From assembly GCA_013348845.1 (NCBI GenBank), contig CP054675.1, positions 939,501 through 1,003,500 on the forward strand: a stretch of DNA of 64,000 nucleotides. Reading direction: 5' to 3'. This DNA is from Candidatus Tepidiaquacella proteinivora (lineage in GTDB: Bacteria > Bacteroidota > Ignavibacteria > Tepidaquicellales > Tepidaquicellaceae). Numbering within the stretch: the stretch's first letter is position 1; the number at the start of each line of letters is the position of its first letter. Of this stretch, positions 1 through 64,000 are shown piece after piece. A program made the position numbers and the translations under genes. The notes beneath the pieces are model-generated. The model searched no databases and had not been told where the DNA came from. It saw only the letters and a program-made list of their open reading frames with translations.

Positions 1-180
1 ATCCCCCGTTTTTTTAAATATTAAATTGCTATGATAGAATGCAAGATAAACTTCAATTAAAGATGTAGTATCATTATTCCGGAAAATTGTATAGTCAGCA
101 TCAAAAATAAATTTCTCCTGTGAATAGCAATTTATAAAATAAACAAAAAGTAATATTAGAGTAAAAAATAATTTTTTCAT
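1..180 (-). CDS. Partial secreted protein, GWxTD-domain-like N-terminus
   Basis: The gene starts at an ATG at 180 and runs off the left edge, so only 60 residues are visible. It opens with a signal peptide (MKKLFFTLILLFVYFINCYSQ) whose likely cleavage follows the Ser-Gln. The mature part, with FDADYTIFRNNDTTS and then IEVYLAFYHSNL, resembles the start of the GWxTD-domain proteins common in Ignavibacteria, which have DYAVFR... followed by an 'EIYYSFP' strand. The defining GWxTD motif lies outside the window, so the family call rests on this short stretch only. A terminator-like hairpin separates it from the PorV/PorQ-family gene upstream on the same strand, so it probably has its own promoter in the AT-rich gap at 181-230. 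Confidence 0.55.
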   Translation of the reverse strand, partial: MKKLFFTLILLFVYFINCYSQEKFIFDADYTIFRNNDTTSLIEVYLAFYHSNLIFKKTGD

Positions 181-230
181 AACATTATTTATATATAATA
201 TAATAACAAAATATTCATAAAAAATAAAAT

Positions 231-268
231 AAAAAAGGTAACTTTAGAATTAATCTAAAGTTACCTTT
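231..268 (-). terminator. Intrinsic terminator after the PorV/PorQ-family gene
   Basis: A perfect 15-bp inverted repeat (arms 234-248 and 254-268, core GGTAACTTTAGA, 5-nt loop) is followed on the minus strand by a T run (231-236). It begins 20 bases after the stop codon of the gene ending at 288. Arms and T run are read directly from the sequence. Confidence 0.85.
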
Positions 269-287
269 AAATATTCATAAAAGTTTA

Positions 288-1319
288 TCAGAATCCGAGG
301 TATAAAGTAAAGAATTGATTTGTTGAATCAAATCCTTTTTCGTTGATGATTCTGTAAGCATAATCAAATCCAATTGTAAAGCTACCAAAAGGATATCTTA
401 TGCCTGCACCGAAGGTTGGTCCAAATAATGATTCATCTGAATTCTTATCGGGATAAATATTGAAAGCACCTCTTGCATAAAACATATTATTGTAATTATA
501 CTCTAAACCGAACCTATACTCATCACTCGTAAAACCTGAATTCTGAAATGAACCTAAGAGATTTAAATTCATCTTATCAGTTAATCTCAAGTTATATCCT
601 ATTCCAATTTCCAGGTTTGTCGGAAGGTCAAAACTTTGCAAAACTACTCTTTGAGTATAAGACCGGCCTTCAATTTCATAAGTTCTGTCAAGACCAGGAC
701 CATTGAAAGTCATTGACGGACCAAGATTCTTTAAGGCAATCCCGAACGAAAATCCTGTTGTACCTGCTATATATTGAATACCAAAGTCAAATGCAAATCC
801 GGTTGCATTAACATTAGCAACATTTTCATTAATAACTTTAACATTAGTCCCAAATCTAATCCTATCAGTCATTTGTCTTGCTAAGCCTAAATTTGCGATA
901 ATATAAGTTGGTTTAAATATAGCACCAGTACCTTCAGGTTGAAGCTCGGTAGTTTCCTGAATTTCTCCGATGTTCAGAGTTTTAATAGAAACTCCAATGT
1001 TACCGAGATTGCCGAGTTTAGCTCCTGCAGCAAAATATTCTACCTTCATATCTGCAAAATATGTCATATGAGAGAATTGCACCTCAGCATAATTAGAATT
1101 TAAAACCGCCAATCCAGCCGGGTTCCAGTAAATCGCTTCAACACCAGTAACATTAGAAAGATTTGAACCGGAAAGAGAAGTCCCAACTGAACCAACAGGA
1201 ATTAAAAGCTCAGGAGCAGCTGATGTCCCTAACTTCTTGCGTGGTCCACTGTAAGAAATATTTGCTGCGAAGACTAATATTAATATTATTGCAAATATTT
1301 TTATGTATTTTAATTTCAT
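288..1319 (-). CDS. PorV/PorQ-family outer-membrane protein
   Basis: This 343-residue protein has a signal peptide (about 1-24, ending SYSG) and then the family signature: KLGTSAAPELLIPVG followed by an 'AIYWNPAGLA' motif near residue 70. The rest is alternating amphipathic strands ending in LGF, as expected of a 14-strand FadL-like barrel. PorV and PorQ are T9SS outer-membrane proteins; PorV carries cargo from the translocon to the attachment complex. Many Ignavibacteria encode several paralogs, so this may be a general PorV-like porin rather than PorV itself. The start has a good ribosome-binding site (AAGGAG). It lies downstream of a TonB receptor and a large secreted protein on the same strand, which suggests a surface-assembly role for that set. 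It is separated from them by a hairpin and followed by a terminator. Confidence 0.8.
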   Translation of the reverse strand: MKLKYIKIFAIILILVFAANISYSGPRKKLGTSAAPELLIPVGSVGTSLSGSNLSNVTGVEAIYWNPAGLAVLNSNYAEVQFSHMTYFADMKVEYFAAGAKLGNLGNIGVSIKTLNIGEIQETTELQPEGTGAIFKPTYIIANLGLARQMTDRIRFGTNVKVINENVANVNATGFAFDFGIQYIAGTTGFSFGIALKNLGPSMTFNGPGLDRTYEIEGRSYTQRVVLQSFDLPTNLEIGIGYNLRLTDKMNLNLLGSFQNSGFTSDEYRFGLEYNYNNMFYARGAFNIYPDKNSDESLFGPTFGAGIRYPFGSFTIGFDYAYRIINEKGFDSTNQFFTLYLGF

Positions 1320-1355
1320 TTTTCCTTTTACTCCTTATAATTTATTAATTAAAGT

Positions 1356-1380
1356 CTCCCCGGTATTATCTACCGGGGAG
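1356..1380 (-). terminator. GC-rich hairpin downstream of the 1168-residue secreted protein gene
   Basis: This is a perfect 10-bp stem (CTCCCCGGTA / TACCGGGGAG) with a TTATC loop, 17 bases past the stop codon at 1397. No proper T run follows on the minus strand, so it may protect the 3' end of the mRNA or only attenuate read-through rather than terminate fully. Confidence 0.6.
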
Positions 1381-1396
1381 CAAATTAATTCTATTG

Positions 1397-4300
1397 TTAG
1401 AAATTAATCCTTTCCTGAGCTGTGAATACAACTATCTTAAGCACTTTAGTACCGATACCAGGCGCATCAATAAGAGCAATATAAATACCTGATGCTACAG
1501 GAACTTTAGATTCGTTTTGCAAATTCCATTCAAGTGTACTATTAGTAGAGCCGGGCGGATCATTCTTTTCAAGTGTCTTAATCAAATCACCATTCAAAGT
1601 ATAAATCTTAATTGTGCATTTCAATGGTAGATGCCTGAATGTAACGAATTTATCACTTAAAGATCTATCAAGGGTACTGAAACCATAATAGGGATTCGGT
1701 ACGACTTTTATCTTATCCAGAGCATTTGTTTCTTTTGCATAATTGGGGTCTCCGAACTTCGGTGCAACCACATCAAATTCATAGAACAATGGTTTCGTCG
1801 GAACATTTGATGCTACATAAGGTCGTGTTACAGTATAAGGATATATATACATAGCATCACCTTCGGTAAAGTTAGCAGAAGAATTTATTCTTCTTGCTGC
1901 CCAGACATACATAACATCAATATTTGCAGTTATATATAAATTCCTTGATGTTGTTGCATAGAATGCATCCCAGGCAGGATCACCGTATGTTGAGTTGAAT
2001 ATATATAAGAATTCATAACTACCAGTACTATCTGAAGTGGGATCCCACTTGCCATCAATTTTTCCTCTTGGGATTGAATCGTTTGTTTCAAGAAATGCAC
2101 AATTCAATTGTCTCGGAGCTTCTGAACTGTCGGTTGGGTCAACTTCCCATACTGTAAATGGCACTTTCCTCTTGTCCTGATATATATAGAAATTATTTGC
2201 AGTAGTAGTATTAATTACATAAGGAGCAAATGATGGATCAGCTAACGGGAAATTGGTTCTTGCCAAGTATCTGTAAGCATATTGCTGTTTTGAAGTATCA
2301 TTTGAGAATTCTATCTTAATAACTCTTAATCCATCTGGTTTTATGGCTGATCCAACTGAATTGTATACATTTTTAGCAGGATATGTTAGCGACATAGATT
2401 TTGACTGGAATTTCGGATCCTGGTTATTTATTACAACCTTCGCTCCAGTAAGCCATAGATTCTGAGCCGGTGTATATTCCCATCCATATTTTCTTGTCTG
2501 AATACTATCAGGACTTAATGTTGGGTCTTTAATTACTCCAAAATTACCGGTATAACCGCCAACACTACCATCTGACGTATATCTAATCTTTTGCAGATTG
2601 AAATAGATGCCATCTAAAGTTTTAGATGAATCTTCAGATGATACTTTTGTTGGATTATATTTTAATCCGGTCTTAATTGTTACGAACGGGTCATTACCAA
2701 TTTTTCTTAAAATATTATATGTAGTATCAGGATTAAATACAACTCTATAGGTTGCATTTAACAATAAATTCTGATTTCTAATTATCGGACATAATCCAAG
2801 GTCTCTTATCGGGAATTTAACATCTAAAGTATCACCATTTTTATAAGTATAATAAGTACCTGCGGGTGGTGCAACAGGCCTTATTTTCAAAGTCTGTGCA
2901 CCTACAGAATTCCTTATGACTTTAAATCCTCTTCTGATTTTTGTCGAACCACTATAAGCGTACGCAACAACTGCAAACCTGTATTCCTGACCATAAATAA
3001 ACGATGTCTGTCCACCATAATTATTAGGAAATTGTGTCTTCGTTAATTTTATGCTTCTGGATATTCCGTGATTTGGAAAATCAGCCGGAACACCTAATTT
3101 ATATGGCGGAACTATTGGATATGGTGAAAACTGCTCATTACCATTTATAGTAACGCCCGTTGAAAATGTATCAATAATTATTCCTACATTATTTCGCTTG
3201 TCAAATATATCTACAAGAGCAATAACAGTTGGATCTATTGTTTCCGGTTTTGTGAAATCCGGAACTGTCTGAGCAAATCTGCTTATTTCATAAATTTCAT
3301 ATCCTTCAAAGTTGTATATATTAGAATCGTTTTGAGAATAAAATATTGTATCCCAATACTGGAATGATTCAGATATATCACCCCAGGTTAAGGTAATATT
3401 ACATAAACCACTAACCAATGGTTCAAATGAATATGTAACTTCCGGTGCTGGCGGAGGTGGAGTTACATTGAAGTTATTATCATATATTAATTGAGCCGTT
3501 TTAGAAAGTGATTTAAGTCTTGTAACCGAATTCACATTACTGCTGCCTCTCGCGGCAAATTGTGCAAGAACAACATTCTGAGTATCATTCGGATTTACAA
3601 TGAAATCTAACCTACCTGAAGAAAAGATAAATCTTCTATCAGCAGGGGCATTAACAGTAATAGGGGTACCGCAAGAATCACCATTACAATTCCTTAAACT
3701 ACCTTTAAATTCAGTCCATCCTATATTGGATTCAGGATCACCGGGATAAACAAATTTTACTTTTTTATAACAACTTCCACTGATTGGTTGTAACGGATCA
3801 ACATAAGCGGTAGAATCCTTCTTAAATCCCTGCATATTCAAATAAGCTGGGTATGGTTCACCATTAGGGTCAGATTCGCAAGGAGGTGGAGAACCGGAAG
3901 TATTAGTAAAGAATGTAAATGAGGTTAACCCCAATGTATCATTTGTAGCTCTTATGATTGGACTTTTGAAATAGTCCATACCAAAAGCAGGTGGATTAAC
4001 TCCGTAAACAGGATCATCATTATCACCATTGTAACAGAACCCTAAATTTAAAGTAGTATCACAACCGATATAATCATCATCAGCATTACCTAAATCCGGG
4101 TCAACAACAACACTAATCCAGGTTCTTTCCCAGGGCCTGTTTCCTTTATTAATAATCACCCAATTAATAAATTGCAAGTCTTCCAAACCCGGACCACTAT
4201 AGCACCAAGCTGTAAAATGCACTTCAGCATATAGTAATGGTGTATTGACACCACCACCAAACCCTTCACCGGGATTTTTCTGGTCAATAAATGCATCGGT

Positions 4301-4903
4301 ACAAGTCATAAAGATAGTTTGAGATGCATTTTTCATACCAGCAATATCAACTAACGGATCATATTGGCCATCATTATTCACATCAACAAAAGGTGCACCA
4401 TAAGGAACCATTAATCCCCAGTTAGCCCAGTCAGGGTTATTATAAGCATTATCACCAGATTTCACTTTATAAAGTTTATAATCCGTACCTGTTTTTGGAA
4501 TAGGTGTTATACCCGGTAAGATATAACCCGGTGTATATTCACCACGATATGATGCCATCACCTGACCCATTGCATATTTCTGTATCCCTGGTTCAGTTGA
4601 TGTATCAATCATACAAGCAATACATAAACCAGCAGTAAAACAGGCATACTTACCAGACCCTTTTGGCCATTCAAAGCCCGGGTGATTATTAGTCCTTGGG
4701 TCTTGATCGAAAATACCCCAATTGTAAAATATAGCGCTGATATTATTCCCATCTAAAAATAAGTACTGAAGGGGGACATCAGGTTGTACTCGATTAACAA
4801 AGGGGTCTCGTCCTGTTGGGTTTCTTCTTGGCAAAGAAAATGCTGTACTGCTGATTATTACTATTAGAAGTAATGTTAGTACATTTGTTATTTTTAATTT
4901 CAT
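1397..4903 (-). CDS. Large secreted protein with T9SS-type C-terminal domain
   Basis: A 1168-residue secreted protein of unknown function. Visible features are a signal peptide (about 1-23, ending AFS), a Cys-rich patch near residues 86-98, and a calcium-loop-like DVNNDGQYD motif near residue 175. About 900 residues of beta-rich sequence with Pro/Asn/Thr-rich strands follow. The C-terminal 100 residues contain KVVPNPYYG, TIKIYTLNGDLIKTL and VASGIYIALID, matching the T9SS type A sorting domain layout with PNPYYG replacing the usual YPNPFN. The protein is therefore probably exported by T9SS and anchored or released outside. It follows the TonB receptor gene with a 42-bp gap and no hairpin, so the two are likely co-transcribed. 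The start has an AAGGA ribosome-binding site. No enzyme motif was recognised. Confidence 0.75.
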   Translation of the reverse strand: MKLKITNVLTLLLIVIISSTAFSLPRRNPTGRDPFVNRVQPDVPLQYLFLDGNNISAIFYNWGIFDQDPRTNNHPGFEWPKGSGKYACFTAGLCIACMIDTSTEPGIQKYAMGQVMASYRGEYTPGYILPGITPIPKTGTDYKLYKVKSGDNAYNNPDWANWGLMVPYGAPFVDVNNDGQYDPLVDIAGMKNASQTIFMTCTDAFIDQKNPGEGFGGGVNTPLLYAEVHFTAWCYSGPGLEDLQFINWVIINKGNRPWERTWISVVVDPDLGNADDDYIGCDTTLNLGFCYNGDNDDPVYGVNPPAFGMDYFKSPIIRATNDTLGLTSFTFFTNTSGSPPPCESDPNGEPYPAYLNMQGFKKDSTAYVDPLQPISGSCYKKVKFVYPGDPESNIGWTEFKGSLRNCNGDSCGTPITVNAPADRRFIFSSGRLDFIVNPNDTQNVVLAQFAARGSSNVNSVTRLKSLSKTAQLIYDNNFNVTPPPPAPEVTYSFEPLVSGLCNITLTWGDISESFQYWDTIFYSQNDSNIYNFEGYEIYEISRFAQTVPDFTKPETIDPTVIALVDIFDKRNNVGIIIDTFSTGVTINGNEQFSPYPIVPPYKLGVPADFPNHGISRSIKLTKTQFPNNYGGQTSFIYGQEYRFAVVAYAYSGSTKIRRGFKVIRNSVGAQTLKIRPVAPPAGTYYTYKNGDTLDVKFPIRDLGLCPIIRNQNLLLNATYRVVFNPDTTYNILRKIGNDPFVTIKTGLKYNPTKVSSEDSSKTLDGIYFNLQKIRYTSDGSVGGYTGNFGVIKDPTLSPDSIQTRKYGWEYTPAQNLWLTGAKVVINNQDPKFQSKSMSLTYPAKNVYNSVGSAIKPDGLRVIKIEFSNDTSKQQYAYRYLARTNFPLADPSFAPYVINTTTANNFYIYQDKRKVPFTVWEVDPTDSSEAPRQLNCAFLETNDSIPRGKIDGKWDPTSDSTGSYEFLYIFNSTYGDPAWDAFYATTSRNLYITANIDVMYVWAARRINSSANFTEGDAMYIYPYTVTRPYVASNVPTKPLFYEFDVVAPKFGDPNYAKETNALDKIKVVPNPYYGFSTLDRSLSDKFVTFRHLPLKCTIKIYTLNGDLIKTLEKNDPPGSTNSTLEWNLQNESKVPVASGIYIALIDAPGIGTKVLKIVVFTAQERINF

Positions 4904-4945
4904 TTCCTTTTATACAATTGATTTATAAAAAATTTCATTTTTATT

Positions 4946-7825
4946 TTAGAAGCTTAAATTAACGCCAAATCTGATTTGCCTGGGTGGACCCCAGTTGCTA
5001 AAGAATTTTATTCTCTCTGGCCAATATTTTCTGAATATAGGATTTGTTTCCCAGTTACTTGCTCCGCTTGGAGTTTGTAAGTATCCATTATCATCAGGTT
5101 TACCAGTACCCGGGAATACATAGGTAACGATTTCAGAGTTAAGAACATTGATTATATAAACATAGAGATTTAAATATGCTTTATAAATCTGAATTGTTTT
5201 ATCCCATCTCATATCCAATCTGAAATTCCAATCCTTGTATATTTCATTCTTTGCTGATAATACGATTCCACCATCAGTACCTGTAGTAGTTGTCGCGACT
5301 GTGTATCTGGTATATGGTCTTCCGCTATTGAAGCTGAATAAAACATTTAATCCCATATTTCTTAAAATATCACCAAGAATACCAGAGGGGACATCATCAT
5401 TACCAAATCTGTAATCAAGATTGATATTTCCTGTATGTCTCTGATCATAATCAAGAGCATAAACGAAATTTGGTAATTCCTGAGTTGGGTCATTAGCAAG
5501 CGACCATTTAGCAGTCGGGTCAGAACCAGTACCACTTGCATAAGAAAGTGTATAAGCAACATCAACTGCAAGTCTGTTCATTCTTCGCATACTGAAATAG
5601 AAATCCAATCCTCTTGAAATAGCAAAATCAGTATTCATAAAAGCAACGAAACCAACAGGTACTTTTCCATCCGGAGTTGCTTTTATTCTACCAGCGCCAA
5701 TTAAATCGAGTGATTCTTTATAAAATGCTGTGACACCTAAATCAATATAATCTCCAACTTTCTGTTTAAATCCAATTTCATACTGAGTAAGTTTTGTTGG
5801 TTTCAAAGAAGCATTTTCAATTACATCCTGCAAAGCGGTAGATAAAAATCTCTGCAATGTTGCCTGATTAACATATAAGTATGTTAATTGTGGCATTTGC
5901 ACCATCTTACCATACTGTGCAATAAATATTATTTTATCAGTAATCGGGAATGAAAATCCAAGTCTTGGGGAAAAGAAGAAATCCATTTTGCTATCTGTAA
6001 AATCATCATCAGAAGCAATAACACCATCTGGTCCTGTTATATCAGTTTCTAATGATTTAAACACTTTTGTATTTACATCAAAGAAATCAATTCTGAAACC
6101 TCCATTAAAGTTAAAGTCAGAAAAACTGACTTTATCACGGATATAGACACCACCAGTAATTGGATGTTTAGCATCATCGCCTTTTGCGATTAATGTTCCA
6201 CTTAGTGGGTCTATAATTTCATAACCGTAAGTTTTTAATCTACCTGTATTAGTACCATACCACCTATCCAGTGGATTTGTTATTGATAAGTCTGCAGTTA
6301 CACAAGGATAAATAGATATTTTCTTTAAGGTGTGATATTTGTATTCACCACCAAATTTGATTTCGTGGTCACCTAACTTTTTTGTTAATATTGCCCAGGT
6401 AGCATCAACTTTTCCACCGATATAACTAACATCTACCTTTTCATAGTAATCAATAACAGCATAAGGAAATCTGTAAAGATAAGCAGTATTTGGATCAAGA
6501 CTTAAATATTTACCCTGTCCAGCACCTTGATAATATTGATTTAAACCCGGGTTGTAATTTGTATCACCATAACGAGTTAAATTATCTTTATGGTCTGGGT
6601 CAAATCTTTCCTGAAATGACTTTAAGTAATTTCCCTGAAGTTCTATAAAGAAATTACTTGCAAACTGTCCAGACATTCTTCCGAAAAATTGATAATCATC
6701 AGATACCTGTATTGGGTTTTTCCACCAGTTCTGCAATACATTAGTACCGTAAGTAAGTCTTGATTCATTAAAATTCAAAGTACTTCCAAACCTGAAATTA
6801 AATGGAATATTAGCATCCTGAATTTCAGATAAATTAATATTTAACCTACCATTCCAGGAATAATATCCACCTTCATTTCCTTTCAGTTCACCATTTGGAA
6901 CGATAGTCGGAACTTTGTCAAGTATCCATGAATTAATTGTAATTCTTGAAAACTGCCTTTCAAAGCTACCAAAGAAATTAAAAACTTTCGCTAATCCTTT
7001 CGTTGGAATAAGCGGACCGCCAATAGTAACAGTATAAAGATTATAACCCTGAGATTTTGTATCTATCCACTTGCCGGTAAACTCATCTGTAATGGCTTCG
7101 ACAGAACCAGTGTATCTATCTGTACCACTTTTCGTTGATACATTAATAACACCGCTGAGTACATTACCATATTCAGCGCCGAAACCACCGGTTAATACTG
7201 TAATTTCCTGCATCAAATTATTCGGGATAAAGGCTCTTGATGAACCATCAAGAGGGTTAGTGGTTTCAACACCATCAACAATGATTATGTTTTCATTTGA
7301 CCTTCCACCTCTGATATTCAACGAACCACCTCTATCATCCTGAATAACACCAGCGGTTTTGGATGCAATATTAACAACACCTCTGATACCGGTATTTACA
7401 ATTTGTTGAGTTTCTACAATTCTTCCGCTTTGCTCTACATCAATCCCTTTTCTTTCCGCTTGAATAACAATAACTTCGGTTTTGATTTCACTTGTAACCT
7501 TTAAAGCAAAATTAACCTTAGTTCTCTGGTCAACTGAAACTTTTACATCGGTAATTTGTTGGATATCATAACCAATGTAAGAAGCTTCAAGAGTATAGGT
7601 ACCGACATCAACATTAAGAATTACGAATTCACCATTTTCATCAGTTAAAGCACCCATCTTAGAACCAACAATTTTGACAGTTGCATTAAACAAGGGAGAG
7701 CCATCTTTAGCATCGACTACAGTTCCACCTATACTACCCGTTGCTTGACCAAAGGAAACAGCAGGAATAAATAGGAGAGCAAATACGAGAAGGGAAACAA
7801 TTTTAATTAGAATGTGTTTCCTCAT
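4946..7825 (-). CDS. TonB-dependent receptor with carboxypeptidase-regulatory-like N-domain
   Basis: This 959-residue outer-membrane receptor has a signal peptide (about 1-26, ending SFG). A carboxypeptidase-D-regulatory-like beta-sandwich follows (about 30-115, starting GSIGGTVVDAKDGSPL). The plug domain (about 140-240) shows LNIRGGRSNENIIIVDGVE and ITVLTGGFGAEYGNVLSGV. A long 22-strand-type barrel ends in the typical terminal Phe (FGVNLSF). Proteins of this type import large or scarce ligands using TonB energy, or act in T9SS-linked surface complexes. The substrate cannot be deduced. The start is well supported by a strong ribosome-binding site (GGAGG). It shares strand and close spacing with the secreted protein gene at 1397, and the T9SS-sorted gene lies 166 bp upstream. 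Confidence 0.9.
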   Translation of the reverse strand: MRKHILIKIVSLLVFALLFIPAVSFGQATGSIGGTVVDAKDGSPLFNATVKIVGSKMGALTDENGEFVILNVDVGTYTLEASYIGYDIQQITDVKVSVDQRTKVNFALKVTSEIKTEVIVIQAERKGIDVEQSGRIVETQQIVNTGIRGVVNIASKTAGVIQDDRGGSLNIRGGRSNENIIIVDGVETTNPLDGSSRAFIPNNLMQEITVLTGGFGAEYGNVLSGVINVSTKSGTDRYTGSVEAITDEFTGKWIDTKSQGYNLYTVTIGGPLIPTKGLAKVFNFFGSFERQFSRITINSWILDKVPTIVPNGELKGNEGGYYSWNGRLNINLSEIQDANIPFNFRFGSTLNFNESRLTYGTNVLQNWWKNPIQVSDDYQFFGRMSGQFASNFFIELQGNYLKSFQERFDPDHKDNLTRYGDTNYNPGLNQYYQGAGQGKYLSLDPNTAYLYRFPYAVIDYYEKVDVSYIGGKVDATWAILTKKLGDHEIKFGGEYKYHTLKKISIYPCVTADLSITNPLDRWYGTNTGRLKTYGYEIIDPLSGTLIAKGDDAKHPITGGVYIRDKVSFSDFNFNGGFRIDFFDVNTKVFKSLETDITGPDGVIASDDDFTDSKMDFFFSPRLGFSFPITDKIIFIAQYGKMVQMPQLTYLYVNQATLQRFLSTALQDVIENASLKPTKLTQYEIGFKQKVGDYIDLGVTAFYKESLDLIGAGRIKATPDGKVPVGFVAFMNTDFAISRGLDFYFSMRRMNRLAVDVAYTLSYASGTGSDPTAKWSLANDPTQELPNFVYALDYDQRHTGNINLDYRFGNDDVPSGILGDILRNMGLNVLFSFNSGRPYTRYTVATTTTGTDGGIVLSAKNEIYKDWNFRLDMRWDKTIQIYKAYLNLYVYIINVLNSEIVTYVFPGTGKPDDNGYLQTPSGASNWETNPIFRKYWPERIKFFSNWGPPRQIRFGVNLSF

Positions 7826-7945
7826 TTTTTTCCTCCAATGTAGTTTTGTTATTTTTAAAAAATGAATTCCTTAATTGAATTGCTTTTTTTTGTAGGTAAG
7901 TAGTAAAATCTTTTTCTATAATACCAATCATTTAATTAATAATTT

Positions 7946-7975
7946 TGGTATCCCCACAAATAAGTGGGGATACCA
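7946..7975 (-). terminator. Strong hairpin downstream of the Asp-box T9SS gene
   Basis: A perfect 12-bp inverted repeat (TGGTATCCCCAC / GTGGGGATACCA, 6-nt loop) lies 16 bases after the stop codon at 7991. Only a weak A/T stretch follows on the minus strand. It could terminate transcription or stabilise the upstream mRNA, and it separates this gene from the TonB receptor. Confidence 0.6.
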
Positions 7976-7990
7976 TGCATTTAAATACAA

Positions 7991-9859
7991 TTATTTAATT
8001 AACATCATTTTCTTTGTATCCTTGAAGTCGCCTGCCTGTATTGAGTAGAAATAAATTCCGCTTGGTAAATTAGAAGCATCAAAAGTATATTCATTAATTC
8101 CGGCATTGACAAATACATTGTTTAATAAGGTAGCAACTTCTTTACCTGTAATATCATACACTTTCAAAGTTACATTTGCATTGGTATTCAATCCAAATTT
8201 GATAACGGTTGTCGGGTTAAATGGATTTGGATAATTTTGATATAAAATAAAGTTTTCAGGAATTTCGGAAGAAATGTTCTTAACTCCAATAAGTTCATTC
8301 TTAGGAATTTGTACTCTTACAAAATAGTTTCTTGCCTGAGATTCACCATTTGCTTGTCCATTGACATAAGAGCCAGGAATAGAATCAACCTGAACTGAAA
8401 TGTTGAAATAGAAGTTATTTGCATCCTGATCATTTGTTGGTGAAACTGATGGATAAGTCCAGTCTCTTCTTGGAGTAGTAAAGTTAATCTTGATAGGTGG
8501 TTTCCAGGTTAAACCATTATCACCTGAAGCAGTTGCCCAGATATCACGATATGGTGTAGTATCAGCTGAACCACCAACTTCATCAGATGGAACCATAAAT
8601 ACACAGAATAATGCTTGTCCATTTTGTGACCTACCGATACTTGGTCTGCAAAGAGTACTAAATACATCATTTACACCAAAATTCGGATGCCATCCTACCA
8701 TTGAAGTATCAGCAATTACTATGCTTCTGTTCGGATCTGAACCCGGTAAATTTGTTGACCAGAATCTAATCTTTGCTGGTGCACCGGGGAAATAGTTACC
8801 TTCAGTAGTTTGTTTTATTGTTTCAAACACTGCTTTTGGCTCGTCACCATTGTAAACCAAAGATAAACCTCTAATCATACCTAAACTATCTGTTGAGAAG
8901 TTGCATTTAAAAATTTTCAAAGGTGTCGAGAAAGTTGAACCATTATCAGTTGATTCAATGAAATAAACATCACCATAATCAGCTGGATTCCAGACATCAT
9001 TTGCTTTGTAAAGAATACCGATTTTTCCGGAAGTGCTGACTGCTAATGAGTAAGTTTCTGCCTGATCAGAATTAAATGCAGTCCAGGTACCGAAGCTACT
9101 TGTTGAAAGAGAAGTACCGTAGTTCCTTAATGTAGTATCCTGACCATTAATTGAACCAACAAATACAAATTTATTTGTCAAATTAACATTTAGAGTAGCA
9201 ACAACTCTTGGCCAGATATAACCATTAGTTTGATACGCTGGTGGGTCAAGTAAAGTAAATGAACCTAAACCAGCAATAGCATCATAATAGAATTGTGATC
9301 TTGTTGGATTACCGCCGTTATTACCATGATTTCCTATTAATTCAATACCTTCAGAAGTACCAGTAATACAGTTAAATCCTGTCCTGATTGTAGCTGGTGC
9401 ATCTGCAACGAATGACCAGGTTTGGCCTCTATCGGAACTGAAATAATATTTAGTTAAACGAACAGTAAAGCCAGGGTCACCTGGCGGCGAATGAGTTAAT
9501 ACAGAGTGAATATTATCAGGTGTAACAGGGTCTTGCCAAATTTGCTGAGTAGAACCATTAGATTGTAAATCGTAAATCGTAGTACCACCCATCCAGGTGT
9601 ATGTAATTGTCCATGCAGAATAGCCATTGGAAACAGCAATTCTCTTTGGACCTAAATTATCCCATGTAACACGAATGGGATTAAAACCTTTCACAGATTT
9701 ACCATCTACTCTTTCTCCAACTAATGCATCACCGATCATTTTAACTCTGTATTCAATTCTTGCAAGTTGTTGTTTTTGAGCGTTCGTAAGTGCCTGACCA
9801 AATGAAATATTAGCAACCACTACGAACACAAGGATTGTAAGAAGAATTTTTTTCAACAT
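7991..9859 (-). CDS. T9SS-sorted secreted protein with Asp-box (sialidase-like) repeats
   Basis: A 622-residue secreted protein. A signal peptide (about 1-21, ending SFG) is followed by a beta-propeller-like body with Asp-box motifs such as SSDRGQTWSF, STDNGSTF and SGDNGLTW. The C-terminal 80 residues form a T9SS type A sorting domain (YQNYPNPFNPTT, VYDITGKEV, LPSGIYFYSI, final KMMLIK). Asp-box propellers occur in sialidases, Vps10-type proteins and many carbohydrate-binding proteins; no catalytic sialidase residues were identified, so no activity is assigned. The start has a clear AGGAG ribosome-binding site. It is first in the minus-strand envelope cluster, followed by a strong hairpin and the TonB receptor. 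High expression is suggested by that signal pair but not shown. Confidence 0.82.
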   Translation of the reverse strand: MLKKILLTILVFVVVANISFGQALTNAQKQQLARIEYRVKMIGDALVGERVDGKSVKGFNPIRVTWDNLGPKRIAVSNGYSAWTITYTWMGGTTIYDLQSNGSTQQIWQDPVTPDNIHSVLTHSPPGDPGFTVRLTKYYFSSDRGQTWSFVADAPATIRTGFNCITGTSEGIELIGNHGNNGGNPTRSQFYYDAIAGLGSFTLLDPPAYQTNGYIWPRVVATLNVNLTNKFVFVGSINGQDTTLRNYGTSLSTSSFGTWTAFNSDQAETYSLAVSTSGKIGILYKANDVWNPADYGDVYFIESTDNGSTFSTPLKIFKCNFSTDSLGMIRGLSLVYNGDEPKAVFETIKQTTEGNYFPGAPAKIRFWSTNLPGSDPNRSIVIADTSMVGWHPNFGVNDVFSTLCRPSIGRSQNGQALFCVFMVPSDEVGGSADTTPYRDIWATASGDNGLTWKPPIKINFTTPRRDWTYPSVSPTNDQDANNFYFNISVQVDSIPGSYVNGQANGESQARNYFVRVQIPKNELIGVKNISSEIPENFILYQNYPNPFNPTTVIKFGLNTNANVTLKVYDITGKEVATLLNNVFVNAGINEYTFDASNLPSGIYFYSIQAGDFKDTKKMMLIK

Positions 9860-9995
9860 TTTGTTCTCCTTTTTTATTTTAGTTTATAAAAAATAACCAT
9901 TAAATAACAATTTGTTTAGAGTTCAATATAATATGTTTTTATAATTATGTCAATATATATTGTAAGTAGCAACACTAAAATAAAAAATAAAAAAA

Positions 9996-10922
9996 TTAGC
10001 CTAAAAACTTTGATAATTTATCAATTTTTTTTAATATTTCAAATAAAATTCTTTTCTCACCTTCAGGTGTTTTTCCTGCAATGTGATTTGTTAAAATGAC
10101 ATTTTCAAGAGTAATAAATTCAGAATTAACTAATGGTTCATTTTCAAATACATCTATTCCAGCGGATAAAACTTTTTTCTTTTTTAAAAAATGAATAAGA
10201 TATTTTTCATCAACTACACCACCACGGGAAGTATTGATAAATATTACTCCATCTTTCATCCTTTTAAATTTGTCTTCATTAATAAAATGATAATTTTTTT
10301 CATCAAGCGGAATATGAACTGTAATAATGTCAGAGTTCTCCAATAAATAATTTAATGGTTTAAAGGTAAAGTTCTTATGTCTTTGTTTAACTAATGGATT
10401 AATGTCATTAGCAATAATTTTTGCCTGGAAAACTTTTAAATATTTTCCAACAAGCGAGCCGACTTTTCCAAAGCCGATAATACCTATTTTTTTTCCTCTG
10501 AGTTCCTCTCTATAAAAATCATAGAAACTAAAATAATTATTTCTGGTAAGCCTGTCAGAAAGGATAATGTTTTTCAAGTTGGAAAGAATTAAAGCAACTG
10601 TATGCTCAGCTGCTGACAGAGAGTTGCCGGATTCAGAATTAATAATTTTAATTTTTTTCTTTAATGCATATTTAACATCAATATGGTCTGTTCCTTTAGA
10701 GCAGGTGGCAATAATTTTAAATTTTGTTTTATCAATAAACTCTCTGTCAATTTTTCTTGTACTTTTAATAATAAGAATATCAAAATCAGAATAATTATAA
10801 ATTATTTCTGAATTTGTAATACCGAAATCCGGAATAATGTTAAATCGTTTTTTTGATAATACCCCAGTGTATATTAAATTGACATAATCAGGAATAAGAA
10901 TATTTAACTTTTTTTTTTCTAT
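9996..10922 (-). CDS. D-2-hydroxyacid dehydrogenase (SerA-like) with no normal start codon
   Basis: The frame is open from about 10925 to the stop at 9996 and encodes about 308 residues of a short SerA-type dehydrogenase. Seen along it: FKIIATCSKGTDHIDV near 68-83, SGNSLSAAEHTVAL near 98-111, the NAD-binding GIIGFGKVG near 147-155, NTSRGGVVDE, DVFENEP and NHIAGKTPE. The last three hold the expected Arg, Glu and His of the active site. No ATG, GTG or TTG exists in frame before a TTG at 10577, which would remove the whole N-terminal substrate-side domain and is too late to be right. The best candidate start is an ATA at 10920-10922 overlapping the engB TAG stop, or an ATT a few codons later. 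A mutation, an assembly error (there is an A10 run at 10909-10918) or a true non-AUG start are all possible. It probably oxidises a 2-hydroxyacid such as 3-phosphoglycerate. Confidence 0.8.
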   Translation of the reverse strand: MEKKKLNILIPDYVNLIYTGVLSKKRFNIIPDFGITNSEIIYNYSDFDILIIKSTRKIDREFIDKTKFKIIATCSKGTDHIDVKYALKKKIKIINSESGNSLSAAEHTVALILSNLKNIILSDRLTRNNYFSFYDFYREELRGKKIGIIGFGKVGSLVGKYLKVFQAKIIANDINPLVKQRHKNFTFKPLNYLLENSDIITVHIPLDEKNYHFINEDKFKRMKDGVIFINTSRGGVVDEKYLIHFLKKKKVLSAGIDVFENEPLVNSEFITLENVILTNHIAGKTPEGEKRILFEILKKIDKLSKFLG

Positions 10923-11518
10923 TTCTCAGGTTTATTTAAATATTCTTCAATAATATTTAAGATTTCATTCTTTCCCTGCCCAGTAATAATAGAAAACGGA
11001 ATGTAATCAATACAAAGAGCGTCGTTCTTAACAAGTTTAGAAACACGATAAATTTGTTTATCCATTTTATTAGCAGAAATTTTATCTGCTTTAGTAAGAA
11101 CAATGGCAAAAGGTATTTCATAATATTCAAGCCAGTTAATCATAAGCTCGTCAAGATAAGTGGGTTCATTTCTTGAATCAATCATAACAAAAACCACTTT
11201 TACATTTTGTCGTTCACTAATGTAATCTTCAACAAGCTTACGCCAACCTGCTCTGATTTGTTCCGGAACTTTTGCATAGCCATAACCCGGCAGATCAACA
11301 AGGTAAAATTTTTCATTTATCAGGAAATAATTTAACTGCTTTGTTTTGCCGGGCACAGACCCAATCTTTGCAAGATTTTTCTTATTGCAAATCTTATTAA
11401 TTAATGACGATTTACCGACATTTGACCTTCCGACAAAAACAAATTCAGATAATACAGATGATGGTAATGTCCTTAGGTCATATATACTTTCTATGAATTC
11501 TGCTGAAGTTATTTTCAT
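10919..11518 (-). CDS. engB: Ribosome-biogenesis GTP-binding protein EngB/YsxC
   Basis: A 199-residue member of the TrmE-Era-EngA-EngB-Septin GTPases. The G1 P-loop is GRSNVGKSS (30-38), G3 is DLPGYGYAKVP near residue 75, and G4 is TKAD near 142. The length fits the family (about 195-210). EngB is needed for assembly of the large ribosomal subunit, which fits its place just after the ribosomal protein cluster. A terminator lies between rplQ and this gene, so it likely has its own promoter or relies on read-through. Its TAG stop overlaps the candidate start of the dehydrogenase downstream, suggesting translational coupling. Confidence 0.95.
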   Translation of the reverse strand: MKITSAEFIESIYDLRTLPSSVLSEFVFVGRSNVGKSSLINKICNKKNLAKIGSVPGKTKQLNYFLINEKFYLVDLPGYGYAKVPEQIRAGWRKLVEDYISERQNVKVVFVMIDSRNEPTYLDELMINWLEYYEIPFAIVLTKADKISANKMDKQIYRVSKLVKNDALCIDYIPFSIITGQGKNEILNIIEEYLNKPEK

Positions 11519-11530
11519 TTTATAATAATT

Positions 11531-11581
11531 AAAAAAACCTTAACTTTTTTTTAAAGATATGTTATAAATAAGTTAAGGTTT
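11531..11581 (-). terminator. Terminator of the ribosomal protein cluster after rplQ
   Basis: A 12-bp stem (arms 11535-11546 and 11570-11581, AAACCTTAACTT) with a 23-nt loop is followed on the minus strand by a T run (11531-11537). It sits between rplQ and engB. The long loop makes it weaker than a textbook terminator. Confidence 0.65.
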
Positions 11582-11656
11582 AGTTTTTTCAACTTTTTGT
11601 TTTAAATTTATACAAATTTAATACAAAAAGAACAATAATTAAATGAAAAAATAATT

Positions 11657-12154
11657 TTACTTTTTAGAAGACTTTGATGACTTTTCGGAAGTTTTCGTTT
11701 CTTTCTTACCAGTTTTCTTTGCCTGCTTTTCTTTTTCCTTTTCTTTAGCTCTTACTTCTGCTGCTACATCATAATCAACAAATTCTATAATAGCTTTATC
11801 TGCACCATCCCCTAATCTATGTCCGGTTTTTAGAATTCTGAGATAGCCACCATTTCTATTAGCAACTTTATCTGCGATTTCTTTAAATAAAATATTTAAT
11901 GCTTCTTTATCTTTTATATACTTTCTTGCTTCCCTGCGTTGATGAATGCTTTTCTCCAAATTTTCACTTCCGTATTTCAAAGCGCGACGGGCTTTAGTTA
12001 TTATTGGCTCTAAATATGTGCGCAATTCCTTAGCTTTAGCAACAGTAGTTTCAATCCTTTTACTTTTTATTAAAGATACTGCTAAATTTGATAGCATCGC
12101 TTTCTTATGACTTGCTGTCCGTTTTAGTTTTCTTCCTTTTTTCCTATGTTCCAT
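11657..12154 (-). CDS. rplQ: Ribosomal protein L17 with charged C-terminal tail
   Basis: At 165 residues this is longer than the usual bacterial L17 (about 120-130). The core opens MEHRKKGRKLKRTASHKKAM and runs to about residue 130; the remaining 35 residues are Lys/Glu/Ser-rich low-complexity sequence ending KSSKK. L17 binds 23S rRNA near the peptide exit. It is the last gene of the ribosomal cluster, 27 bp after rpoA, as in most bacteria, and a terminator follows. Confidence 0.97.
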   Translation of the reverse strand: MEHRKKGRKLKRTASHKKAMLSNLAVSLIKSKRIETTVAKAKELRTYLEPIITKARRALKYGSENLEKSIHQRREARKYIKDKEALNILFKEIADKVANRNGGYLRILKTGHRLGDGADKAIIEFVDYDVAAEVRAKEKEKEKQAKKTGKKETKTSEKSSKSSKK

Positions 12155-12181
12155 TTAATCTAATATTTATTCTTACAAAAA

Positions 12182-13180
12182 TTATTTTCTTTTCTCTGGA
12201 TTTAAATATTTAGAAACATCCATACCGAAAGATAATCCAAAGCTTTCAATAAGTTCTCCCAATTCTGCAAGTGATTTTCTACCGAAATTCCGATAGTGTA
12301 ACATTTCTGATTCGTTTTTCTTAACAAGGTCTGCAATTGTTTTAATTTCTGCTGACCTTAAACAGTTCTGAGACCTGACAGATAAATCAAGTTCATCGAT
12401 AGGTGTTAAAAGAATTTTTCTTATCCGTTCAAATTCTTCATCTTCTTCCTCATCAACTGCAACTTCTTCAACTTCTTCCTTCGGACCAATATCTATAAAA
12501 TATTGTATATGGTCTCTTAATATTTTTGCAGATTGTACAATTGCTTCAGAGGGAGTAATAGTACCATCTGTATGAATTTCAATTGTAAGTTTTTCATAAT
12601 CTGTTCTCTGTCCGACTCTTGTATTTTCAACTGTGTAATTTACTTTTAATACAGGAGAAAAAAGAGAATCTACAAAAATAAAACCAAGTGGTAAATCAGA
12701 TTTTTTATTTTCTTCAGCCGGAACATAACCAATACCACTGCCAATCCTTAATTCAATATTTAATTTAGCATCTTTGTTTAAACTCGCAATATGAATTTCA
12801 GGATTCATAATTTCAAAATCACTTGTAGCATCCTGTATATCCTGCGCGGTAAATTCTTTCGGACCTGTAAGTTTAAATTCTATTTTATTTGATTTGTTTG
12901 TTAAATCTTTAAAACGAACTTCTTTAAGGTTTAAAATAATTTCTGATAAATCTTCTACAACACCTTTAATTGCTGTAAATTCATGTGGAATATCATTAAT
13001 TCTAACAGCAGTAATTGCACATCCGGGAAGAGATGATAACAAGACTCTTCTTAACGAATTCCCAATTGTAATCCCGAAACCTCTTTCAAGAGGTTGTAAA
13101 ATAAATTTACTGTAAGTATTGGTTTGAGTGGATTCATCCAATACTAATTTTTCGGGTACTTGCAAATGATTTACTTTCAT
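12182..13180 (-). CDS. rpoA: DNA-directed RNA polymerase alpha subunit
   Basis: A 332-residue alpha subunit. The N-terminal dimerisation and assembly domain contains GFGITIGNSLRRVLLSSLPG (34-53). An acidic linker (EEVEEVAVDEEEDEEFERI) follows, and then the C-terminal DNA- and activator-binding domain with LDLSVRSQNCLRSAEIKTI and RKSLAEL. Length and layout are standard. It sits between rpsD and rplQ as in most bacteria, so polymerase and ribosome synthesis share one transcript. Confidence 0.98.
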   Translation of the reverse strand: MKVNHLQVPEKLVLDESTQTNTYSKFILQPLERGFGITIGNSLRRVLLSSLPGCAITAVRINDIPHEFTAIKGVVEDLSEIILNLKEVRFKDLTNKSNKIEFKLTGPKEFTAQDIQDATSDFEIMNPEIHIASLNKDAKLNIELRIGSGIGYVPAEENKKSDLPLGFIFVDSLFSPVLKVNYTVENTRVGQRTDYEKLTIEIHTDGTITPSEAIVQSAKILRDHIQYFIDIGPKEEVEEVAVDEEEDEEFERIRKILLTPIDELDLSVRSQNCLRSAEIKTIADLVKKNESEMLHYRNFGRKSLAELGELIESFGLSFGMDVSKYLNPEKRK

Positions 13181-13212
13181 TTGTTATTAAAATAAATTTA
13201 TAAAATAACTTA

Positions 13213-13842
13213 TTATTTTGAATATAATTCAACTACTAATTGCTCACTACCTATAAATGGAATCTGGTCTCTTTCAGGTATTGATAGAAAAGTACCAGTC
13301 ATAGAAGCTTTATCGAGTGATAACCACGGAGGAATCATATTATCTTTTACTCTTTTCATAGACTCATGAATAACGGATAATTTTTTGCTTTTCTCTCTTA
13401 CTTTAATAACATCACCCGGCTTCAATAAATAAGAAGGGACGTTAACAACTTTTCCATTAATAGTAAAATGCCTATGCAGAATAATTTGCCTTGCTGCCTT
13501 TCTTGAAGGAGCCATACCTAATCTATATAAAGTATTGTCAAATCTTCTTTCAAGCAATTTCACAAGATTCTCACCTGTAACGCCTTTTTTCTTAGAAGCA
13601 AGTTCAAAGTAATTCTTGAATTGTCTTTCAAGTAGACCGTAAGTTCTACGGATTTTCTGCTTTTCACGCAACTGAATTGCGTAGTCTGTAATTTTAGGCC
13701 TTCGGACAGTACCAAACTGACCGGGTGGATAATTTCTTTTTTCTATCGGGCATTTTTCAGAGTAGCATTTTATACCCTTAAGAAATAATTTAGTCCTTTC
13801 TCTTCTGCAAAGTTTGCAGTTTGCATCTGTATATCTTGCCAA
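13213..13842 (-). CDS. rpsD: Ribosomal protein S4, zinc-binding form
   Basis: A 209-residue S4. The N-terminus carries four cysteines (C9, C12, C26, C31) of the zinc-binding C+ form, and the S4 RNA-binding domain (LERRFDNTLYRLGMAPSRKA) lies around residues 100-165. S4 is a primary binder of 16S rRNA and in many bacteria represses its own operon. The start codon is TTG (13840-13842), with no clear ribosome-binding site. TTG is chosen because it gives the conserved MARY N-terminus. Confidence 0.97.
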   Translation of the reverse strand: MARYTDANCKLCRRERTKLFLKGIKCYSEKCPIEKRNYPPGQFGTVRRPKITDYAIQLREKQKIRRTYGLLERQFKNYFELASKKKGVTGENLVKLLERRFDNTLYRLGMAPSRKAARQIILHRHFTINGKVVNVPSYLLKPGDVIKVREKSKKLSVIHESMKRVKDNMIPPWLSLDKASMTGTFLSIPERDQIPFIGSEQLVVELYSK

Positions 13843-13877
13843 AGTTTTATAAATATTTTAGTTTTTAAAAATATATC

Positions 13878-14264
13878 TTAAACTCTTCTTCTTTTTGGTG
13901 GTCTGCAACCATTATGTGGTATTGGAGTAATATCTTTAATGGCTGTAATTTCAAGACCAGCTGTATTTAATGCTCGTACAGCGGCATCTCTTCCAGCTCC
14001 GACTCCTTTTATTAATACTTCAACCTTTCTTAAACCTAAATTATATGCTTCCTTCGCAGCGGTTTCAGCCGTTAATTGAGCAGCAAAAGGAGTGTTCTTT
14101 TTTGAACCTTTAAAACCCATTCTGCCTGAGGAAGCCCACGCTATTGTATTGCCATAAACATCAGTAAGGGTAACAATTACATTGTTGAATGTTGCTTTAA
14201 TGTGCGCAATACCATTAGCATCAACCTGTATTTTTTTCTTTGCCTTTTTATAAGTCTTTGCCAA
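13878..14264 (-). CDS. rpsK: Ribosomal protein S11
   Basis: A 128-residue S11 with the conserved [18 protein letters not shown] segment, GRDAAVRAL and the C-terminal [11 protein letters not shown]. It forms part of the small-subunit platform. The start codon is TTG (14262-14264), again giving the usual Met-Ala N-terminus. No Shine-Dalgarno sequence is obvious. It lies 26 bp after rpsM in the standard rpsM-rpsK-rpsD-rpoA-rplQ order. Confidence 0.97.
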
Positions 14265-14290
14265 TTGAATTAAAATTTAATTTATCAAAA

Positions 14291-14671
14291 TTATTTCTTT
14301 GCAGTTGCTTTCTTCTTTCCTGCAACAGTTTTCCGTTTTCCTTTCCTCGTTCTTGCATTTGTACGGGTTCTTTGACCTCTCACCGGCAATCCTTTTCTGT
14401 GACGCTTTCCGCGATATGTTCCAATATCCATAAGTCTTTTAATGTTCATCTGAACCTCTGAACGAAGCGCTCCTTCTATTTTATAATTGGAAATTTCATT
14501 CCTGATAGCATTAACCTGTTCATCAGTTAAATTAGCAACTTTAATATCTTCGCTAATACCCAATTTATTGAGAATCTTCCTTGAAGTAGAAACTCCAATT
14601 CCGTAAATAGAAGTTAATCCAATTACGATTCTTTTGTTTTTCGGTAAGTCGATACCACCTATTCTTGCCAA
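14291..14671 (-). CDS. rpsM: Ribosomal protein S13
   Basis: A 126-residue S13 starting [15 protein letters not shown], with the helix-two-turn-helix segment around [18 protein letters not shown] and the Arg-rich [13 protein letters not shown] motif near the C-terminus. It contacts the subunit interface and the P-site tRNA. The start is TTG (14669-14671), supported by a strong AAGGAG ribosome-binding site a few bases upstream. It follows rpmJ by 31 bp. Confidence 0.97.
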
Positions 14672-14702
14672 TTTTTTTCTCCTTTATTAAATGTGATAAA
14701 AT

Positions 14703-14816
14703 TTAACCTTGTCTTTGTTTATGTTTCGGATTAGAGCAAATAACCCTGACAACACCTTTTCGTTTAATAATCTTGCATTTATCACATATTTTTTTTACTG
14801 AACTTCTTACTTTCAT
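14703..14816 (-). CDS. rpmJ: Ribosomal protein L36, zinc-binding form
   Basis: A 37-residue L36 ([15 protein letters not shown]... ending HKQRQG). The zinc ligands C11, C14, C27 and H32 are all present, so this is the zinc-ribbon form. L36 is the smallest large-subunit protein and sits near the peptidyl-transferase region. It starts one base after the infA stop codon, matching the usual infA-rpmJ-rpsM order. Confidence 0.96.
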
Positions 14817-14817
14817 A

Positions 14818-15036
14818 TTATTTATGTCTATATGTTATTCTTCCTTTAGTTAAATCATAAGGTGAAAGTTCAACAGTAACTTTATCACCTTGTAAAATTT
14901 TAATGTAGTTCAATCTCATTTTTCCTGATATATGAGCCAGAACTTCGTGGCCATTTTGCAAACGAACTTTAAAAGTTGTGTTAGGAAGAATTTCCGTTAT
15001 AATTCCATCAACTTTTATTACATCCTGTTTTGCCAT
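14818..15036 (-). CDS. infA: Translation initiation factor IF-1
   Basis: A 72-residue IF-1, the standard length. It is a single OB-fold, with [20 protein letters not shown] at the start, [14 protein letters not shown] in the middle and GRITYRHK at the end. IF-1 occupies the ribosomal A site during initiation. Its ATG directly follows the map stop codon (TAAATG), pointing to coupled translation. Confidence 0.97.
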
Positions 15037-15804
15037 TTAATAACCTTTAGTTAAAATTTCTGGTTCATTGTCAGTAATTAAAATTGTATGTTCAAAATGT
15101 GCTGACGGCTCTTTATCTTTAGTCACAATGGTCCAACCATCTTCCAAACAAATAACTTCGTGAGTACCATAATTAACCATTGGTTCTATTGCCAGTACCA
15201 TACCTTTTTTAAGTAAGAACTTATTATCCTGTGAGTAATAATTCGGTACAGGCGGTTCTTCGTGTAATTTACTTCCTATACCATGTCCAACAAGAACCCT
15301 AACCACACCGAATCCTGAACTTTCACAATGTTCCTGTATAGCGTAGGAAACATCATTCATTTGATTACCATCTCTTGCCTGAGCAATTCCTAAATATAAC
15401 GATTCTTTAGTAATTTTCAAAAGCTTTTTTTTCTTCTCATTAATTTCACCAACCGGAAATGTGTAAGCACCATCTCCAAAATAACCATTTTTTTTAACAC
15501 CAACATCAATCGAAACAATATCACCTTCCATCAATTTTCTATCAGAAGGAATACCGTGAACAACTTCTTCATTAACCGATATACAAGAGGCAGCCGGGAA
15601 AGGCTTTGAATACTTTGATTTTCCATATCCTTTAAATGCCGGGTCAGCACCTTCTGAAATAATTATCTCTTCAATAATATTATTAATTTCTTTTGTAGTA
15701 ATACCAGGCTTTATATAATTACCGATATTTTTAAGAACTAAAGAAACAATTCTACAACTTTCTTTAATTAAATCAATTTCTCGAGAAGATTTAATCAAAC
15801 CCAT
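15037..15804 (-). CDS. map: Methionine aminopeptidase, type I
   Basis: A 255-residue type I methionine aminopeptidase, which removes the initiator Met from nascent proteins. The metal-site motifs are visible: SIDVGVKKNGYFGDGAYTF (two Asp), VGHGIGSKLHEEPPVPNY (His) and MVLAIEPMV (Glu), with a second Glu near the C-terminus (FEHTILIT context). The length matches the family. It sits between secY and infA as in many Bacteroidota and Firmicutes, and starts 3 bp after the secY stop. Confidence 0.96.
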   Translation of the reverse strand: MGLIKSSREIDLIKESCRIVSLVLKNIGNYIKPGITTKEINNIIEEIIISEGADPAFKGYGKSKYSKPFPAASCISVNEEVVHGIPSDRKLMEGDIVSIDVGVKKNGYFGDGAYTFPVGEINEKKKKLLKITKESLYLGIAQARDGNQMNDVSYAIQEHCESSGFGVVRVLVGHGIGSKLHEEPPVPNYYSQDNKFLLKKGMVLAIEPMVNYGTHEVICLEDGWTIVTKDKEPSAHFEHTILITDNEPEILTKGY

Positions 15805-15807
15805 TAA

Positions 15808-17148
15808 TCAATACCTTCTCGACTTTAATTTTGTTCCTTTCATAAATCCGTCGTAGTGTCTCATTAAAAGATGAGATTCGATTTGCTGCAAAGTATCTAA
15901 AGCAACACCTACGACGATTAATAAACTTGTACCACCAAAAAACTGAGCTAACCCCTGCGTAACGCCCAATTTACTAAGAAAAGTCGGGATAATAGCAATA
16001 ATTGCAAGAAATATAGAACCGGGTAAAGTTATTTTTGTTAAAATATTATCAATAAAATCTGAAGTAGGTTTACCTGGTCTTACTCCCGGTATGAATCCAC
16101 CCTGCTTTTTCATATTATCAGCAACATCTTTCGGGTTAAAAGCAATTGCTGTATAAAAATAAGTGAAAAATATAATCAGTAAAGCATATAATATTGAATA
16201 AACCCAACTTTGATAATTGAAATATTGTGCAACTCTTTGCATAAACTCACTTGGGAAAAAAGACAGGATTGTACTTGGAACAAACATAATAGACTGAGCA
16301 AAAATAATAGGCATAACACCGGCAGCATTTACTTTTAATGGTATGTATTGAGTAACACCACCATAAACTTTTCTACCAATAACTCTTTTTGCATATTGCA
16401 CAGGAATTTTTCTCGTTGCAACAGTTAATACAACAACGCTAGCTATAATTAATATAAACGCTGCAAAATAAACCAATTCGACCAAAATATTTCTATCAGT
16501 ATTCGGGTCTGCTATTAACTGATACTCGGCAAATAAGGCATAAGGGAATCTATCAATAATACCAATGAAAATAATAAGAGAAATTCCATTGCCAATACCT
16601 CGCTCTGTAATTTGTTCACCAAGCCACATCATAAAAATAGTACCAGCAGTAAGCATAATGACAGTTGATAGAGTAAAAACCATAGGTGAAATATCCGGCA
16701 CAACAACTGACATACCATTAATCTGTCTATGAGCAAGCTGGACACTTACTCCCCAAGCTTGTAATGCAGCAACAGGTACAGTTAAAAGGCGGGTAATCTG
16801 ATTAATTTTCTTTCTACCTTCTTCACCTTCTTTCTGGAGCTTTTGAAAATAAGGAAAAACAGCACCGAGTAATTGAATAATAATTGATGCGCTAATATAA
16901 GGCATAATACCTAAAGAAAAAATTGCTGCCTTACTAAAGGCACCACCTACAAATAAATCATAGAGACCTAATAGATCCTGTGCCGCAGATTGTGTTTGTT
17001 GCTGTAAAATTACAGCCACATTAATACCGGGTAAAGTTATATGTGCACCTATACGCACAACAAGTAAAAGAGCAAGAGTATAAAAAATCCTCGTTCTGAG
17101 CTCTTCTATCTTAAATATATTTCTAAAACTCTCAATGAATCCGCTCAT
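15808..17148 (-). CDS. secY: Protein translocase subunit SecY
   Basis: A 446-residue polytopic inner-membrane protein forming the core of the Sec channel. It has about ten hydrophobic helices, with the plug-region motif THITLPGINV-like sequence (HITLPGINV), GIMPYISASIIIQLL, ERGIGNGISLIIF and a basic cytosolic loop with VRPGKPTSDF. Its start overlaps the rplO stop by 4 bp (ATGA type). It would serve the many exported proteins in this window. Confidence 0.97.
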   Translation of the reverse strand: MSGFIESFRNIFKIEELRTRIFYTLALLLVVRIGAHITLPGINVAVILQQQTQSAAQDLLGLYDLFVGGAFSKAAIFSLGIMPYISASIIIQLLGAVFPYFQKLQKEGEEGRKKINQITRLLTVPVAALQAWGVSVQLAHRQINGMSVVVPDISPMVFTLSTVIMLTAGTIFMMWLGEQITERGIGNGISLIIFIGIIDRFPYALFAEYQLIADPNTDRNILVELVYFAAFILIIASVVVLTVATRKIPVQYAKRVIGRKVYGGVTQYIPLKVNAAGVMPIIFAQSIMFVPSTILSFFPSEFMQRVAQYFNYQSWVYSILYALLIIFFTYFYTAIAFNPKDVADNMKKQGGFIPGVRPGKPTSDFIDNILTKITLPGSIFLAIIAIIPTFLSKLGVTQGLAQFFGGTSLLIVVGVALDTLQQIESHLLMRHYDGFMKGTKLKSRRY

Positions 17149-17603
17149 ACTTTGATAGCTTTTCCTCCGAGATTTTCTATTTTTGTTATAGCAGATTTTG
17201 AAAAAGCATCTGCACTAATTTCAATTTTCGTTTTTAATTCTCCCCCACCAAGAATTTTCAAAGGTCTGTTTTTATTTTTTATAATTTTATTTTCGAGAAG
17301 TAATTCTTTTGATATGGTTGTATCTTTAATCTTCCCTGAATCTAATAATTTTTGTAAATCGCCTAAATTCATTTTTGTGTATTCAACCCTGTTAATATTC
17401 TTAAAACCAAATTTAGGGACTCTTCTTTGAAGTGGCATTTGACCACCTTCAAACCAAAATTTAAATTTATGTCCAGACCTTGCTTTAGCACCATTGTGCC
17501 CGCGGGTAGAAGTACCACCATAACCAGACCCCTGTCCTCTACCAACTCTTTTTTGCTTTCGTCTTGAACCTTCAGCGTATTTTAAATTACTTAGAATATG
17601 CAT
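17145..17603 (-). CDS. rplO: Ribosomal protein L15
   Basis: L15 of about 152 residues from the ATG at 17601-17603 (MHILSNLKYAEGSRRKQKR). A GTG nine bases upstream would add three residues, but the ATG gives the family's usual N-terminus. The Gly/Arg-rich stretch GRGQGSGYGGTSTRGHNGAK and GGQMPLQRRVPKFGF are diagnostic. L15 is a late-assembly large-subunit protein. The normal neighbour rpmD is separated from it by an outer-membrane protein gene and hairpins, so transcription of rplO and secY may be partly uncoupled from the upstream ribosomal genes. Confidence 0.95.
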   Translation of the reverse strand: MHILSNLKYAEGSRRKQKRVGRGQGSGYGGTSTRGHNGAKARSGHKFKFWFEGGQMPLQRRVPKFGFKNINRVEYTKMNLGDLQKLLDSGKIKDTTISKELLLENKIIKNKNRPLKILGGGELKTKIEISADAFSKSAITKIENLGGKAIKV

Positions 17604-17623
17604 TTCTTTCACTACAATATTAA

Positions 17624-17651
17624 AAGACCCCTCGTTTTCACAAGGGGTCTT
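17624..17651 (-). terminator. GC-rich hairpin between the barrel gene and rplO
   Basis: A 9-bp stem (AAGACCCCT / AGGGGTCTT) with a 10-nt loop lies 20 bases after the stop at 17672 and about 20 bases before the rplO start. A short T/A stretch follows on the minus strand, so termination is plausible but probably incomplete, since rplO and secY lie just beyond. Confidence 0.6.
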
Positions 17652-17671
17652 AATTTACTTAAATATCAAAT

Positions 17672-18859
17672 TTAGAATTTATATGAAGCTGAAATTACAC
17701 CAAATAAATCATTGTTATTTCCAGTAATCACATTTGGTCCTTCCTTAAGTAATCTTTCACCAACAGTTCCATCAATTGAGAATCTACCGAAGTGCATACC
17801 AAAACCTAATGTAATTGTTTGTGTTGGGTCTGTTGGATATTTAATGTTCCATTCTGCATTTGGTGTTACAGCTTTTACGGTTACCTTTTCACTAATTATT
17901 GATCTTGAATATCCTAATCTTCCAATTAACCAATCCGTAAATGACCATTCAAGACCTCCGTTGATTTTTGGGAAGTCCATTTGAGTAACTTCATAAATAT
18001 TAGTTACTTCATAAGTATAATATCCAAATGATAAACCACCCATCAATAATCCATCATCAAGTACTGGCATATTTATACCAGTTCCAACTGCTAATTGCAT
18101 TTGTTTGTAATCATTGCCAGCAACATTATTTGCATTTGGAGTCCAGCTAAATGTTCCAAAATAAACATAAGGAACGAATGCAACTGAAGATTTTCTTTCA
18201 AAATAGAATTTTCCTCTTAAGAATGCGTCAAGTTGCAGGCCACCATCGGTTTTATCTGTATAATTGGTGGTTTTGTATTCGTATTTATTTGTTTTAACAC
18301 CAATAGATGCTTCAAATAAATTTTTATCGAAATTTACTACTGTACCAACTTGACCACCAAGTGACATTGAGGACCATTCTTGCTTAACATTATTTAATGT
18401 TGAGTCTAAGCTCCACATTGCAATATAAGGAGCAACACCAATAGAAAATTCCTTAGTTGCATAAGCAAATAATACTTTCAAAGGAACAATTGGTTCTGCA
18501 ATACCGGGTACTGCACCCCAGCTTAAAAAATCATTCCATTTATCTTCTCTTTTATTGGCGACTAAACCGAGGCTGATTTCCTTTGAAACACCAAAGTTAA
18601 CACCGGCAAACTGTCCAGTAAGTTCATATTGTGTACCGGTAACTTTGTGTCTACCAATATCACCGAATAAATAGTTCTGGTAATAACCTGCCCAGGCAGG
18701 GTTTCTGTTAATATCTATTGATGCATCCCATAAAAATGGGTTGTAACCTAATGCTTCATATCTTGCTGTTCCACTTGGAATAGCATCTTGTGAAAATGAA
18801 ACACTGGTCAGCATCAACATAACAAATAAAATAGAGAGTAGAATTTTTACTGTTTTCAT
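17672..18859 (-). CDS. Outer-membrane beta-barrel-like protein inside the ribosomal operon
   Basis: I choose the ATG at 18859, which gives 395 residues and has a strong GGGAG ribosome-binding site; the longer 410-residue reading adds a Lys-rich leader before the signal peptide. The protein has a signal peptide (MKTVKILLSILFVML..., ending VSFSQ), then alternating amphipathic strands throughout and a terminal Phe (SASYKF), as in outer-membrane barrels. An early NRNPAWAG motif resembles the 'NPA' segment of FadL/PorV-like barrels, but no family is assigned with confidence. Its position is odd: it splits the conserved rpmD-rplO pair and is flanked by hairpins at 17624 and 18918. It could be a recent insertion carrying its own promoter. 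Confidence 0.75.
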   Translation of the reverse strand: MKTVKILLSILFVMLMLTSVSFSQDAIPSGTARYEALGYNPFLWDASIDINRNPAWAGYYQNYLFGDIGRHKVTGTQYELTGQFAGVNFGVSKEISLGLVANKREDKWNDFLSWGAVPGIAEPIVPLKVLFAYATKEFSIGVAPYIAMWSLDSTLNNVKQEWSSMSLGGQVGTVVNFDKNLFEASIGVKTNKYEYKTTNYTDKTDGGLQLDAFLRGKFYFERKSSVAFVPYVYFGTFSWTPNANNVAGNDYKQMQLAVGTGINMPVLDDGLLMGGLSFGYYTYEVTNIYEVTQMDFPKINGGLEWSFTDWLIGRLGYSRSIISEKVTVKAVTPNAEWNIKYPTDPTQTITLGFGMHFGRFSIDGTVGERLLKEGPNVITGNNNDLFGVISASYKF

Positions 18860-18917
18860 TTTTCTCCCTTTCTTTAGTTTTTTAATTTTTAATTTAGTTA
18901 ACATTATGGTTTCCCAT

Positions 18918-18960
18918 AATGATTTACCAGAAGTTATTAATTAACCTCTGGCAAATCATT
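18918..18960 (-). other. Long hairpin between rpmD and the barrel gene
   Basis: The arms 18918-18935 and 18943-18960 pair over 18 positions. Two imperfect positions become G-U pairs if read as minus-strand RNA, which favours a minus-strand structure. A second short hairpin (18903-18920, ATTATGG / CCATAAT) shares bases with it, so the two exclude each other. The T run (18959-18965) is on the plus-strand side, so this is not a classical minus-strand terminator; it may attenuate or process the transcript. Confidence 0.5.
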
Positions 18961-18963
18961 TTT

Positions 18964-19143
18964 TTATTCAATTATTTTAATTAAATGTTTTACTTTTTTT
19001 AACATTCCTCTTATTTGAGGTGTATCATTTTTTTCAACAGTTTGATTAATCCTTTTCAAACCTAACGCTCTCATAGTTCTCTTTTGATTTTCTGGTCTAT
19101 CAATAATACTTCTAATTTGCGTAATTTTAATCTTTTTTTCCAT
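18964..19143 (-). CDS. rpmD: Ribosomal protein L30
   Basis: A 59-residue L30 starting MEKKIKITQIRSIIDRPENQ with the diagnostic 'GLKRINQTV' segment and a C-terminal MLKKVKHLIKI helix. It binds 23S rRNA near the central protuberance. It starts 18 bp after the rpsE stop, in the usual rpsE-rpmD order, but rplO does not follow directly because of the barrel gene. Confidence 0.95.
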   Translation of the reverse strand: MEKKIKITQIRSIIDRPENQKRTMRALGLKRINQTVEKNDTPQIRGMLKKVKHLIKIIE

Positions 19144-19161
19144 ACAAATTTTTATACATAT

Positions 19162-19671
19162 TTAAATCTTTAAAAGTTCACTAACTTTAATTCCTCTTTT
19201 TTCAGCAGCAGTTCTTAAATCATATAAACTTTGTAATGCTTTAACTGTCGCTTTTACAACATTATGAGGATTAGAAGAGCCGAGTAATTTCGTTAAGACA
19301 TCTGTAATGCCTACCGCTTCCATAACTGCTCTTACCCCACCACCAGCAATGATACCAGTTCCGGGTGCAGCTGGCTTCAGTAAGACTTTCGCAGCACCAA
19401 ACTTCCCAATAATCTCAAATGGTATTGTTCCATTCACAACTGGTACTTTAATTATTCTTTTTCTTGCATCTTCAACACTTTTTCTAATAGAATCCGCAAC
19501 TTCATTGGCTTTTCCTAATCCATATCCTACATGCCCTTTTCCATCTCCAACAACACTAATCGCTGTAAAACCAAACCTTCTACCACCCTTCACAACCTTT
19601 GCAACTCTACCAATATAAACTAATTTCTCTTTTAATTCTAATTCACTTGCTTTTATATATTTTTCAGTCAT
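19162..19671 (-). CDS. rpsE: Ribosomal protein S5
   Basis: A 169-residue S5. The N-terminal double-stranded-RNA-binding domain contains [19 protein letters not shown] and [10 protein letters not shown]. The C-terminal domain contains [21 protein letters not shown] and [12 protein letters not shown]5 lines the mRNA entry channel and helps decoding accuracy. A tRNA-Gln lies just upstream on the same strand, between rplR and rpsE, so the rpsE message probably begins at a processed tRNA 3' end or an internal promoter. Confidence 0.97.
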
Positions 19672-19783
19672 TTAATATTATAAAATTATTAATTTAAAGT
19701 CAAGACCTAAAATTTTACCTTAAATTGTGTTTGTATGTTATTGTAATATATATACATTTTAAGGTTCAGAATTTCATTTAATG

Positions 19784-19854
19784 TTCTCAGGGGAGGATTC
19801 GAACCTCCACTAACGGCTCCAAAGGCCGCTGTCCTGCCATTAGACGACCCGAGA
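19784..19854 (-). tRNA. tRNA-Gln (anticodon TTG)
   Basis: The minus-strand cloverleaf has acceptor TCTCGGG pairing with CCTGAGA (one G-U), D arm GTCTAATGGCAGGAC, anticodon stem GCGGC/GCCGT with loop CTTTGGA (anticodon TTG), T arm GGAGGTTCGAATCCTCC, and discriminator A. No CCA is encoded. It lies in the ribosomal operon between rplR and rpsE on the operon strand. Confidence 0.95.
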
Positions 19855-19895
19855 TTATAATAAATAACTAATTTCATCAAATATAACAAAAACAT

Positions 19896-20264
19896 TTAAA
19901 ATTTTAAACCACCTTCTCTGGCACCGTCTGCAATAGCCTTTACTCTTCCATGATATAAATAACCACCTCTATCAAAAACAACTCTTGAAATATTTAAGTT
20001 CTTTGCATTTTCAGCAACTAAATTACCAACAACTTTAGCTTTCGCAACTTTACCACTAACACCATTAATTCTTTCCTTAACCTCTTTGCTTAATGTGGAA
20101 ACCTGTAATAAAGTTCTGTGATTTACATCATCAACAACCTGAGCATAGATATGTTTATTACTCCTGAATACAACTAATCTCGGCTTTTCAGGAGTACCAA
20201 AAATCTTTTTTCTGATTTTAAATTTTAACTTTGTCCTTCTGTCTATATTTTTTTTCTTATTCAA
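19896..20264 (-). CDS. rplR: Ribosomal protein L18
   Basis: A 122-residue L18, a 5S rRNA binder. [20 protein letters not shown] lies in the first half, and the C-terminus shows [20 protein letters not shown] and ARE(G)GLKF. The start codon is TTG (20262-20264) with no clear Shine-Dalgarno sequence. It lies 29 bp after rplF. The tRNA-Gln gene follows 41 bp after the stop. Confidence 0.97.
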
Positions 20265-20293
20265 TTTTTTAAAAATAATTTTCTTTAATTAAA

Positions 20294-20833
20294 TTATTTA
20301 GCCTGAGTTTTTCCAGCTTTCCTTCTTATTACTTCGTTTTCATATTTAATACCTTTACCCTTATAAGGTTCGGGTTTTCTAAATGAACGGATTTTTGCAG
20401 CAACTAAACCTACTAATTGTTTATCGATTCCTGAAACTACAATTTGATTCGGTGCTGGTACTTCCACTTTAACTTCAGGTGGCGGAAGGAAAGCAATAGA
20501 ATGCGAATAACCGAGTTGCAGGAATAAATAATTATTTTTCATTTCAGCTTTATAACCAACACCAACAATTTCAAGTTTTTTTGTATATCCCTGTGTTACT
20601 CCAACAATCAGATTTTGTAAAACTGCTCTGTGAAGACCATGCAATGCTTTTGTACTTTTCCATTCATTTATTCTCGAAAAAACAACCTCTTTATCCCTTA
20701 TTTCGTACTTTATTCTCTCGTGAACTTTCATTGATAAAGTACCCTTAGGACCGGTGACCTCAATAATATTGTCCTTACCTTCAATTTTCACATTACTTTC
20801 GAAAGTTACGGGCTTAATTCCTATTCTACTCAT
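20294..20833 (-). CDS. rplF: Ribosomal protein L6
   Basis: A 179-residue L6 made of two similar alpha/beta domains. It begins MSRIGIKPVTF; GVTQGYTKKLEIVGVGYKA lies mid-chain and the C-terminal signature is RKPEPYKGKGIKYENEV. L6 sits near the factor-binding site of the large subunit. Length and gene order (rpsH-rplF-rplR) are standard. Confidence 0.97.
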   Translation of the reverse strand: MSRIGIKPVTFESNVKIEGKDNIIEVTGPKGTLSMKVHERIKYEIRDKEVVFSRINEWKSTKALHGLHRAVLQNLIVGVTQGYTKKLEIVGVGYKAEMKNNYLFLQLGYSHSIAFLPPPEVKVEVPAPNQIVVSGIDKQLVGLVAAKIRSFRKPEPYKGKGIKYENEVIRRKAGKTQAK

Positions 20834-20867
20834 ATAATAAAATTAGTAAAATTAACTTATTAAAAAT

Positions 20868-21263
20868 TTACCAAATATAACATACAACTTCACCACCAAC
20901 ACCAAGTTCTCTTGCTTGTTTATCGGTAATCAGTCCTTTTGAAGTAGATACTATTGCAATACCTAAACCGTTTCTCACACGGGGTAATTTTTCAGCTTTA
21001 ACATAAACTCGTCTTCCGGGTTTACTTATTTTCTTCAAACCATTAATCACATTATTATTCTGATAAAATTTGAATCTTATATTTAAATATTTTTTATTAT
21101 TAGATTCAATAATCTTATACTCATTAATAAAACTTGCTTTAAGTAAAATATCTGTAATATTTGCTTTAAATTTTGAATAAGGTATATCAACAGATTTTTT
21201 TTCTGCTTTGATAGCATTCCTTATTCTTGTTAAGTAATCAGCAATTGGGTCAGACATTGACAT
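20868..21263 (-). CDS. rpsH: Ribosomal protein S8
   Basis: A 131-residue S8. The N-terminal DPIADYLTRIRNAI and the C-terminal ISTSKGLITDKQARELGVGG with ICYIW-like ending (VVCYIW) are diagnostic (exact text: IVSTSKGLITDKQAREL). S8 binds the central domain of 16S rRNA and is the repressor of the spc operon in E. coli; whether that regulation operates here was not examined. It lies 24 bp after rpsN. Confidence 0.97.
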   Translation of the reverse strand: MSMSDPIADYLTRIRNAIKAEKKSVDIPYSKFKANITDILLKASFINEYKIIESNNKKYLNIRFKFYQNNNVINGLKKISKPGRRVYVKAEKLPRVRNGLGIAIVSTSKGLITDKQARELGVGGEVVCYIW

Positions 21264-21287
21264 AATAAAATTTCCTTCTTTATTTTA

Positions 21288-21557
21288 TTACCAACTTGAT
21301 TTAATTACACCGGGAATTTTTCCCTGTAAAGCCATTTCTCTGAAAACAAGTCTTGATACACCAAACTTTCTATAATATCCGCGAGCTCTTCCTGTCACAC
21401 TACATCTGTTATGTAATCGGGTAGGACTACTATCACGAGGTAGTTTTTGTAAAGTTTTCCAATCACCTTTTTTCTTCAATTCCTTTCTTAAACTTTCATA
21501 TTTCTTTACGAGTCTTTCTCTCCGTTGTTGTCTTGCTATTAAAGATTTTCTTGCCAT
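21288..21557 (-). CDS. rpsN: Ribosomal protein S14, zinc-free form
   Basis: An 89-residue S14 beginning [17 protein letters not shown] and ending [11 protein letters not shown]. The conserved [21 protein letters not shown] segment is present. It has only one Cys, so it lacks the zinc ribbon of the short C+ form and is the long C- type, unlike S4 and L36 here, which keep theirs. It lies 6 bp after rplE. Confidence 0.97.
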
Positions 21558-21563
21558 AAAGTA

Positions 21564-22232
21564 TTAATTGTTTTGCTGTTTAGTTAAAAATGGAAATCCA
21601 AATAATTTCAGAAGTTCATAAGCTTCTTCATCTGTTTTTGCTGTTGTAACAATTGTAATATCCATACCTGATATTCTCGTAACAGTATCAACATTAATTT
21701 CAGGGAAAATAATTTGTTCTTTGACTCCTAAAGTATAGTTACCTCTGCCATCAAAACTTTTATCCGATAAACCACGAAAATCCCTTATTCTTGGGATAGA
21801 AATATTGACCAGTTTATCAAAAAATTCATACATTCTTGCATTTCTCAGTGTAACCCTTACAGCAATATTCATTCCGGCTCTCAATTTAAAATTAGAAACA
21901 GACCTCTTGGCTTTTACCACAACCGGATGTTGACCAGTAATTGCTTCCATATCCTTAACGGTCATTTCAATGAGCTTAGGGTCTGACACCGCTGCTCCAA
22001 CACCTGCATTAATACAAATTTTCTTTAGTTTCGGAACCTGCATTACATTCTTATAATTAAACTTTTTCATTAACTCAGGAACAATAGTTTTTCTATAAAT
22101 CTCAAGTAATCGAATTGGAACTTTTTCTTCAATAAACTCTTGTTCTTTAGATGACTTTTTATCACCTTTTTTTGATTTAACTTCTTCTTCCTGTTGTTTT
22201 ACCTTTTTTCTTTCTTCTTTTGACTTTGCCAT
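21564..22232 (-). CDS. rplE: Ribosomal protein L5 with charged N-terminal extension
   Basis: At 222 residues this is about 40 longer than typical L5. The first 38 residues are Lys/Glu-rich ([18 protein letters not shown]...), then the L5 core begins ([18 protein letters not shown]). The core has [16 protein letters not shown], the [12 protein letters not shown] motif and [18 protein letters not shown]5 binds 5S rRNA. The start gives a natural 4-bp spacing after rplX, so the extension is likely translated. Confidence 0.96.
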
Positions 22233-22236
22233 AATA

Positions 22237-22575
22237 TTAAGATATTAAAATTTCACCTGATTTCTTGCTTTTTCTCATTCTTTTAATTTTTCCGGTCGTT
22301 TCGTCTTTAATAATTTCCATTCCTATACGAGTTGGTTCATTTGTCTTTGGACACATTAACATAACATTGCTAATCGCAATCGGTGCTTCTCTTCTTATAA
22401 TACCACCCTGAGGATTTTTCTGAGTAGGTCTGGTATGTCGGTGAATAATATTAACACCTTCAACAATAACACGTCCTTTTTTTCGATCAATAAAAAGTAT
22501 TTTTCCAGTTGCACCTTTATAGTTGCCTGAAATTACTTTAACAAAATCATTTTTTTTCAATCTGTATTTTTCCAT
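22237..22575 (-). CDS. rplX: Ribosomal protein L24
   Basis: A 112-residue L24 with an N-terminal KOW motif ([20 protein letters not shown]), the [21 protein letters not shown] signature region and [15 protein letters not shown]24 starts large-subunit assembly at the 5' end of 23S rRNA. It lies 9 bp after rplN. Confidence 0.97.
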
Positions 22576-22584
22576 TTTTTTATT

Positions 22585-22953
22585 TTAAATTACTTCTGGG
22601 GCAAGAGAAATAATTTTCATAAATTGTTTTTCTCTAAGTTCTCGAGCGACAGGACCAAAAATTCTCGTGCCTCTCGGTTCATTCTGATTATTTATTAATA
22701 CAGCAGCGTTCTCATCAAACTTAATATAACTACCATCTTTCCTTCTAACTTCTTTTTTCGTTCTAACGATAACCGCTCTTGTAACTTCACCTTTTTTTAC
22801 AGTTCCACCGGGGATAGCAGACTTAACTGAAACAACTATAATATCCCCAAGACTTGCATAACGTCTGTCTGAACCACCGAGAACTCTGATACATCTGATA
22901 GATTTAGCACCAGAATTATCAGCAACCGTTAAATTAGTTTCTTCTTGTATCAT
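22585..22953 (-). CDS. rplN: Ribosomal protein L14
   Basis: A 122-residue L14, the standard length: [19 protein letters not shown] at the start, [20 protein letters not shown] in the middle and [14 protein letters not shown] near the end. It contacts 16S rRNA at an intersubunit bridge. It lies 21 bp after rpsQ. Confidence 0.98.
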
Positions 22954-22974
22954 TTTTACCTAAAATTTTTCATT

Positions 22975-23286
22975 TTATTTAACTTTTTGCAAAATCTCAA
23001 CTACTCTCCATCTTTTTCTTGCACTTAGTGGTCTTGTTTCCATTATTTTAACAATATCACCAACATTACATTCATTCTTTTCATCATGAGCCATAAATTT
23101 ACTTGTCCTTTTATAAAACTTTTTATATAAAGGATGTATTACTCTTTTCTCAATTGCTACTACAACAGACTTATCCATCTTATTGCTAACCACTTTTCCA
23201 ATTCTTACTTTCCTTTTATTTCTTTTATCCTGGCTTTTTTCCAATTCCTTTGTCGTATTTTCGTTTTGTATTATTTCGTCGCTCAT
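22975..23286 (-). CDS. rpsQ: Ribosomal protein S17 with N-terminal extension
   Basis: A 103-residue S17. The OB-fold core runs from about residue 25 ([20 protein letters not shown]) and includes [19 protein letters not shown] and [14 protein letters not shown]. The first 24 residues are polar and charged ([20 protein letters not shown]) and are extra compared with the usual 80-90-residue protein. It lies 9 bp after rpmC. Confidence 0.96.
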
Positions 23287-23295
23287 TGATTAAAT

Positions 23296-23508
23296 TTATT
23301 TAGATTGTTCTTTTTCAGTTTTTTCTCTTTCTTTTAAAATTGTCAAAATTCTCGCAATTGTCTTTTTCGTATTTTTCAAACTCTTGTAATTTTCCAATTG
23401 GCCTGATGCATGCTGGAATCTGTAATTATCTAAAGCATCGTAACTTTCCTTTAATGTATTAAGTAAATCTTTAGTTGACATCTGTTTTAATTCGTATAGT
23501 TTCATCAT
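23296..23508 (-). CDS. rpmC: Ribosomal protein L29
   Basis: A 70-residue two-helix protein: MMKLYELKQMSTKDLLNTLK, the RFQHASGQLENYKSLKNTKK hairpin region, and TIARILTILKERE. L29 sits at the peptide exit beside L23 and helps form the docking site for trigger factor and SRP. It lies 8 bp after rplP in the usual rplP-rpmC-rpsQ order. Confidence 0.96.
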   Translation of the reverse strand: MMKLYELKQMSTKDLLNTLKESYDALDNYRFQHASGQLENYKSLKNTKKTIARILTILKEREKTEKEQSK

Positions 23509-23516
23509 AGAAAAAA

Positions 23517-23927
23517 TTAAGATACTCTTTTAACAAATTGTGTTTTAATAGGTAGTTTATGGGATGCAAGTCTAAATGCTTCCTGTGCAACTGCTTCAGA
23601 AACACCATCGACTTCAAACATAATTCGTCCCGGCTGAACAACAGCAACCCAGAATTCAGGGGCTCCTTTACCTTTTCCCATTCTTGTTTCCGCTGGCTTT
23701 TTCGAAACAGGTTTATCAGGAAATATTCTTATCCAAACTTTACCATCTCTTTTCATATATCTTGTTAAAGCAATTCGAGCTGCTTCAATTTGTCTATCTG
23801 TAATCCAAGCAGGTTCCATTGCTTTTAAACCATAGGAGCCAAAAGAAACCAAATAACCTCTGCTTGCTTTTCCTTTTCTATTTCCTCTTTGTGATTTTCT
23901 GAATTTTACTCTTTTGGGTAGTAACAT
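23517..23927 (-). CDS. rplP: Ribosomal protein L16
   Basis: A 136-residue L16 with [18 protein letters not shown] at the N-terminus, [38 protein letters not shown] and [19 protein letters not shown]16 positions the A-site tRNA. A GGAGA ribosome-binding site precedes the ATG. It follows rpsC by 27 bp. Confidence 0.98.
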
Positions 23928-23954
23928 AATACAATCTCCATAAACTTTGAAATA

Positions 23955-24581
23955 TTATTTATGTTTTTCTCCTTTACAAATCCAAACCTTAACACCTATA
24001 GCACCATAAATTGTATGCGCCGTAACCGAAGCGTAATCAATCTCAACTCTTAAAGTTTGAAGTGGAATTCGCCCTTCTTTATATTGTTCAGAACGAGCGA
24101 TTTCAGCACCACCTAATCTTCCGCTACACATAACTTTTATTCCTTCTGCACCGGCTCTCATAGTAGCGGTTATAGCGGTTTTCATTGCTCTTCTAAAAGA
24201 AATTCTCATTGAAATTTGTTGAGCAATCATTTCAGCAACTAACTGAGAGTTCATTTCCGGTTTCTTAATTTCAGTTACATTAATCTTTACATCCTTGTTC
24301 GTAAGCGATTTAATCTCTTCTTCAAGTTTCGCAATTTCATTTCCACTTCTACCTATTACAAATCCGGGTCTTGATGTCATTATTGTCAGAGTAACTTTTT
24401 TAAGAGTCCTTTCAATAATTACCTTTGCAATCCCAGCTTTATCAAGACGCTTACGAATATAATTACGAATAATAGAATCTTCCTGAAGTTTGGATGCAAA
24501 GCTTTTATCATCATACCAATTTGAATCCCAGGTGTTGATTACACCTAATCTAAAGCCAATCGGATTTGTCTTCTGTCCCAA
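23955..24581 (-). CDS. rpsC: Ribosomal protein S3
   Basis: A 208-residue S3, somewhat shorter than the 215-240 usual, ending soon after the [10 protein letters not shown] motif. It starts [13 protein letters not shown]; the KH domain has [21 protein letters not shown] and the C-terminal domain [22 protein letters not shown]3 lines the mRNA entry tunnel. The start codon is TTG (24579-24581) with an AAGGAG ribosome-binding site at good spacing. Confidence 0.97.
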
Positions 24582-24595
24582 ATAATCTCCTTAAT

Positions 24596-25252
24596 TTATT
24601 TTTCTTTATTCTTTTTTGTTTTTGATTCTTTTTTTGGTTTTTCTTCTTTCTTTTTTACTTTTTCATCGGGAGTCTTATCCTCTTTAGTCCTTTCCTTCTT
24701 TAGTGTTGTTTTTCTTTTAGTTTCCTTCTTTTCCTTGACTTTCTCTTCTTTTTTCTCCTCTTCTTTCACTTCTTCCTCTGGAACTTCAGATTGAATTTCT
24801 TCTTCTATTATTTCTTCTTTTACTTTTTTAGGTTTTCTTTCAGCTGTTTTTACTTTCTTTTTGGGTGTAACTTCCTTAGTTACTTGCTCTTTTGGTTCTT
24901 TCTTTTCTTCTTCTTCATACTCAACAACTATTGATAAATGTGCTGATCTTTTCCTGATCCTATAAGCCCTACCCTGTGGAGCTGGTCGAATTCTCTTCAA
25001 AGTCGGCCCACCATCAACGGAAACAGACTTTATCATAACTTTATCCATATCAAGCTTACCCACATCTAACGCAGCAAGTAAATTATCATAAGCAGATTTT
25101 AAAGTTTTAAATACCTCTTCTGAAGCATGTTTTTTAGTAAATCTTAGAATTTGCAGCCCATCCTGAACACTTTTGTTTCTTATCAAATCTGCCACTATTC
25201 TCATTTTCTTAGGCGATGATGGAATATATCTTTTTATTGCTCTTGCTTCCAT
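24596..25252 (-). CDS. rplV: Ribosomal protein L22 with a ~105-residue Lys/Glu-rich tail
   Basis: A 218-residue protein, twice the usual 110. Residues 1-110 are L22 ([38 protein letters not shown]). From about 112 onward the sequence is almost only Lys, Glu, Thr, Val and Pro, in runs such as EEEVKEEEKKEEKVKEKKE, with no hydrophobic core. L22 forms part of the peptide exit tunnel, with its globular part at the exit surface, so the tail would hang there or bind rRNA. The tail is in frame to a stop 14 bp before rpsC, so it is not obviously an artefact. The start overlaps the rpsS stop by one base. Confidence 0.95.
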   Translation of the reverse strand: MEARAIKRYIPSSPKKMRIVADLIRNKSVQDGLQILRFTKKHASEEVFKTLKSAYDNLLAALDVGKLDMDKVMIKSVSVDGGPTLKRIRPAPQGRAYRIRKRSAHLSIVVEYEEEEKKEPKEQVTKEVTPKKKVKTAERKPKKVKEEIIEEEIQSEVPEEEVKEEEKKEEKVKEKKETKRKTTLKKERTKEDKTPDEKVKKKEEKPKKESKTKKNKEK

Positions 25253-25545
25253 TATTTCTTAACACCTCCAGCTTTTTCTTCTTTTCTTTGACCAGAATGT
25301 GCTCTGAAAGTTCTCGTCATTGCGAATTCTCCAAGCTTATGCCCAACCATATTTTCAGTAATAAAAACAGGAATAAAAGCTTTACCATTGTGAATAGAAA
25401 AGGTATGACCAATAAATTCAGGAACAATGGTACAGGCTCTTGACCAGGTTTTTATCACCTTTTTTTGTTTTTTCTGGTTCAAAAGTTCAACTTTTTTTAA
25501 AAGTTTATAATCTACATAAGGTCCTTTTTTAATAGAACGAGACAT
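25252..25545 (-). CDS. rpsS: Ribosomal protein S19
   Basis: A 97-residue S19: [20 protein letters not shown] at the start, [22 protein letters not shown] and [19 protein letters not shown]-like text ([19 protein letters not shown]) in the core. S19 binds the head of 16S rRNA near S13. Its stop overlaps the rplV start by one base and its start lies 5 bp after rplB. Confidence 0.97.
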
Positions 25546-25550
25546 AAAAT

Positions 25551-26372
25551 TTATTTCCTCTTTTTAACTATATATTTATTAGAGAGTTTTTTCTTTTTTC
25601 TTGTTTTATAACCTTTTGCAGGTAAACCCCATGGGCTCACAGGATGTCCGCCACCTGAGGTTTTTCCTTCGCCACCACCCATCGGGTGATCAACAGGATT
25701 CATTGCAACTCCTCTTGTATGTGGTCTTATACCCAGCCATCTTGACCTTCCTGCCTTACCTAAACTAATATTTTCATGGTCTATATTACTTACAGTGCCG
25801 ATTGTTGCTTTACATTCATTCTTAATCATCCGTACTTCACCTGAAGGTAATTTAATCTGGCAATATTTTTCATCTTTTGCAACTATTTGAGCAGAAGTAC
25901 CTGCACTTCTTGCAAGTTGTGCACCTTTTCCGGGTTTCAACTCGACATTATGAATGAAAGTACCTACCGGAATAGCCGAAATTTGCATTGTATTACCTAC
26001 TTTAATTTCAGCATCATTGGAAGACTGCACAGTATCACCTGGCTTCAAAGTATCAGGCGCAATAATGTAACTTTTTTCACCATCTGGATATTGAATAAGA
26101 GCAATTCTTGCAGAACGATTCGGATCATACTCAATAGAAAGTACTTTTGCTTCATCTTCTCTAACCCGTTTAAAATCTATAATTCTGTACTTTCTCTTAT
26201 GACCACCGCCACGATGTCGTGAAGTAATTCTTCCTTTGTTATTTCTACCTCCGCTTTTTTTCAAAGGAGCGGTTAGAGACTTCTCAGGTTTATCCTTTGT
26301 AATTTCTTCAAAGGTAGAAATTGAGTAAAATCTTGTTGCTGCTGTTACGGGTTTTAATTTTCGTAAAGCCAT
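25551..26372 (-). CDS. rplB: Ribosomal protein L2, first gene of the local cluster
   Basis: A 273-residue L2, the standard length. It includes the SH3/OB RNA-binding region ([20 protein letters not shown]) and the C-terminal [18 protein letters not shown], whose His lies close to the peptidyl-transferase centre. Normally rpsJ-rplC-rplD-rplW precede rplB, but here the next gene upstream (beyond a 138-bp AT-rich gap) is a methyltransferase. Transcription of the whole ribosomal cluster therefore probably starts in that gap. No Shine-Dalgarno sequence is seen at its ATG. Confidence 0.97.
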
Positions 26373-26510
26373 TAAATATATTCTATTAAGGGTTAAAAGA
26401 GCAAAAAACTACAAAACTGCAAATTATTAATATTTAAATTTAAAGTCAATATATTAAAAAATAATAAATTAATAACTGAAAAACCTCTAAATGTGCTTGG
26501 GAAACTAAAA

Positions 26511-27500
26511 TTATTTCTTTTGGGCTAAAATAAATTGCTGATGCCCTACTGAGATTCCCCAAAACATTTTAATTGGAAAAAGCTTTTTCAAAAAAATATC
26601 CAATTTCAATTTGTAATTTTTTAAATCACTACTATTATATATTTCATTTAACTCCTTATCTGTAATAGAAAATATAATATTTTCTTTGTAAATATAATCA
26701 GAGAGAAAAAATTTAGAATTATTGTTATCAATTTTACTGAATGGTATTAAGCCAAAATCTTTTAAAGAATGTTTGATACCTTCACAATAAGATTTTATAA
26801 CAGTAAAACCAATACTTCGAAATATTTCCTTTAGTGTTTTTGGTTTATATAAGAAAAGATGATTTTCCAATAAATTCAATTTAATCCCTCTCTTGTTTGC
26901 ATTTTTTAAAACTGCTCCATCCTGAATACCATTTGGGGTTGAACACCAGACGAATCCGTTGTTATTAAGCAGAGTGTAAGATTTTTTTAAAAATAAAATG
27001 GGATTAAGACAATGTTCTATTACATTATTTATTCTAATCAAATCATATTTTTTTTCTGTTTTAAAATCTTCAAGAGTTGTAAAATATACTTTTATACCAA
27101 GAATATTGTTTGCAAAATCCACAGCAGATTGAATGATATCAATACCTTCTACCGACCAATCAGAATGATCTGCAATACCTTTAAGGAAAAAACCTTCTGC
27201 ACATCCGACATCAAGAATAGTTCCGTAATTTTTTATTTTATTCAACCAAAAGGAAAATTGCTTCCCACCTTTATATTGATTTAATGTTCCTCTGGAAGTA
27301 TGAACAATATTTAATGCTTTATTACCAAAAATAATTGTTTCTAATGAAAGCATTGGGTTAGCAAAAATAAGACCACAATTTGCACACTCTTCATAATTTA
27401 AATCAGCATAATTCCAGTAGGTAGCTTTAGAATGTTCTATAAGATCTTTACTCTTACAGTAATAACATTCTCTGACTTTTTTTTGATATATGTTATTCAA
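26511..27500 (-). CDS. Class I SAM-dependent methyltransferase with N-terminal zinc ribbon
   Basis: A 329-residue protein. Residues 12-42 hold two CxxC pairs (C12/C15 and C39/C42), a small zinc-binding motif. The SAM-binding motif I is TILDVGCAEGFFLKGI near residue 94, followed by IRINNVIEHCLNPILFLKK and a typical late GFVWCSTPNG strand, so it belongs to the Methyltransf_23-like group. Such enzymes often modify sugars, quinone or polyketide precursors; the substrate is unknown. It lies 13 bp after the MoxR gene on the same strand and 138 bp before rplB, so it occupies the place usually held by the front of the S10 operon. No sign of transfer is evident from base composition. Confidence 0.82.
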   Translation of the reverse strand: MNNIYQKKVRECYYCKSKDLIEHSKATYWNYADLNYEECANCGLIFANPMLSLETIIFGNKALNIVHTSRGTLNQYKGGKQFSFWLNKIKNYGTILDVGCAEGFFLKGIADHSDWSVEGIDIIQSAVDFANNILGIKVYFTTLEDFKTEKKYDLIRINNVIEHCLNPILFLKKSYTLLNNNGFVWCSTPNGIQDGAVLKNANKRGIKLNLLENHLFLYKPKTLKEIFRSIGFTVIKSYCEGIKHSLKDFGLIPFSKIDNNNSKFFLSDYIYKENIIFSITDKELNEIYNSSDLKNYKLKLDIFLKKLFPIKMFWGISVGHQQFILAQKK

Positions 27501-27513
27501 TTGGATATGAAAA

Positions 27514-28488
27514 CTAAAAAATATTTCTAATAATTTCTTCTACTTTCACATTATCTGCCTCTGCATTAAAATTTGTAATTAATCTATGTCTTAAAACAGG
27601 AAGTGAATATTTATTTATATCTTCTTTAGATGGTGTAAATCTTCCATCAAGGATACATGCAGCTTTTGCTGCAAGAATTAAGTATTGAGACGCTCTGGGA
27701 CCTGCTCCCCAATTAATATAGTCTTTAATAATTTTAGGTGCTAATTCATTAGAAGGACGAGTTTTAGAAACCTGTTTCACGGTATATTCAGATAGCTCAT
27801 CAGCGACAGGAACTTTTCTAACTAAATCCTGAAACTGAATAATTTCTTCTTTGGAAAAGATTTTTTTTAAAATCGGATTATACATACTTGTAGTTTTTCT
27901 AATAATTTCTATTTCTTCATCATTACTTGGATAATCCAACCAAAGATTAAACATAAATCTATCAAGTTGTGCTTCGGGTAATGGATAAGTACCTTCCTGC
28001 TCAATCGGATTCTGTGTAGCAAGAACAAAAAAAGGTTCTTCAAGAATATAAGTAGTTCCAGCCGCAGTAACTCTATGCTCTTGCATTGCTTCAAGTAAAG
28101 CGGATTGGGTTTTTGGGGGGGTTCTGTTTATTTCATCAGCAAGAATCATATTAGCAAATACAGGACCTTTAACAAAAACAAAACCTTTTCCACCAGAATT
28201 TTTTGTTTCAAAAACTTCTGTCCCTGTTATATCAGAAGGCATTAAATCAGGAGTGAATTGTATTCTGTTAAATTTTAAATCCAGAATTTCTGCAAGAGTT
28301 TTTACAATCAAAGTCTTACCAAGACCGGGTACACCAATTAATAAACAATGCCCCTTACATAAAATAGAGATTAAAATCTGGTTAATAATATCTAACTGAC
28401 CAACTACTACTTTTGATATCTCATTTAATAATTCGAGATACTTCTGATTAAGTTTCTCTACAAGTTCAATATCTTTTTTTTCCTTCAT
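27514..28488 (-). CDS. MoxR-family AAA+ ATPase
   Basis: A 324-residue MoxR ATPase. The Walker A is GVPGLGKTL (52-60), the Walker B MILADEINRTPPKTQSALLEA, and the sensor region FVLATQNPIEQEGTYPLPEAQ; AAA_3 and lid domains are present with GPRASQYLILAAKA. MoxR proteins act as chaperones that help load metals or assemble complexes, usually next to a DUF58 protein and VWA-domain proteins. Here none of those partners is adjacent; the neighbours are a methyltransferase and an M16 peptidase pair. Short spacing (18 bp from the upstream gene) suggests one operon. The target is unknown. Confidence 0.93.
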   Translation of the reverse strand: MKEKKDIELVEKLNQKYLELLNEISKVVVGQLDIINQILISILCKGHCLLIGVPGLGKTLIVKTLAEILDLKFNRIQFTPDLMPSDITGTEVFETKNSGGKGFVFVKGPVFANMILADEINRTPPKTQSALLEAMQEHRVTAAGTTYILEEPFFVLATQNPIEQEGTYPLPEAQLDRFMFNLWLDYPSNDEEIEIIRKTTSMYNPILKKIFSKEEIIQFQDLVRKVPVADELSEYTVKQVSKTRPSNELAPKIIKDYINWGAGPRASQYLILAAKAACILDGRFTPSKEDINKYSLPVLRHRLITNFNAEADNVKVEEIIRNIF

Positions 28489-28506
28489 ATATTATAATAT
28501 AGTTCT

Positions 28507-29853
28507 TTAATAATTTTCTAAGTTATTAATTATTTCAACATTACCAATATTTTCAAAAATATGTATATTTATTCTCTCCGGACCAACTATTGAGATAATT
28601 AAATTTTTTGTATCAATATACTTATTTGAAACTTCATATATATCTTTTTTACTTACCTTATATACTTTTGAAATTATTGTATTATAATAATTCTTTTTTA
28701 AATTATATAACTCAATTTTTAAAACTTTTGTTGCAATATCATTAGCGGTTTCTAATTGTAGAGGATAATTCCCAATAAAATAGTTCTTTGCTATATCAAG
28801 TTCATCATCAGAAACATAATCATTTTTAATTCGCTCTAATTCTTTTAATATTTCTTTTATTGTGTAAAGGACATGTTTATTACTAACACTTACTTCAACG
28901 GAAAAATCACCTTGATAACCAAAAGTATTAAAATTAGATGATGCACAATATGTGCATCCTTGAATTTCTCTTAAGTTATTATTAATCCTTGAAACAAACG
29001 TACCACCGAGAATCAGATTCATAACTTTAAGTTTTAATAAATCAGGGCATCTTTGGTTTACACCTTTATGACCAATATTTATGTTAGATTGCACGGAACC
29101 TTTTCTTGGGAGAATAAATATAGAAATACCTTTAATTGAATTCTGGGATAGAATTTTTGTCGTTGGTACTTTTTCATCTTCCCAGTCAGTAAAATATTTT
29201 TCTGTTAATCTGATTGCTTTACTTTCTGAAATATCTCCAACCAAGAAAATGTATAAATTATTCGGGGAGAAAAATTTATTATAAAATTTCAGAATATCAT
29301 TTCGAAAAATTCTTTTTAATGATTCTATAGTCCCATCAGAATCCTCAGCGTATAGTGATTTACCATAGACTTTCTTCTTGAATATTTTTCTTGAAAGATA
29401 CTCACCATAGGTATTGTTTAATTTAATTAAATTAATCTTCTGCAATTTTAATCTTTCAATCTCTTCTTCTTTAAATAGTGATTTCCTGAAAATATGATTT
29501 GTAAGAGAAAAAATTTTTTCGAAATTTTTTTTCAATGAATGAAAAGTTAAAAAAGAATAATCATAACTACACCCACTATATATATATGACCCTGATGATT
29601 CAACCAGATTTGCGATATCATTGGCAGAGAAGTCTTCCGTACCTTTTAATAATAAATCAGATGTAATGGAACATAATCCATATAAATTTCCACCATAATA
29701 AGAATCACAAAGCGAACCATTCTTAAAAACGAACATAGCATTTATAACCGGGAATCTGCTATCCTTTATAACATAAAGCTTAATATTGTTTTTTAATTTA
29801 AACTTAAAATAATCTGGTAACTTAATATCTTCGCATTTTGATTTTAAATTCAT
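28507..29853 (-). CDS. M16-family peptidase homolog lacking the zinc motif (inactive partner)
   Basis: A 448-residue M16 family protein with the usual two-repeat fold: an N-terminal half with LNNTYGEYLSRKIFKKKVYG and a middle part with VPTTKILSQNSIKGISIFILPRKG-type linker. At the site where active members have HxxEH, this one has LCSITSDLLLKG, so zinc cannot be bound there. In M16B enzymes such as mitochondrial processing peptidase, an inactive subunit pairs with an active one. The gene lies 3 bp after the active homolog at 29857, strongly suggesting such a heterodimer. No signal peptide is seen, so it is probably cytosolic. Function: peptide degradation or processing, inferred. Confidence 0.85.
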   Translation of the reverse strand: MNLKSKCEDIKLPDYFKFKLKNNIKLYVIKDSRFPVINAMFVFKNGSLCDSYYGGNLYGLCSITSDLLLKGTEDFSANDIANLVESSGSYIYSGCSYDYSFLTFHSLKKNFEKIFSLTNHIFRKSLFKEEEIERLKLQKINLIKLNNTYGEYLSRKIFKKKVYGKSLYAEDSDGTIESLKRIFRNDILKFYNKFFSPNNLYIFLVGDISESKAIRLTEKYFTDWEDEKVPTTKILSQNSIKGISIFILPRKGSVQSNINIGHKGVNQRCPDLLKLKVMNLILGGTFVSRINNNLREIQGCTYCASSNFNTFGYQGDFSVEVSVSNKHVLYTIKEILKELERIKNDYVSDDELDIAKNYFIGNYPLQLETANDIATKVLKIELYNLKKNYYNTIISKVYKVSKKDIYEVSNKYIDTKNLIISIVGPERINIHIFENIGNVEIINNLENY

Positions 29854-29856
29854 ATA

Positions 29857-31107
29857 TTAATCTTTCAAATAAGTTATAACAACTTTTTTATTAAAATCCA
29901 GATATTTTTTTATGGTATTCTTTATATCATCTCTTGTTACCATTAAATAATTATTTATATCATCATTTATTAAACCGACATTATTATTAAATAATTCGTA
30001 TGATAACAAAGATTGCGCTATAGAAATATTTTTCTGATATCCTGTTGAAAAAGCAAGATGAATTTTATTTTTTGCTTTTTCCAATTCTTCATCTGTAAAA
30101 TTCCCTTTTTTTAAGTTTTCCAATTCATTAAAAATAATAGTTTCAATATCTGAATTGTATTTTTTATCTGAGAATAATACAGAAATTTCAAAATCACCAC
30201 TATGTTGATATGATGCTGGATGAGCATAAATCATCTGTGCGATTTTCCTTTCGTAAATGAGATTCTTATAAAGTCTTGAACTAAAACCATCACTCAATAA
30301 AATCGAAATAATCTTTAATATATAATAATCTTTTGTGTTCCTTGCGTTAGTTTTGAAAAAGATAAACTTTCCATTTAATTCAATTTTTACCTTTGATTCA
30401 GGATATAAAATAATTGATGATTTAAAATCATTATCAATGAATTTATATCTTTTACTTTCCTTTGCAGGTAATGTATTATAATATTTATTTAAAATTTTTT
30501 CCGTTTTCAAATAATTTATATTACCTGTAACTATAATTACACAATTATCAGCATTATAATAATCATTATAGAAGTTAATTAAATCACTGCTTTTAATATT
30601 TTTTATGTTATTTTTTAAACCTATTACCGGAATTTCATAATCAGTATTTTTAAAAAGATTTTTTGTATACAAAAATTCCACATCACCATAAGGAGAATTA
30701 TCATAATTTTCGTATTTCTCTTCTATTACTACTTTTTTCTGTATGTTAACAATTTCATCATCAAAAATAACACCATTAAATCTCTTACTATCAAGAGAGG
30801 CGGCAAACTCTAATTTATAAGATGGTATTTGGATATAATAATATGTATAGTCAAAACCGGTTGCAGCATTTGAATATCCACCATTTAAAGATAATAATTT
30901 ATCAAAATCCATTTTATCTTTTCCTATCTTGGAGGAAAACATCAGATGTTCAAGTAAATGAGCAATTCCTTTTTTCCCTTCCGGTTCCATTTTAGACCCA
31001 ACCCTGAAACCTACAAGAAAAATAACAATGGGTATCCTTTTGTTCCCGGACATAATAACTTTAATTCCATTATTCAGATAGGTCTCAATAAATGGTATCT
31101 TATTCAT
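29857..31107 (-). CDS. M16-family zinc peptidase, active subunit
   Basis: A 416-residue M16B-type peptidase. The inverted zinc motif HLLEH is at residues 50-54, and the third ligand (VVIEEKYENY, E129 or E130) is about 76 residues later, the usual spacing. A Gly-rich GGYSNAATGFDYTYYY segment lies between. Length fits the roughly 420-residue single-cassette members that work as dimers. No signal peptide is visible. It is first of a likely operon with its inactive partner, MoxR and the methyltransferase, and diverges from the large outer-membrane protein gene at 31302 across a 194-bp gap. Confidence 0.92.
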   Translation of the reverse strand: MNKIPFIETYLNNGIKVIMSGNKRIPIVIFLVGFRVGSKMEPEGKKGIAHLLEHLMFSSKIGKDKMDFDKLLSLNGGYSNAATGFDYTYYYIQIPSYKLEFAASLDSKRFNGVIFDDEIVNIQKKVVIEEKYENYDNSPYGDVEFLYTKNLFKNTDYEIPVIGLKNNIKNIKSSDLINFYNDYYNADNCVIIVTGNINYLKTEKILNKYYNTLPAKESKRYKFIDNDFKSSIILYPESKVKIELNGKFIFFKTNARNTKDYYILKIISILLSDGFSSRLYKNLIYERKIAQMIYAHPASYQHSGDFEISVLFSDKKYNSDIETIIFNELENLKKGNFTDEELEKAKNKIHLAFSTGYQKNISIAQSLLSYELFNNNVGLINDDINNYLMVTRDDIKNTIKKYLDFNKKVVITYLKD

Positions 31108-31301
31108 TACTAATTAAACAACTTTTTAAATAAAATATATGTTGAAACAAATGGAACAGAACTAATACTATTAATTATGTTATAGATAATTTTATTAATC
31201 AATTTAAATTTTTTATGCATAAAATACAAGTAAATGTATTTAGTAATACTCTTGAATATTAAAAAAATTTTCAATATATATTACAATATTAAAAGATTAA
31301 T
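31108..31301. promoter_or_regulatory. Divergent intergenic region
   Basis: The 194-bp gap is strongly A/T-rich and lies between two divergent genes, so promoters for both strands must lie within or near it. Several TATAAT/TTATTA-like stretches occur, but base composition alone produces these; no -35/-10 pair can be chosen. Confidence 0.35.
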
Positions 31302-34300
31302 ATGAGATATTTAAAAAATGCTTGCATAATATTAATTGTAATATTTTTAAGCCTTTCAGCTTTATCACAGGAATTTGGAAAGAACAAAGTGCAATACAAA
31401 TATTTTAAATGGAAATATATACAATCAAAACATTTTGATATATATTTTTACGATAATGGTTATGATATAGCAGAATTTACTGCTGTAGAAGCGGAAAAAG
31501 CTCTTGAAAAATTATCTTCCAATCTTGATTATTTTATAACTAATCGCATTCCAATAATTGTTTTTCTTTCTTCGAATGATTTCCGACAGAACAATGTTAT
31601 AGATGAATATCTTCCTGAAGGTGTAGGTGGGGTAACTGAATTATTTAAAAACAGAATACTAATTCCTTTTGAAGGTAAATATGAACAATTTAGACATGTA
31701 ATACATCATGAACTTTTACATGGCTTTATGAATGATATGTTCTATGGCGGTTCAATACAAAATATTATAGCAAGGAATATTACACTTGCATTCCCGACAT
31801 GGTTTGTTGAAGGGATGGCAGAAAGTCAAAGTCTTAACGGGTTAGATAAAGAAACCGATATGTTCATAAGAGATGCTATAATGAATGACTATTTACCACC
31901 AATCGAATATTGCGACGGATACTTAGCATATAGAGGTGGTCAAAGTTTTTTTGCTTTCCTTATGGATTATTACGGGGAATATAAAATTGGGGAATTGATG
32001 AATAATATAAAATCTCTAAACGATGTTTATGAAGGATTCAAAGAAACATATAAGTTAGAATTAGAAAAACTTTCTGAAAAATGGCTTAAAGAATTAAAAA
32101 AGAATTACTGGTCAGATGCAATAAACAGAGAAGAAGTGTTGGATTTTGCAAAAATGTTAACAGATCATAATAAAGATGGTGGATTTTATAATATAGCACC
32201 TTCTATATCTCCAGATGGAAAAATGTTTCTATTTATTTCAAATCGTGATGATTACTTCGATGTATTTCTTGCTGATGCTAATACAGGTAAAATTATAGAT
32301 AAAGTCGTAGAAGGTAATACGACCAATAATTTTGAAGAATTACAGGTGTTAACTCCGGGTCTAACCTGGTCTCCGGATTCTAAAAAAATGGCAATAAGTG
32401 TTAAAGCAGGAGAAAGTGATGCAATATTTGTAATTGATTTAAATAGTGGGGATAATACAAAATTACCAGTCAGTCTCCCCTCAATTTCAAATGCAAGTTG
32501 GTCACCCAAAGGAAGTTTACTTGCATTTACCGGAAACAACGGAAAACAATCAGACATATACATATATGATTTTAATACAAAAAAAATAACTAATCTAACC
32601 AATGATATTTTCTCAGATGAAAATCCTGTATGGTCTGTTGATGGAAAATACATTTATTTTGATTCAGACAGAAAAGATTTTATCAATCCTTCTCTATTAC
32701 CAAAAAATTTCAAAATATATTCTATGGATTATAATGGAAAAGGAATATACAGAATAAATATAAATACAAAGGAAATTGAAAAAGTAATAGACAATCCCAA
32801 TGCGAAAGAAACATATGTTCAGATAAGTTCTGATGGGAAAAAATTATTATATGTTTCTGATATTAACGGAATAAGTAATATTTATATGAGAGAATATGAT
32901 GAAGAAGGAGAATTCAGAGAGCGTCCAATAACAAATAGCCTTAATCCAATATCCCAAATCACATTATCAAAAGATGGTAAGAGGTTATTATTCGTATCAT
33001 TAAATAAAGGGGGTTATGATATTTTCTCAATGGAAAATCCATTCGAAAGAAACATTGGCTTAGAGAAACTTGAACCTACTAATTATGTGAAAAACAAAAT
33101 TAAAAAAGCTGAATTAACCAAGCAAAAAGACACATTATACAATAACAATAAAGATTCTATTATAACAAAAGATACAAACAACACTATAATTGATGTTAAC
33201 AATTTTACAAAAAAAGATTCTTCTGAAATTAAAGATGATAAAGTAATCATAGATTTCAAAAAGAAAAAGACGAGTAAAAAAATTATCAATAATGATTCTG
33301 ATTATGCTCATAACATAAATTTTCAGATAAAAGAAAATTTAAATCCTGATGGTAGTTTTAGAATCAGTGATTATAAGATTAAATTTTCCCCTGACCTTGT
33401 ATATGGTAATGCAAACTACTCAAGTTTTTATGGAGTTCAGGGAACAGCATCTATTTCTCTTAGTGATCTGATGGGAAATCACAGAATAAATATTTTAACT
33501 TCAATGGTAATTGATTTAAAGAATAGCGATTATGCTTTATCCTACTACTATTTGCCAAAAAGATTAGACGTCGGTTTTGAATTATATCATACAGCAAGAT
33601 TTATATTATACAATCGGGGTTATGGTGACGAACTTTTCAGATACAGAAATCTGGGAACGAGTCTTCTTTTTTCTTACCCATTAACAAGATTTAAAAGATT
33701 TGACGGCGGACTTTTCTTAATGCATGTTACACAAGAAAATCTCGACAACACACAAGAGCCGTCTAAATCAAATACTTTTCTGGTACCAACAATAAGATAT
33801 GTTTTTGATAACTCCCTGTGGGGTTACCTTGCACCTCAAAAAGGATCAAGGTTTAATATCACCTTATTGGGTTCGCCAAAATTAGGAAGTGATGGGATTG
33901 AATTCGCATCTGTTATCGGAGATTTCAGAAAATATCTTAAAATCTCAGATGGTTTTTCTTTTGCTATGCGGTTAAACCTCGGAGCAAGTTTTGGCAGAAA
34001 CCCGCAAAGATTTTATATTGGTGGAACAGAAAATTGGATTAACAGACAATTCGAAAATGACAACATCCCTATCAGCAATATCGATGAATATGCATTCTCA
34101 ATGCCAGTTTTACCATTAAGAGGATATAATTTTGATAGAATGTCTGGTTCTCGTTTCGCTCTTGCTAATTTAGAGTTAAGATTCCCTCTATTTCGTTATC
34201 TAATACTTGGAGTATTACCACTTGGTTTTCAGGATATACAAGGAAATCTTTTCCTTGATATGGGTACAGCGTGGAAGGATGATAAGAAATTACAATTATT

Positions 34301-34466
34301 CACCTCTGATGGAGGCTTGAAAACTAAGGATTTATTAATTGGTATGGGCTATGGCTTTAGATTGGTATTTCTCGGAATACCATTCAAATTTGATGTTGCT
34401 TATAGTTTTGACTTTAAGAAATTCTCTGAACCCAAATATTATTTTTCTTTGGGATTAGATTTCTAA
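31302..34466 (+). CDS. Zinc-peptidase / beta-propeller / outer-membrane barrel fusion protein
   Basis: A 1054-residue envelope protein with four parts. A signal peptide (about 1-22, ending ALSQ) is followed by a peptidase-MA-like metallopeptidase domain (about 25-270) with HELLH at residues 136-140 and a downstream Glu in WFVEGMAESQ. Next are PD40/TolB-like propeller repeats (about 285-590), with motifs such as ISPDGKMFLFISNRDDYFDV and WSPDSKKMAISV. A Lys/Asp-rich low-complexity linker (about 600-670) leads into a C-terminal BamA/TamA-like barrel (about 690-1054) with LPLRGYNFDRMSGSRF and terminal Phe (LGLDF). The barrel places the protein in the outer membrane, so the peptidase and propeller should face the periplasm or surface. 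The architecture occurs in the Ignavibacteria/Chlorobi lineage, but its substrate is unknown. Confidence 0.85.
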   Translation: MRYLKNACIILIVIFLSLSALSQEFGKNKVQYKYFKWKYIQSKHFDIYFYDNGYDIAEFTAVEAEKALEKLSSNLDYFITNRIPIIVFLSSNDFRQNNVIDEYLPEGVGGVTELFKNRILIPFEGKYEQFRHVIHHELLHGFMNDMFYGGSIQNIIARNITLAFPTWFVEGMAESQSLNGLDKETDMFIRDAIMNDYLPPIEYCDGYLAYRGGQSFFAFLMDYYGEYKIGELMNNIKSLNDVYEGFKETYKLELEKLSEKWLKELKKNYWSDAINREEVLDFAKMLTDHNKDGGFYNIAPSISPDGKMFLFISNRDDYFDVFLADANTGKIIDKVVEGNTTNNFEELQVLTPGLTWSPDSKKMAISVKAGESDAIFVIDLNSGDNTKLPVSLPSISNASWSPKGSLLAFTGNNGKQSDIYIYDFNTKKITNLTNDIFSDENPVWSVDGKYIYFDSDRKDFINPSLLPKNFKIYSMDYNGKGIYRININTKEIEKVIDNPNAKETYVQISSDGKKLLYVSDINGISNIYMREYDEEGEFRERPITNSLNPISQITLSKDGKRLLFVSLNKGGYDIFSMENPFERNIGLEKLEPTNYVKNKIKKAELTKQKDTLYNNNKDSIITKDTNNTIIDVNNFTKKDSSEIKDDKVIIDFKKKKTSKKIINNDSDYAHNINFQIKENLNPDGSFRISDYKIKFSPDLVYGNANYSSFYGVQGTASISLSDLMGNHRINILTSMVIDLKNSDYALSYYYLPKRLDVGFELYHTARFILYNRGYGDELFRYRNLGTSLLFSYPLTRFKRFDGGLFLMHVTQENLDNTQEPSKSNTFLVPTIRYVFDNSLWGYLAPQKGSRFNITLLGSPKLGSDGIEFASVIGDFRKYLKISDGFSFAMRLNLGASFGRNPQRFYIGGTENWINRQFENDNIPISNIDEYAFSMPVLPLRGYNFDRMSGSRFALANLELRFPLFRYLILGVLPLGFQDIQGNLFLDMGTAWKDDKKLQLFTSDGGLKTKDLLIGMGYGFRLVFLGIPFKFDVAYSFDFKKFSEPKYYFSLGLDF

Positions 34467-34471
34467 TTATA

Positions 34472-35497
34472 CTATTTGATTTCCCAAAAGTCGCTACCCT
34501 TCAATAATTCATCCACATTACCTTTACCATATTTAAACTGTAAATCGAAAATCTGATTTTTCATATTTTCATCATAAGTTTCTCTTTCCACATCAAGAAA
34601 TACACCAAATGGCATAGGTAAATTAGGATCATTACTAAAACTACTAAGAATAAAAGCAAGTTCACGCGACTTTTCATCATAAATAAGCAAATCATTAACA
34701 CTCATATTAGGATCATTTAAATCAACTACAATAGGTTTCCATCCATCAAGTTTTATACCCTTGTCCATATTTTTTCCAAAAATTAAGGGTTTCCCGTGTT
34801 CAATATATACCACATGATCATCTCTTGTATCTTTATTAGAGTAAAGTTCATAAGCTCCGTCATTGAATATAACACAATTCTGAAATACTTCAAGGAACGA
34901 TGTACCTTTATGTTTATAACATCTTAGAATCATTTCCTGTAAATGTTTCGTATCTCTATCAATTGACCTTGCTATAAAAGTTCCTTCCATACCCAGAGCA
35001 AGGGAAATCGGATTAACTGGATATTCTATATTTCCAAGTGGTGTAGATTTAGTAACCATACCATGCGGAGAAGTTGGTGATACCTGTCCTTTCGTTAAAG
35101 CATAGATTCTATTGTTAAAAAGAATAATATTCACATCAATGTTCCGTCTTAATATGTGAATAAAGTGATTACCACCAATACTTAATAAGTCTCCATCACC
35201 AGTAGGAATCCAGACTGATAAATCAGGATTTGCACTTTTAACGCCAGAAGCTATGGCAGCAGCTCTACCATGAATTGTATGAAATCCATAAGTATTCATA
35301 TAATAAGGAAATCTGCTTGAACAACCGATTCCTGAAATAAAAACAATTTTCTCTTTCGGTACATCTATTAATTGTGCGAAGGTTCTTTGAATCTGGGCTA
35401 AAATAGAAAAATCTCCGCAGCCAGGGCACCATCTGACATCTCTATCCGATGCAAAATCTTTGGGAGTATATTTTGGTTTGCTAACTTCACTTTCCAT
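34472..35497 (-). CDS. korB: 2-oxoglutarate (2-oxoacid):ferredoxin oxidoreductase beta subunit
   Basis: A 341-residue thiamine-diphosphate-binding subunit. VRWCPGCGDFSILAQ is at the N-terminus; GIGCSSRFPYYMNTYGFHT and the TPP motif GDGDLLSIGGNHF follow, then NIILFNNRIYALTKGQVSPT. Cysteines in CPGCG and GIGCSS are ligands of the [4Fe-4S] cluster in this family. Together with KorA it oxidises a 2-oxoacid (2-oxoglutarate most likely) to an acyl-CoA and passes electrons to ferredoxin. Substrate choice is inferred from the two-subunit KorAB layout. It lies 38 bp after korA and ends 5 bp from the convergent gene at 31302. Confidence 0.93.
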   Translation of the reverse strand: MESEVSKPKYTPKDFASDRDVRWCPGCGDFSILAQIQRTFAQLIDVPKEKIVFISGIGCSSRFPYYMNTYGFHTIHGRAAAIASGVKSANPDLSVWIPTGDGDLLSIGGNHFIHILRRNIDVNIILFNNRIYALTKGQVSPTSPHGMVTKSTPLGNIEYPVNPISLALGMEGTFIARSIDRDTKHLQEMILRCYKHKGTSFLEVFQNCVIFNDGAYELYSNKDTRDDHVVYIEHGKPLIFGKNMDKGIKLDGWKPIVVDLNDPNMSVNDLLIYDEKSRELAFILSSFSNDPNLPMPFGVFLDVERETYDENMKNQIFDLQFKYGKGNVDELLKGSDFWEIK

Positions 35498-35535
35498 AAT
35501 AACTTATATTTTTTATATACTAAAAAATCTTATAA

Positions 35536-37404
35536 TTAAGTTTTTAAAATTTCTTCAATTTTATTTGCAATTTCAGAAGGTTTAAAAGGAATTCCTCTGA
35601 CTTTATTAAATGAAATAACATCAATTAAATATTCAGCACGAATTAATTTTGCAAGCTGTCCAAGATTTACTTCCGGAATAAGAATCTTTTCAAAATTTTT
35701 CAGTACTTTACCAAGATTTCTTGGGAAAGGATTCAGGTAGCGTAAATATGTATACGAAACATCATAACCTTTTTCATTAACATCTTCAACTGCTTCTGCA
35801 ATTGCCCCCGCTGTGCTACCCCAACCGAGGACAAGAAGTTTTCCTTTATCTTTACCAAATACTTTTAGTTCCGGAATATCTTTTTCTATATTTTTAACTT
35901 TCTTTGCTCTTATCGTAACCATTTTATGATGATTATCTGGTTCATAACTTATATTTCCTGTAATATCTTGTTTTTCTAATCCACCAATTCTATGTTCAAG
36001 CCCTTTAGTACCAGGCTTTACCCACGGTCTTGCTAAAAAATCGTTCCTTGCATAAGGATAAAAACCATCAAGACTTGTTCTGAAAATTGCTTTCATTTCC
36101 GGTAATTCATCAACTTTAACAACTTTCCAAGGTTCAGATCCTTGAGCGATATAACCATCAGAAAGTACGATAACAGGAGTCATATATTTAATTGCAATTC
36201 TAATTGCTTCAATAACAACATCAAAACAGTCAGCAGGACTTATAGCAGCGAGAACAGGTACAGGAGATTCACCATTTCTTCCATAAATTGCTTGCATTAA
36301 ATCCGCTTGTTCAGTTTTTGTAGGTAATCCTGTCGATGGACCTCCCCTTTGAACATTAACGATAACTAAAGGAAGTTCCGCCATAACAGCAAGGCCAATT
36401 GCTTCTGATTTAAGAGCCATACCAGGTCCGCTTGTCGAAGTGGCACCTAAACAACCAGCATAGGATGCTCCAATAGCAGTACAAATTCCTGCAATTTCAT
36501 CTTCTGCTTGAAAAGTTTTCACTCCATATCTTTTATAACGAGATAATATTTGCATAATTTCTGATGCTGGTGTTATAGGGTAACTACCAAGGAAAAGTGT
36601 TAACCCAGCTCGGGCAGCACCGGCAACTAATGCTAATGCAACGGCTTCATTTCCGTTAATATTTCTATAAACACCTTTAGGTAATTTTGCCCTTCTAACT
36701 TCAAACCTTGTCGTAAACATTTCAGTATTTTCACCATAATAATAGCCAGCTCTCAACACTTTCTTATTAGCTTCCATTATCATAGGTTGATTACTGAACT
36801 TATCCTCAATCCAATTTAGCGTATATTCAAGTGATTTATTATATAGCCAATAGACAACACCAAGAGCGAAGAAATTTTTACATTTTAAAACAGTTTTTAA
36901 TGGTAATTCAAGGTCTTTGAGAGTTTCAATCGTTTGTTTCGTAATGGGAATGTCATAAACGATATATGAATCAAGAGAGCCATCTTCAAGTGGATTTGAT
37001 TTATATTCTGCTAATTCTAAATTCTTTTTATCGAAAGCATCTGAATTTGCGATAATAATACCATTCTTTTTCAGATTCTTTAAATTCACTTTTAATGCGG
37101 CAGGATTCATTGCTACTAAAACATCAATCTCATCTCCATGAGTATGAACATCATGTCCGGAAAAATGTATTTGAAATCCACTGACACCATACAGAGTACC
37201 AGAAGGCGCTCTAATTTCAGCCGGATAATCAGGGAAAGTTTCCACATCGTGACCTTCAGCAGCAATGGTATCAGAAAATTGAGCCCCGGTTAGTTGCATA
37301 CCATCACCACTATCACCGGCAAATCTAATCGTTACTTCGTCAACTGGTTTTACCTGCGGTTTGCTACCAGGTTTTCTTTTTGCTCTTTTTTTATTATCAT
37401 CCAT
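35536..37404 (-). CDS. korA: 2-oxoglutarate (2-oxoacid):ferredoxin oxidoreductase, fused gamma-alpha subunit
   Basis: A 622-residue subunit. The N-terminal gamma domain (about 20-210) has RFAGDSGDGMQLTGAQFSD and ETFPDYPAEIRAPSGTLYG; the alpha pyrimidine-binding domain (from about 245) has LFLGSYPITPASEIMQ, FQAEDEIAGICTAIGASYAG and ATSTSGPGMALKSEAIG. The C-terminal domain has KLLVLGWGSTAGAIAEAV. The gamma-alpha fusion is typical of KorA in Bacteroidota, Actinobacteria and others. With KorB it runs a CoA- and ferredoxin-dependent step, either oxidatively in the TCA cycle or reductively in CO2 fixation. Other cycle genes are not in the window, so direction is open. Confidence 0.94.
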   Translation of the reverse strand: MDDNKKRAKRKPGSKPQVKPVDEVTIRFAGDSGDGMQLTGAQFSDTIAAEGHDVETFPDYPAEIRAPSGTLYGVSGFQIHFSGHDVHTHGDEIDVLVAMNPAALKVNLKNLKKNGIIIANSDAFDKKNLELAEYKSNPLEDGSLDSYIVYDIPITKQTIETLKDLELPLKTVLKCKNFFALGVVYWLYNKSLEYTLNWIEDKFSNQPMIMEANKKVLRAGYYYGENTEMFTTRFEVRRAKLPKGVYRNINGNEAVALALVAGAARAGLTLFLGSYPITPASEIMQILSRYKRYGVKTFQAEDEIAGICTAIGASYAGCLGATSTSGPGMALKSEAIGLAVMAELPLVIVNVQRGGPSTGLPTKTEQADLMQAIYGRNGESPVPVLAAISPADCFDVVIEAIRIAIKYMTPVIVLSDGYIAQGSEPWKVVKVDELPEMKAIFRTSLDGFYPYARNDFLARPWVKPGTKGLEHRIGGLEKQDITGNISYEPDNHHKMVTIRAKKVKNIEKDIPELKVFGKDKGKLLVLGWGSTAGAIAEAVEDVNEKGYDVSYTYLRYLNPFPRNLGKVLKNFEKILIPEVNLGQLAKLIRAEYLIDVISFNKVRGIPFKPSEIANKIEEILKT

Positions 37405-37433
37405 ACTAATTGATTAATTTGTAAAAATTAAAT

Positions 37434-37466
37434 AAAAAAACCATCCTTTGTTAAAGGAGGTTTTTT
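37434..37466 (-). terminator. Intrinsic terminator after rplI
   Basis: A GC-containing stem (CCTCCTTT / AAAGGATGG, one bulge, 3-nt loop) lies inside A/T arms and is followed by a T run on the minus strand (37434-37440). It closes the rpsF/ssb/rplI region before korA. Confidence 0.8.
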
Positions 37467-37524
37467 AAAATTTGTAATAATATTGTTTAATTATTTCAAT
37501 AGACAAAACGAATTTTCTCTTACT

Positions 37525-38016
37525 TTATTTCTTTTCCTGTTTTACTTTTGCTTCATCTTCTAAAAGCGTTTTCTCATCCTTTACCAATACTTTCAATTTT
37601 GCAATAATATTCGTGTGTAACTTAATATCGACAATATGCTCTCCAAGAGTCTTAATATGCTCATGTAATAAAATTTTTTTCTTATCAATATTTTTATAAC
37701 CTTTTTCTAAAAGTTTATCATAAATCATCTGAGAAGTAACTGAACCAAATAACTTATTTTCTTCACCAGCCTTCGCATAAATTTCTAAGACATCCCTTTC
37801 AATTTCAAGAGAAGTTTTCTTTGCAGCTTCAATTTCTCTATTCCTCTTTCTTTCCTGCTGGCGTTGTATTTCTTTGAAGGATTTTATATTTGCTGGAGTT
37901 GCTGCAATTGCTATACCTCTTGGAATCAGGAAATTTCTTGCGTAACCGTTTTTAACTTCTTTAATATCACCAGCATTACCAAGTTTTTCAAAATCTTGTT
38001 TTAAAATTATTTTCAT
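37525..38016 (-). CDS. rplI: Ribosomal protein L9
   Basis: A 163-residue L9. The N-terminal domain has MKIILKQDFEKLGNAGDIKE and GYARNFLIPRGIAIAAT; a long helix (residues 40-75, KEIQRQQERKRNREIEAAKK) links it to the C-terminal domain with AKAGEENKLFGSVTSQMI. It is about 15 residues longer than the E. coli protein because of a charged tail. Usually rpsR sits between ssb and rplI; here a hairpin occupies the 81-bp gap instead. Confidence 0.95.
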   Translation of the reverse strand: MKIILKQDFEKLGNAGDIKEVKNGYARNFLIPRGIAIAATPANIKSFKEIQRQQERKRNREIEAAKKTSLEIERDVLEIYAKAGEENKLFGSVTSQMIYDKLLEKGYKNIDKKKILLHEHIKTLGEHIVDIKLHTNIIAKLKVLVKDEKTLLEDEAKVKQEKK

Positions 38017-38044
38017 ATAAAATGATTAATAAAATTAGATAAAT

Positions 38045-38075
38045 AAAAATGTAAATGGATTATTATCCATTTACA
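38045..38075 (-). terminator. Terminator-like hairpin between ssb and rplI
   Basis: A perfect 11-bp stem (TGTAAATGGAT / ATCCATTTACA, 4-nt loop) is followed on the minus strand by TTTTTATTT. It would end or reduce ssb transcription, so rplI may need its own promoter. Confidence 0.7.
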
Positions 38076-38097
38076 AATAATATATTTGAAGAAAAGT

Positions 38098-38565
38098 TTA
38101 TTGTTCTGTATTTATATTAGTATCTTCAGGTGATAATAACTGGTCAAAATTATCATCAACAAAAGTAGTCGGTTCATCTTTATCTTCAGCCTGTTGATCT
38201 GCACTGCCAGAACCAGAGACTCTTCTATTTAAGAACTGAATTCTCCTTGCTTTAATTTCCACAATAGTCCTATTTGAACCATCTTCAGTCTTAAAAGTTC
38301 TGCTTTGCAATTCTCCGTCAACCAAAACTGCATTTCCTTTTTTCAACTTATCACGACAACTTTCAGCCAATCTGTTCCAAGCAACTATCCCAACATAACA
38401 GACATCTTCTTTCCATTCATCATTTTTGTCTCTAAATCTTCTATTACTCGCGATAGAGAAATTAACTACTGGTGTCCCATTAGTAGTTTGTCTAAATACA
38501 GGGTCTTTTGTTAAATTTCCTGCGATAATTACTGAATTTATTTCGGGCATCTTGTATTCAGCCAT
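38098..38565 (-). CDS. ssb: Single-stranded DNA-binding protein
   Basis: A 155-residue SSB. The OB-fold occupies residues 8-112: INSVIIAGNLTKDPVFRQT, FSIASNRRFRDKNDEWKED, WNRLAESCRDKLKKGNAVLV and a C-terminal KARRIQFL strand. The tail is Asp/Glu/Gln-rich but ends NTEQ rather than the usual DDDIPF-type tip that binds partner proteins. This could be a variant tip or a secondary paralog. It sits between rpsF and rplI as in many bacteria. Confidence 0.93.
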   Translation of the reverse strand: MAEYKMPEINSVIIAGNLTKDPVFRQTTNGTPVVNFSIASNRRFRDKNDEWKEDVCYVGIVAWNRLAESCRDKLKKGNAVLVDGELQSRTFKTEDGSNRTIVEIKARRIQFLNRRVSGSGSADQQAEDKDEPTTFVDDNFDQLLSPEDTNINTEQ

Positions 38566-38622
38566 ACGATTACCTCCGTATATTAATTAATATTTAAATT
38601 TATTAAAACAACAACTCTTATA

Positions 38623-39033
38623 TTATTCTGAAATTTCTTCATCAGAATTTTCGGCATTTTCATTAGCTTTTATAGTTTCTTCAATTTTATTCAATAATGC
38701 AGCACGTTTTTCAAGATAATTTTTCTTAGCATTTAATTCCTTCTTGGTCAAATAAATTGTTAAATATCTCAAAATACTTTCATCGAGTTTATATGCTCTT
38801 TCAAGTTTTTGTACAACATCATTTTTTGCTATAAACTCAAAGCATATATAATATCCATTCTGTTTCTTTTTAATCGGATAAGCAAGTCTTTTTCTTCCAA
38901 TCCTATCAATGTTTTTTATTTCTGCTTTTTGTTTCTTGAGAAGATTTTCATATTTTTTTATGATTTCTTCTACAGAATCATCTTCTAAATTACCATCAAC
39001 GATAATATAAGATTCGTAATCTCTGTTCATCAA
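38623..39033 (-). CDS. rpsF: Ribosomal protein S6
   Basis: A 136-residue S6 with RDYESYIIVDGNLEDDSVEE at the start, the RIGRKRLAYPIKKKQNGYYI segment and ESILRYLTIYL; a Glu-rich tail (ENAENSDEEISE) extends it. S6 pairs with S18 in the platform of the small subunit, so the absence of rpsR beside it is notable. It is followed by ssb after 57 bp. A tRNA-Leu lies upstream. Confidence 0.95.
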   Translation of the reverse strand: MMNRDYESYIIVDGNLEDDSVEEIIKKYENLLKKQKAEIKNIDRIGRKRLAYPIKKKQNGYYICFEFIAKNDVVQKLERAYKLDESILRYLTIYLTKKELNAKKNYLEKRAALLNKIEETIKANENAENSDEEISE

Positions 39034-39108
39034 CTATAAAATTTAATTTAAGTTATAAAAATATAATTATTTAAAAAAATAATCAAGTTCAAATATATTA
39101 TTCCATTG

Positions 39109-39191
39109 TGCGGGAAGTGGGACTTGAACCCACACGCCTTCGTGGCGCCACCCCCTCAAGATGGTGCGTCTGCCAGTTCCGCCATTCCCGC
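39109..39191 (-). tRNA. tRNA-Leu (anticodon GAG)
   Basis: A minus-strand cloverleaf: acceptor GCGGGAA pairs with TTCCCGC, anticodon stem CCATC/GGTGG with loop TTGAGGG (anticodon GAG), a long variable arm as expected for Leu, T arm with GTGGGTTCAAGTCCCAC, and discriminator A. No CCA is encoded. Confidence 0.95.
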
Positions 39192-39282
39192 AGAAAAACC
39201 TTGTAAAATTATAAAATAATTTTTTTTATTGCAATTCTTTTCAAAATTAAAAGTAGTTAATTTATACACTTTATACTTTTAA

Positions 39283-40218
39283 TTAAGCACGGAGTTTCTG
39301 AAGTTCTTTAAATAAATTTATTTCTTTTTGAGATAAATTTTCCGGTACTTTTATCTGAACAGTAAGATATAAATCTCCATAGATATTGGATTTTCCATAA
39401 TAAGGCATTCCAAGACCTTTTAATTTCAGGATTTTCCCTGATGATGTACTCTTAGAAATATCAATTTTCACTTTCCCTTTAAATGTATTAAATTCCACTT
39501 TACCACCAAGTACAGCAATATATAAATCAACATATATTTCCGCATAAAGGTCATTACCTTTCCTCTTAAAAACAGGATCATCAAGAACATTAATAGTAAT
39601 TAATAAATCCCCGGGCTGCATATCTCTTGATGTTTTTTCTCCTCTACCTTCAATTTTCAATATATGTCCTGATTCTATCCCTGGTTTTATTTTCAATTTA
39701 ATAGATTCATTACTAATTCTGAATATTCTCTCAGTACCAGTATAAGCTTCACGAAGAGTAATGTCAATTTGTGCTTTTAAATCAGAACCGCGTAAAGAAG
39801 ATGTTCTCTCAAATCCGCTTCTTCTTCGTCGTCCAAAAGTTCTGTCGCCAAAAAACATTTCAAAGAAATCTGAATATCCACTGCTATTAAAAAAGTCACC
39901 TAAATCACCTTCAAAAGTAAAACTCCTACCGCCCGTTTGATTGGCAAACTGAGACCAATCAAATCCTCCGGGTTCACCACCATATTGTTGATAGTATCTA
40001 TAACTTTCCCCCATCTGATCATACTTCTTTCTCTTTTCATCATCACTTAATACTTCGTATGCTTCGTTAATTTCTTTAAACTTTTCTTCCGCAGTCTTAT
40101 CACCTTTATTTTTGTCCGGGTGATATTTTAAAGCAAGTTTTCTGAATGCTTTTTTTATTTCCTCCTTTGATGCATCTTTTTTTACACCAAGAATTTTATA
40201 ATAATCTTTATACTCCAT
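39283..40218 (-). CDS. cbpA: DnaJ-family co-chaperone, CbpA type
   Basis: A 311-residue DnaJ-like protein. The N-terminal J-domain has [19 protein letters not shown] and HPD at 33-35. A Gly/Phe-rich region (about 75-130; [19 protein letters not shown]) follows and then two DnaJ C-terminal beta domains, but there is no CxxCxGxG zinc finger. That makes it a type II (CbpA-like) J-protein that stimulates DnaK and binds unfolded chains. No DnaK or GrpE gene is near. It is upstream of tRNA-Leu on the same strand, with its own promoter likely in the 168-bp gap before the divergent gene at 40387. Confidence 0.9.
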
Positions 40219-40386
40219 TATATTAAGATGAATTTTATAAATTTAAAGTTTTTAAATTTGATATTAAATTTAAATTCAAGTTATTAAAAATAAAAAATTA
40301 AAAAAAATAAAATAAAAAAATTTTTAAAAAACAATTGATTATTATTTAATTCATATTTAAATTATATATAAATAAAAGAAATCAAA

Positions 40387-41475
40387 ATGATAAATCTAAA
40401 AGTATTAAAGTATCTCCAGTCAATCAACAATTACCCATGTGTTTCAATCTTAATGCCTACTCATAAACATTTTCCAGAGAATAAGCAAGACCCGTTAAGA
40501 TTGAAAAACCTGATAAATATTGCTACCAAAAGATTGAATGAAGAATTTGATAAAGATGAAGTAAAAACAATTTTAGATAAGATTAATGAGATTCATCAAA
40601 GCATCGATTTTAAAAGTTTACTTGATGGGCTGGCAATTTTTGTAAATAAGGATAAAGCGATTAAATTTTATCTCCCTTTTCCTGTAAAGGAACGAGTAAT
40701 AATAGATCCGACATTTGCTACAAGAGATCTTGTTTTTGCAATGAACAGAAGTGAGCCGTTTTGGTTAGTTGTTATTAGTGACAAAATTACAAAACTATTC
40801 CTTGGAATTCGTGATAATATAATTGAATACAATGAGAATAGCTTCCCTTTCACAAATATATATTATGAGACTAAGTCTTCACTAACAACAGAAAGCCATC
40901 GAAATGACAGACAAACAGACAATATAGAAAGAATAAGAAAATATTTAAGAGAGATTGATTCAAAGCTCAAAAGTATTAACACAGAAAATTACTCATTAGT
41001 AATTACAGGAACAGAAAGAACGCTCAGTTTATTCAATGAAATATCATCACAAAAGGAACTTATATTAACAGGAATCAATGGTAATTATGAGTTTGAATCA
41101 GCTCATGAATTATCAAAAATAGTATGGCCCGTAGTTAAAAGTGAAAGAGCTAAAAAAAGAGATGAAGTTCTAAAAGAAATTGAAGACGCATTCGGGAAAA
41201 AGAAACTTGCAACGGGAATTGATGAGGTTTGGAAACTTGCAAATGAAGGCAGAGGTAGATTATTAATTGTGGAACTAAATTATCAATATCCAGCAAGAGT
41301 ATCAGACGACCAATTACATTTAATTCCTGTAGAAATTGCGCCCGGAAAAGAAATTATTGATGATATTGTAGATGACATAATAGAGCAAGTTATAAACACA
41401 GGCGGAAGAGTTGTTTTTGTTAATAATGGAAAACTTGATAAATATGGACACATAGTGATGATCTTACGATACTAA
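40387..41475 (+). CDS. BaeRF3-like bacterial archaeo-eukaryotic release-factor-fold protein
   Basis: A 362-residue protein whose N-terminus matches the BaeRF family 3 pattern: CVSILMPTHKHFPENKQDP then a short helix LRLKNLINIATKRL. It has the eRF1/Pelota-like central part (LVITGTERTLSLFNEISS) and a C-terminal eL30-like domain with GGRVVFVNNGKLDKYGHI. The family was defined by homology; members are suspected to act on ribosomes or tRNA, and their cellular role is not established. No GGQ hydrolysis motif is visible here. Four bases separate it from the esterase gene downstream, so the two may be co-transcribed. No homolog of a toxin or phage gene adjoins. Confidence 0.78.
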   Translation: MINLKVLKYLQSINNYPCVSILMPTHKHFPENKQDPLRLKNLINIATKRLNEEFDKDEVKTILDKINEIHQSIDFKSLLDGLAIFVNKDKAIKFYLPFPVKERVIIDPTFATRDLVFAMNRSEPFWLVVISDKITKLFLGIRDNIIEYNENSFPFTNIYYETKSSLTTESHRNDRQTDNIERIRKYLREIDSKLKSINTENYSLVITGTERTLSLFNEISSQKELILTGINGNYEFESAHELSKIVWPVVKSERAKKRDEVLKEIEDAFGKKKLATGIDEVWKLANEGRGRLLIVELNYQYPARVSDDQLHLIPVEIAPGKEIIDDIVDDIIEQVINTGGRVVFVNNGKLDKYGHIVMILRY

Positions 41476-41478
41476 AGA

Positions 41479-42801
41479 ATGATTATACAAAAAAAATATT
41501 TTTTCCTGTTTTTTTATCTTCTTTTAATACAGGAAATTTTACCTCAACAATATTGTATCCCGGGCAGATTTGACACAAACTATATATTCAGTTTCAATGA
41601 TATTGATACATTAGGAGATATTGTTTATGGACAGAATATTAACTGGCTCGGACAAACAATAAATCTTGATGCTATCATTGCATATCCAAAATTTTCAATT
41701 GACACACTAAATAAAAGACCCTTTATACTTTTAATCCACGGCGGAGGATATTACTTCGGAGATAAATATATTCTTAAACCTGTAATAATTGATTTTGCTC
41801 TAAAAGGATATGTGTGTGCTTCAATTTCTTATAGGTTAGGATGGAATACGGGGGGAAATCCATTTGATTGTAATGGTGACGGTTATTCATTAGTAAAAGC
41901 TATTTACAGGTCAATGCAGGATGCCAAAGCTGCTTTCAGATTTTTTGCAGCAAATGCAAATCAATATAAAATTGATACTTCATATATGTTTGTTGGTGGG
42001 ATAAGTGCTGGTGCTGTTACAAGTTTACTCATATCTTTTGTTACACAAGAAGAAATCAATAGTTATTTCCCAAACCTTGTAAATGAACTCGGTTATTTAG
42101 ATTCATCGACTAATAATTATAAAACAAATTTCAGATTAAAATCAGTAATAAGTTCATCCGGAGGGATTTTAGATACTTCACTTATAAATTATTCAGAAGC
42201 GATTCCGGTTTTGATGTTTCACGGTACTGCAGATAACAATGTTCCCTATGGGACAGGTTATGCCTACTCCTGCCCAAATTATATTCTAACACAAGGTTCA
42301 CAGGAAATCACAAAGAGGTTAAGAAATTTAATACTGCCATTTGAATTGAATTATGTACCTGGCGGAGGCCATGAGAACTTTTATCCAATCGATTATACTT
42401 TAAAAAGAACAAGCTTATTCCTGAAACGAACATTATGTAACCAAGGCCGTCAAATAATAATTGAAAACTATACAATAATATTAGATACGAACTTAGGTTA
42501 TATACCTTATGTAAAAAAGATTTCCAGCATATCAGAAAAGAATTACTTTTTACATCAAAATTATCCAAATCCATTTAATTCAGTTACAAATATTGAATAC
42601 TCCATTCCTGAAAATACAGAAGTGAAAATAAAAATCTATGATGTTTTAGGAAGAACAATCAAAACCCTTGTAAATGAATTCCAATCTGTCGGGAAATACA
42701 GAATATTATTTAATGCAGATGAACTTTCGAGCGGGATTTATTTATACGAATTTTCAACAGAAGACTTCAGAGATGTAAAACCAATGGTTTTGATAAAATG
42801 A
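41479..42801 (+). CDS. Secreted alpha/beta-hydrolase (esterase-like) with T9SS sorting domain
   Basis: A 440-residue secreted enzyme. A short signal peptide (MIIQKKYFFLFFYLLL..., ending LPQQ) precedes an alpha/beta-hydrolase domain. The oxyanion-hole motif is HGGGYYFG near residue 90, the nucleophile Ser176 lies in GISAGA, the likely acid is Asp252 in HGTADNNVPYG and the base His298 in GGGHENF. The C-terminal 80 residues are a T9SS sorting domain: HQNYPNPFNSVT, YDVLGRTIKTL, LSSGIYLYEF, PMVLIK. It is likely a surface or released esterase, such as a carboxylesterase or sugar-ester deacetylase; the substrate is unknown. It starts 3 bp after the BaeRF3-like gene. Confidence 0.86.
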   Translation: MIIQKKYFFLFFYLLLIQEILPQQYCIPGRFDTNYIFSFNDIDTLGDIVYGQNINWLGQTINLDAIIAYPKFSIDTLNKRPFILLIHGGGYYFGDKYILKPVIIDFALKGYVCASISYRLGWNTGGNPFDCNGDGYSLVKAIYRSMQDAKAAFRFFAANANQYKIDTSYMFVGGISAGAVTSLLISFVTQEEINSYFPNLVNELGYLDSSTNNYKTNFRLKSVISSSGGILDTSLINYSEAIPVLMFHGTADNNVPYGTGYAYSCPNYILTQGSQEITKRLRNLILPFELNYVPGGGHENFYPIDYTLKRTSLFLKRTLCNQGRQIIIENYTIILDTNLGYIPYVKKISSISEKNYFLHQNYPNPFNSVTNIEYSIPENTEVKIKIYDVLGRTIKTLVNEFQSVGKYRILFNADELSSGIYLYEFSTEDFRDVKPMVLIK

Positions 42802-42859
42802 ATAATTTATTTTTTTTATCTTTTAATTTTCAGATATAATAATTATCATCAACAATACA

Positions 42860-42931
42860 GCCCCGTTAGGCTAATGGATAAACCAGCAGATTCCGGTTCT
42901 GCTTTTAGAGGTTCGAATCCTCTACGGGGCA
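42860..42931 (+). tRNA. tRNA-Arg (anticodon CCG)
   Basis: A plus-strand cloverleaf: acceptor GCCCCGT pairs with ACGGGGC, anticodon stem GCAGA/TCTGC with loop TTCCGGT (anticodon CCG), T arm AGAGGTTCGAATCCTCT and discriminator A. It reads CGG codons. It is nearly identical to the tRNA-Arg at 55842. Confidence 0.95.
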
Positions 42932-42949
42932 CGAATAAAATAAATTATT

Positions 42950-43450
42950 ATGAAAATAAAAGACACATTCATTAGTGAATTAGAGGAAGAATCCAAATCC
43001 ACTCAAAAGATGCTGGAAATAATACCAGAAGAAAAATTAATGTGGCAGCCACACGAAAAATCTATGACGTTGTGCAGACTTGCAACTCACATTGCTGAAT
43101 TACCCGGCTGGATTTCTTCAATAATAGAACATGATGAACTTGATTTCGGTAAAGAAAATTATAAAGCCCCGATAGTAAAAACCAATTCAGAGCTTTTAGA
43201 CATTTTTAATCAAAATTATAATAGGGCTATGAAATCATTAAAGGAAACGGATGATGAAGTTTTTATGAAGAACTGGACATTGAGAAAAAATGAAACTATA
43301 TATTTTACTTTACCTAAAATTGTATGTTTACGTTCATTCTGTTTGAACCACCTGTACCATCATAGAGGTCAACTAACTGTCTATTTAAGATTGCTGAACA
43401 TTCCTATTCCAAATTCTTATGGTCCTACTGCAGATAATCCAATAATGTAA
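42950..43450 (+). CDS. DinB-family metal-binding protein
   Basis: A 166-residue DinB-like four-helix protein. Conserved motifs are LCRLATHIAELPGW (a metal-ligand His) and the C-terminal NHLYHHRGQLTVYLRL (two His). DinB/YfiT proteins bind a divalent metal; some are thiol transferases or act on damage-linked substrates. Function here is not predicted. The gene starts 18 bp after the tRNA-Arg on the same strand, so they may share a transcript. No signal peptide. Confidence 0.82.
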   Translation: MKIKDTFISELEEESKSTQKMLEIIPEEKLMWQPHEKSMTLCRLATHIAELPGWISSIIEHDELDFGKENYKAPIVKTNSELLDIFNQNYNRAMKSLKETDDEVFMKNWTLRKNETIYFTLPKIVCLRSFCLNHLYHHRGQLTVYLRLLNIPIPNSYGPTADNPIM

Positions 43451-43594
43451 AATTAAAACAAACAGATTCAACATTAAATAAGATAAAGTTAACAAAGACA
43501 AATTTATTTGCTCCGGTTATTGTCTGATTTAAAATTCTCTTAACGATTTAATAATCATTTAAATAAATTTAAATTATCATTATCTTAAAAGTAT

Positions 43595-46030
43595 ATGAAA
43601 AAAATTTTTTTATATATTATATTATTTTGTGCAACAGCAGCAGGACAAGAAATTTATAATATAAAATCTGCTCTTGATAATGTTAATGAAGAAGTAAAAA
43701 GCAAAAATTCTTATAATAGAGAAAAATGGTTCTATGAACAAAGGATATACCCTTTAGGATTTATTCCAAAAAATGCATATTTAAATGCATATCAAAAAAA
43801 ACTCGAATTAAGATTTAGCAAAGGATATTATTTAAGTAATTATAATTGGGTTAATATCGGACCCACGCCGGGATTTAATCAGAATTATGGAAATGTCTCC
43901 TCAAGAATTCTATCAGTCAAGTATGACCCAAATAATCCACAAATAATTTATTTAGGAGCTGCATATGGAGGTGTATGGAAAACGACTAATGGTGGAGAAA
44001 GTTGGTTCCCAAAAACCGATTTTGAAATTTCACTTTCATCAGGCGCTATTGCTATAGATCCTAATAACACAAATATTATTTATTACGGAACTGGTGAAGC
44101 AACATATTCAGGTGTATCTTATTTCGGGAGAGGATTATTAAAATCCACAGATGGTGGTGAAACATGGGTAAATTACAGAGCTGGGCTTCCAGATATGACT
44201 TATTTTTCAAGGTTGGTTATAGTTCCTAATAAATCCAATGTTTTATTCGCAGCACTTGGAATCGCTGGCTTATATAAGAGTACTAATTCAGGAGAAAGCT
44301 GGTTTCAGGTTATATCGGGCAGATGTGACGATATTGTCTTTTCCCCGGATGGAAATAAGGCATACATAATAGGACAGGGATGCGGATACAGGATATCAAC
44401 AAATGGAGGAGAAAGTTTTGTTACATATGAAGTTTTTACACTTGGTTCAAGAAACCATCTGGCAATTTGTAAAAGTTCTCCAAATATATTATATGCTTCT
44501 TTATATATCGGTAGTGATGTATATGTTTATAAATCAACAAACGGAGGATATAATTACTCTCTCCTACAAAATACATTTACCGGCACAAATCAGGCATGGT
44601 ATGATTTTTATATACACGTTAATCCTTTCGACCCAAATTATGCTTACGTTGGATTAATAGATTTATGGAGAACTACAAACGGAAGGGATTTTTATAAAAT
44701 TACAAATACTTCATCAGGACCAGTTCATGTAGATCATCACAATATGGAATTTCATCCTAATGATCCTAATAAATTAATAGCCGCAACAGATGGAGGATTA
44801 TATTATTCAACAAACAGAGGAACAAACTGGATAAATCTTAATGCGACTCAGACATTAACACAATTTTACAGGATATCATCAGATCCTGAGAATTCAAATC
44901 ATTTAATCGGTGGTACACAGGATAATGGTACACAAAGAACTATCGGTGACTTGAGGTGGAATGTAGTATTTGGAGGTGATGGCGGTGAAGTTTGTTTTCA
45001 TATAAAAAACACAAAGAATATACTTGGTGAATATCAGTTTAACGATATAATGCGTTCAGAAGATGGTGGAATAACCTGGGTACCATCAACAAACGGATTA
45101 TCAGGAAATGCTGCCTGGATTGCCCCGATTGTTTGTCATCCTGATTCTGCAAATATATTTTATACTGCGAGAAATAGAATTTTTAAATCATACAATAAAG
45201 GAGCAACCTGGTCACCAATTTCTTCAGGGACTTATGGGACAATACAAGAAATGGCTATATCAAAATCAAACCCGAATATAATTTACGCTTCAGCAGGTTC
45301 AGTTTTATTTAAATCTACTGATTGTGGCTATACTTTCAAAAATGTAATTACAAATCTACCAGATAGAATAATAACGAGTATCAGCATTCATCCTGATTCA
45401 TCAGATGTAATTCTATTAACATACAGTGGTTTTAATACAAGCCATATTTTAAAATCTTCAAATGGTGGAAATAACTGGGTTAATCTCACTTCGGATTTAC
45501 CTGATATACCCGTAAACGATGGGATGTTTTACTACCCTGGTTATTCAACAGGCATTTTACTCGTAGCCACTGATATCGGTGTATTTATTTCTGAGAATTA
45601 CGGGGCAAACTGGATTGAGTTAGCAAACGGTCTCCCCAATACAGTATCTATACATTTAGATTACAATCCTGCATCAAAAAAAATCCGTGTCGGAACTCAT
45701 GGAAGAGGTGTATGGGAATTTAACGGCAATTTAATTGGCATTATAAACCAATATTCTTCAAATGCAGACAATTACGATTTACTTCAAAATTATCCGAATC
45801 CATTCAATGAAGAAACAATAATAAGTTTTCAAATTAAAGAAAAACAATTTGTAAAACTCACAATTTATGACATTCTTGGGAATGAAAAACTCACCCTAAT
45901 AAACAAATTATTAGAAGCAGGAAAATACAAAGTTAGTTTTAATGGAGTTAATTTTCCGAGCGGAATATATTTCTATAAAATCCAGACAGCAAAATTCTCT
46001 GCAACACGACAAATGATTTTAATAAAATAA
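43595..46030 (+). CDS. T9SS-sorted Asp-box beta-propeller protein
   Basis: An 811-residue secreted protein. A signal peptide (about 1-18, ending TAAGQ) is followed by propeller blades with about eleven Asp-box motifs (S/T-x-N/D-x-G-x-x-W/F), for example TTNGGESWFP, STDGGETWVN, STNSGESWFQ, STNRGTNWIN, SEDGGITWVP, SYNKGATWSP and SSNGGNNWVN. The C-terminal 80 residues are a T9SS sorting domain (LQNYPNPFNEET, YDILGNEKLTL, FPSGIYFYKI, QMILIK). The fold resembles Vps10/sortilin and family-74 xyloglucanase-like propellers, but no catalytic Asp pair was identified. Probably an extracellular adhesin, sensor of surface sugars or enzyme. It stands alone on the plus strand. Confidence 0.85.
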   Translation: MKKIFLYIILFCATAAGQEIYNIKSALDNVNEEVKSKNSYNREKWFYEQRIYPLGFIPKNAYLNAYQKKLELRFSKGYYLSNYNWVNIGPTPGFNQNYGNVSSRILSVKYDPNNPQIIYLGAAYGGVWKTTNGGESWFPKTDFEISLSSGAIAIDPNNTNIIYYGTGEATYSGVSYFGRGLLKSTDGGETWVNYRAGLPDMTYFSRLVIVPNKSNVLFAALGIAGLYKSTNSGESWFQVISGRCDDIVFSPDGNKAYIIGQGCGYRISTNGGESFVTYEVFTLGSRNHLAICKSSPNILYASLYIGSDVYVYKSTNGGYNYSLLQNTFTGTNQAWYDFYIHVNPFDPNYAYVGLIDLWRTTNGRDFYKITNTSSGPVHVDHHNMEFHPNDPNKLIAATDGGLYYSTNRGTNWINLNATQTLTQFYRISSDPENSNHLIGGTQDNGTQRTIGDLRWNVVFGGDGGEVCFHIKNTKNILGEYQFNDIMRSEDGGITWVPSTNGLSGNAAWIAPIVCHPDSANIFYTARNRIFKSYNKGATWSPISSGTYGTIQEMAISKSNPNIIYASAGSVLFKSTDCGYTFKNVITNLPDRIITSISIHPDSSDVILLTYSGFNTSHILKSSNGGNNWVNLTSDLPDIPVNDGMFYYPGYSTGILLVATDIGVFISENYGANWIELANGLPNTVSIHLDYNPASKKIRVGTHGRGVWEFNGNLIGIINQYSSNADNYDLLQNYPNPFNEETIISFQIKEKQFVKLTIYDILGNEKLTLINKLLEAGKYKVSFNGVNFPSGIYFYKIQTAKFSATRQMILIK

Positions 46031-46118
46031 AATTTTACATTTATTTTTTCTATGTTAATCTATAGATTTGTATCTGTTTTGTATTGCTCGGGAACCAATA
46101 TAAAATAATAACACAAAT

Positions 46119-48824
46119 ATGAATAATAAAAAAATAAATGATTTAGCCTTTATAAAATCATTACCATTGGGGGTAGCATTTTTTGATTTTAGAACAAAGA
46201 AACTTATTGATGCTAATTTAACATTCAGTGAACTTTTAGAATATAATGAAAATGAATTAAAAGATATTACTCTGTACGATATTGATACATCAGAGAAAGA
46301 AAAAATAAATTTATTAATAGATGAAATCTTTAACTCAAACTCTTTTTATGAAGGTAACAGGATACTAAAAAAGAAAAACAAATCAAATATCCGATATACT
46401 GTCAAAATACTTCCTTTTGAGAGTATCGATCAAAAAACTATTATATATATTCTACAAAAATTAAAACATAGAAAAAATTTCTATGAATATCTACCTCATA
46501 TAACAGACCTACCTGAAGTTATTTTAGAAAACCTTCCAATTGCATTTTATATATGTGAATCTCCATCAATCTCAGACTTGACATGGATAAGTGATAATAT
46601 AAAAAAAATAACAGGTTATGATAAAGAAGATTTTTTAACAAAGCCAAACTTTTGGGAAGCCAATCTCCATCCTGATGAAAAAGAGAATGTAATAAAATTA
46701 TACAGAGCAGGACTAAAACAAGATTACAATGAATTAACATATAGATTTAAAACATCAAGAGGAAATTACATCTGGTTAACTGATAGATATACTGTAAAAG
46801 GGGAAACTAATGATGGAAAGAAAATTATTGTTGGAACAATATTTGATATAACATTAGAAAAATCAGCCCAACAAGCATTCAAGGAAAGCGAAGCAAAATT
46901 TCAAACATTGGTTAGAAATTTACCAGGTGTTGTTTACCGGTGTGAAGTAGATTATCCATGGCAAATGTCTTTCATAAGTCCAGAAATTGAAAATCTTAGT
47001 GGCATAAAACAAGAAGATTTTTTAAATGGTAAAGTAAAATATGCAGAAATAATACATCCCGATGATGTTAATTATGTGATACAAGAGGTTAAAAAAGCTA
47101 TTGAAGAAAAGAGGTCATATAAACTTGAATATAGAATAATCAACAAAAATGGTTCCATACATAATATATATGAAAAAGGAAGAGCACTACATGATAAAAA
47201 TCAAAAGCCACTATATCTGGATGGAGTTATATTAGATATTACAGAAACCAAATTGATGCAAAGTGAAATTAAGGAAAAAGAAGAAAGATTCAGCAATTTA
47301 ATTGAAAATATGCAAGAAGGTTATTACAGAAGCACCCCGGATGGCCGTTTTATAGAGGTGAATAATGCGCTGGTAAAAATGCTTGGATATAATTCAAAAG
47401 AGGAACTAATGAAAGTATATATACCGCTGGATTTATACTTTGACCCTGTAGAACGTGAAGAATTTGATAAGGAAAATGTTGATTTTGTACCAAATTTAGA
47501 AGTATATCGGCTTAAAAAGAAAGATGGAACAGAAGTGTGGATAGAAGAACATGCTCGTTATATTCGGGATGAAAATGGAAATATCCTTTACCATGAAGGT
47601 ATTTGCAGAGATGTTACTGAAAGAATATTGGCAGAAAGAGAACTAAGAGCAGCTAAAGAAAAAGCAGAAGAAGCAAGCAGAGTGAAATCTAACTTTCTCG
47701 CAAATATGAGTCATGAATTAAGAACACCATTAGTTGGTATTCTTGGTTTTTCTGAAATTCTGTATAGAGAAACTGATAGCCCTGAAGTAAAACAGTTTGC
47801 AGAATATATACATAAATCAGGGATGAGATTATTAGAAACAGTAAATCTCATACTTGATTTGAGTAAAGTTGAGTCTGATAAGCTTCACGTCTCTATGATG
47901 AGAGCTGATGTATTACCCTTAATAGATGAGGTTGTTAATTTATTTTCAATTGCAGCCAAGAACAAAAATCTTTATTTAAAAAAAGATATAAAAGTTAAAT
48001 CTCTTTTCATAAAATTTGATGAAATTCTTTTACGCAGTGCAATATCAAATTTAGTAAATAATGCAATAAAATTTACTGAAAGGGGTGGAGTAACTATATC
48101 AGCAAATGTCGAAGAAGAAGAAAATAAGAAATTTGCTGTCATAAAGATAACTGATACAGGAATAGGAATACCTAAAGAAAGTATGAATCTTATTTTTGAA
48201 GAATTCCGACAGGTAAGCGAAGGACCGAGCAGAAGCTTTGAAGGGACAGGTTTAGGATTAACTATAACAAAAAAATTTGTAGAAAAAATGAACGGGATTA
48301 TTGAAGTTGAAAGTGAATTAGGAAAGGGTTCTACTTTTACATTAAGATTTCCATATACAGGCAAAATTCAGTTTATTGATATAACACAAAAAGAGGTAGA
48401 AGTTACTGAGGAAATAAAGGTCCCCGATGTAAAGAAAACATTACCATTAGTTTTACTTGTTGAAGATGATGATGCAAGCATACAAATAATTAAGGAATAT
48501 CTGAAAGAGTTTTGTGAAATTGATATAGCACTAACAGCTGAATCCTGCCTTGAAAAAGTAAAAGAAAAAAAATATTCAATGATTCTTATGGACATTAATC
48601 TCGGCAGAGGAATGGATGGTGCAGAAGCAACAAAAATAATAAGGAAAATGCCTGAATACAAAAATATTCCCATTATCGCTATTACAGCATTCGCTATGGT
48701 AGGAGACAGAGAAGAATTTCTTGAAGCCGGTTGTACTGACTACATATCAAAACCTTTTACCAAACAGGCTTTCTTAAATTTTATTAAAAATTATATAGAA
48801 AGAATTCAGGAAAATCTGAATTAA
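46119..48824 (+). CDS. Hybrid histidine kinase with four PAS-like domains and receiver
   Basis: A 901-residue signalling kinase without membrane helices, so probably cytosolic. It has four PAS-like segments (about 10-115, 135-250, 262-380, 390-505), each ending in IxxIT or GICRDVTER-type text. HisKA follows with the phospho-His H532 in NFLANMSHELRTPL, then the ATPase domain with NLVNNAIKFTERGG, DTGIGIPKE and GTGLGLTITKKF. A C-terminal receiver domain has the phospho-Asp D825 in MILMDINLG, an acidic pair D783/D784 and Lys in YISKPF. The PAS domains suggest sensing of a small ligand or redox state. No response regulator, phosphotransfer protein or target gene is adjacent, so the output is unknown. 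Confidence 0.93.
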   Translation: MNNKKINDLAFIKSLPLGVAFFDFRTKKLIDANLTFSELLEYNENELKDITLYDIDTSEKEKINLLIDEIFNSNSFYEGNRILKKKNKSNIRYTVKILPFESIDQKTIIYILQKLKHRKNFYEYLPHITDLPEVILENLPIAFYICESPSISDLTWISDNIKKITGYDKEDFLTKPNFWEANLHPDEKENVIKLYRAGLKQDYNELTYRFKTSRGNYIWLTDRYTVKGETNDGKKIIVGTIFDITLEKSAQQAFKESEAKFQTLVRNLPGVVYRCEVDYPWQMSFISPEIENLSGIKQEDFLNGKVKYAEIIHPDDVNYVIQEVKKAIEEKRSYKLEYRIINKNGSIHNIYEKGRALHDKNQKPLYLDGVILDITETKLMQSEIKEKEERFSNLIENMQEGYYRSTPDGRFIEVNNALVKMLGYNSKEELMKVYIPLDLYFDPVEREEFDKENVDFVPNLEVYRLKKKDGTEVWIEEHARYIRDENGNILYHEGICRDVTERILAERELRAAKEKAEEASRVKSNFLANMSHELRTPLVGILGFSEILYRETDSPEVKQFAEYIHKSGMRLLETVNLILDLSKVESDKLHVSMMRADVLPLIDEVVNLFSIAAKNKNLYLKKDIKVKSLFIKFDEILLRSAISNLVNNAIKFTERGGVTISANVEEEENKKFAVIKITDTGIGIPKESMNLIFEEFRQVSEGPSRSFEGTGLGLTITKKFVEKMNGIIEVESELGKGSTFTLRFPYTGKIQFIDITQKEVEVTEEIKVPDVKKTLPLVLLVEDDDASIQIIKEYLKEFCEIDIALTAESCLEKVKEKKYSMILMDINLGRGMDGAEATKIIRKMPEYKNIPIIAITAFAMVGDREEFLEAGCTDYISKPFTKQAFLNFIKNYIERIQENLN

Positions 48825-48867
48825 GAAATAATTTTTTAAATATCCAAAGAAAATCTTAAAAAGTAAA

Positions 48868-51768
48868 TCAATATCCAAAAATTTCTTCAAGGGTTAACTC
48901 AGTTAATTTCCCATATTTACTTAATAATTCAAAATCTAATTTACTTTTATCTCCGATTACAAGATAAGTGTATTTATTATTTTGGTAATATTGATTGTGA
49001 AACTCCTTAATATCAGATAATGTCATTGTGGGTATCTTGTTGTAAACAACTTCTCTAATATCATAATCTAAACCATATTTCAGGTTATTCAGATAATTTT
49101 TAATAATATCAAATCTTAGAATCCTTTCTGATTGGATTTGTTTTATAATACCTTCCTTAGCTGAATTAAATGAGATCTCAGACTCTGGTAAAACATTCAA
49201 AAGAACATTAAATCCGTCGAGGGCTTCTCCAAGTTTATCGGATTGAGTACCGATATAGGAAGTAATATAATATGATTTACCTTTCTTTCCCGGGGTTGTG
49301 AAACTTGAATACACAGAATAAGCAAGTGCTTTTGCTTCCCTCAATTCCTGAAAAACAATAGAAGACATTCCGGCACCAAAATACTCATTAAATAATCTTA
49401 TAACAGGTGTTAATTCAGGGGTATATATTTTACTTTTATTAATCATCATAATTTCTACCTGTTGCATCCTGTAATTAACATAATAAACTTTCTCCTCTGT
49501 CTCAAGTTCAGGAAAATCCTTTTCAGGCGGAGGATCTAAAGGGATAATTTTTTGGGAATAATATGGCATAATTGAATTCAGAAATTCATCAAATTCAAAT
49601 GAACCATAATAAGCAATTTTATGCTGAATATTAGTTAATTTCTTAATTAAAGATGTTAAATCTTCTCCTTTAAGTTTATTCAACTCTTCTGAAGATAAAA
49701 TATTTGTAAATGGAGAATTAGCACCATATTTACCATAATTAACCATCGCTTGTCTTAAAATAGTATTCTTTGAAAGCTTAGCATTTTCTCTTTCCTTCAA
49801 TTCGTCAGATATTAAATTTTTCAACGCATTATCATCACCTTTACAGTTATTAAGCAAATGATAAAGTAAGTTAAGCGCTTTATTTAAATTTTTATTCAAA
49901 CCACTTAATTTTATCTCACATCTATCATAAGTTGCTGTTGCCTCAAAAGAACACCCTATTTTATAAAACTCAACGCATAAATCATTTGCTGTATATTTAT
50001 CAGTTCCAATCAAGGATAAATATTTCATAGCAAGATTTAATCTTTTATCATTATTCGTGCCCATATCATAAATCATAGAGAACTGAAATAAATCATTTTC
50101 ATCATTCTTTAAATAATAAATTTTATTTTTTGATTGAATACTTTGTTCTTTAATTTTTTCTCTATAATTTATAAACTCTGGTTTAATATCAGAAACAGGG
50201 GTATTAACAATCTCTTTTAAGAATTCTGATTCTGTATCACGATTAACCTGCACAGGGGTTATTTCAGGTTTAATTATTTTCTGTACAGTTTTATCTTCAC
50301 CTGTTCTTTTATATACTGCAACATAATTATTATTGAAATATTTATTTGCGATATTAATAATATCCTGTTTTGTAATTTTTGAATATAAATCGATTTTCTT
50401 ATAATATTTATCCCATGGAATTTCCTGAGTAAATGAACTTACATAATCCGCAACTATAGCATTATTATCTTGCATCTTTTTTAGTTCATATAATTTTAAA
50501 TTGTTTAATACTGCTTCAAGGTACCAGTCTGCAAAATCACCTTTTTTAATTAGTTCGATTTGCGAAATGAGTAATGATCTCAATTCATCAAGGCTTTGTC
50601 CTTCTCTTGGAGATGCATTCATAAATAAAATTGAATAATCTTTCATATCATAAATATAAGCAGATGCCCTTAACACTTTTTGCTGTAAAATTAAATTCAA
50701 ATCAATTAAACCAGCTATACCGTTAAAGAGAATATTACTTAACATTTCAAGTTTTTCAAAATCATCTGAATTAGCACCAGGCAGACGAAATCCTAAATAT
50801 AAGAACTCCTGTTCAGGGCTATAAACTTCTTTTATAATTGGAGAAGAAATAGGTTCTTCCACAGGTGGAATAAATTCCGGAATTTGTTTCGGTTTAAAAT
50901 TGCCAAATTTTTCATCTATTATTTTTATTGCTTCATCAGGATTAATATCACCGGCAAGAATAATCGCCATATTGTTTGGGACATAATAAGTGTTATAATA
51001 ATCTATTACTTTTTTAATAGATGGGTTTTTTAAGTGCTCAACTGTACCGATAGTGGTTTGAGTGCCATAAGTATGTTTAGAAAATAAACCTTCCATTAAA
51101 GCTTCATAAGCTTTATAAAAGCCATTATCAAGACTTCTATTTTTTTCTTCATAAACCACTTCAAGTTCTGTATGAAATAATCGCATAATCGGATTACGAA
51201 ATCTTTCTGCTTCTATTGTTACCCATTTTTCAAACTGGTTCGCGGGAATATCATTTGTATAGACTGTTTGTTCAACTGATGTATATGCATTTGTTCCTTT
51301 TGCTCCAATAGCAGAGAGCATTTTATCGTATTCATTGGGTATAGCATACATCGAAGCAAGATAAGAAACACTATCAATCTTTCTATAAACATTTTTCCTT
51401 TCCTCCGGATCTTTTAAAGAACGATATTCTTCGTATAGATTTATTATTTCTTCAATTAATTTACCTTCGATAGAAAAATCTTTTGTCCCAAATTTATCAG
51501 TACCTTTGAATAACATATGCTCAAGATAATGAGCAAGACCTGTAGCATCTGAAGGATCCAATTTACTTCCGGCTTTTACCGCAATTCTTGTTGCAATCCG
51601 GGGTTCAGACTTATTTACGCATATATACACTTTTAAGCCATTTTCAAGTGTATATATTCTTGTTTTCATTGGATCGTCCGGGAATGATATATAATGATAT
51701 TCTTTTTGAGCATATACTCCACTCACAAAAACCAAAATAACAATACTTAATAAATATATTAATTTCAT
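48868..51768 (-). CDS. Secreted M16-family zinc peptidase (double-length)
   Basis: A 966-residue insulinase-type peptidase with signal peptide (about 1-20, ending VYA). The zinc motif HYLEH is at 80-84, the third ligand is in VVYEEKNRSLDNG, and a second inactive cassette makes up the C-terminal half. Full-length members work as a single-chain clamshell. Export suggests a periplasmic or surface role in degrading peptides, perhaps feeding the cell with amino acids or processing secreted chains. Its start diverges from the M28 peptidase gene at 51879 across a 110-bp gap. Confidence 0.92.
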   Translation of the reverse strand: MKLIYLLSIVILVFVSGVYAQKEYHYISFPDDPMKTRIYTLENGLKVYICVNKSEPRIATRIAVKAGSKLDPSDATGLAHYLEHMLFKGTDKFGTKDFSIEGKLIEEIINLYEEYRSLKDPEERKNVYRKIDSVSYLASMYAIPNEYDKMLSAIGAKGTNAYTSVEQTVYTNDIPANQFEKWVTIEAERFRNPIMRLFHTELEVVYEEKNRSLDNGFYKAYEALMEGLFSKHTYGTQTTIGTVEHLKNPSIKKVIDYYNTYYVPNNMAIILAGDINPDEAIKIIDEKFGNFKPKQIPEFIPPVEEPISSPIIKEVYSPEQEFLYLGFRLPGANSDDFEKLEMLSNILFNGIAGLIDLNLILQQKVLRASAYIYDMKDYSILFMNASPREGQSLDELRSLLISQIELIKKGDFADWYLEAVLNNLKLYELKKMQDNNAIVADYVSSFTQEIPWDKYYKKIDLYSKITKQDIINIANKYFNNNYVAVYKRTGEDKTVQKIIKPEITPVQVNRDTESEFLKEIVNTPVSDIKPEFINYREKIKEQSIQSKNKIYYLKNDENDLFQFSMIYDMGTNNDKRLNLAMKYLSLIGTDKYTANDLCVEFYKIGCSFEATATYDRCEIKLSGLNKNLNKALNLLYHLLNNCKGDDNALKNLISDELKERENAKLSKNTILRQAMVNYGKYGANSPFTNILSSEELNKLKGEDLTSLIKKLTNIQHKIAYYGSFEFDEFLNSIMPYYSQKIIPLDPPPEKDFPELETEEKVYYVNYRMQQVEIMMINKSKIYTPELTPVIRLFNEYFGAGMSSIVFQELREAKALAYSVYSSFTTPGKKGKSYYITSYIGTQSDKLGEALDGFNVLLNVLPESEISFNSAKEGIIKQIQSERILRFDIIKNYLNNLKYGLDYDIREVVYNKIPTMTLSDIKEFHNQYYQNNKYTYLVIGDKSKLDFELLSKYGKLTELTLEEIFGY

Positions 51769-51878
51769 ATTTGTTAATTTTATTTTTATAAATGATTTAA
51801 TTATAAATTACAATTAAAATTAATTTAAATATAATTTAATTAAAAATATTATTAACTTAAATTAAAAATAAAATAGAT

Positions 51879-53255
51879 ATGATAAAAAGATTTTTAGCTT
51901 TTTTATTAATTTTATTTTTATTCACTAATACAATATATTCTCAAAGTAATGATTCAATAATAATAAACAAAATATTCTCGGAAGCACTTGCCGACAATGA
52001 ATCTTATGAAAATCTAAGATATCTATGCAAATATATAGGGGGTAGAATCTGCGGTTCTGTTCAAGCAGAAAATGCGGTTTCCTGGATTGAATCTTTATTA
52101 TTAAATTTAGAAATCGATTCAGTTTATTTACAGGAACTAAAAGTAAGAAATTGGGTCCGAGGAGAAAAAGAATATGCATATATTCTTTCAAAAATATTTG
52201 GTAAGCAGGAGGTAAATGTGGCTGCTCTCGGCGGTTCTATTGGTACAGGTAAAGAAGGATTAATGGGTAAAGTCATTGAGGTAAAATCATTTGAAGAGTT
52301 ATTTGAACTTGGCTCTGAAATAGTAAACGGGAAAATAGTTTTCTTTAATCAACCTCTAAACCCAACATACTTATCAACTTTCAGAGCATACGGTGAAGTT
52401 GCAAAATTTAGAGCTTTAGGTGCTATAAATGCTGCAAAACTTGGAGCAACAGGAATTATTTTAAGATCCTTAACATTATCAAATGATTTTTATCCTCACA
52501 CAGGAATAATGTTTTATAATGATAGCGTGAAAAAAATTCCGGCAATTTCTATTAGTACAAATGATGCCGATTTACTATCATCGTTGTTAAAAGTAGAAGG
52601 AGAGCTTGACTTTTTCTTTAAAACTACCTGTAATGAATATTCTGAAAAGATTTCGTATAATGTTATCGGGGAAATAAAAGGTAATGAACATCCGGAAAAA
52701 ATTATTTTAATCGGGGCACATCTTGATTCATGGGATATTGGGGAAGGAGCAAATGATGACGGTGTTGGAATTATTCAATGTATTGAAGTATTAAGGTTAT
52801 TTAAAAAATTAAATATTAACCCATCTAATACAATAAGATTTACTGCATTTATGGATGAAGAAGTTGCTCAACGGGGAGGTAAGAAATATGCTGAGATTGT
52901 AAAATCAAAAGGTGAAAACCATATAGCTGCAATAGAAGTTGACGCAGGCGGTGCAACACCTATAGGCTTTTCTGTTAATGCTGATGATTCTGTTTATAAT
53001 AAAATAAAAAATTGGAGCGATAAATTTTTAAAATATGGATTATACCTGATTGTCAAAGGTGGTGGTGGAGTGGATATTTCATTTCTTAAAGAACTTAATA
53101 TTCCATTAATCGGTTTAATTACAGATTCACAAAGATATTTCGACTATCATCATTCAGCAAATGATAAATTTGAAAATGTAAACAAAAGAGAGATGCAACT
53201 TGGCAGTGCATCTCTCGCTATGCTTGTTTATTTAATAGATAAATACGGTTTATAA
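51879..53255 (+). CDS. Secreted M28-family aminopeptidase (carboxypeptidase-Q-like)
   Basis: A 458-residue exported peptidase: signal peptide (about 1-21, ending TIYSQ), then a PA-like inserted domain (GAINAAKLGATGIILRS) and the M28 catalytic domain. Zinc ligands are seen in IGAHLDSWDIGEGANDDG (H281, D293), the acid-base pair E327/E328 in FMDEEVAQRGG, and YHHSANDKF near the end. The layout matches carboxypeptidase Q and related dipeptidases. It probably trims extracellular peptides beside the M16, C1 and M13 peptidases nearby. Confidence 0.9.
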   Translation: MIKRFLAFLLILFLFTNTIYSQSNDSIIINKIFSEALADNESYENLRYLCKYIGGRICGSVQAENAVSWIESLLLNLEIDSVYLQELKVRNWVRGEKEYAYILSKIFGKQEVNVAALGGSIGTGKEGLMGKVIEVKSFEELFELGSEIVNGKIVFFNQPLNPTYLSTFRAYGEVAKFRALGAINAAKLGATGIILRSLTLSNDFYPHTGIMFYNDSVKKIPAISISTNDADLLSSLLKVEGELDFFFKTTCNEYSEKISYNVIGEIKGNEHPEKIILIGAHLDSWDIGEGANDDGVGIIQCIEVLRLFKKLNINPSNTIRFTAFMDEEVAQRGGKKYAEIVKSKGENHIAAIEVDAGGATPIGFSVNADDSVYNKIKNWSDKFLKYGLYLIVKGGGGVDISFLKELNIPLIGLITDSQRYFDYHHSANDKFENVNKREMQLGSASLAMLVYLIDKYGL

Positions 53256-53283
53256 AATATAATAAATCAAAGAGCTAAAATTA

Positions 53284-54393
53284 TTATAATCCAAGTTTTA
53301 TTTTCATATCATTACTTAAAGCATCTTTATGAAGAATAATTGCTATTGTATTTAAAGCAAAATATGCTTCTGATACTTTTATAAAACCTTTAAATCTTCC
53401 TATTTCTCCCCAGGAGTTTTTCGTGAGATAAAACAATTTACCTGATTTACTTTTTTCTATTCCGACAAATTGCATAAGATGATCATCTTGCGTTGTTAAG
53501 TTTTCAAACAAATTTTGTCTGTAATTCTGGTCACACATAAACTCATCCGCATCGGGGTCTATTTTACCTTTTGGTTGCGTTCTCCATTGCATAGCATATC
53601 CTTCATCAGTTTTAAAATTATCATTACTTACATCTGCATCCCACAATACACTATAACCTGAAAGAACAGCATTTCTTGTTATTTCCATAAATTCTTCCAA
53701 AGGTACATTATAATATTTGCCACCTGAAAAATTATCGGGTACCTCTAAGATAAAAGGTTGGTAAAAGGGATGATGAGTAAATGAAGTTAAATTAATATAA
53801 TTATCCGGATTAAACTTCAATACTTCATTTGCAAATTCTTCAGGCGTATATTCAATACCTTTATATGTAAATCTTTCCGGTGGTTTTCCGAGAAAATCAT
53901 CAAGTATTTTAATATAACCTTTTTCCCAATCCAGAGGAATTGGGATATTTTGTAAGACTCTATCAAGATAATTTTTTAAGGTCTTGATTAGTACAGAATG
54001 ATTATGAATCTTATTACCTTGCTTTAATCCTGAATAAACTTCTTCCGGCATTGCACCATATTTAGCAATTCCGGTTATTACATCATGCCCCATAGCACCT
54101 TCTGCAAAATTACATTTTCCTTGTCTCAGAATATAATTTCTTGCTTTTTTAATATAAATATTTCTGACAATATACATTTCCGAAATATTTAAATCGGAGT
54201 GCCCATTCTTAATTGCCTCAGTTTCAAGTAAAGACAAAGTAGCAAAACTCCAACAAGTCCCGGTCATCCCCTGATCTTTAACAGGAGAATAATCCAAAAT
54301 AATAACTGGTGTTAAATCATCCTGTGGAAAACTCAGAGAAACAAAAGATAAAACGAGAAAAACAATTAAAAAAAGTTTATTTCTCTTAACCAT
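53284..54393 (-). CDS. Secreted C1-family (PepC/bleomycin-hydrolase-like) cysteine peptidase
   Basis: From the ATG at 54393 the protein has 369 residues with signal peptide (MVKRNKLFLIVFLVLSF..., ending SFPQ). A longer frame to 54525 exists, but its first 44 residues are the translation of tRNA-Pro. The active-site motif is QGMTGTCWSF (Gln41, Cys47), and the His (DDHLMQFVGI) and Asn (TKNSWGE) follow near the C-terminus in the order of the papain clan. PepC-type enzymes release N-terminal residues and are usually cytosolic; the signal peptide makes this an exported relative. It lies 28 bp from the end of the convergent M28 gene. Confidence 0.87.
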   Translation of the reverse strand: MVKRNKLFLIVFLVLSFVSLSFPQDDLTPVIILDYSPVKDQGMTGTCWSFATLSLLETEAIKNGHSDLNISEMYIVRNIYIKKARNYILRQGKCNFAEGAMGHDVITGIAKYGAMPEEVYSGLKQGNKIHNHSVLIKTLKNYLDRVLQNIPIPLDWEKGYIKILDDFLGKPPERFTYKGIEYTPEEFANEVLKFNPDNYINLTSFTHHPFYQPFILEVPDNFSGGKYYNVPLEEFMEITRNAVLSGYSVLWDADVSNDNFKTDEGYAMQWRTQPKGKIDPDADEFMCDQNYRQNLFENLTTQDDHLMQFVGIEKSKSGKLFYLTKNSWGEIGRFKGFIKVSEAYFALNTIAIILHKDALSNDMKIKLGL

Positions 54394-54418
54394 AAAAATA
54401 ATTTTAAAATTAATAAAT

Positions 54419-54441
54419 AAAAGACTCTTAAAGAGTCTTTT
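54419..54441 (-). terminator. Terminator-like hairpin after tRNA-Pro
   Basis: A 10-bp stem (AAAAGACTCT / AGAGTCTTTT, 3-nt loop) lies directly downstream of the tRNA on the minus strand and is followed by an A/T-rich stretch rather than a clean T run. It separates the tRNA from the peptidase start at 54393. Confidence 0.6.
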
Positions 54442-54442
54442 G

Positions 54443-54516
54443 TCGGGATGAGTGGACTCGAACCACCGGCCTCCTGAACCCCATTCAGGCACTCTAACCA
54501 ACTGAGCTACACCCCG
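54443..54516 (-). tRNA. tRNA-Pro (anticodon GGG)
   Basis: A minus-strand cloverleaf: acceptor CGGGGTG pairs with CATCCCG (one G-U), D arm GCTCAGTTGGTTAGAGT, anticodon stem CCTGA/TCAGG with loop ATGGGGT (anticodon GGG), T arm GTGGTTCGAGTCCAC, and discriminator A. Confidence 0.95.
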
Positions 54517-54629
54517 AACCAACATTATAAATTATTATTCATATCAATTTATTTCAATACAAAACTTTATTCTATATTTTACAATCATTATAACCGAAAT
54601 TTAAAATATCTTATCAAGTATTAATCACT

Positions 54630-55673
54630 TTATTTCATTAAAAGCATTTTTTTAGTGTCAGAAAATTTTTCTGTAATCAATCTGTAATAATAAATACCTG
54701 AGGGCAGTTCAGACCCGTTGAACTCTATAGTATAATTACCCGCTTCTCTAAACTCATTAAAAAGGATTTTTACCTCTTTGCCAAGTATGTCATATACGGT
54801 AAGTTTAACATACGTAGCATCTGGTAAATCAAATTTAATGTATGTCGTTGGATTAAATGGATTAGGGAAGTTCTGATGTAAAATCAAAGATGAAGGAATT
54901 TCACTATTTGTAGAATGAACACCGACAGTAGGAAGGTTCTGAACAAACCCGACGTATTTATAACTATTAGTTTCCGTATAGGTTAAATTGATTACCAATA
55001 TTGGAAATTTAAAATCTGATTTATACCAGTAATAACTTGTATCATTCTTTTGTTCTACAGAGAGAAGGGTACCATCTGAAAAAATGGAATCTATAACATA
55101 CTCAGAAGATTTTAATCTTAATACATTATTAATTGTCCCATAAGGTAACACAATATTTCCAAAGCCATCAGCGACTACAAATCGTATTCCAATTCTTTTT
55201 ATCAGCAATTGACCACTTTCAAATACAGAATTAAAACTATCTAAAAATGAATTTCCGTAAGTGAACGGATAATTTAAAATTATAAAGGGGTCAGTGAATT
55301 TAATAACTTTTGTAGTATCTCCCGAACCAAGATAATGATAAAAGGAATCAGTAGTAAGATAATATTTATAATTTTCTTTTCCATCATGAGATGCAAGATT
55401 TGCTTTATCAAAAAATGAGCCATACGGTGTAGAACATTTAAAAATAAAAAAAGTAGATAAAGAATCGAATCCGGCTTTTAAATAAGAAAAATTCCATAAT
55501 TGATTTTCACCGGATGGTCCGGGTTCTATTTCACCTTCATCTGCATTTCTCAATATATGTGCATCTCCAACAACAGGGTTGTATTCTGATGTTAAAATAA
55601 TTTGTGCATTTACCTGAGTAATTATGAAAAATAAAAAGGTTATAATAAAAATTTTCGCAATTAACAACTTCAT
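54630..55673 (-). CDS. T9SS-sorted secreted protein of unknown function
   Basis: The ATG at 55673 gives 347 residues with a clean signal peptide (MKLLIAKIFIITFLFFI..., ending VNAQ). An ATG further upstream (55778) would add 35 residues containing a second hydrophobic stretch and is less likely. The mature domain (about 24-265) has no recognised enzyme motif; it contains EIEPGPSGENQLWNFSYL and several beta-rich strands. The C-terminal 80 residues are a T9SS sorting domain (LHQNFPNPFNPTT, VYDILGKEVKIL, LPSGIYYYRL, KKMLLMK). The gene lies between two tRNA genes with no operon partner. Confidence 0.8.
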   Translation of the reverse strand: MKLLIAKIFIITFLFFIITQVNAQIILTSEYNPVVGDAHILRNADEGEIEPGPSGENQLWNFSYLKAGFDSLSTFFIFKCSTPYGSFFDKANLASHDGKENYKYYLTTDSFYHYLGSGDTTKVIKFTDPFIILNYPFTYGNSFLDSFNSVFESGQLLIKRIGIRFVVADGFGNIVLPYGTINNVLRLKSSEYVIDSIFSDGTLLSVEQKNDTSYYWYKSDFKFPILVINLTYTETNSYKYVGFVQNLPTVGVHSTNSEIPSSLILHQNFPNPFNPTTYIKFDLPDATYVKLTVYDILGKEVKILFNEFREAGNYTIEFNGSELPSGIYYYRLITEKFSDTKKMLLMK

Positions 55674-55841
55674 ACAAATAAATATAATAATTAAAAACAA
55701 TTTAATAATTTTATTTATAAAAAACAGTTTCATTTGATACTTTTTCAAATAATCTATTGCATTTATATTAATATTCACAATCGGATTTACATTTAAATTT
55801 GGAAGAAATATAGTTAATTTATATTGAAAATTAACAATTCT

Positions 55842-55913
55842 ACCCCGTTAGGCTAATGGATAAACCGGCAGACTACGGATCTGTCTTTAGAGGTTCGAAT
55901 CCTCTACGGGGTA
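55842..55913 (+). tRNA. tRNA-Arg (anticodon ACG)
   Basis: A plus-strand cloverleaf: acceptor ACCCCGT pairs with ACGGGGT, anticodon stem GCAGA/TCTGT with loop CTACGGA (anticodon ACG, read as ICG after deamination), T arm AGAGGTTCGAATCCTCT, and discriminator A. It is a close paralog of the tRNA at 42860. Confidence 0.95.
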
Positions 55914-56079
55914 CGAAGGGTAAATGTTCAAGGTATTAATTAAAAATTATAATCTTATTTAAAAGGAACAGTTGTATAATATTTTACAACTTAATGAAAA
56001 TTTTTTTATTAAATAAATACTCGGTTAATGTTTTTAAAATTAAATCTTTTAAGTTTTGCAATTGTTAAAAATCTGGAAA

Positions 56080-57099
56080 TTAATATCTAAGAATTAATAA
56101 ACCTCTGTTTCCGTTTGCGACAAGAACTTTTGCCTTAAAATAGTCAACAGAATAACAGTATCCGCCGGGTTCATAATAAGCAAACCATTCGGGTTTAGTT
56201 GGATTAAATAAATTCATAACTTCAACACCATCATCATATTCTGCTGCAAAAAGAAAATTAGGTGAATAATCCAGAGCACGGACATCTGTATTTAAATCTA
56301 CATTCCTGATAAAATATGGTTGTGACGGATTTGCAACACTAATAACAGAAACGCCTGCCTCCCCTTCAGCAATGTATGCAATATCATTTGCTATTTTAAT
56401 ATCATAACAATTACCCGGACTTTTAAAGGTAGTTAGAAAAACCGGTAATTGAGGATTAGAAATATCGACAATTTCAAGCCCTGTAATTCGTTCAACAAAG
56501 TACGCTGTATTGCCGGAAATTTCTATATGTTCTACAGGATTTTTGGGGAAGTAAGTATTTACTTCAAATATTGAATCTTGTATATTATTAATATCTAATA
56601 CTTTTACACTCCCTGATATTAAAGCAACGAATAAATACTCATCTTTAAGTTCTACAGAATTTACTCCTCCCGAATACATAATATTAGTATCGAGGTTAGG
56701 ACTTAATGGATTGGTTATATTTAAAATGAAAAGACCTTTTACTTTATCTGAAAGAAATGCATATATATTATTACCAATGGTATCAACCAAAACTTCTCTT
56801 ACAAAACCCCCTGTATTAAAATTGTAAGTTAATTCAGGAGAAGAAGCATTACTAATATTGATTATTTCCAATCCTTTTTCTCCGTCTGCAAGGAAAGCAT
56901 ACTGAATCTGATTTATGATTCCGCTTTTAACATACCTTGCATCACCGCCGGTATTAAGGCTCCCAACAAACCACATACCTGTTCCGGGGTCAGGTGGTAG
57001 CGGAGGGTATTGACTATTGTCCAAATTGCAACTCTGAAGCAGGAATATTATGCTTAACTTCAGGAGGTTTGATAATATTTTTGTTCTTTTTCTCAACAT
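56080..57099 (-). CDS. Lipoprotein with LVIVD-type propeller repeats
   Basis: A 339-residue lipoprotein. The lipobox is FLLQSC (Cys25). After a Pro-rich spacer (PPLPPDPGTG) come repeats like AFLADGEKGLEIINISN, AFLSDKVKGLFILNITN, AYFVERITGLEIVDISN and AYIAEGEAGVSVISVAN, the LVIVD repeat pattern that forms a beta-propeller. Function is unknown; such proteins sit on the cell surface or in the periplasm. The first 28 codons overlap the end of the upstream lipoprotein gene in another frame. The start ATG is chosen because it begins a complete signal peptide; no Shine-Dalgarno sequence is visible. Confidence 0.8.
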   Translation of the reverse strand: MLRKRTKILSNLLKLSIIFLLQSCNLDNSQYPPLPPDPGTGMWFVGSLNTGGDARYVKSGIINQIQYAFLADGEKGLEIINISNASSPELTYNFNTGGFVREVLVDTIGNNIYAFLSDKVKGLFILNITNPLSPNLDTNIMYSGGVNSVELKDEYLFVALISGSVKVLDINNIQDSIFEVNTYFPKNPVEHIEISGNTAYFVERITGLEIVDISNPQLPVFLTTFKSPGNCYDIKIANDIAYIAEGEAGVSVISVANPSQPYFIRNVDLNTDVRALDYSPNFLFAAEYDDGVEVMNLFNPTKPEWFAYYEPGGYCYSVDYFKAKVLVANGNRGLLILRY

Positions 57100-57814
57100 T
57101 GTATGAAATTCTTGAATAAGGAATTATTCCGGAAGGACCATTTAATTGTAATGAGTCCTTATTGAAAAAAGTTATATTTGTGAAAAAATATTCTGGAGAA
57201 CCACCATATTGGTCTCGGGCAAGATCATATATTGTACAATTATTAATATCAAAATCTTTCCATTTTATATCCCAAAGAGCAAATCTGCAACCTGGTGGTG
57301 TATAGATAACTTCACCAACACCATTAGAGAATTGAACTTTTAGACCCTGACAATTAGGACAGGGACCATCAGCAGTTCTAAGCCAAACTCCTGTCATATC
57401 ATAACAACCAACATAACCTCCATTGCAACCAGTGTAATCTAATAATTTACATTTTCTTTCTTCCACCTTTATATTATAATTACATAAAAAAGTTGCTCCT
57501 TCAATTCTAACAGAATAATCACCCTTTTTAAGAATTATTGAAGCAGCGAGATTTGTATCACAGTTGGGTGCAAATTGCCAAACAATCGAATCAATAATTT
57601 GAGAATTTGAAATTTTTATTACAACCGGACCCTGAATTTGTTGTGTCCTGTAAAAAGTAATTTTCCCATTACCATCACCATAAGGATTTGGTATAGGTGG
57701 AGGGGGCGGGGGTGGTTCTGTTATTCCAGTGCGGGAATCACATGATGAAAGATATGATATGAAAATAATTATTAAAAAACTCGATATATATCCAAGTAAA
57801 TACTTTAATCTCAT
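57014..57814 (-). CDS. Cys-rich lipoprotein of unknown function
   Basis: A 266-residue lipoprotein. The signal peptide ends with the lipobox YLSSC (Cys25), followed by a Pro-rich spacer (EPPPPPPPIPNPYGDG). The mature part has many cysteines (in NCD, FLC, RKC, TGCNGG, VGC, CPNC, PGC, NNC contexts), which could form disulfides in the periplasm or outside. No domain was recognised. Its last 86 bases overlap the start of the LVIVD lipoprotein gene, so both are probably translated from one message. Confidence 0.75.
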   Translation of the reverse strand: MRLKYLLGYISSFLIIIFISYLSSCDSRTGITEPPPPPPPIPNPYGDGNGKITFYRTQQIQGPVVIKISNSQIIDSIVWQFAPNCDTNLAASIILKKGDYSVRIEGATFLCNYNIKVEERKCKLLDYTGCNGGYVGCYDMTGVWLRTADGPCPNCQGLKVQFSNGVGEVIYTPPGCRFALWDIKWKDFDINNCTIYDLARDQYGGSPEYFFTNITFFNKDSLQLNGPSGIIPYSRISYNVEKKNKNIIKPPEVKHNIPASELQFGQ

Positions 57815-57930
57815 AAAACAAGTTTTATAAATTATACACTTGTGTTTATAATAAAGTTTCTTAAAAAGGTATGAAATTTTGAATTTAAATTATAGTTAAT
57901 TAAACATTATTTTAGTAAAAAGATTTAATT

Positions 57931-58335
57931 ATGTCAACTATAACTACAATATATACTGGTGAATTAAGGACAAAAGCGAAACATAATCAATCAGGACAGG
58001 AAATTATAACAGATGCACCAGTTGATAACAAAGGAAAAGGAGAAGCATTTTCTCCAACAGATTTACTTGCGGCATCTCTTGGTTCCTGTGCACTAACAAT
58101 AATCGGGATTGCTGCTAATGAGAAAGGATTCTCAATAGACGGAACAAAAGTAGAAATAACAAAAATTATGGCATCAGAACCAAGACGGGTTGGAGAAATA
58201 ATTCTTGAATTTCATTTCCCAAAAAATAATTACTCAGAAAGAGAAAAAAGTATAATAAAAAACTGCGTAGAACACTGTCCGGTTTCAAAAAGTTTACACC
58301 CTGATTTAAAAAGAACCATCATATATAATTTTTAA
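57931..58335 (+). CDS. OsmC-family peroxide-reducing protein
   Basis: A 134-residue OsmC/YhfA-type protein. The two reactive cysteines are Cys53 (LLAASLGSCALT) and Cys116 (VEHCPVSKSL). OsmC relatives reduce organic hydroperoxides in the cytosol; the YhfA-like subgroup is less studied. No signal peptide. It is separated by 48 bp from the M13 peptidase gene on the same strand and may be co-transcribed with it. Confidence 0.92.
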   Translation: MSTITTIYTGELRTKAKHNQSGQEIITDAPVDNKGKGEAFSPTDLLAASLGSCALTIIGIAANEKGFSIDGTKVEITKIMASEPRRVGEIILEFHFPKNNYSEREKSIIKNCVEHCPVSKSLHPDLKRTIIYNF

Positions 58336-58383
58336 ATACTGAAACATTTTTATTATAATCCGTATAATAAATAAAAAAACATT

Positions 58384-60417
58384 ATGAAAAAATCATTCAG
58401 ATTAATTTTAAGCATTGCTATTTTATTTTATCTTCAATTCAATTTTTTATTTGCTCAACAAAAATCACCAATTGATATATCAAATATAGATTTTAATATA
58501 AATCCTGGTGATGATTTTTTTAAATTTGCTAACGGTAATTGGCTGAAAAATAATCCTGTACCACCAGATAAAGTCCGATACGGTGCTTTTGATGAATTAA
58601 CTGATTTAAATCAAATTCAAATTAGAACTTTGATTGAAGAAGCGTCAAAAAATAATTCCCAAAAAGGTTCTGATTATCAGAAAGTCGGTGATTTCTATTT
58701 AAGCGGAATGGATAGTGTAAAAATTGAAAACGACGGTATCCAACCAATAAAAATTTTTCTTGATGATATCAGAAACATTGCTTCATTTGATGAATTCTAT
58801 AAAATAATTTCAATTTTACATACTTACAGAATTAATCCACTCTTTGGGGTTTATGCCGGACAGGATGAAAAGAACAGTGAAATGGTAATTTTATCTTTAT
58901 ATCAAAGTGGACTGGGCCTGGGAGACAGGGATTATTATTTAAAGGATGACAACAGGTCAAAAGAAATCAGAAGTGAATACAGAAACTTTATTAAAGATAT
59001 GTTTATTTTGAAAGGTGATACACCAGAAATTGCTGAAGAAAAAATGAAATCCATTTTTGATATTGAAACAAAAATTGCATCAATTACATATTCAAGGCTT
59101 GATTTAAGAGACCCTGAGAAAAACTATAATAAAGTAAAATATTCAGAATTAAAAAACATCTGTCCATCATTTAACTGGGACTATTATTTTAATTATATCG
59201 GAGCAGGAATACCAGAAGAAATTGATGTTTCACAAAAGAAATATTTTGAAGATTTAAGTAATGTTATAAATTCTTTTAATATTAACGACTGGAAAGCATA
59301 TCTTGAATGGAATGTTATAAGAAATACTGCTCCTCATTTAAGTTCTGATTTTGTTAACAGACATTTTGAATTCTATGGTAAATTCATTTCGGGGCAGAAG
59401 GAAATGAAACCAAGATGGAGAAGAGTAATTGAGACAGTTAATTATTCATTAAGTGAAATAATTGGTAAAATTTATGTTGAAAAATATTTCTCCCCGGAAG
59501 CAAAGCAGCGAGTGTATAATATGGTTCTCGATTTGAAATCAGCATTGAAAAAAAGAATTGAAGAACTTCAATGGATGAGCCCTGAGACAAAATCAAAAGC
59601 AATTGAAAAACTGGAAATGATGATAATACGAGTTGGCTATCCTAACAAATGGCGGGATTATAGTGGGCTTGACATTTCAAGAGAATCCTATTTACAAAAT
59701 ATATTAAAGGCAAGTAATTTTAATTTTAAGTTTAATATCTCAAAAGCAGGAAAACCAGTAGATAAAGAGTTGTGGGGAATGTCTCCCCAAACCGTGAATG
59801 CATCTTACAGCCCAAATTTAAATGCTATTACTTTCCCGGCAGGTATTCTGCAACCTCCATTCTTTTTTGAAAATGGAGACGACGCAGTTAATTATGGTGG
59901 TATAGGTGTTGTGATAGGTCATGAAATGACTCATGGATTTGATGACCAGGGAAGAAAATATGACGCAAAAGGGAATTTGAATGATTGGTGGACTCCAGAA
60001 GATGCTGAAAAATATAAACAAATGACTTCTATATTAGTAACACAATTTAATAATTTTATCATTAATGATTCATTACACGTTGATGGTGAATTAACACTTG
60101 GAGAAAACATATCTGATTTAGGAGGTCTAACAGTAGCACTTAATGCTGTAAAAGAGGCATGGAAAAGAAATCCACCTCCTGAAAAGATAGATGGCTTTAC
60201 TCCTTTACAAAGATTTTTCTTATCTTATGCCCAAATATGGAGAAGTAACATACGAGATAAAGAATTAATGAGAAGATTAAAAGAGGATGTTCACTCCCCT
60301 GCAATTGCAAGAGTAAACGGGATTGTATATAATATTCCCGAATTTTATGTAGCATTTGAAATTAAACAAACAGATAAAAGATATATTCCTGCAGAACTCA
60401 GAGCAGTAATCTGGTAA
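58384..60417 (+). CDS. Secreted M13-family zinc endopeptidase (neprilysin/PepO-like)
   Basis: A 677-residue exported peptidase. A signal peptide (about 1-25, ending LFAQ) precedes the M13 N-terminal domain (DFNINPGDDFFKFANGNWLK) and catalytic domain. Zinc ligands H513 and H517 lie in GHEMTHGFDDQG, the third ligand E574 in LGENISDLGG, and a NASYSP motif for substrate binding is present. It cleaves short peptides on the amino side of hydrophobic residues in known family members. Its stop lies 6 bp from the convergent rdgB gene. Confidence 0.94.
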   Translation: MKKSFRLILSIAILFYLQFNFLFAQQKSPIDISNIDFNINPGDDFFKFANGNWLKNNPVPPDKVRYGAFDELTDLNQIQIRTLIEEASKNNSQKGSDYQKVGDFYLSGMDSVKIENDGIQPIKIFLDDIRNIASFDEFYKIISILHTYRINPLFGVYAGQDEKNSEMVILSLYQSGLGLGDRDYYLKDDNRSKEIRSEYRNFIKDMFILKGDTPEIAEEKMKSIFDIETKIASITYSRLDLRDPEKNYNKVKYSELKNICPSFNWDYYFNYIGAGIPEEIDVSQKKYFEDLSNVINSFNINDWKAYLEWNVIRNTAPHLSSDFVNRHFEFYGKFISGQKEMKPRWRRVIETVNYSLSEIIGKIYVEKYFSPEAKQRVYNMVLDLKSALKKRIEELQWMSPETKSKAIEKLEMMIIRVGYPNKWRDYSGLDISRESYLQNILKASNFNFKFNISKAGKPVDKELWGMSPQTVNASYSPNLNAITFPAGILQPPFFFENGDDAVNYGGIGVVIGHEMTHGFDDQGRKYDAKGNLNDWWTPEDAEKYKQMTSILVTQFNNFIINDSLHVDGELTLGENISDLGGLTVALNAVKEAWKRNPPPEKIDGFTPLQRFFLSYAQIWRSNIRDKELMRRLKEDVHSPAIARVNGIVYNIPEFYVAFEIKQTDKRYIPAELRAVIW

Positions 60418-60423
60418 AAAATA

Positions 60424-61017
60424 TTATTCTAAAAAACTGTCTAAAAAATCTTTCAACTTTCTGAATGCTTTCACTCTATGTGAGATTTGATTTTTTAGAT
60501 TAAAATCCATTTCGGCATAAGTTTTCGAAAAACCATCAGGGACAAAAAGTGGGTCATAACCAAAGCCGTTACTACCTCTTTTCTCATTAATAATTATACC
60601 CTTAACAATTCCTTCAAAGAAGTAATATTTTTTTTCATCTAAATAAAAACAAACCACTGTTTTGAATTTTGCAGTTCTTAATTCAGAGGGAATAATTTTT
60701 AATTCATTTAATAATTTATTACAATTATCATCATAAGTAGCATTTTCCCCCGCATATCTTGAAGAAAAAACACCAGGCTCCCCATTAAGAGCATCAACAA
60801 AAAGTCCAGTATCATCAGATATTGATGGTAATTTAGTCAACTCAAAAACTTTTTTTGCTTTTATAAAGGCATTTCCATCAAGTGTGTTCTCTGTTTCTTC
60901 AATATCTATATTTAATCCTAAATCTAATAAAGTGAGAATCTCATATTTATTACATTCAATGATATTTTTTATTTCACTAATCTTATGCTGGTTATTTGTT
61001 GCCAATAATAATTTCAT
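60424..61017 (-). CDS. rdgB: XTP/dITP diphosphatase (RdgB/HAM1)
   Basis: A 197-residue nucleotide-pool cleaner that hydrolyses non-canonical purine triphosphates (XTP, ITP, dITP) to monophosphates. The family motifs are LLLATNNQHKISEI at the start, SISDDTGLFVDALNGEPGVFSSRYAGE in two segments, GSNGFGYDPLFVP and ISHRVKAF near the end. The length is normal. It lies 18 bp after the ABC transporter gene on the same strand. Confidence 0.95.
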   Translation of the reverse strand: MKLLLATNNQHKISEIKNIIECNKYEILTLLDLGLNIDIEETENTLDGNAFIKAKKVFELTKLPSISDDTGLFVDALNGEPGVFSSRYAGENATYDDNCNKLLNELKIIPSELRTAKFKTVVCFYLDEKKYYFFEGIVKGIIINEKRGSNGFGYDPLFVPDGFSKTYAEMDFNLKNQISHRVKAFRKLKDFLDSFLE

Positions 61018-61035
61018 TTTATTAAAATTTTAATT

Positions 61036-62823
61036 TTAAATAACACTCTTGTATTGTAACTGATAAAGACGATAATATAGTCCTTCCTTTTCTAATAATT
61101 CCTGATGAGTACCTGTTTCCCTAATCTGACCTTTATGAATTACAATGATTTTATCACAGGATTGTATTGTAGAAAGTCTATGCGCTATAATTATAGATGT
61201 TCTACCTGAAATCAATTTCAATATTGCTTTTTGAATTAACAATTCTGTTTCAGTATCAACACTCGAAGTGGCTTCATCTAAAACCAATATCTTTGGATCA
61301 AAAGCAAGAGCTCGGGCAAAAGAAATAAGTTGCTTTTGACCAGTTGATAAGGTAGTTCCCCTTTCATATATTCTATGACTAATATTATCCGGCAAAGAAT
61401 TAATGAATTTATCTAAACCAATACTTGAAACAGCTTCTAATATTTTTTTATCAGAAATAGTATTTTCACCAAGATTAATATTGTATCTTATATCACCGGA
61501 AAAAAGAAATACATCCTGAAGAACGACAGCAATATTTCTTCTTAAATCTTCCTGTCTGATTTTTTTAATATTTATACCATCAATAGTAATCTCACCATCA
61601 ATAACATCATAAAACCGGCATAAAAGATTAATTATAGTACTTTTCCCTGCACCAGTAGCTCCAACAAATGCTACTCTTTCACCTTCATTTATTTTGAAAG
61701 ATACATTCCTTAAAACGTATTCATTTTCATTATAGGCAAAAGAAACATTTTTAAATTCTATATTTCCCTTAAATTCCTTAATTATCACAGGACTTTTGCT
61801 ATCTACAATATCAGATTTTTTATCAAGTAATTCGAAAATTCTTTCACTTGATGCCATCGCAGTTTGCAATATGTTATATTTCTCAGCAAGGTCTCTGATT
61901 GGTCTAAAAAACATTTCAATATATTGAATAAAAGATATTAGAACACCTACAGAAATACTTCTCTGCACAACCTGCCCACCACCATACCATATTACCAATG
62001 CAATAGATAAAGCACCGATAAACTCAACTACCGGGAAAAAAATCGCATAATAACGAATTCCTCTTTTATTTTGTTCTGTATGTGCACGATTAATTTTTTC
62101 AAAATCCTTTATAGTATCTTTTTCCTTAACAAATAATTGAACGACTGAAATTCCTGTAATATGCTCCTGTATGAATGAATTCATCTTTGCAACTAAAACC
62201 CTTATTTTCCTGTATGAGTCCCTTGCTTTTTTTCTAAAAACAGAGGTTGCATATATTAGTAATGGTAATACAGACATAGTAACAAGCGCTAAGGATACAT
62301 CAAGTGTAAACATAAAATAAAGTATCCAGATAATTGTAAAAATATCTCCAAAAACAGCAACAAGACCTGAAGAAAATACTTCATATAAAACATCAATATC
62401 ATTTGTTACTCTTGTTACAATTCTTCCAATAGGTGTATTATCAAAATACTTCAAATTTAAATTCATCACATGAGAATACAATTTTTTTCTTAAATCGAAT
62501 ACAATTTTTTGCCCTATCCAGCTTGTTAAATAAGCATTTAAATACTGAACACCTGCCTGAATAAAAAGGGTCCCAATTAAAATTATAATAATAATTTGCA
62601 GACCAGGGATATCATTGTTTGCAATCTTATCATCAATTGCAATGGGAGTTAATCTTGGCCTTACCGCAGATAAAACAGAAATTAATATTGTTAAAAAAGT
62701 GGCAACAGAAATAGAAAAGATATACGGTTTAGCGAAAGACAATAATCTTTTTAACAATAAATAATCTATTTGCTTTCCTAATACATCTTCTTCCTGAATT
62801 TTTTTATATTTTTTCTTCTCCAT
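61036..62823 (-). CDS. ABC exporter half-transporter, catalytic-site subunit
   Basis: A 595-residue half-transporter: six-helix membrane domain (about 30-330) and C-terminal ATPase domain. The Walker A is FVGATGAGKSTI, the Walker B ILVLDEATSSVD with the catalytic Glu, the signature is LSTGQKQL (variant of LSGGQ), and the switch His is in IIIAHRLST. Pairing with the gene downstream of the window edge (62828) would give one working and one weakened ATP site, as in TM287/288-type exporters. Likely exports lipids, drugs or peptides; no substrate is deducible. The two genes are 4 bp apart. Confidence 0.92.
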   Translation of the reverse strand: MEKKKYKKIQEEDVLGKQIDYLLLKRLLSFAKPYIFSISVATFLTILISVLSAVRPRLTPIAIDDKIANNDIPGLQIIIIILIGTLFIQAGVQYLNAYLTSWIGQKIVFDLRKKLYSHVMNLNLKYFDNTPIGRIVTRVTNDIDVLYEVFSSGLVAVFGDIFTIIWILYFMFTLDVSLALVTMSVLPLLIYATSVFRKKARDSYRKIRVLVAKMNSFIQEHITGISVVQLFVKEKDTIKDFEKINRAHTEQNKRGIRYYAIFFPVVEFIGALSIALVIWYGGGQVVQRSISVGVLISFIQYIEMFFRPIRDLAEKYNILQTAMASSERIFELLDKKSDIVDSKSPVIIKEFKGNIEFKNVSFAYNENEYVLRNVSFKINEGERVAFVGATGAGKSTIINLLCRFYDVIDGEITIDGINIKKIRQEDLRRNIAVVLQDVFLFSGDIRYNINLGENTISDKKILEAVSSIGLDKFINSLPDNISHRIYERGTTLSTGQKQLISFARALAFDPKILVLDEATSSVDTETELLIQKAILKLISGRTSIIIAHRLSTIQSCDKIIVIHKGQIRETGTHQELLEKEGLYYRLYQLQYKSVI

Positions 62824-62827
62824 AATT

Positions 62828-64000
62828 CTATATCTCTTTTAATTCCTGCTCTATTATTTGTTTCATATATAATCTGTAATATATCCCCTTTTGCTCACAT
62901 AATTCATTATGAGTCCCCTGCTCAACAATTTTTCCATCATCAATAACAATAATCTTATCACAATCCATTATCGTTGCAGTTCTGTGAGATACAATAATAG
63001 TAGTTCGATTTTTCATAAATTCACTTAAGTTTTTCAATATTTCCTTCTCAGTAACCGTATCAACAGAAGATAAAGAATCATCAAGAATTAGTATTTTAGG
63101 ATTTTTATATACTGCTCTTGCAAGCGAGGTTCTTTGTTTCTGACCACCTGATAATGTAATTCCACGTTCACCGATTTTAGTAAAGAATTTTTCTGGGAAA
63201 TCCTCAATATCTTTTTGAAGACCCGCAATTGCTGAGGATTTAATTAGTAAATCCTCATCAATACTTTCTGAAGAATATGCAATGTTATTACCAATAGTAT
63301 CTGAGAAGAGAAAAGATTCCTGAGGAACCATTCCTATTGCTTTTCTTAATTCATATCTGGAAAAATCTTTTATATTTTTCCCGTCAAGTAATATTTCTCC
63401 CTCTGATACTTCATATAATCTAGTAATTAAATTAATTAATGTTGTTTTCCCACTGCCAGTAAATCCAATTATTCCGAGAGAAGAGCCCCTGGGTATAAAT
63501 AAATTAATATCTTTTAATACATAATTATCTGTATCCGGATATTTAAAAAATACATTTTTGAATTCTATATTACCTTCAATATCAATATTGGTTTTGTTTA
63601 AACCGTCACAATTCAGTGTATCACTTTTCCACTCCATAATATCAGTTAATCTTTTCATAGAAGGTATTGCTCTCTGGACAAGATTTGTCACCCATCCAAG
63701 TGCAATCATAGGCCAGGTAAGTTGATTTAAATATACAACAAACTCAGCTATATTACCAATCGAAAAAGTATTATTAATCACTCCCAATCCACCGAAATAA
63801 ATTACAAGAATAATGGATAAGCCAGTAAATAAAAACATCATTGGAAAAGAATATGATTGTATTCTCGCAAGAGAAAGACTTTTTTTCTGATAATCTCCAG
63901 CAATTTTTGTAAATTCATTTATCTCAAATTTTTCTCTGACATAGGATTTTACCACCCTTATACCTGAGAAATTTTCCTGTGCTTTTGTTGACATATTTGA
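62828..64000 (-). CDS. ABC exporter half-transporter, degenerate-site subunit (partial)
   Basis: The frame continues past the right edge (codons for Ser-Asn precede the Met at 63994), so the first membrane helices are missing. Visible are the last membrane segment region from NFSGIRVVKSY, two more helices and the ATPase domain. The Walker A is GFTGSGKTT, the signature is canonical LSGGQKQR, but the Walker B is ILILDDSLSSVD, with Asp in place of the catalytic Glu. That makes its own ATP site non-hydrolytic while its signature completes the working site of the partner. It is first in the operon, before its partner at 61036. Confidence 0.92.
   Translation of the reverse strand, partial: SNMSTKAQENFSGIRVVKSYVREKFEINEFTKIAGDYQKKSLSLARIQSYSFPMMFLFTGLSIILVIYFGGLGVINNTFSIGNIAEFVVYLNQLTWPMIALGWVTNLVQRAIPSMKRLTDIMEWKSDTLNCDGLNKTNIDIEGNIEFKNVFFKYPDTDNYVLKDINLFIPRGSSLGIIGFTGSGKTTLINLITRLYEVSEGEILLDGKNIKDFSRYELRKAIGMVPQESFLFSDTIGNNIAYSSESIDEDLLIKSSAIAGLQKDIEDFPEKFFTKIGERGITLSGGQKQRTSLARAVYKNPKILILDDSLSSVDTVTEKEILKNLSEFMKNRTTIIVSHRTATIMDCDKIIVIDDGKIVEQGTHNELCEQKGIYYRLYMKQIIEQELKEI

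Follow-up and report, generated by a model that had tools for sequence, protein, structure and literature searches.

Outer-membrane barrel genes between rpmD and rplO in the spc ribosomal operon of an order of Ignavibacteria

A barrel gene inside the spc operon

We analyzed a 64,000-nt stretch (hereafter, the window, numbered from its first base) of the 2.40-Mb single-contig genome of Candidatus Tepidiaquacella proteinivora (contig CP054675.1; genome G000). The spc operon lies on its minus strand in the order rplR, tRNA-Gln, rpsE, rpmD, barrel gene, rplO, secY, map, infA. The barrel gene, here termed slot gene A (17672–18859), encodes a 395-aa outer-membrane barrel of the PopA superfamily with a signal peptide; it is separated by 104 nt from rpmD upstream (L30; 18964–19143) and by 68 nt from rplO downstream (L15; 17145–17603). 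Also on the minus strand are secY (15808–17148) and rpsE (S5; 19162–19671), both named by similarity without a family search, and a tRNA-Gln(ttg) gene (19783–19854), which sits inside the operon between rplR and rpsE. The first-pass annotation of this DNA had described a signal-peptide surface-barrel gene that splits the normally adjacent rpmD–rplO pair, has its own ribosome-binding site, and is bracketed by hairpins; these coordinates, together with the gaps in relatives given below, bear out the first point.

The open frame of A spans 17672 to 18904 and stops at 17672. Its likely start is the ATG at 18859, since this codon opens a signal peptide and has AAAGGGAGAAAA just upstream; the in-frame extension at 18860–18904 (minus strand) is probably leader, with the Shine-Dalgarno-like AAAGGGAG immediately 5′ of the ATG, in agreement with the ribosome-binding site noted at first pass. 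By Shine-Dalgarno strength, A ranks 4th of 26 genes in the window (a ranking in which the starts of four, rpsD, rpsK, rpsM, and rplR, are misplaced) and 2nd of 23 in the relative G029, ranks that are consistent with good translation.

Three further observations concern the neighboring ribosomal genes. The S10 cluster starts at rplB in the window (26372 onward), and the L3 gene lies ~147 kb away in the same genome (G000:C1:1113431). Judged by eye, the C-terminal tail of L22 (24596–25252) is long and charged, and L5 (21564–22232) is extended at the N terminus.

Slot gene A encodes a member of the PopA superfamily

All 21 A proteins compared with the NCBIfam PopA profile match it (best E value, 3e-15). 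The window protein does so at an E value of 3.8e-10 over profile positions 13 to 366 of 366, and its 39.7 bits fall below the curated NF053618 cut-off of 150 bits, which places it outside the PopA subfamily proper. A structural model of A, of middling confidence (pLDDT, 65.7; pTM, 0.65; built from four sequences), returned PopA in each of its top four Foldseek rows (TMt, 0.67 to 0.69) and aligned to solved PopA with Z scores of 27.4 and 27.3, the next other protein scoring 18.2. A sequence search of solved structures with A did not find PopA, its best match being OmpA (E value, 0.0073). Profile match and predicted fold alike assign A to the PopA superfamily. The type member of that superfamily is Bdellovibrio Bd0427/PopA, a major outer-membrane protein (Parr et al. 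2025, PMC12228718); the legend of Fig. 6 in that paper names an Ignavibacter superfamily member, such that PopA, its superfamily, and the presence there of an Ignavibacter protein are already known.

The model of A contains 17 strand segments (one of 3 residues), of which the first four measure 6 to 8 residues, the third from last 22, and the last two 12 and 11. Members of the PopA superfamily have 16 strands, with strands 1 to 4 and 14 to 16 short; the first four predicted strands of A fit this pattern, whereas the third from last does not. Where the superfamily has a helical plug in the barrel lumen, A is predicted to form short helices at residues 31–36 and 56–59, both of low to middling pLDDT, and a run of invariant residues falls between positions 27 and 55. 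The superfamily also forms a radial oligomer with a lipid chamber set by loop 8; in A, predicted as a monomer only, the stretch between the last two strands comprises ~12 residues, mostly of low confidence.

Ten genes were compared with their window counterparts. In G021 and G029, conservation is lowest for A, which might be as expected of a surface protein; in G001, it is lower for rplR and rpmD than for A.

Distribution of the slot among relatives

The first-pass annotation proposed looking for the same gene at the same site in relatives. A protein search with A found matches in 25 of 59 genomes, and in 22 of these, all within the order, the match adjoins rpmD, rplO, or both. The remaining three comprise a longer paralogue elsewhere in G010 and distant copies in G045 and G052, both outside the order and with no ribosomal neighbors within the fetched flanks. 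Across 44 genomes of the order (including G002, G040, and G031, which were added to the count and in each of which a contig end cuts the locus), the slot holds A in 23, a second barrel gene, B, in 7, and no gene in 11, with no state assigned in 3 (G034, G042, and G043). A is flanked by both neighbors in 20 genomes and by a single neighbor in 3 more. Its orthologues occupy the slot in both families of the order, at identities down to 38%; family f2 has A in 12 of its 15 genomes (the other 3 without an assigned state), and family f1 is a mosaic. Sister genomes do not uniformly lack the gene without trace, as would have spoken against the first-pass reading: they carry A, the other barrel or, in 4 of the 11 empty slots, a hairpin of the B type, with no such hairpin in the other 7.

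Where rpmD and rplO share a contig (38 genomes of the order), the gap between them falls into three groups only, of 52 to 156 bp (11 genomes), 884 to 1,017 bp (7 genomes), and 1,375 to 1,518 bp (20 genomes). Outside the order, the gap is 27 to 109 bp in 55 genomes among the matches listed (250 searched), too short for a gene in each of those compared. An RplO scan of named genomes gave 80 loci, six of them (L063 to L068) from the order and three of those with gap sequences identical to ones already counted (L064, L066, and L068 to G005, G019, and G012, respectively); in 73 of the other 74 loci, the gap is 14 to 197 bp, and the last has no readable rpmD. Among viral contigs, profile scans turned up no relatives of A or B, and a scan with RplO was likewise negative.

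The assemblies that carry A include one of a single contig, one of two contigs, and many that are fragmented. In four f2 genomes (G031, G040, G042, and G043), the assembly breaks within the slot gene or next to it, as would be seen if the population were variable at this point.

The second slot gene

Slot gene B encodes a signal-peptide barrel of about 230 to 240 residues. All six scanned members match PF13505 (OMP_b-brl) at E values up to 0.1 (best, 1.1e-11), and one (L048), at 29.0 bits, exceeds the Pfam gathering score of 28.7; the seventh slot B is that of G004. A sequence search of solved structures with B retrieved OprF (E value, 0.00033). B is possibly kin to the BT1926-like family of 8-strand barrels, in which the radial oligomer forms via loop 1 (PMC12228718). 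Further copies of B lie outside the slot in G008, G009, G011, and G028; in G009 (L152:579–1259), a B-type gene that contains an internal TAG sits ~1.9 kb 5′ of rplB, close to where the same ribosomal cluster begins.

A profile–profile comparison of A with B gave 89.8% probability over about half of A, from the signal peptide on, at 21% identity. To call the two unrelated would therefore be too strong; we treat them as different families, with distant kinship as barrels possible.

Leaders and hairpins around the slot gene

Both hairpins noted at first pass fold far better than shuffled sequences, and their conservation differs. The 5′ hairpin in the rpmD–A leader (18918–18960, minus strand; z score, −10.1, with none of 200 shuffles as good) is kept in one sister species (G002; L004). 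On the operon strand it lacks a T-run; the T-run sits on the opposite strand, so the hairpin is not an intrinsic terminator for the operon. It is not an order-wide element: z scores below −8 occur in G000 and G002 only, other leaders ranging from +0.7 to −3.6. In G001, the remaining member of the genus, the leader hairpin is of another kind and weaker, and leaders of genus g8 have little structure.

In leaders of family f2, a nested, covarying hairpin surrounds the invariant GACGTCATC immediately 3′ of rpmD (e.g., L022:1379–1488). It comprises 14 pairs with 95.4% of cells paired, and its covariation of 0.322 compares with 0.255 after shuffling (1 of 500 shuffles as high, although the shuffles do not preserve relatedness) and with at most 0.091 when the element is slid. 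No Rfam family matched this element in L022 or L014, and in the window, only tRNAs reached gathering scores. Among six relatives' loci there was one match below gathering, to the Brucella sRNA BSnc120 (30.5 bits versus 114; E value, 0.0016); on the opposite strand, it spans the A–rplO gap of L022, and what it picks up there is probably just the hairpin. Eight leaders measure just 54 to 77 nt. In three rpmD–B leaders (L048, L143, and L037), a second RBS-like stretch and ATG, followed by a stop after one or two codons, precede the B start, and this extra ATG may be what is left of the start of an earlier slot gene or may open a very small leader ORF.

The 3′ hairpin, AAGACCCCTTG/CGAGGGGTCTT (17624–17651, minus strand), is the only exact copy of its pattern in the genome, and its gap folds at −22.5 kcal/mol (z score, −5.8; none of 200 shuffles as good). 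A terminator scan also lists it, carrying no evidential weight alone because the regional total (8 found versus 7.5 expected) is at chance level. Unlike its 5′ counterpart, it is kept across the order: downstream of 27 of the 28 readable slot genes is a strong hairpin (z scores, −2.3 to −8.2), L013 (G024) being the exception, with A present and the hairpin absent. A CCCCTYG/CRAGGGG stem core is common to 19 of 21 A loci (the stem of L007 is strong but different, and L013 lacks one) and spans two families between which the A proteins share about 40% identity. In exact scans of 15 genomes, this stem occurs at the slot in G000, G001, G009, G021, G022, G029, and G037, with a sole match elsewhere, at one unrelated site in G016. 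Such conservation of sequence exceeds what a plain terminator needs.

A-type stems are followed directly by 1 to 5 T and end 20 to 27 nt before rplO (20 A loci with a hairpin). B-type stems are strong in all seven cases, with 7-T tails in four and broken T-runs in the other three, and lie 36 to 87 nt from rplO; on sequence features, a stable stem with a T-run, the B-type hairpin is a predicted intrinsic terminator.

How the slot occupants changed

At an E value of 1e-6, A was not found elsewhere in genomes with an empty or B-occupied slot, apart from the longer paralogue in G010. On a species tree of ribosomal proteins plus SecY, the three slot states require at least 9 changes, versus 20.4 for shuffled labels; this is a quick tree with 9 open forks, from which gain and loss are not distinguishable. 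Trees built from A and from B agree with it in broad outline, with several forks left open.

A probable exchange is seen in genus g9, in which G022 carries A and G010 carries B. Their leaders are alike, and the first coding bases are identical at 22 of 24 positions and the next at 10 of 36; divergence begins at about codon 8, inside the signal peptide. A shared leader and first ~8 codons, followed by divergence, point to exchange in place. In other A/B pairs, the leaders are less strikingly alike and the first codons differ (G007 agrees with G021, G009, and G027 at 8 to 9 of 24 bases), with the exception of G006 and G022, which are alike at 21 of 24.

Empty slots in G011, G014, G015, and G023 contain a hairpin with the B stem; the other 7 of the 11 bear no B-type hairpin trace. 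Exact scans of 16 genomes found the B stem at the slot in G004, G007, G011, G013, and G015 and at five other sites, a rarity that makes a chance footprint in empty slots unlikely, although the stem there could also predate B.

These observations can be read in two ways. The bolder, which we advance only tentatively, is that the slot is a permanent socket with its own leader and 3′ hairpin, in which barrels have been exchanged in place behind a shared leader and signal-peptide start, tying envelope make-up to ribosome synthesis. Alternatively, the ancestral slot may have held A and B in tandem, lineages having since lost one or the other, with no foreign cargo swapped in. Broad agreement of both gene trees with the species tree suits such losses, as does the B-type hairpin in four empty slots, yet no genome with both genes was found among the 38 gaps (the largest, 1,518 bp), and the G022/G010 junction fits replacement, even if the same pattern could result from collapse of a tandem at 5′ ends that resemble each other; we judge this history rather unlikely.

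Probable transcription through the slot and a proposed working

Signals for two known promoter types are at shuffle level in 28 leaders: the sigma-70 type scored 7.93 versus 7.87 for shuffled sequences (3 of 28 exceeding the shuffled mean by >1) and the Bacteroidota type 6.57 versus 6.85 (0 of 28), and a promoter of A's own of either type was accordingly set aside. This promoter result, same-strand packing, short gaps, and the little room before rplO together favor one transcript through the slot. The 20 to 27 nt between the A hairpin and rplO leave little space for a separate rplO promoter and make a complete split of the operon at this point, as one option raised at first pass, look unlikely in A genomes, though a promoter inside A may feed rplO. 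Ribosomal and other genes are not told apart by codon usage (0.673 versus 0.681), which therefore gives no support for high expression of A; by this measure, A ranks 5th among 36 non-ribosomal ORFs.

It is thus most likely, as we infer from gene arrangement, that A is transcribed with the ribosomal genes and that supply of the surface protein tracks ribosome synthesis; the coupling to growth rate suggested at first pass is plausible on these grounds. Under co-transcription, a major surface protein would rise and fall with ribosome synthesis. The 3′ hairpin of A would act as a leaky terminator or 3′-end stabilizer, leaving more A message than rplO–secY message as polymerase passes, and the B hairpin, with seven T in 4 of 7 cases, would terminate more strongly. 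With shifting demands on the surface of a lineage, the cargo would be exchanged or lost at the site. Processing of tRNA-Gln could, in addition, cut the transcript and provide a fresh 5′ end for the rpsE–rpmD–A piece. A tRNA-Gln(ttg) gene separates rplR from rpsE in 43 of the 50 loci examined (every one of the 40 from the order, three being second copies of the same genome, and 3 of 10 outside); one further locus has tRNA-His at this position, and G006 and G010 have two tRNA-Gln genes (ttg and ctg).

An unlikely rival to co-transcription would give A its own leader promoter and a terminator that acts fully. Its location in the operon would then be a matter of history, out of reach of ribosomal control, and rplO–secY would depend on read-through or on a promoter within A. 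The short distance from A-type hairpins to rplO and the eight leaders of only 54 to 77 nt speak against this arrangement, as do the promoter scans, and what it has in its favor is the strength of the hairpin after A, the conserved structured element in f2 leaders, and, for B, the 7-T tails with 36 to 87 nt left before rplO. Recent chance insertion of A, a possibility named at first pass, or an assembly artefact would account for the interruption of a pair that is adjacent outside the order, but is ruled out for practical purposes by the presence of A at one site in 23 of 44 genomes, in two families and varied assemblies, with a conserved 3′ hairpin.

What the sequences show is a position that does not vary, two different occupants, 3′ hairpins under conservation, and, within the signal peptide, one junction of exchange. 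We consider it probable that this old site between rpmD and rplO is dedicated to an outer-membrane barrel in this order, that its occupant is coupled to ribosome synthesis, that the hairpin has the role proposed, and that the cargo has been replaced or lost in place. Counting against this reading are the uninformative codon usage, the eleven genomes that lack a slot gene, the occurrence of A without its hairpin in G024, the short T-runs (1 to 5) behind the A hairpin, the lower conservation of rplR and rpmD than of A in G001, and the structured element peculiar to f2 leaders; a leader promoter of some other type may also exist.

Significance and comparison with known systems

How bacteria match the growth of the outer membrane to ribosome-driven growth is an open question, and a surface gene kept in the spc operon in two families despite a changing occupant offers a natural test of it. 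If the socket reading is true, the composition of the envelope follows ribosome synthesis, and the barrel cargo evolves through the swapping of cassettes. In the literature searched, with most subscription papers beyond reach, we found no earlier description of such a slot for a barrel gene within a ribosomal operon. The major outer-membrane protein gene of Chlamydia, ompA, adjoins a ribosomal-protein gene, rpsB. To our knowledge, it does not lie in an operon interior.

The slot also gives a genomic home to a member of the PopA superfamily, a class of lipid-trapping barrels described in 2025 (PMC12228718). A resembles PopA in its best solved fold match, by a wide margin, in the short first strands of its model, and perhaps in having 16 main strands, as B resembles OMP_b-brl barrels in its profile matches. 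The main text on PopA does not mention ribosomal genes (the string “ribosom” occurs 0 times; PMC12228718), whereas A of the window sits in the spc operon. Non-ribosomal genes are likewise embedded in spc operons elsewhere, in the form of secY, map, infA, and adk, and in Streptococcus pneumoniae the rpsN gene of this operon has been replaced where it stands, a precedent for exchange within it (both from PMC8046335). The embedded genes described there serve export or housekeeping or are ribosomal, whereas the gene embedded here encodes a surface protein whose kind varies among relatives.

Follow-up and report, generated by a model that had tools for sequence, protein, structure and literature searches.

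Members of the WD40-Omp85 subfamily, described by Heinz and Lithgow in 2014, have an Omp85 barrel without POTRA domains, preceded by a TolB-like propeller; the main text of that survey gives their function as unknown and suggests a fused BamA-BamB (PMC4104836). An N-terminal enzyme domain on a 16-stranded Omp85 barrel is also found in the PL-Omp85 protein PlpD, which consists of a patatin phospholipase, POTRA, and the barrel; its enzyme domain was shown to be periplasmic, and an older claim of its export was overturned in 2024 (PMC11116518). TamA and TamL are Omp85 proteins whose genes often lie near tamB (PMC4494059, PMC12045153), and Omp85 genes, among them those for TamA, TamL, and BamA, recur next to tamB (PMC4494059). 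Finally, the M48 metallopeptidase BepA is a periplasmic zinc peptidase that works at an Omp85 machine, degrading stalled outer-membrane proteins at BAM (PMC8423444, PMC13067283). The Escherichia coli proteases BepA, YcaL, and LoiP are separate proteins, and the route of YcaL and LoiP to BAM clients is unknown (PMC13067283).

Here, we describe a protein from “Candidatus Tepidiaquacella proteinivora,” encoded in a stretch of 64,000 nucleotides (referred to below as the window), that combines a zinc peptidase, a propeller, and an Omp85 barrel in a single chain. The set of proteins to which it belongs is likely the WD40-Omp85 set of Heinz and Lithgow, with the same TolB-like propeller in front of a POTRA-less barrel. 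However, the word “peptidase” has 0 occurrences in the main text of that paper, whereas here a gluzincin with all its catalytic residues precedes the propeller; the “Metallo” subfamily (Pfam ID PF00149) listed there is a different one (PMC4104836). A literature search for the peptidase-propeller-Omp85 protein returned only this 2014 paper as relevant and no published mention of the peptidase. The peptidase-bearing WD40-Omp85 protein has so far been overlooked, and the tamB-rnr-gene order described below is new.

The protein also differs from the other systems. In place of the patatin and POTRA of PlpD, there are a peptidase and a propeller. POTRA domains are characterizing features of TamA and TamL, and plain membership in either group can be ruled out for the present protein, which has no POTRA; in addition, rnr stands between its gene and tamB. 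Any likeness to BepA would be one of role only, as BepA is a separate protein with another domain set, whereas the present peptidase and barrel share one covalent chain.

Domain architecture

The features of the gene, as well as its two paralogs in the same genome, are as follows.

31302..34466, + strand: peptidase-propeller-Omp85 gene, complete ORF, 1054 aa (ORF list, Pfam, AlphaFold2 model)
31302..31370, + strand: putative Sec signal peptide, residues 1-23, without a lipobox (read from the sequence; helix at residues 2-18 in the AlphaFold2 model)
31371..32159, + strand: gluzincin (MA-clan) zinc-peptidase domain, residues 24-286 (Peptidase_MA_2, AlphaFold2, fold matches)
31707..31721, + strand: HELLH, residues 136-140, with zinc ligands H136 and H140 and catalytic E137 (invariant in 74/74)
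31800..31823, + strand: WFVEGMAE, residues 167-174, with E170 probably serving as the third zinc ligand (74/74 for both E170 and E174)
32160..33071, + strand: six-bladed TolB-like β-propeller (PD40 repeats), residues 287-590 (Pfam, AlphaFold2, TolB match)
33072..33317, + strand: helix and disordered polar linker, residues 591-672 (pLDDT <50 at 616-663)
33318..34463, + strand: 16-stranded Omp85 barrel with PLRGY in L6 (938-942) and GNLFLDMG in β-13 (D986) (NCBIfam, AlphaFold2, BamA match, alignment)
L041:5983-8793: paralog of the same architecture, own genome, outside the window
L042:4336-7449: paralog of the same architecture, elsewhere in the own genome (not in the window)

An alignment of 74 orthologs was the input both to a full-chain AlphaFold2 model and to the residue-conservation counts. 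The model of the 1054-aa protein (pLDDT 83.4, pTM 0.79) shows, in this order, a signal helix, a mixed α/β peptidase, a six-bladed propeller, a helix with a disordered linker, and a 16-strand barrel. The metallopeptidase fold and the barrel, both proposed in the first-pass annotation from the sequence alone, are thus present in the predicted structure. A lipobox-like motif was seen in only 1 of the 74 orthologs. Among the orthologs, mean pairwise identity is 0.63 in the peptidase, 0.53 in the propeller, 0.52 in the barrel, and 0.21 in the linker.

The N-terminal domain is an MA-clan gluzincin by both motif and fold. Pfam Peptidase_MA_2 matches residues 64 to 265 (2e-8, above the cutoff), and the domain folded alone by AlphaFold2 (pLDDT 84.5) structurally matches M9 collagenases, M30 lugdulysin, and M1 aminopeptidases, with Z scores of 13.1 to 16.7. 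A search of the PDB with the peptidase sequence profile gave no hits, so that these relatives surfaced only through fold comparison. The HELLH motif noticed in the initial annotation is indeed part of the same polypeptide, as seen in the ORF translation, and WFVEGMAE starts 31 residues past the start of HExxH. This combination of HExxH with a downstream Glu zinc ligand, typical of gluzincins, is retained in both paralogs as well. The WFxEGxA motif is similar to NEGFA, the zinc-ligand motif of M1 peptidases. In the L042 paralog, the W..EG motif lies 57 residues after HExxH, instead of 29 to 31. H136, E137, H140, E170, E174, Y210, and R211 are each invariant in 74/74 aligned orthologs, which rules out a degenerate peptidase. 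The invariance of the zinc and catalytic residues, together with a sequence identity above that of every other domain, makes selection for catalysis probable, and the domain is predicted to be proteolytically active.

The PD40-type propeller of the early annotation has been confirmed by Pfam PD40 matches in five stretches (1.6e-28) and by the six blades of the model. It is similar to TolB in sequence (E 5e-12) and structure (Z 27.4, rmsd 2.3, 245 residues), but the propeller is all that the two proteins have in common. The NCBIfam TolB propeller match (6.6e-34) is below the curated cutoff, with 117.6 versus 343.15 bits for the TolB equivalog, and TolB is a stand-alone protein, whereas this one is multidomain, so it is not a member of the TolB (Tol-Pal) family. 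The linker, originally described as charged and flexible, is disordered and polar: its length in orthologs is 63 to 141 aa, with 66% polar residues.

The barrel spans residues 695 to 1050 of the AlphaFold2 model and matches Deinococcus radiodurans BamA (Z 25.2, rmsd 3.7, 312 residues) and TamA (Z 22.4), in line with the BamA/TamA-like barrel that had been claimed. The PLRGY loop is located between strands 11 and 12, the position of the Omp85 VRGF motif, and strand 13 bears the Omp85 Asp motif. R940, G941, Y/F942, and D986, each found in 74/74 orthologs, reproduce the RG[FY] and strand-13 Asp motifs of Omp85. NCBIfam Omp85 (NF047779) matches with an E value of 2.8e-9, below the curated cutoff, and a genome search with PF01103 retrieved one of the paralogs but not the 1054-aa protein itself. 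There is no Pfam hit to POTRA in this protein; the peptidase and the propeller fill its N terminus. Taken by its fold and motifs, the protein belongs to the Omp85 superfamily. The same genome also encodes a patatin-Omp85 (PlpD-like) protein (L158:2630-5377) and thus holds, despite its small size, several enzyme-Omp85 fusions.

Phyletic distribution

Matches were found in 40/40 relatives searched and in 142/148 genomes sampled across the phylum. Beyond the class, many matches span all or almost all of the protein, at 36 to 44% identity, and in some families there is only a partial match, chiefly to the propeller region. The named genomes with an ortholog come from Ignavibacteria, Ignavibacteriales, and Kryptonia and include bins labeled Bacteroidetes or Chlorobi. 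The architecture covers the class (Ignavibacteria, Kryptonia) and reaches further classes of the phylum. Full-length orthologs in other families and classes rule out a chance ORF or a fusion artifact, as do the matches in all 40 relatives and the retention of the catalytic residues and Omp85 motifs in all 74 orthologs. The outer-membrane protein is genuine and deeply conserved, both in Ignavibacteria and in bacteria related to them.

Gene neighborhoods

Clustering of the neighborhoods of named loci (75 of them scored) revealed two recurring upstream genes, coding for RNase R (rnr) and a repetitive TamB-family protein. The latter is identified as TamB by Pfam TamB hits in 4 of 21 family members (best 1.9e-19) and by the ortholog from the own genome, which scores 1.9e-180 against the profile of the recurring family and 78 bits against Pfam TamB. 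An upstream, co-directional rnr is found in 40/75 named loci, and both tamB and rnr are in this position in 32/75; the gaps between rnr and the peptidase-Omp85 gene are mostly <180 bp, and those between tamB and rnr are often 2 bp. An ortholog was listed for 78 sampled genomes; in 38 of these, tamB lies upstream in the same direction, with rnr in between where read. These 38 genomes represent eight families, f3, f4, f5, f10, and f13 from the same class and f14, f24, and f25 from other parts of the phylum; one further genome, from family f32, has a divergent tamB.

In eight loci from different families, tamB, rnr, and the peptidase-Omp85 gene are usually the sole genes in common within 15 kb. 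As a control, loci were compared pairwise across families: other genes in common within 15 kb were few and usually absent, except in the pairs f4-f13 and f5-f10. Because the other neighbors are mostly shuffled between families, the adjacency is retained rather than a by-product of general synteny, and it survives at 36 to 42% protein identity. This recurring gene order suggests that the protein acts with TamB.

The link is not universal. In the own genome, tamB and rnr are together at 1.31 Mb, away from the peptidase-Omp85 gene, which adjoins M16 peptidase genes at 0.97 Mb. Nor is the gene a neighbor of tamB in the other loci examined from the same family and order. This tamB-rnr pair of the own genome (L155:10096-16982), with tamB followed by rnr, is what is left of the operon of other families when the peptidase-Omp85 gene is absent. 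The M16 genes of the window are at 28507-29853 (-), 29857-31107 (-), and 48868-51768 (-); the first two form a tandem pair divergent from the peptidase-Omp85 gene, and M16 genes are located upstream in several close relatives as well. Elsewhere in the window, 43595-46030 (+) encodes a Sortilin/BNR-type protein with a T9SS C-terminal sorting domain (Por_Secre_tail), and 1397-4903 (-) is a 1168-aa ORF with no Pfam match at E 0.1.

The own genome also encodes a TamL-like POTRA-Omp85 protein (672 aa), most of which aligns with TamL (E 5e-16). Homologs of this POTRA-Omp85 protein are present in other genomes with the tamB-rnr-gene operon. Given this coexistence, TamB may already have a partner in such genomes. 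TamB is present in lineages without a full-length peptidase-propeller-Omp85 copy. Families f20 and f23 either lack the protein or match it only weakly, and in the three loci read from them, tamB adjoins a TamL-like POTRA-Omp85 gene with a product of ~765 aa (L168-L170).

Membrane topology and possible functions

A 16-strand barrel with a C-terminal β-signal has both its ends in the periplasm, and the N-terminal domains of BamA-type proteins are periplasmic. Since the modeled barrel has an even number of strands and a C-terminal β-signal, the peptidase and the propeller probably face the periplasm, in agreement with what is seen in PlpD. The first-pass annotation placed the protease at the cell surface, tethered to the outer membrane. 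The anchoring is supported by the 16-strand Omp85 barrel, but the barrel topology and the PlpD precedent argue against the surface location; processing of periplasmic proteins, its stated alternative, is possible.

The best explanation, to which we assign a probability of roughly 55%, is that this is a periplasm-facing protease involved in outer-membrane biogenesis or quality control with TAM/BAM-type assembly. The TolB-like propeller and the gluzincin peptidase would hang into the periplasm on the flexible linker, the propeller and the barrel would provide binding sites for client proteins or for the machinery of envelope assembly, and the peptidase would trim or degrade the clients, by analogy with BepA at BAM in E. 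coli. The protein would act together with TamB, which spans the periplasm. The working mode may thus be BepA-like; a role in quality control and physical contact with TamB are what we infer from these comparisons.

The same gene order could be taken further, with the protein as a dedicated outer-membrane partner of TamB, i.e., a functional equivalent of TamA or TamL in which the propeller replaces the POTRAs and the peptidase is an accessory. The upstream tamB in eight families, with rnr between, and the TamL-like POTRA-Omp85 gene that f20 and f23 have beside tamB instead are both consistent with such a role. It is rather doubtful, however, given that a TamL-like gene coexists with the peptidase-propeller-Omp85 protein in the same genomes, that the protein is without POTRA, and that the operon is not kept everywhere. 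Alternatively, the gene string could be left over from an ancestral transcription unit whose products do not touch each other, and the protein could be an outer-membrane-anchored protease with a housekeeping function in the periplasm and no functional tie to TamB. In many families, that of the window among them, the gene is found apart from the operon and the protein is kept nevertheless; still, the persistence of the string at 36 to 42% protein identity, with most other neighbors shuffled, makes this unlikely.

A surface protease of a type Vd-like kind, with the linker threading the barrel and the peptidase and propeller outside, processing surface or environmental proteins, must also be considered. 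The disordered linker is long enough for threading, and the enzyme-Omp85 fusion of PlpD was formerly read in this way. Its enzyme domain has since proved to be periplasmic (PMC11116518), as are the N-terminal domains of BamA-type proteins, and the barrel topology argues against a type Vd autotransporter with an exported passenger. Near-universal conservation and the tamB linkage also suit a housekeeping role better than a secreted enzyme, and we consider surface exposure improbable.

The protein might also be another kind of TamB-associated Omp85. It is conceivable, if still tentative, that the TAM of Ignavibacteria and related classes includes an outer-membrane subunit in which a zinc protease and a TolB-like propeller replace the POTRAs. 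If so, such a subunit would join proteolytic quality control and envelope assembly within a single polypeptide. A covalent protease-barrel version would be informative in comparison with the separate proteases of E. coli. For WD40-Omp85 proteins, listed since 2014 without a function, the invariant active site and the tamB gene order point to a protease on the TAM/BAM side of envelope biogenesis, a role that is concrete and testable.
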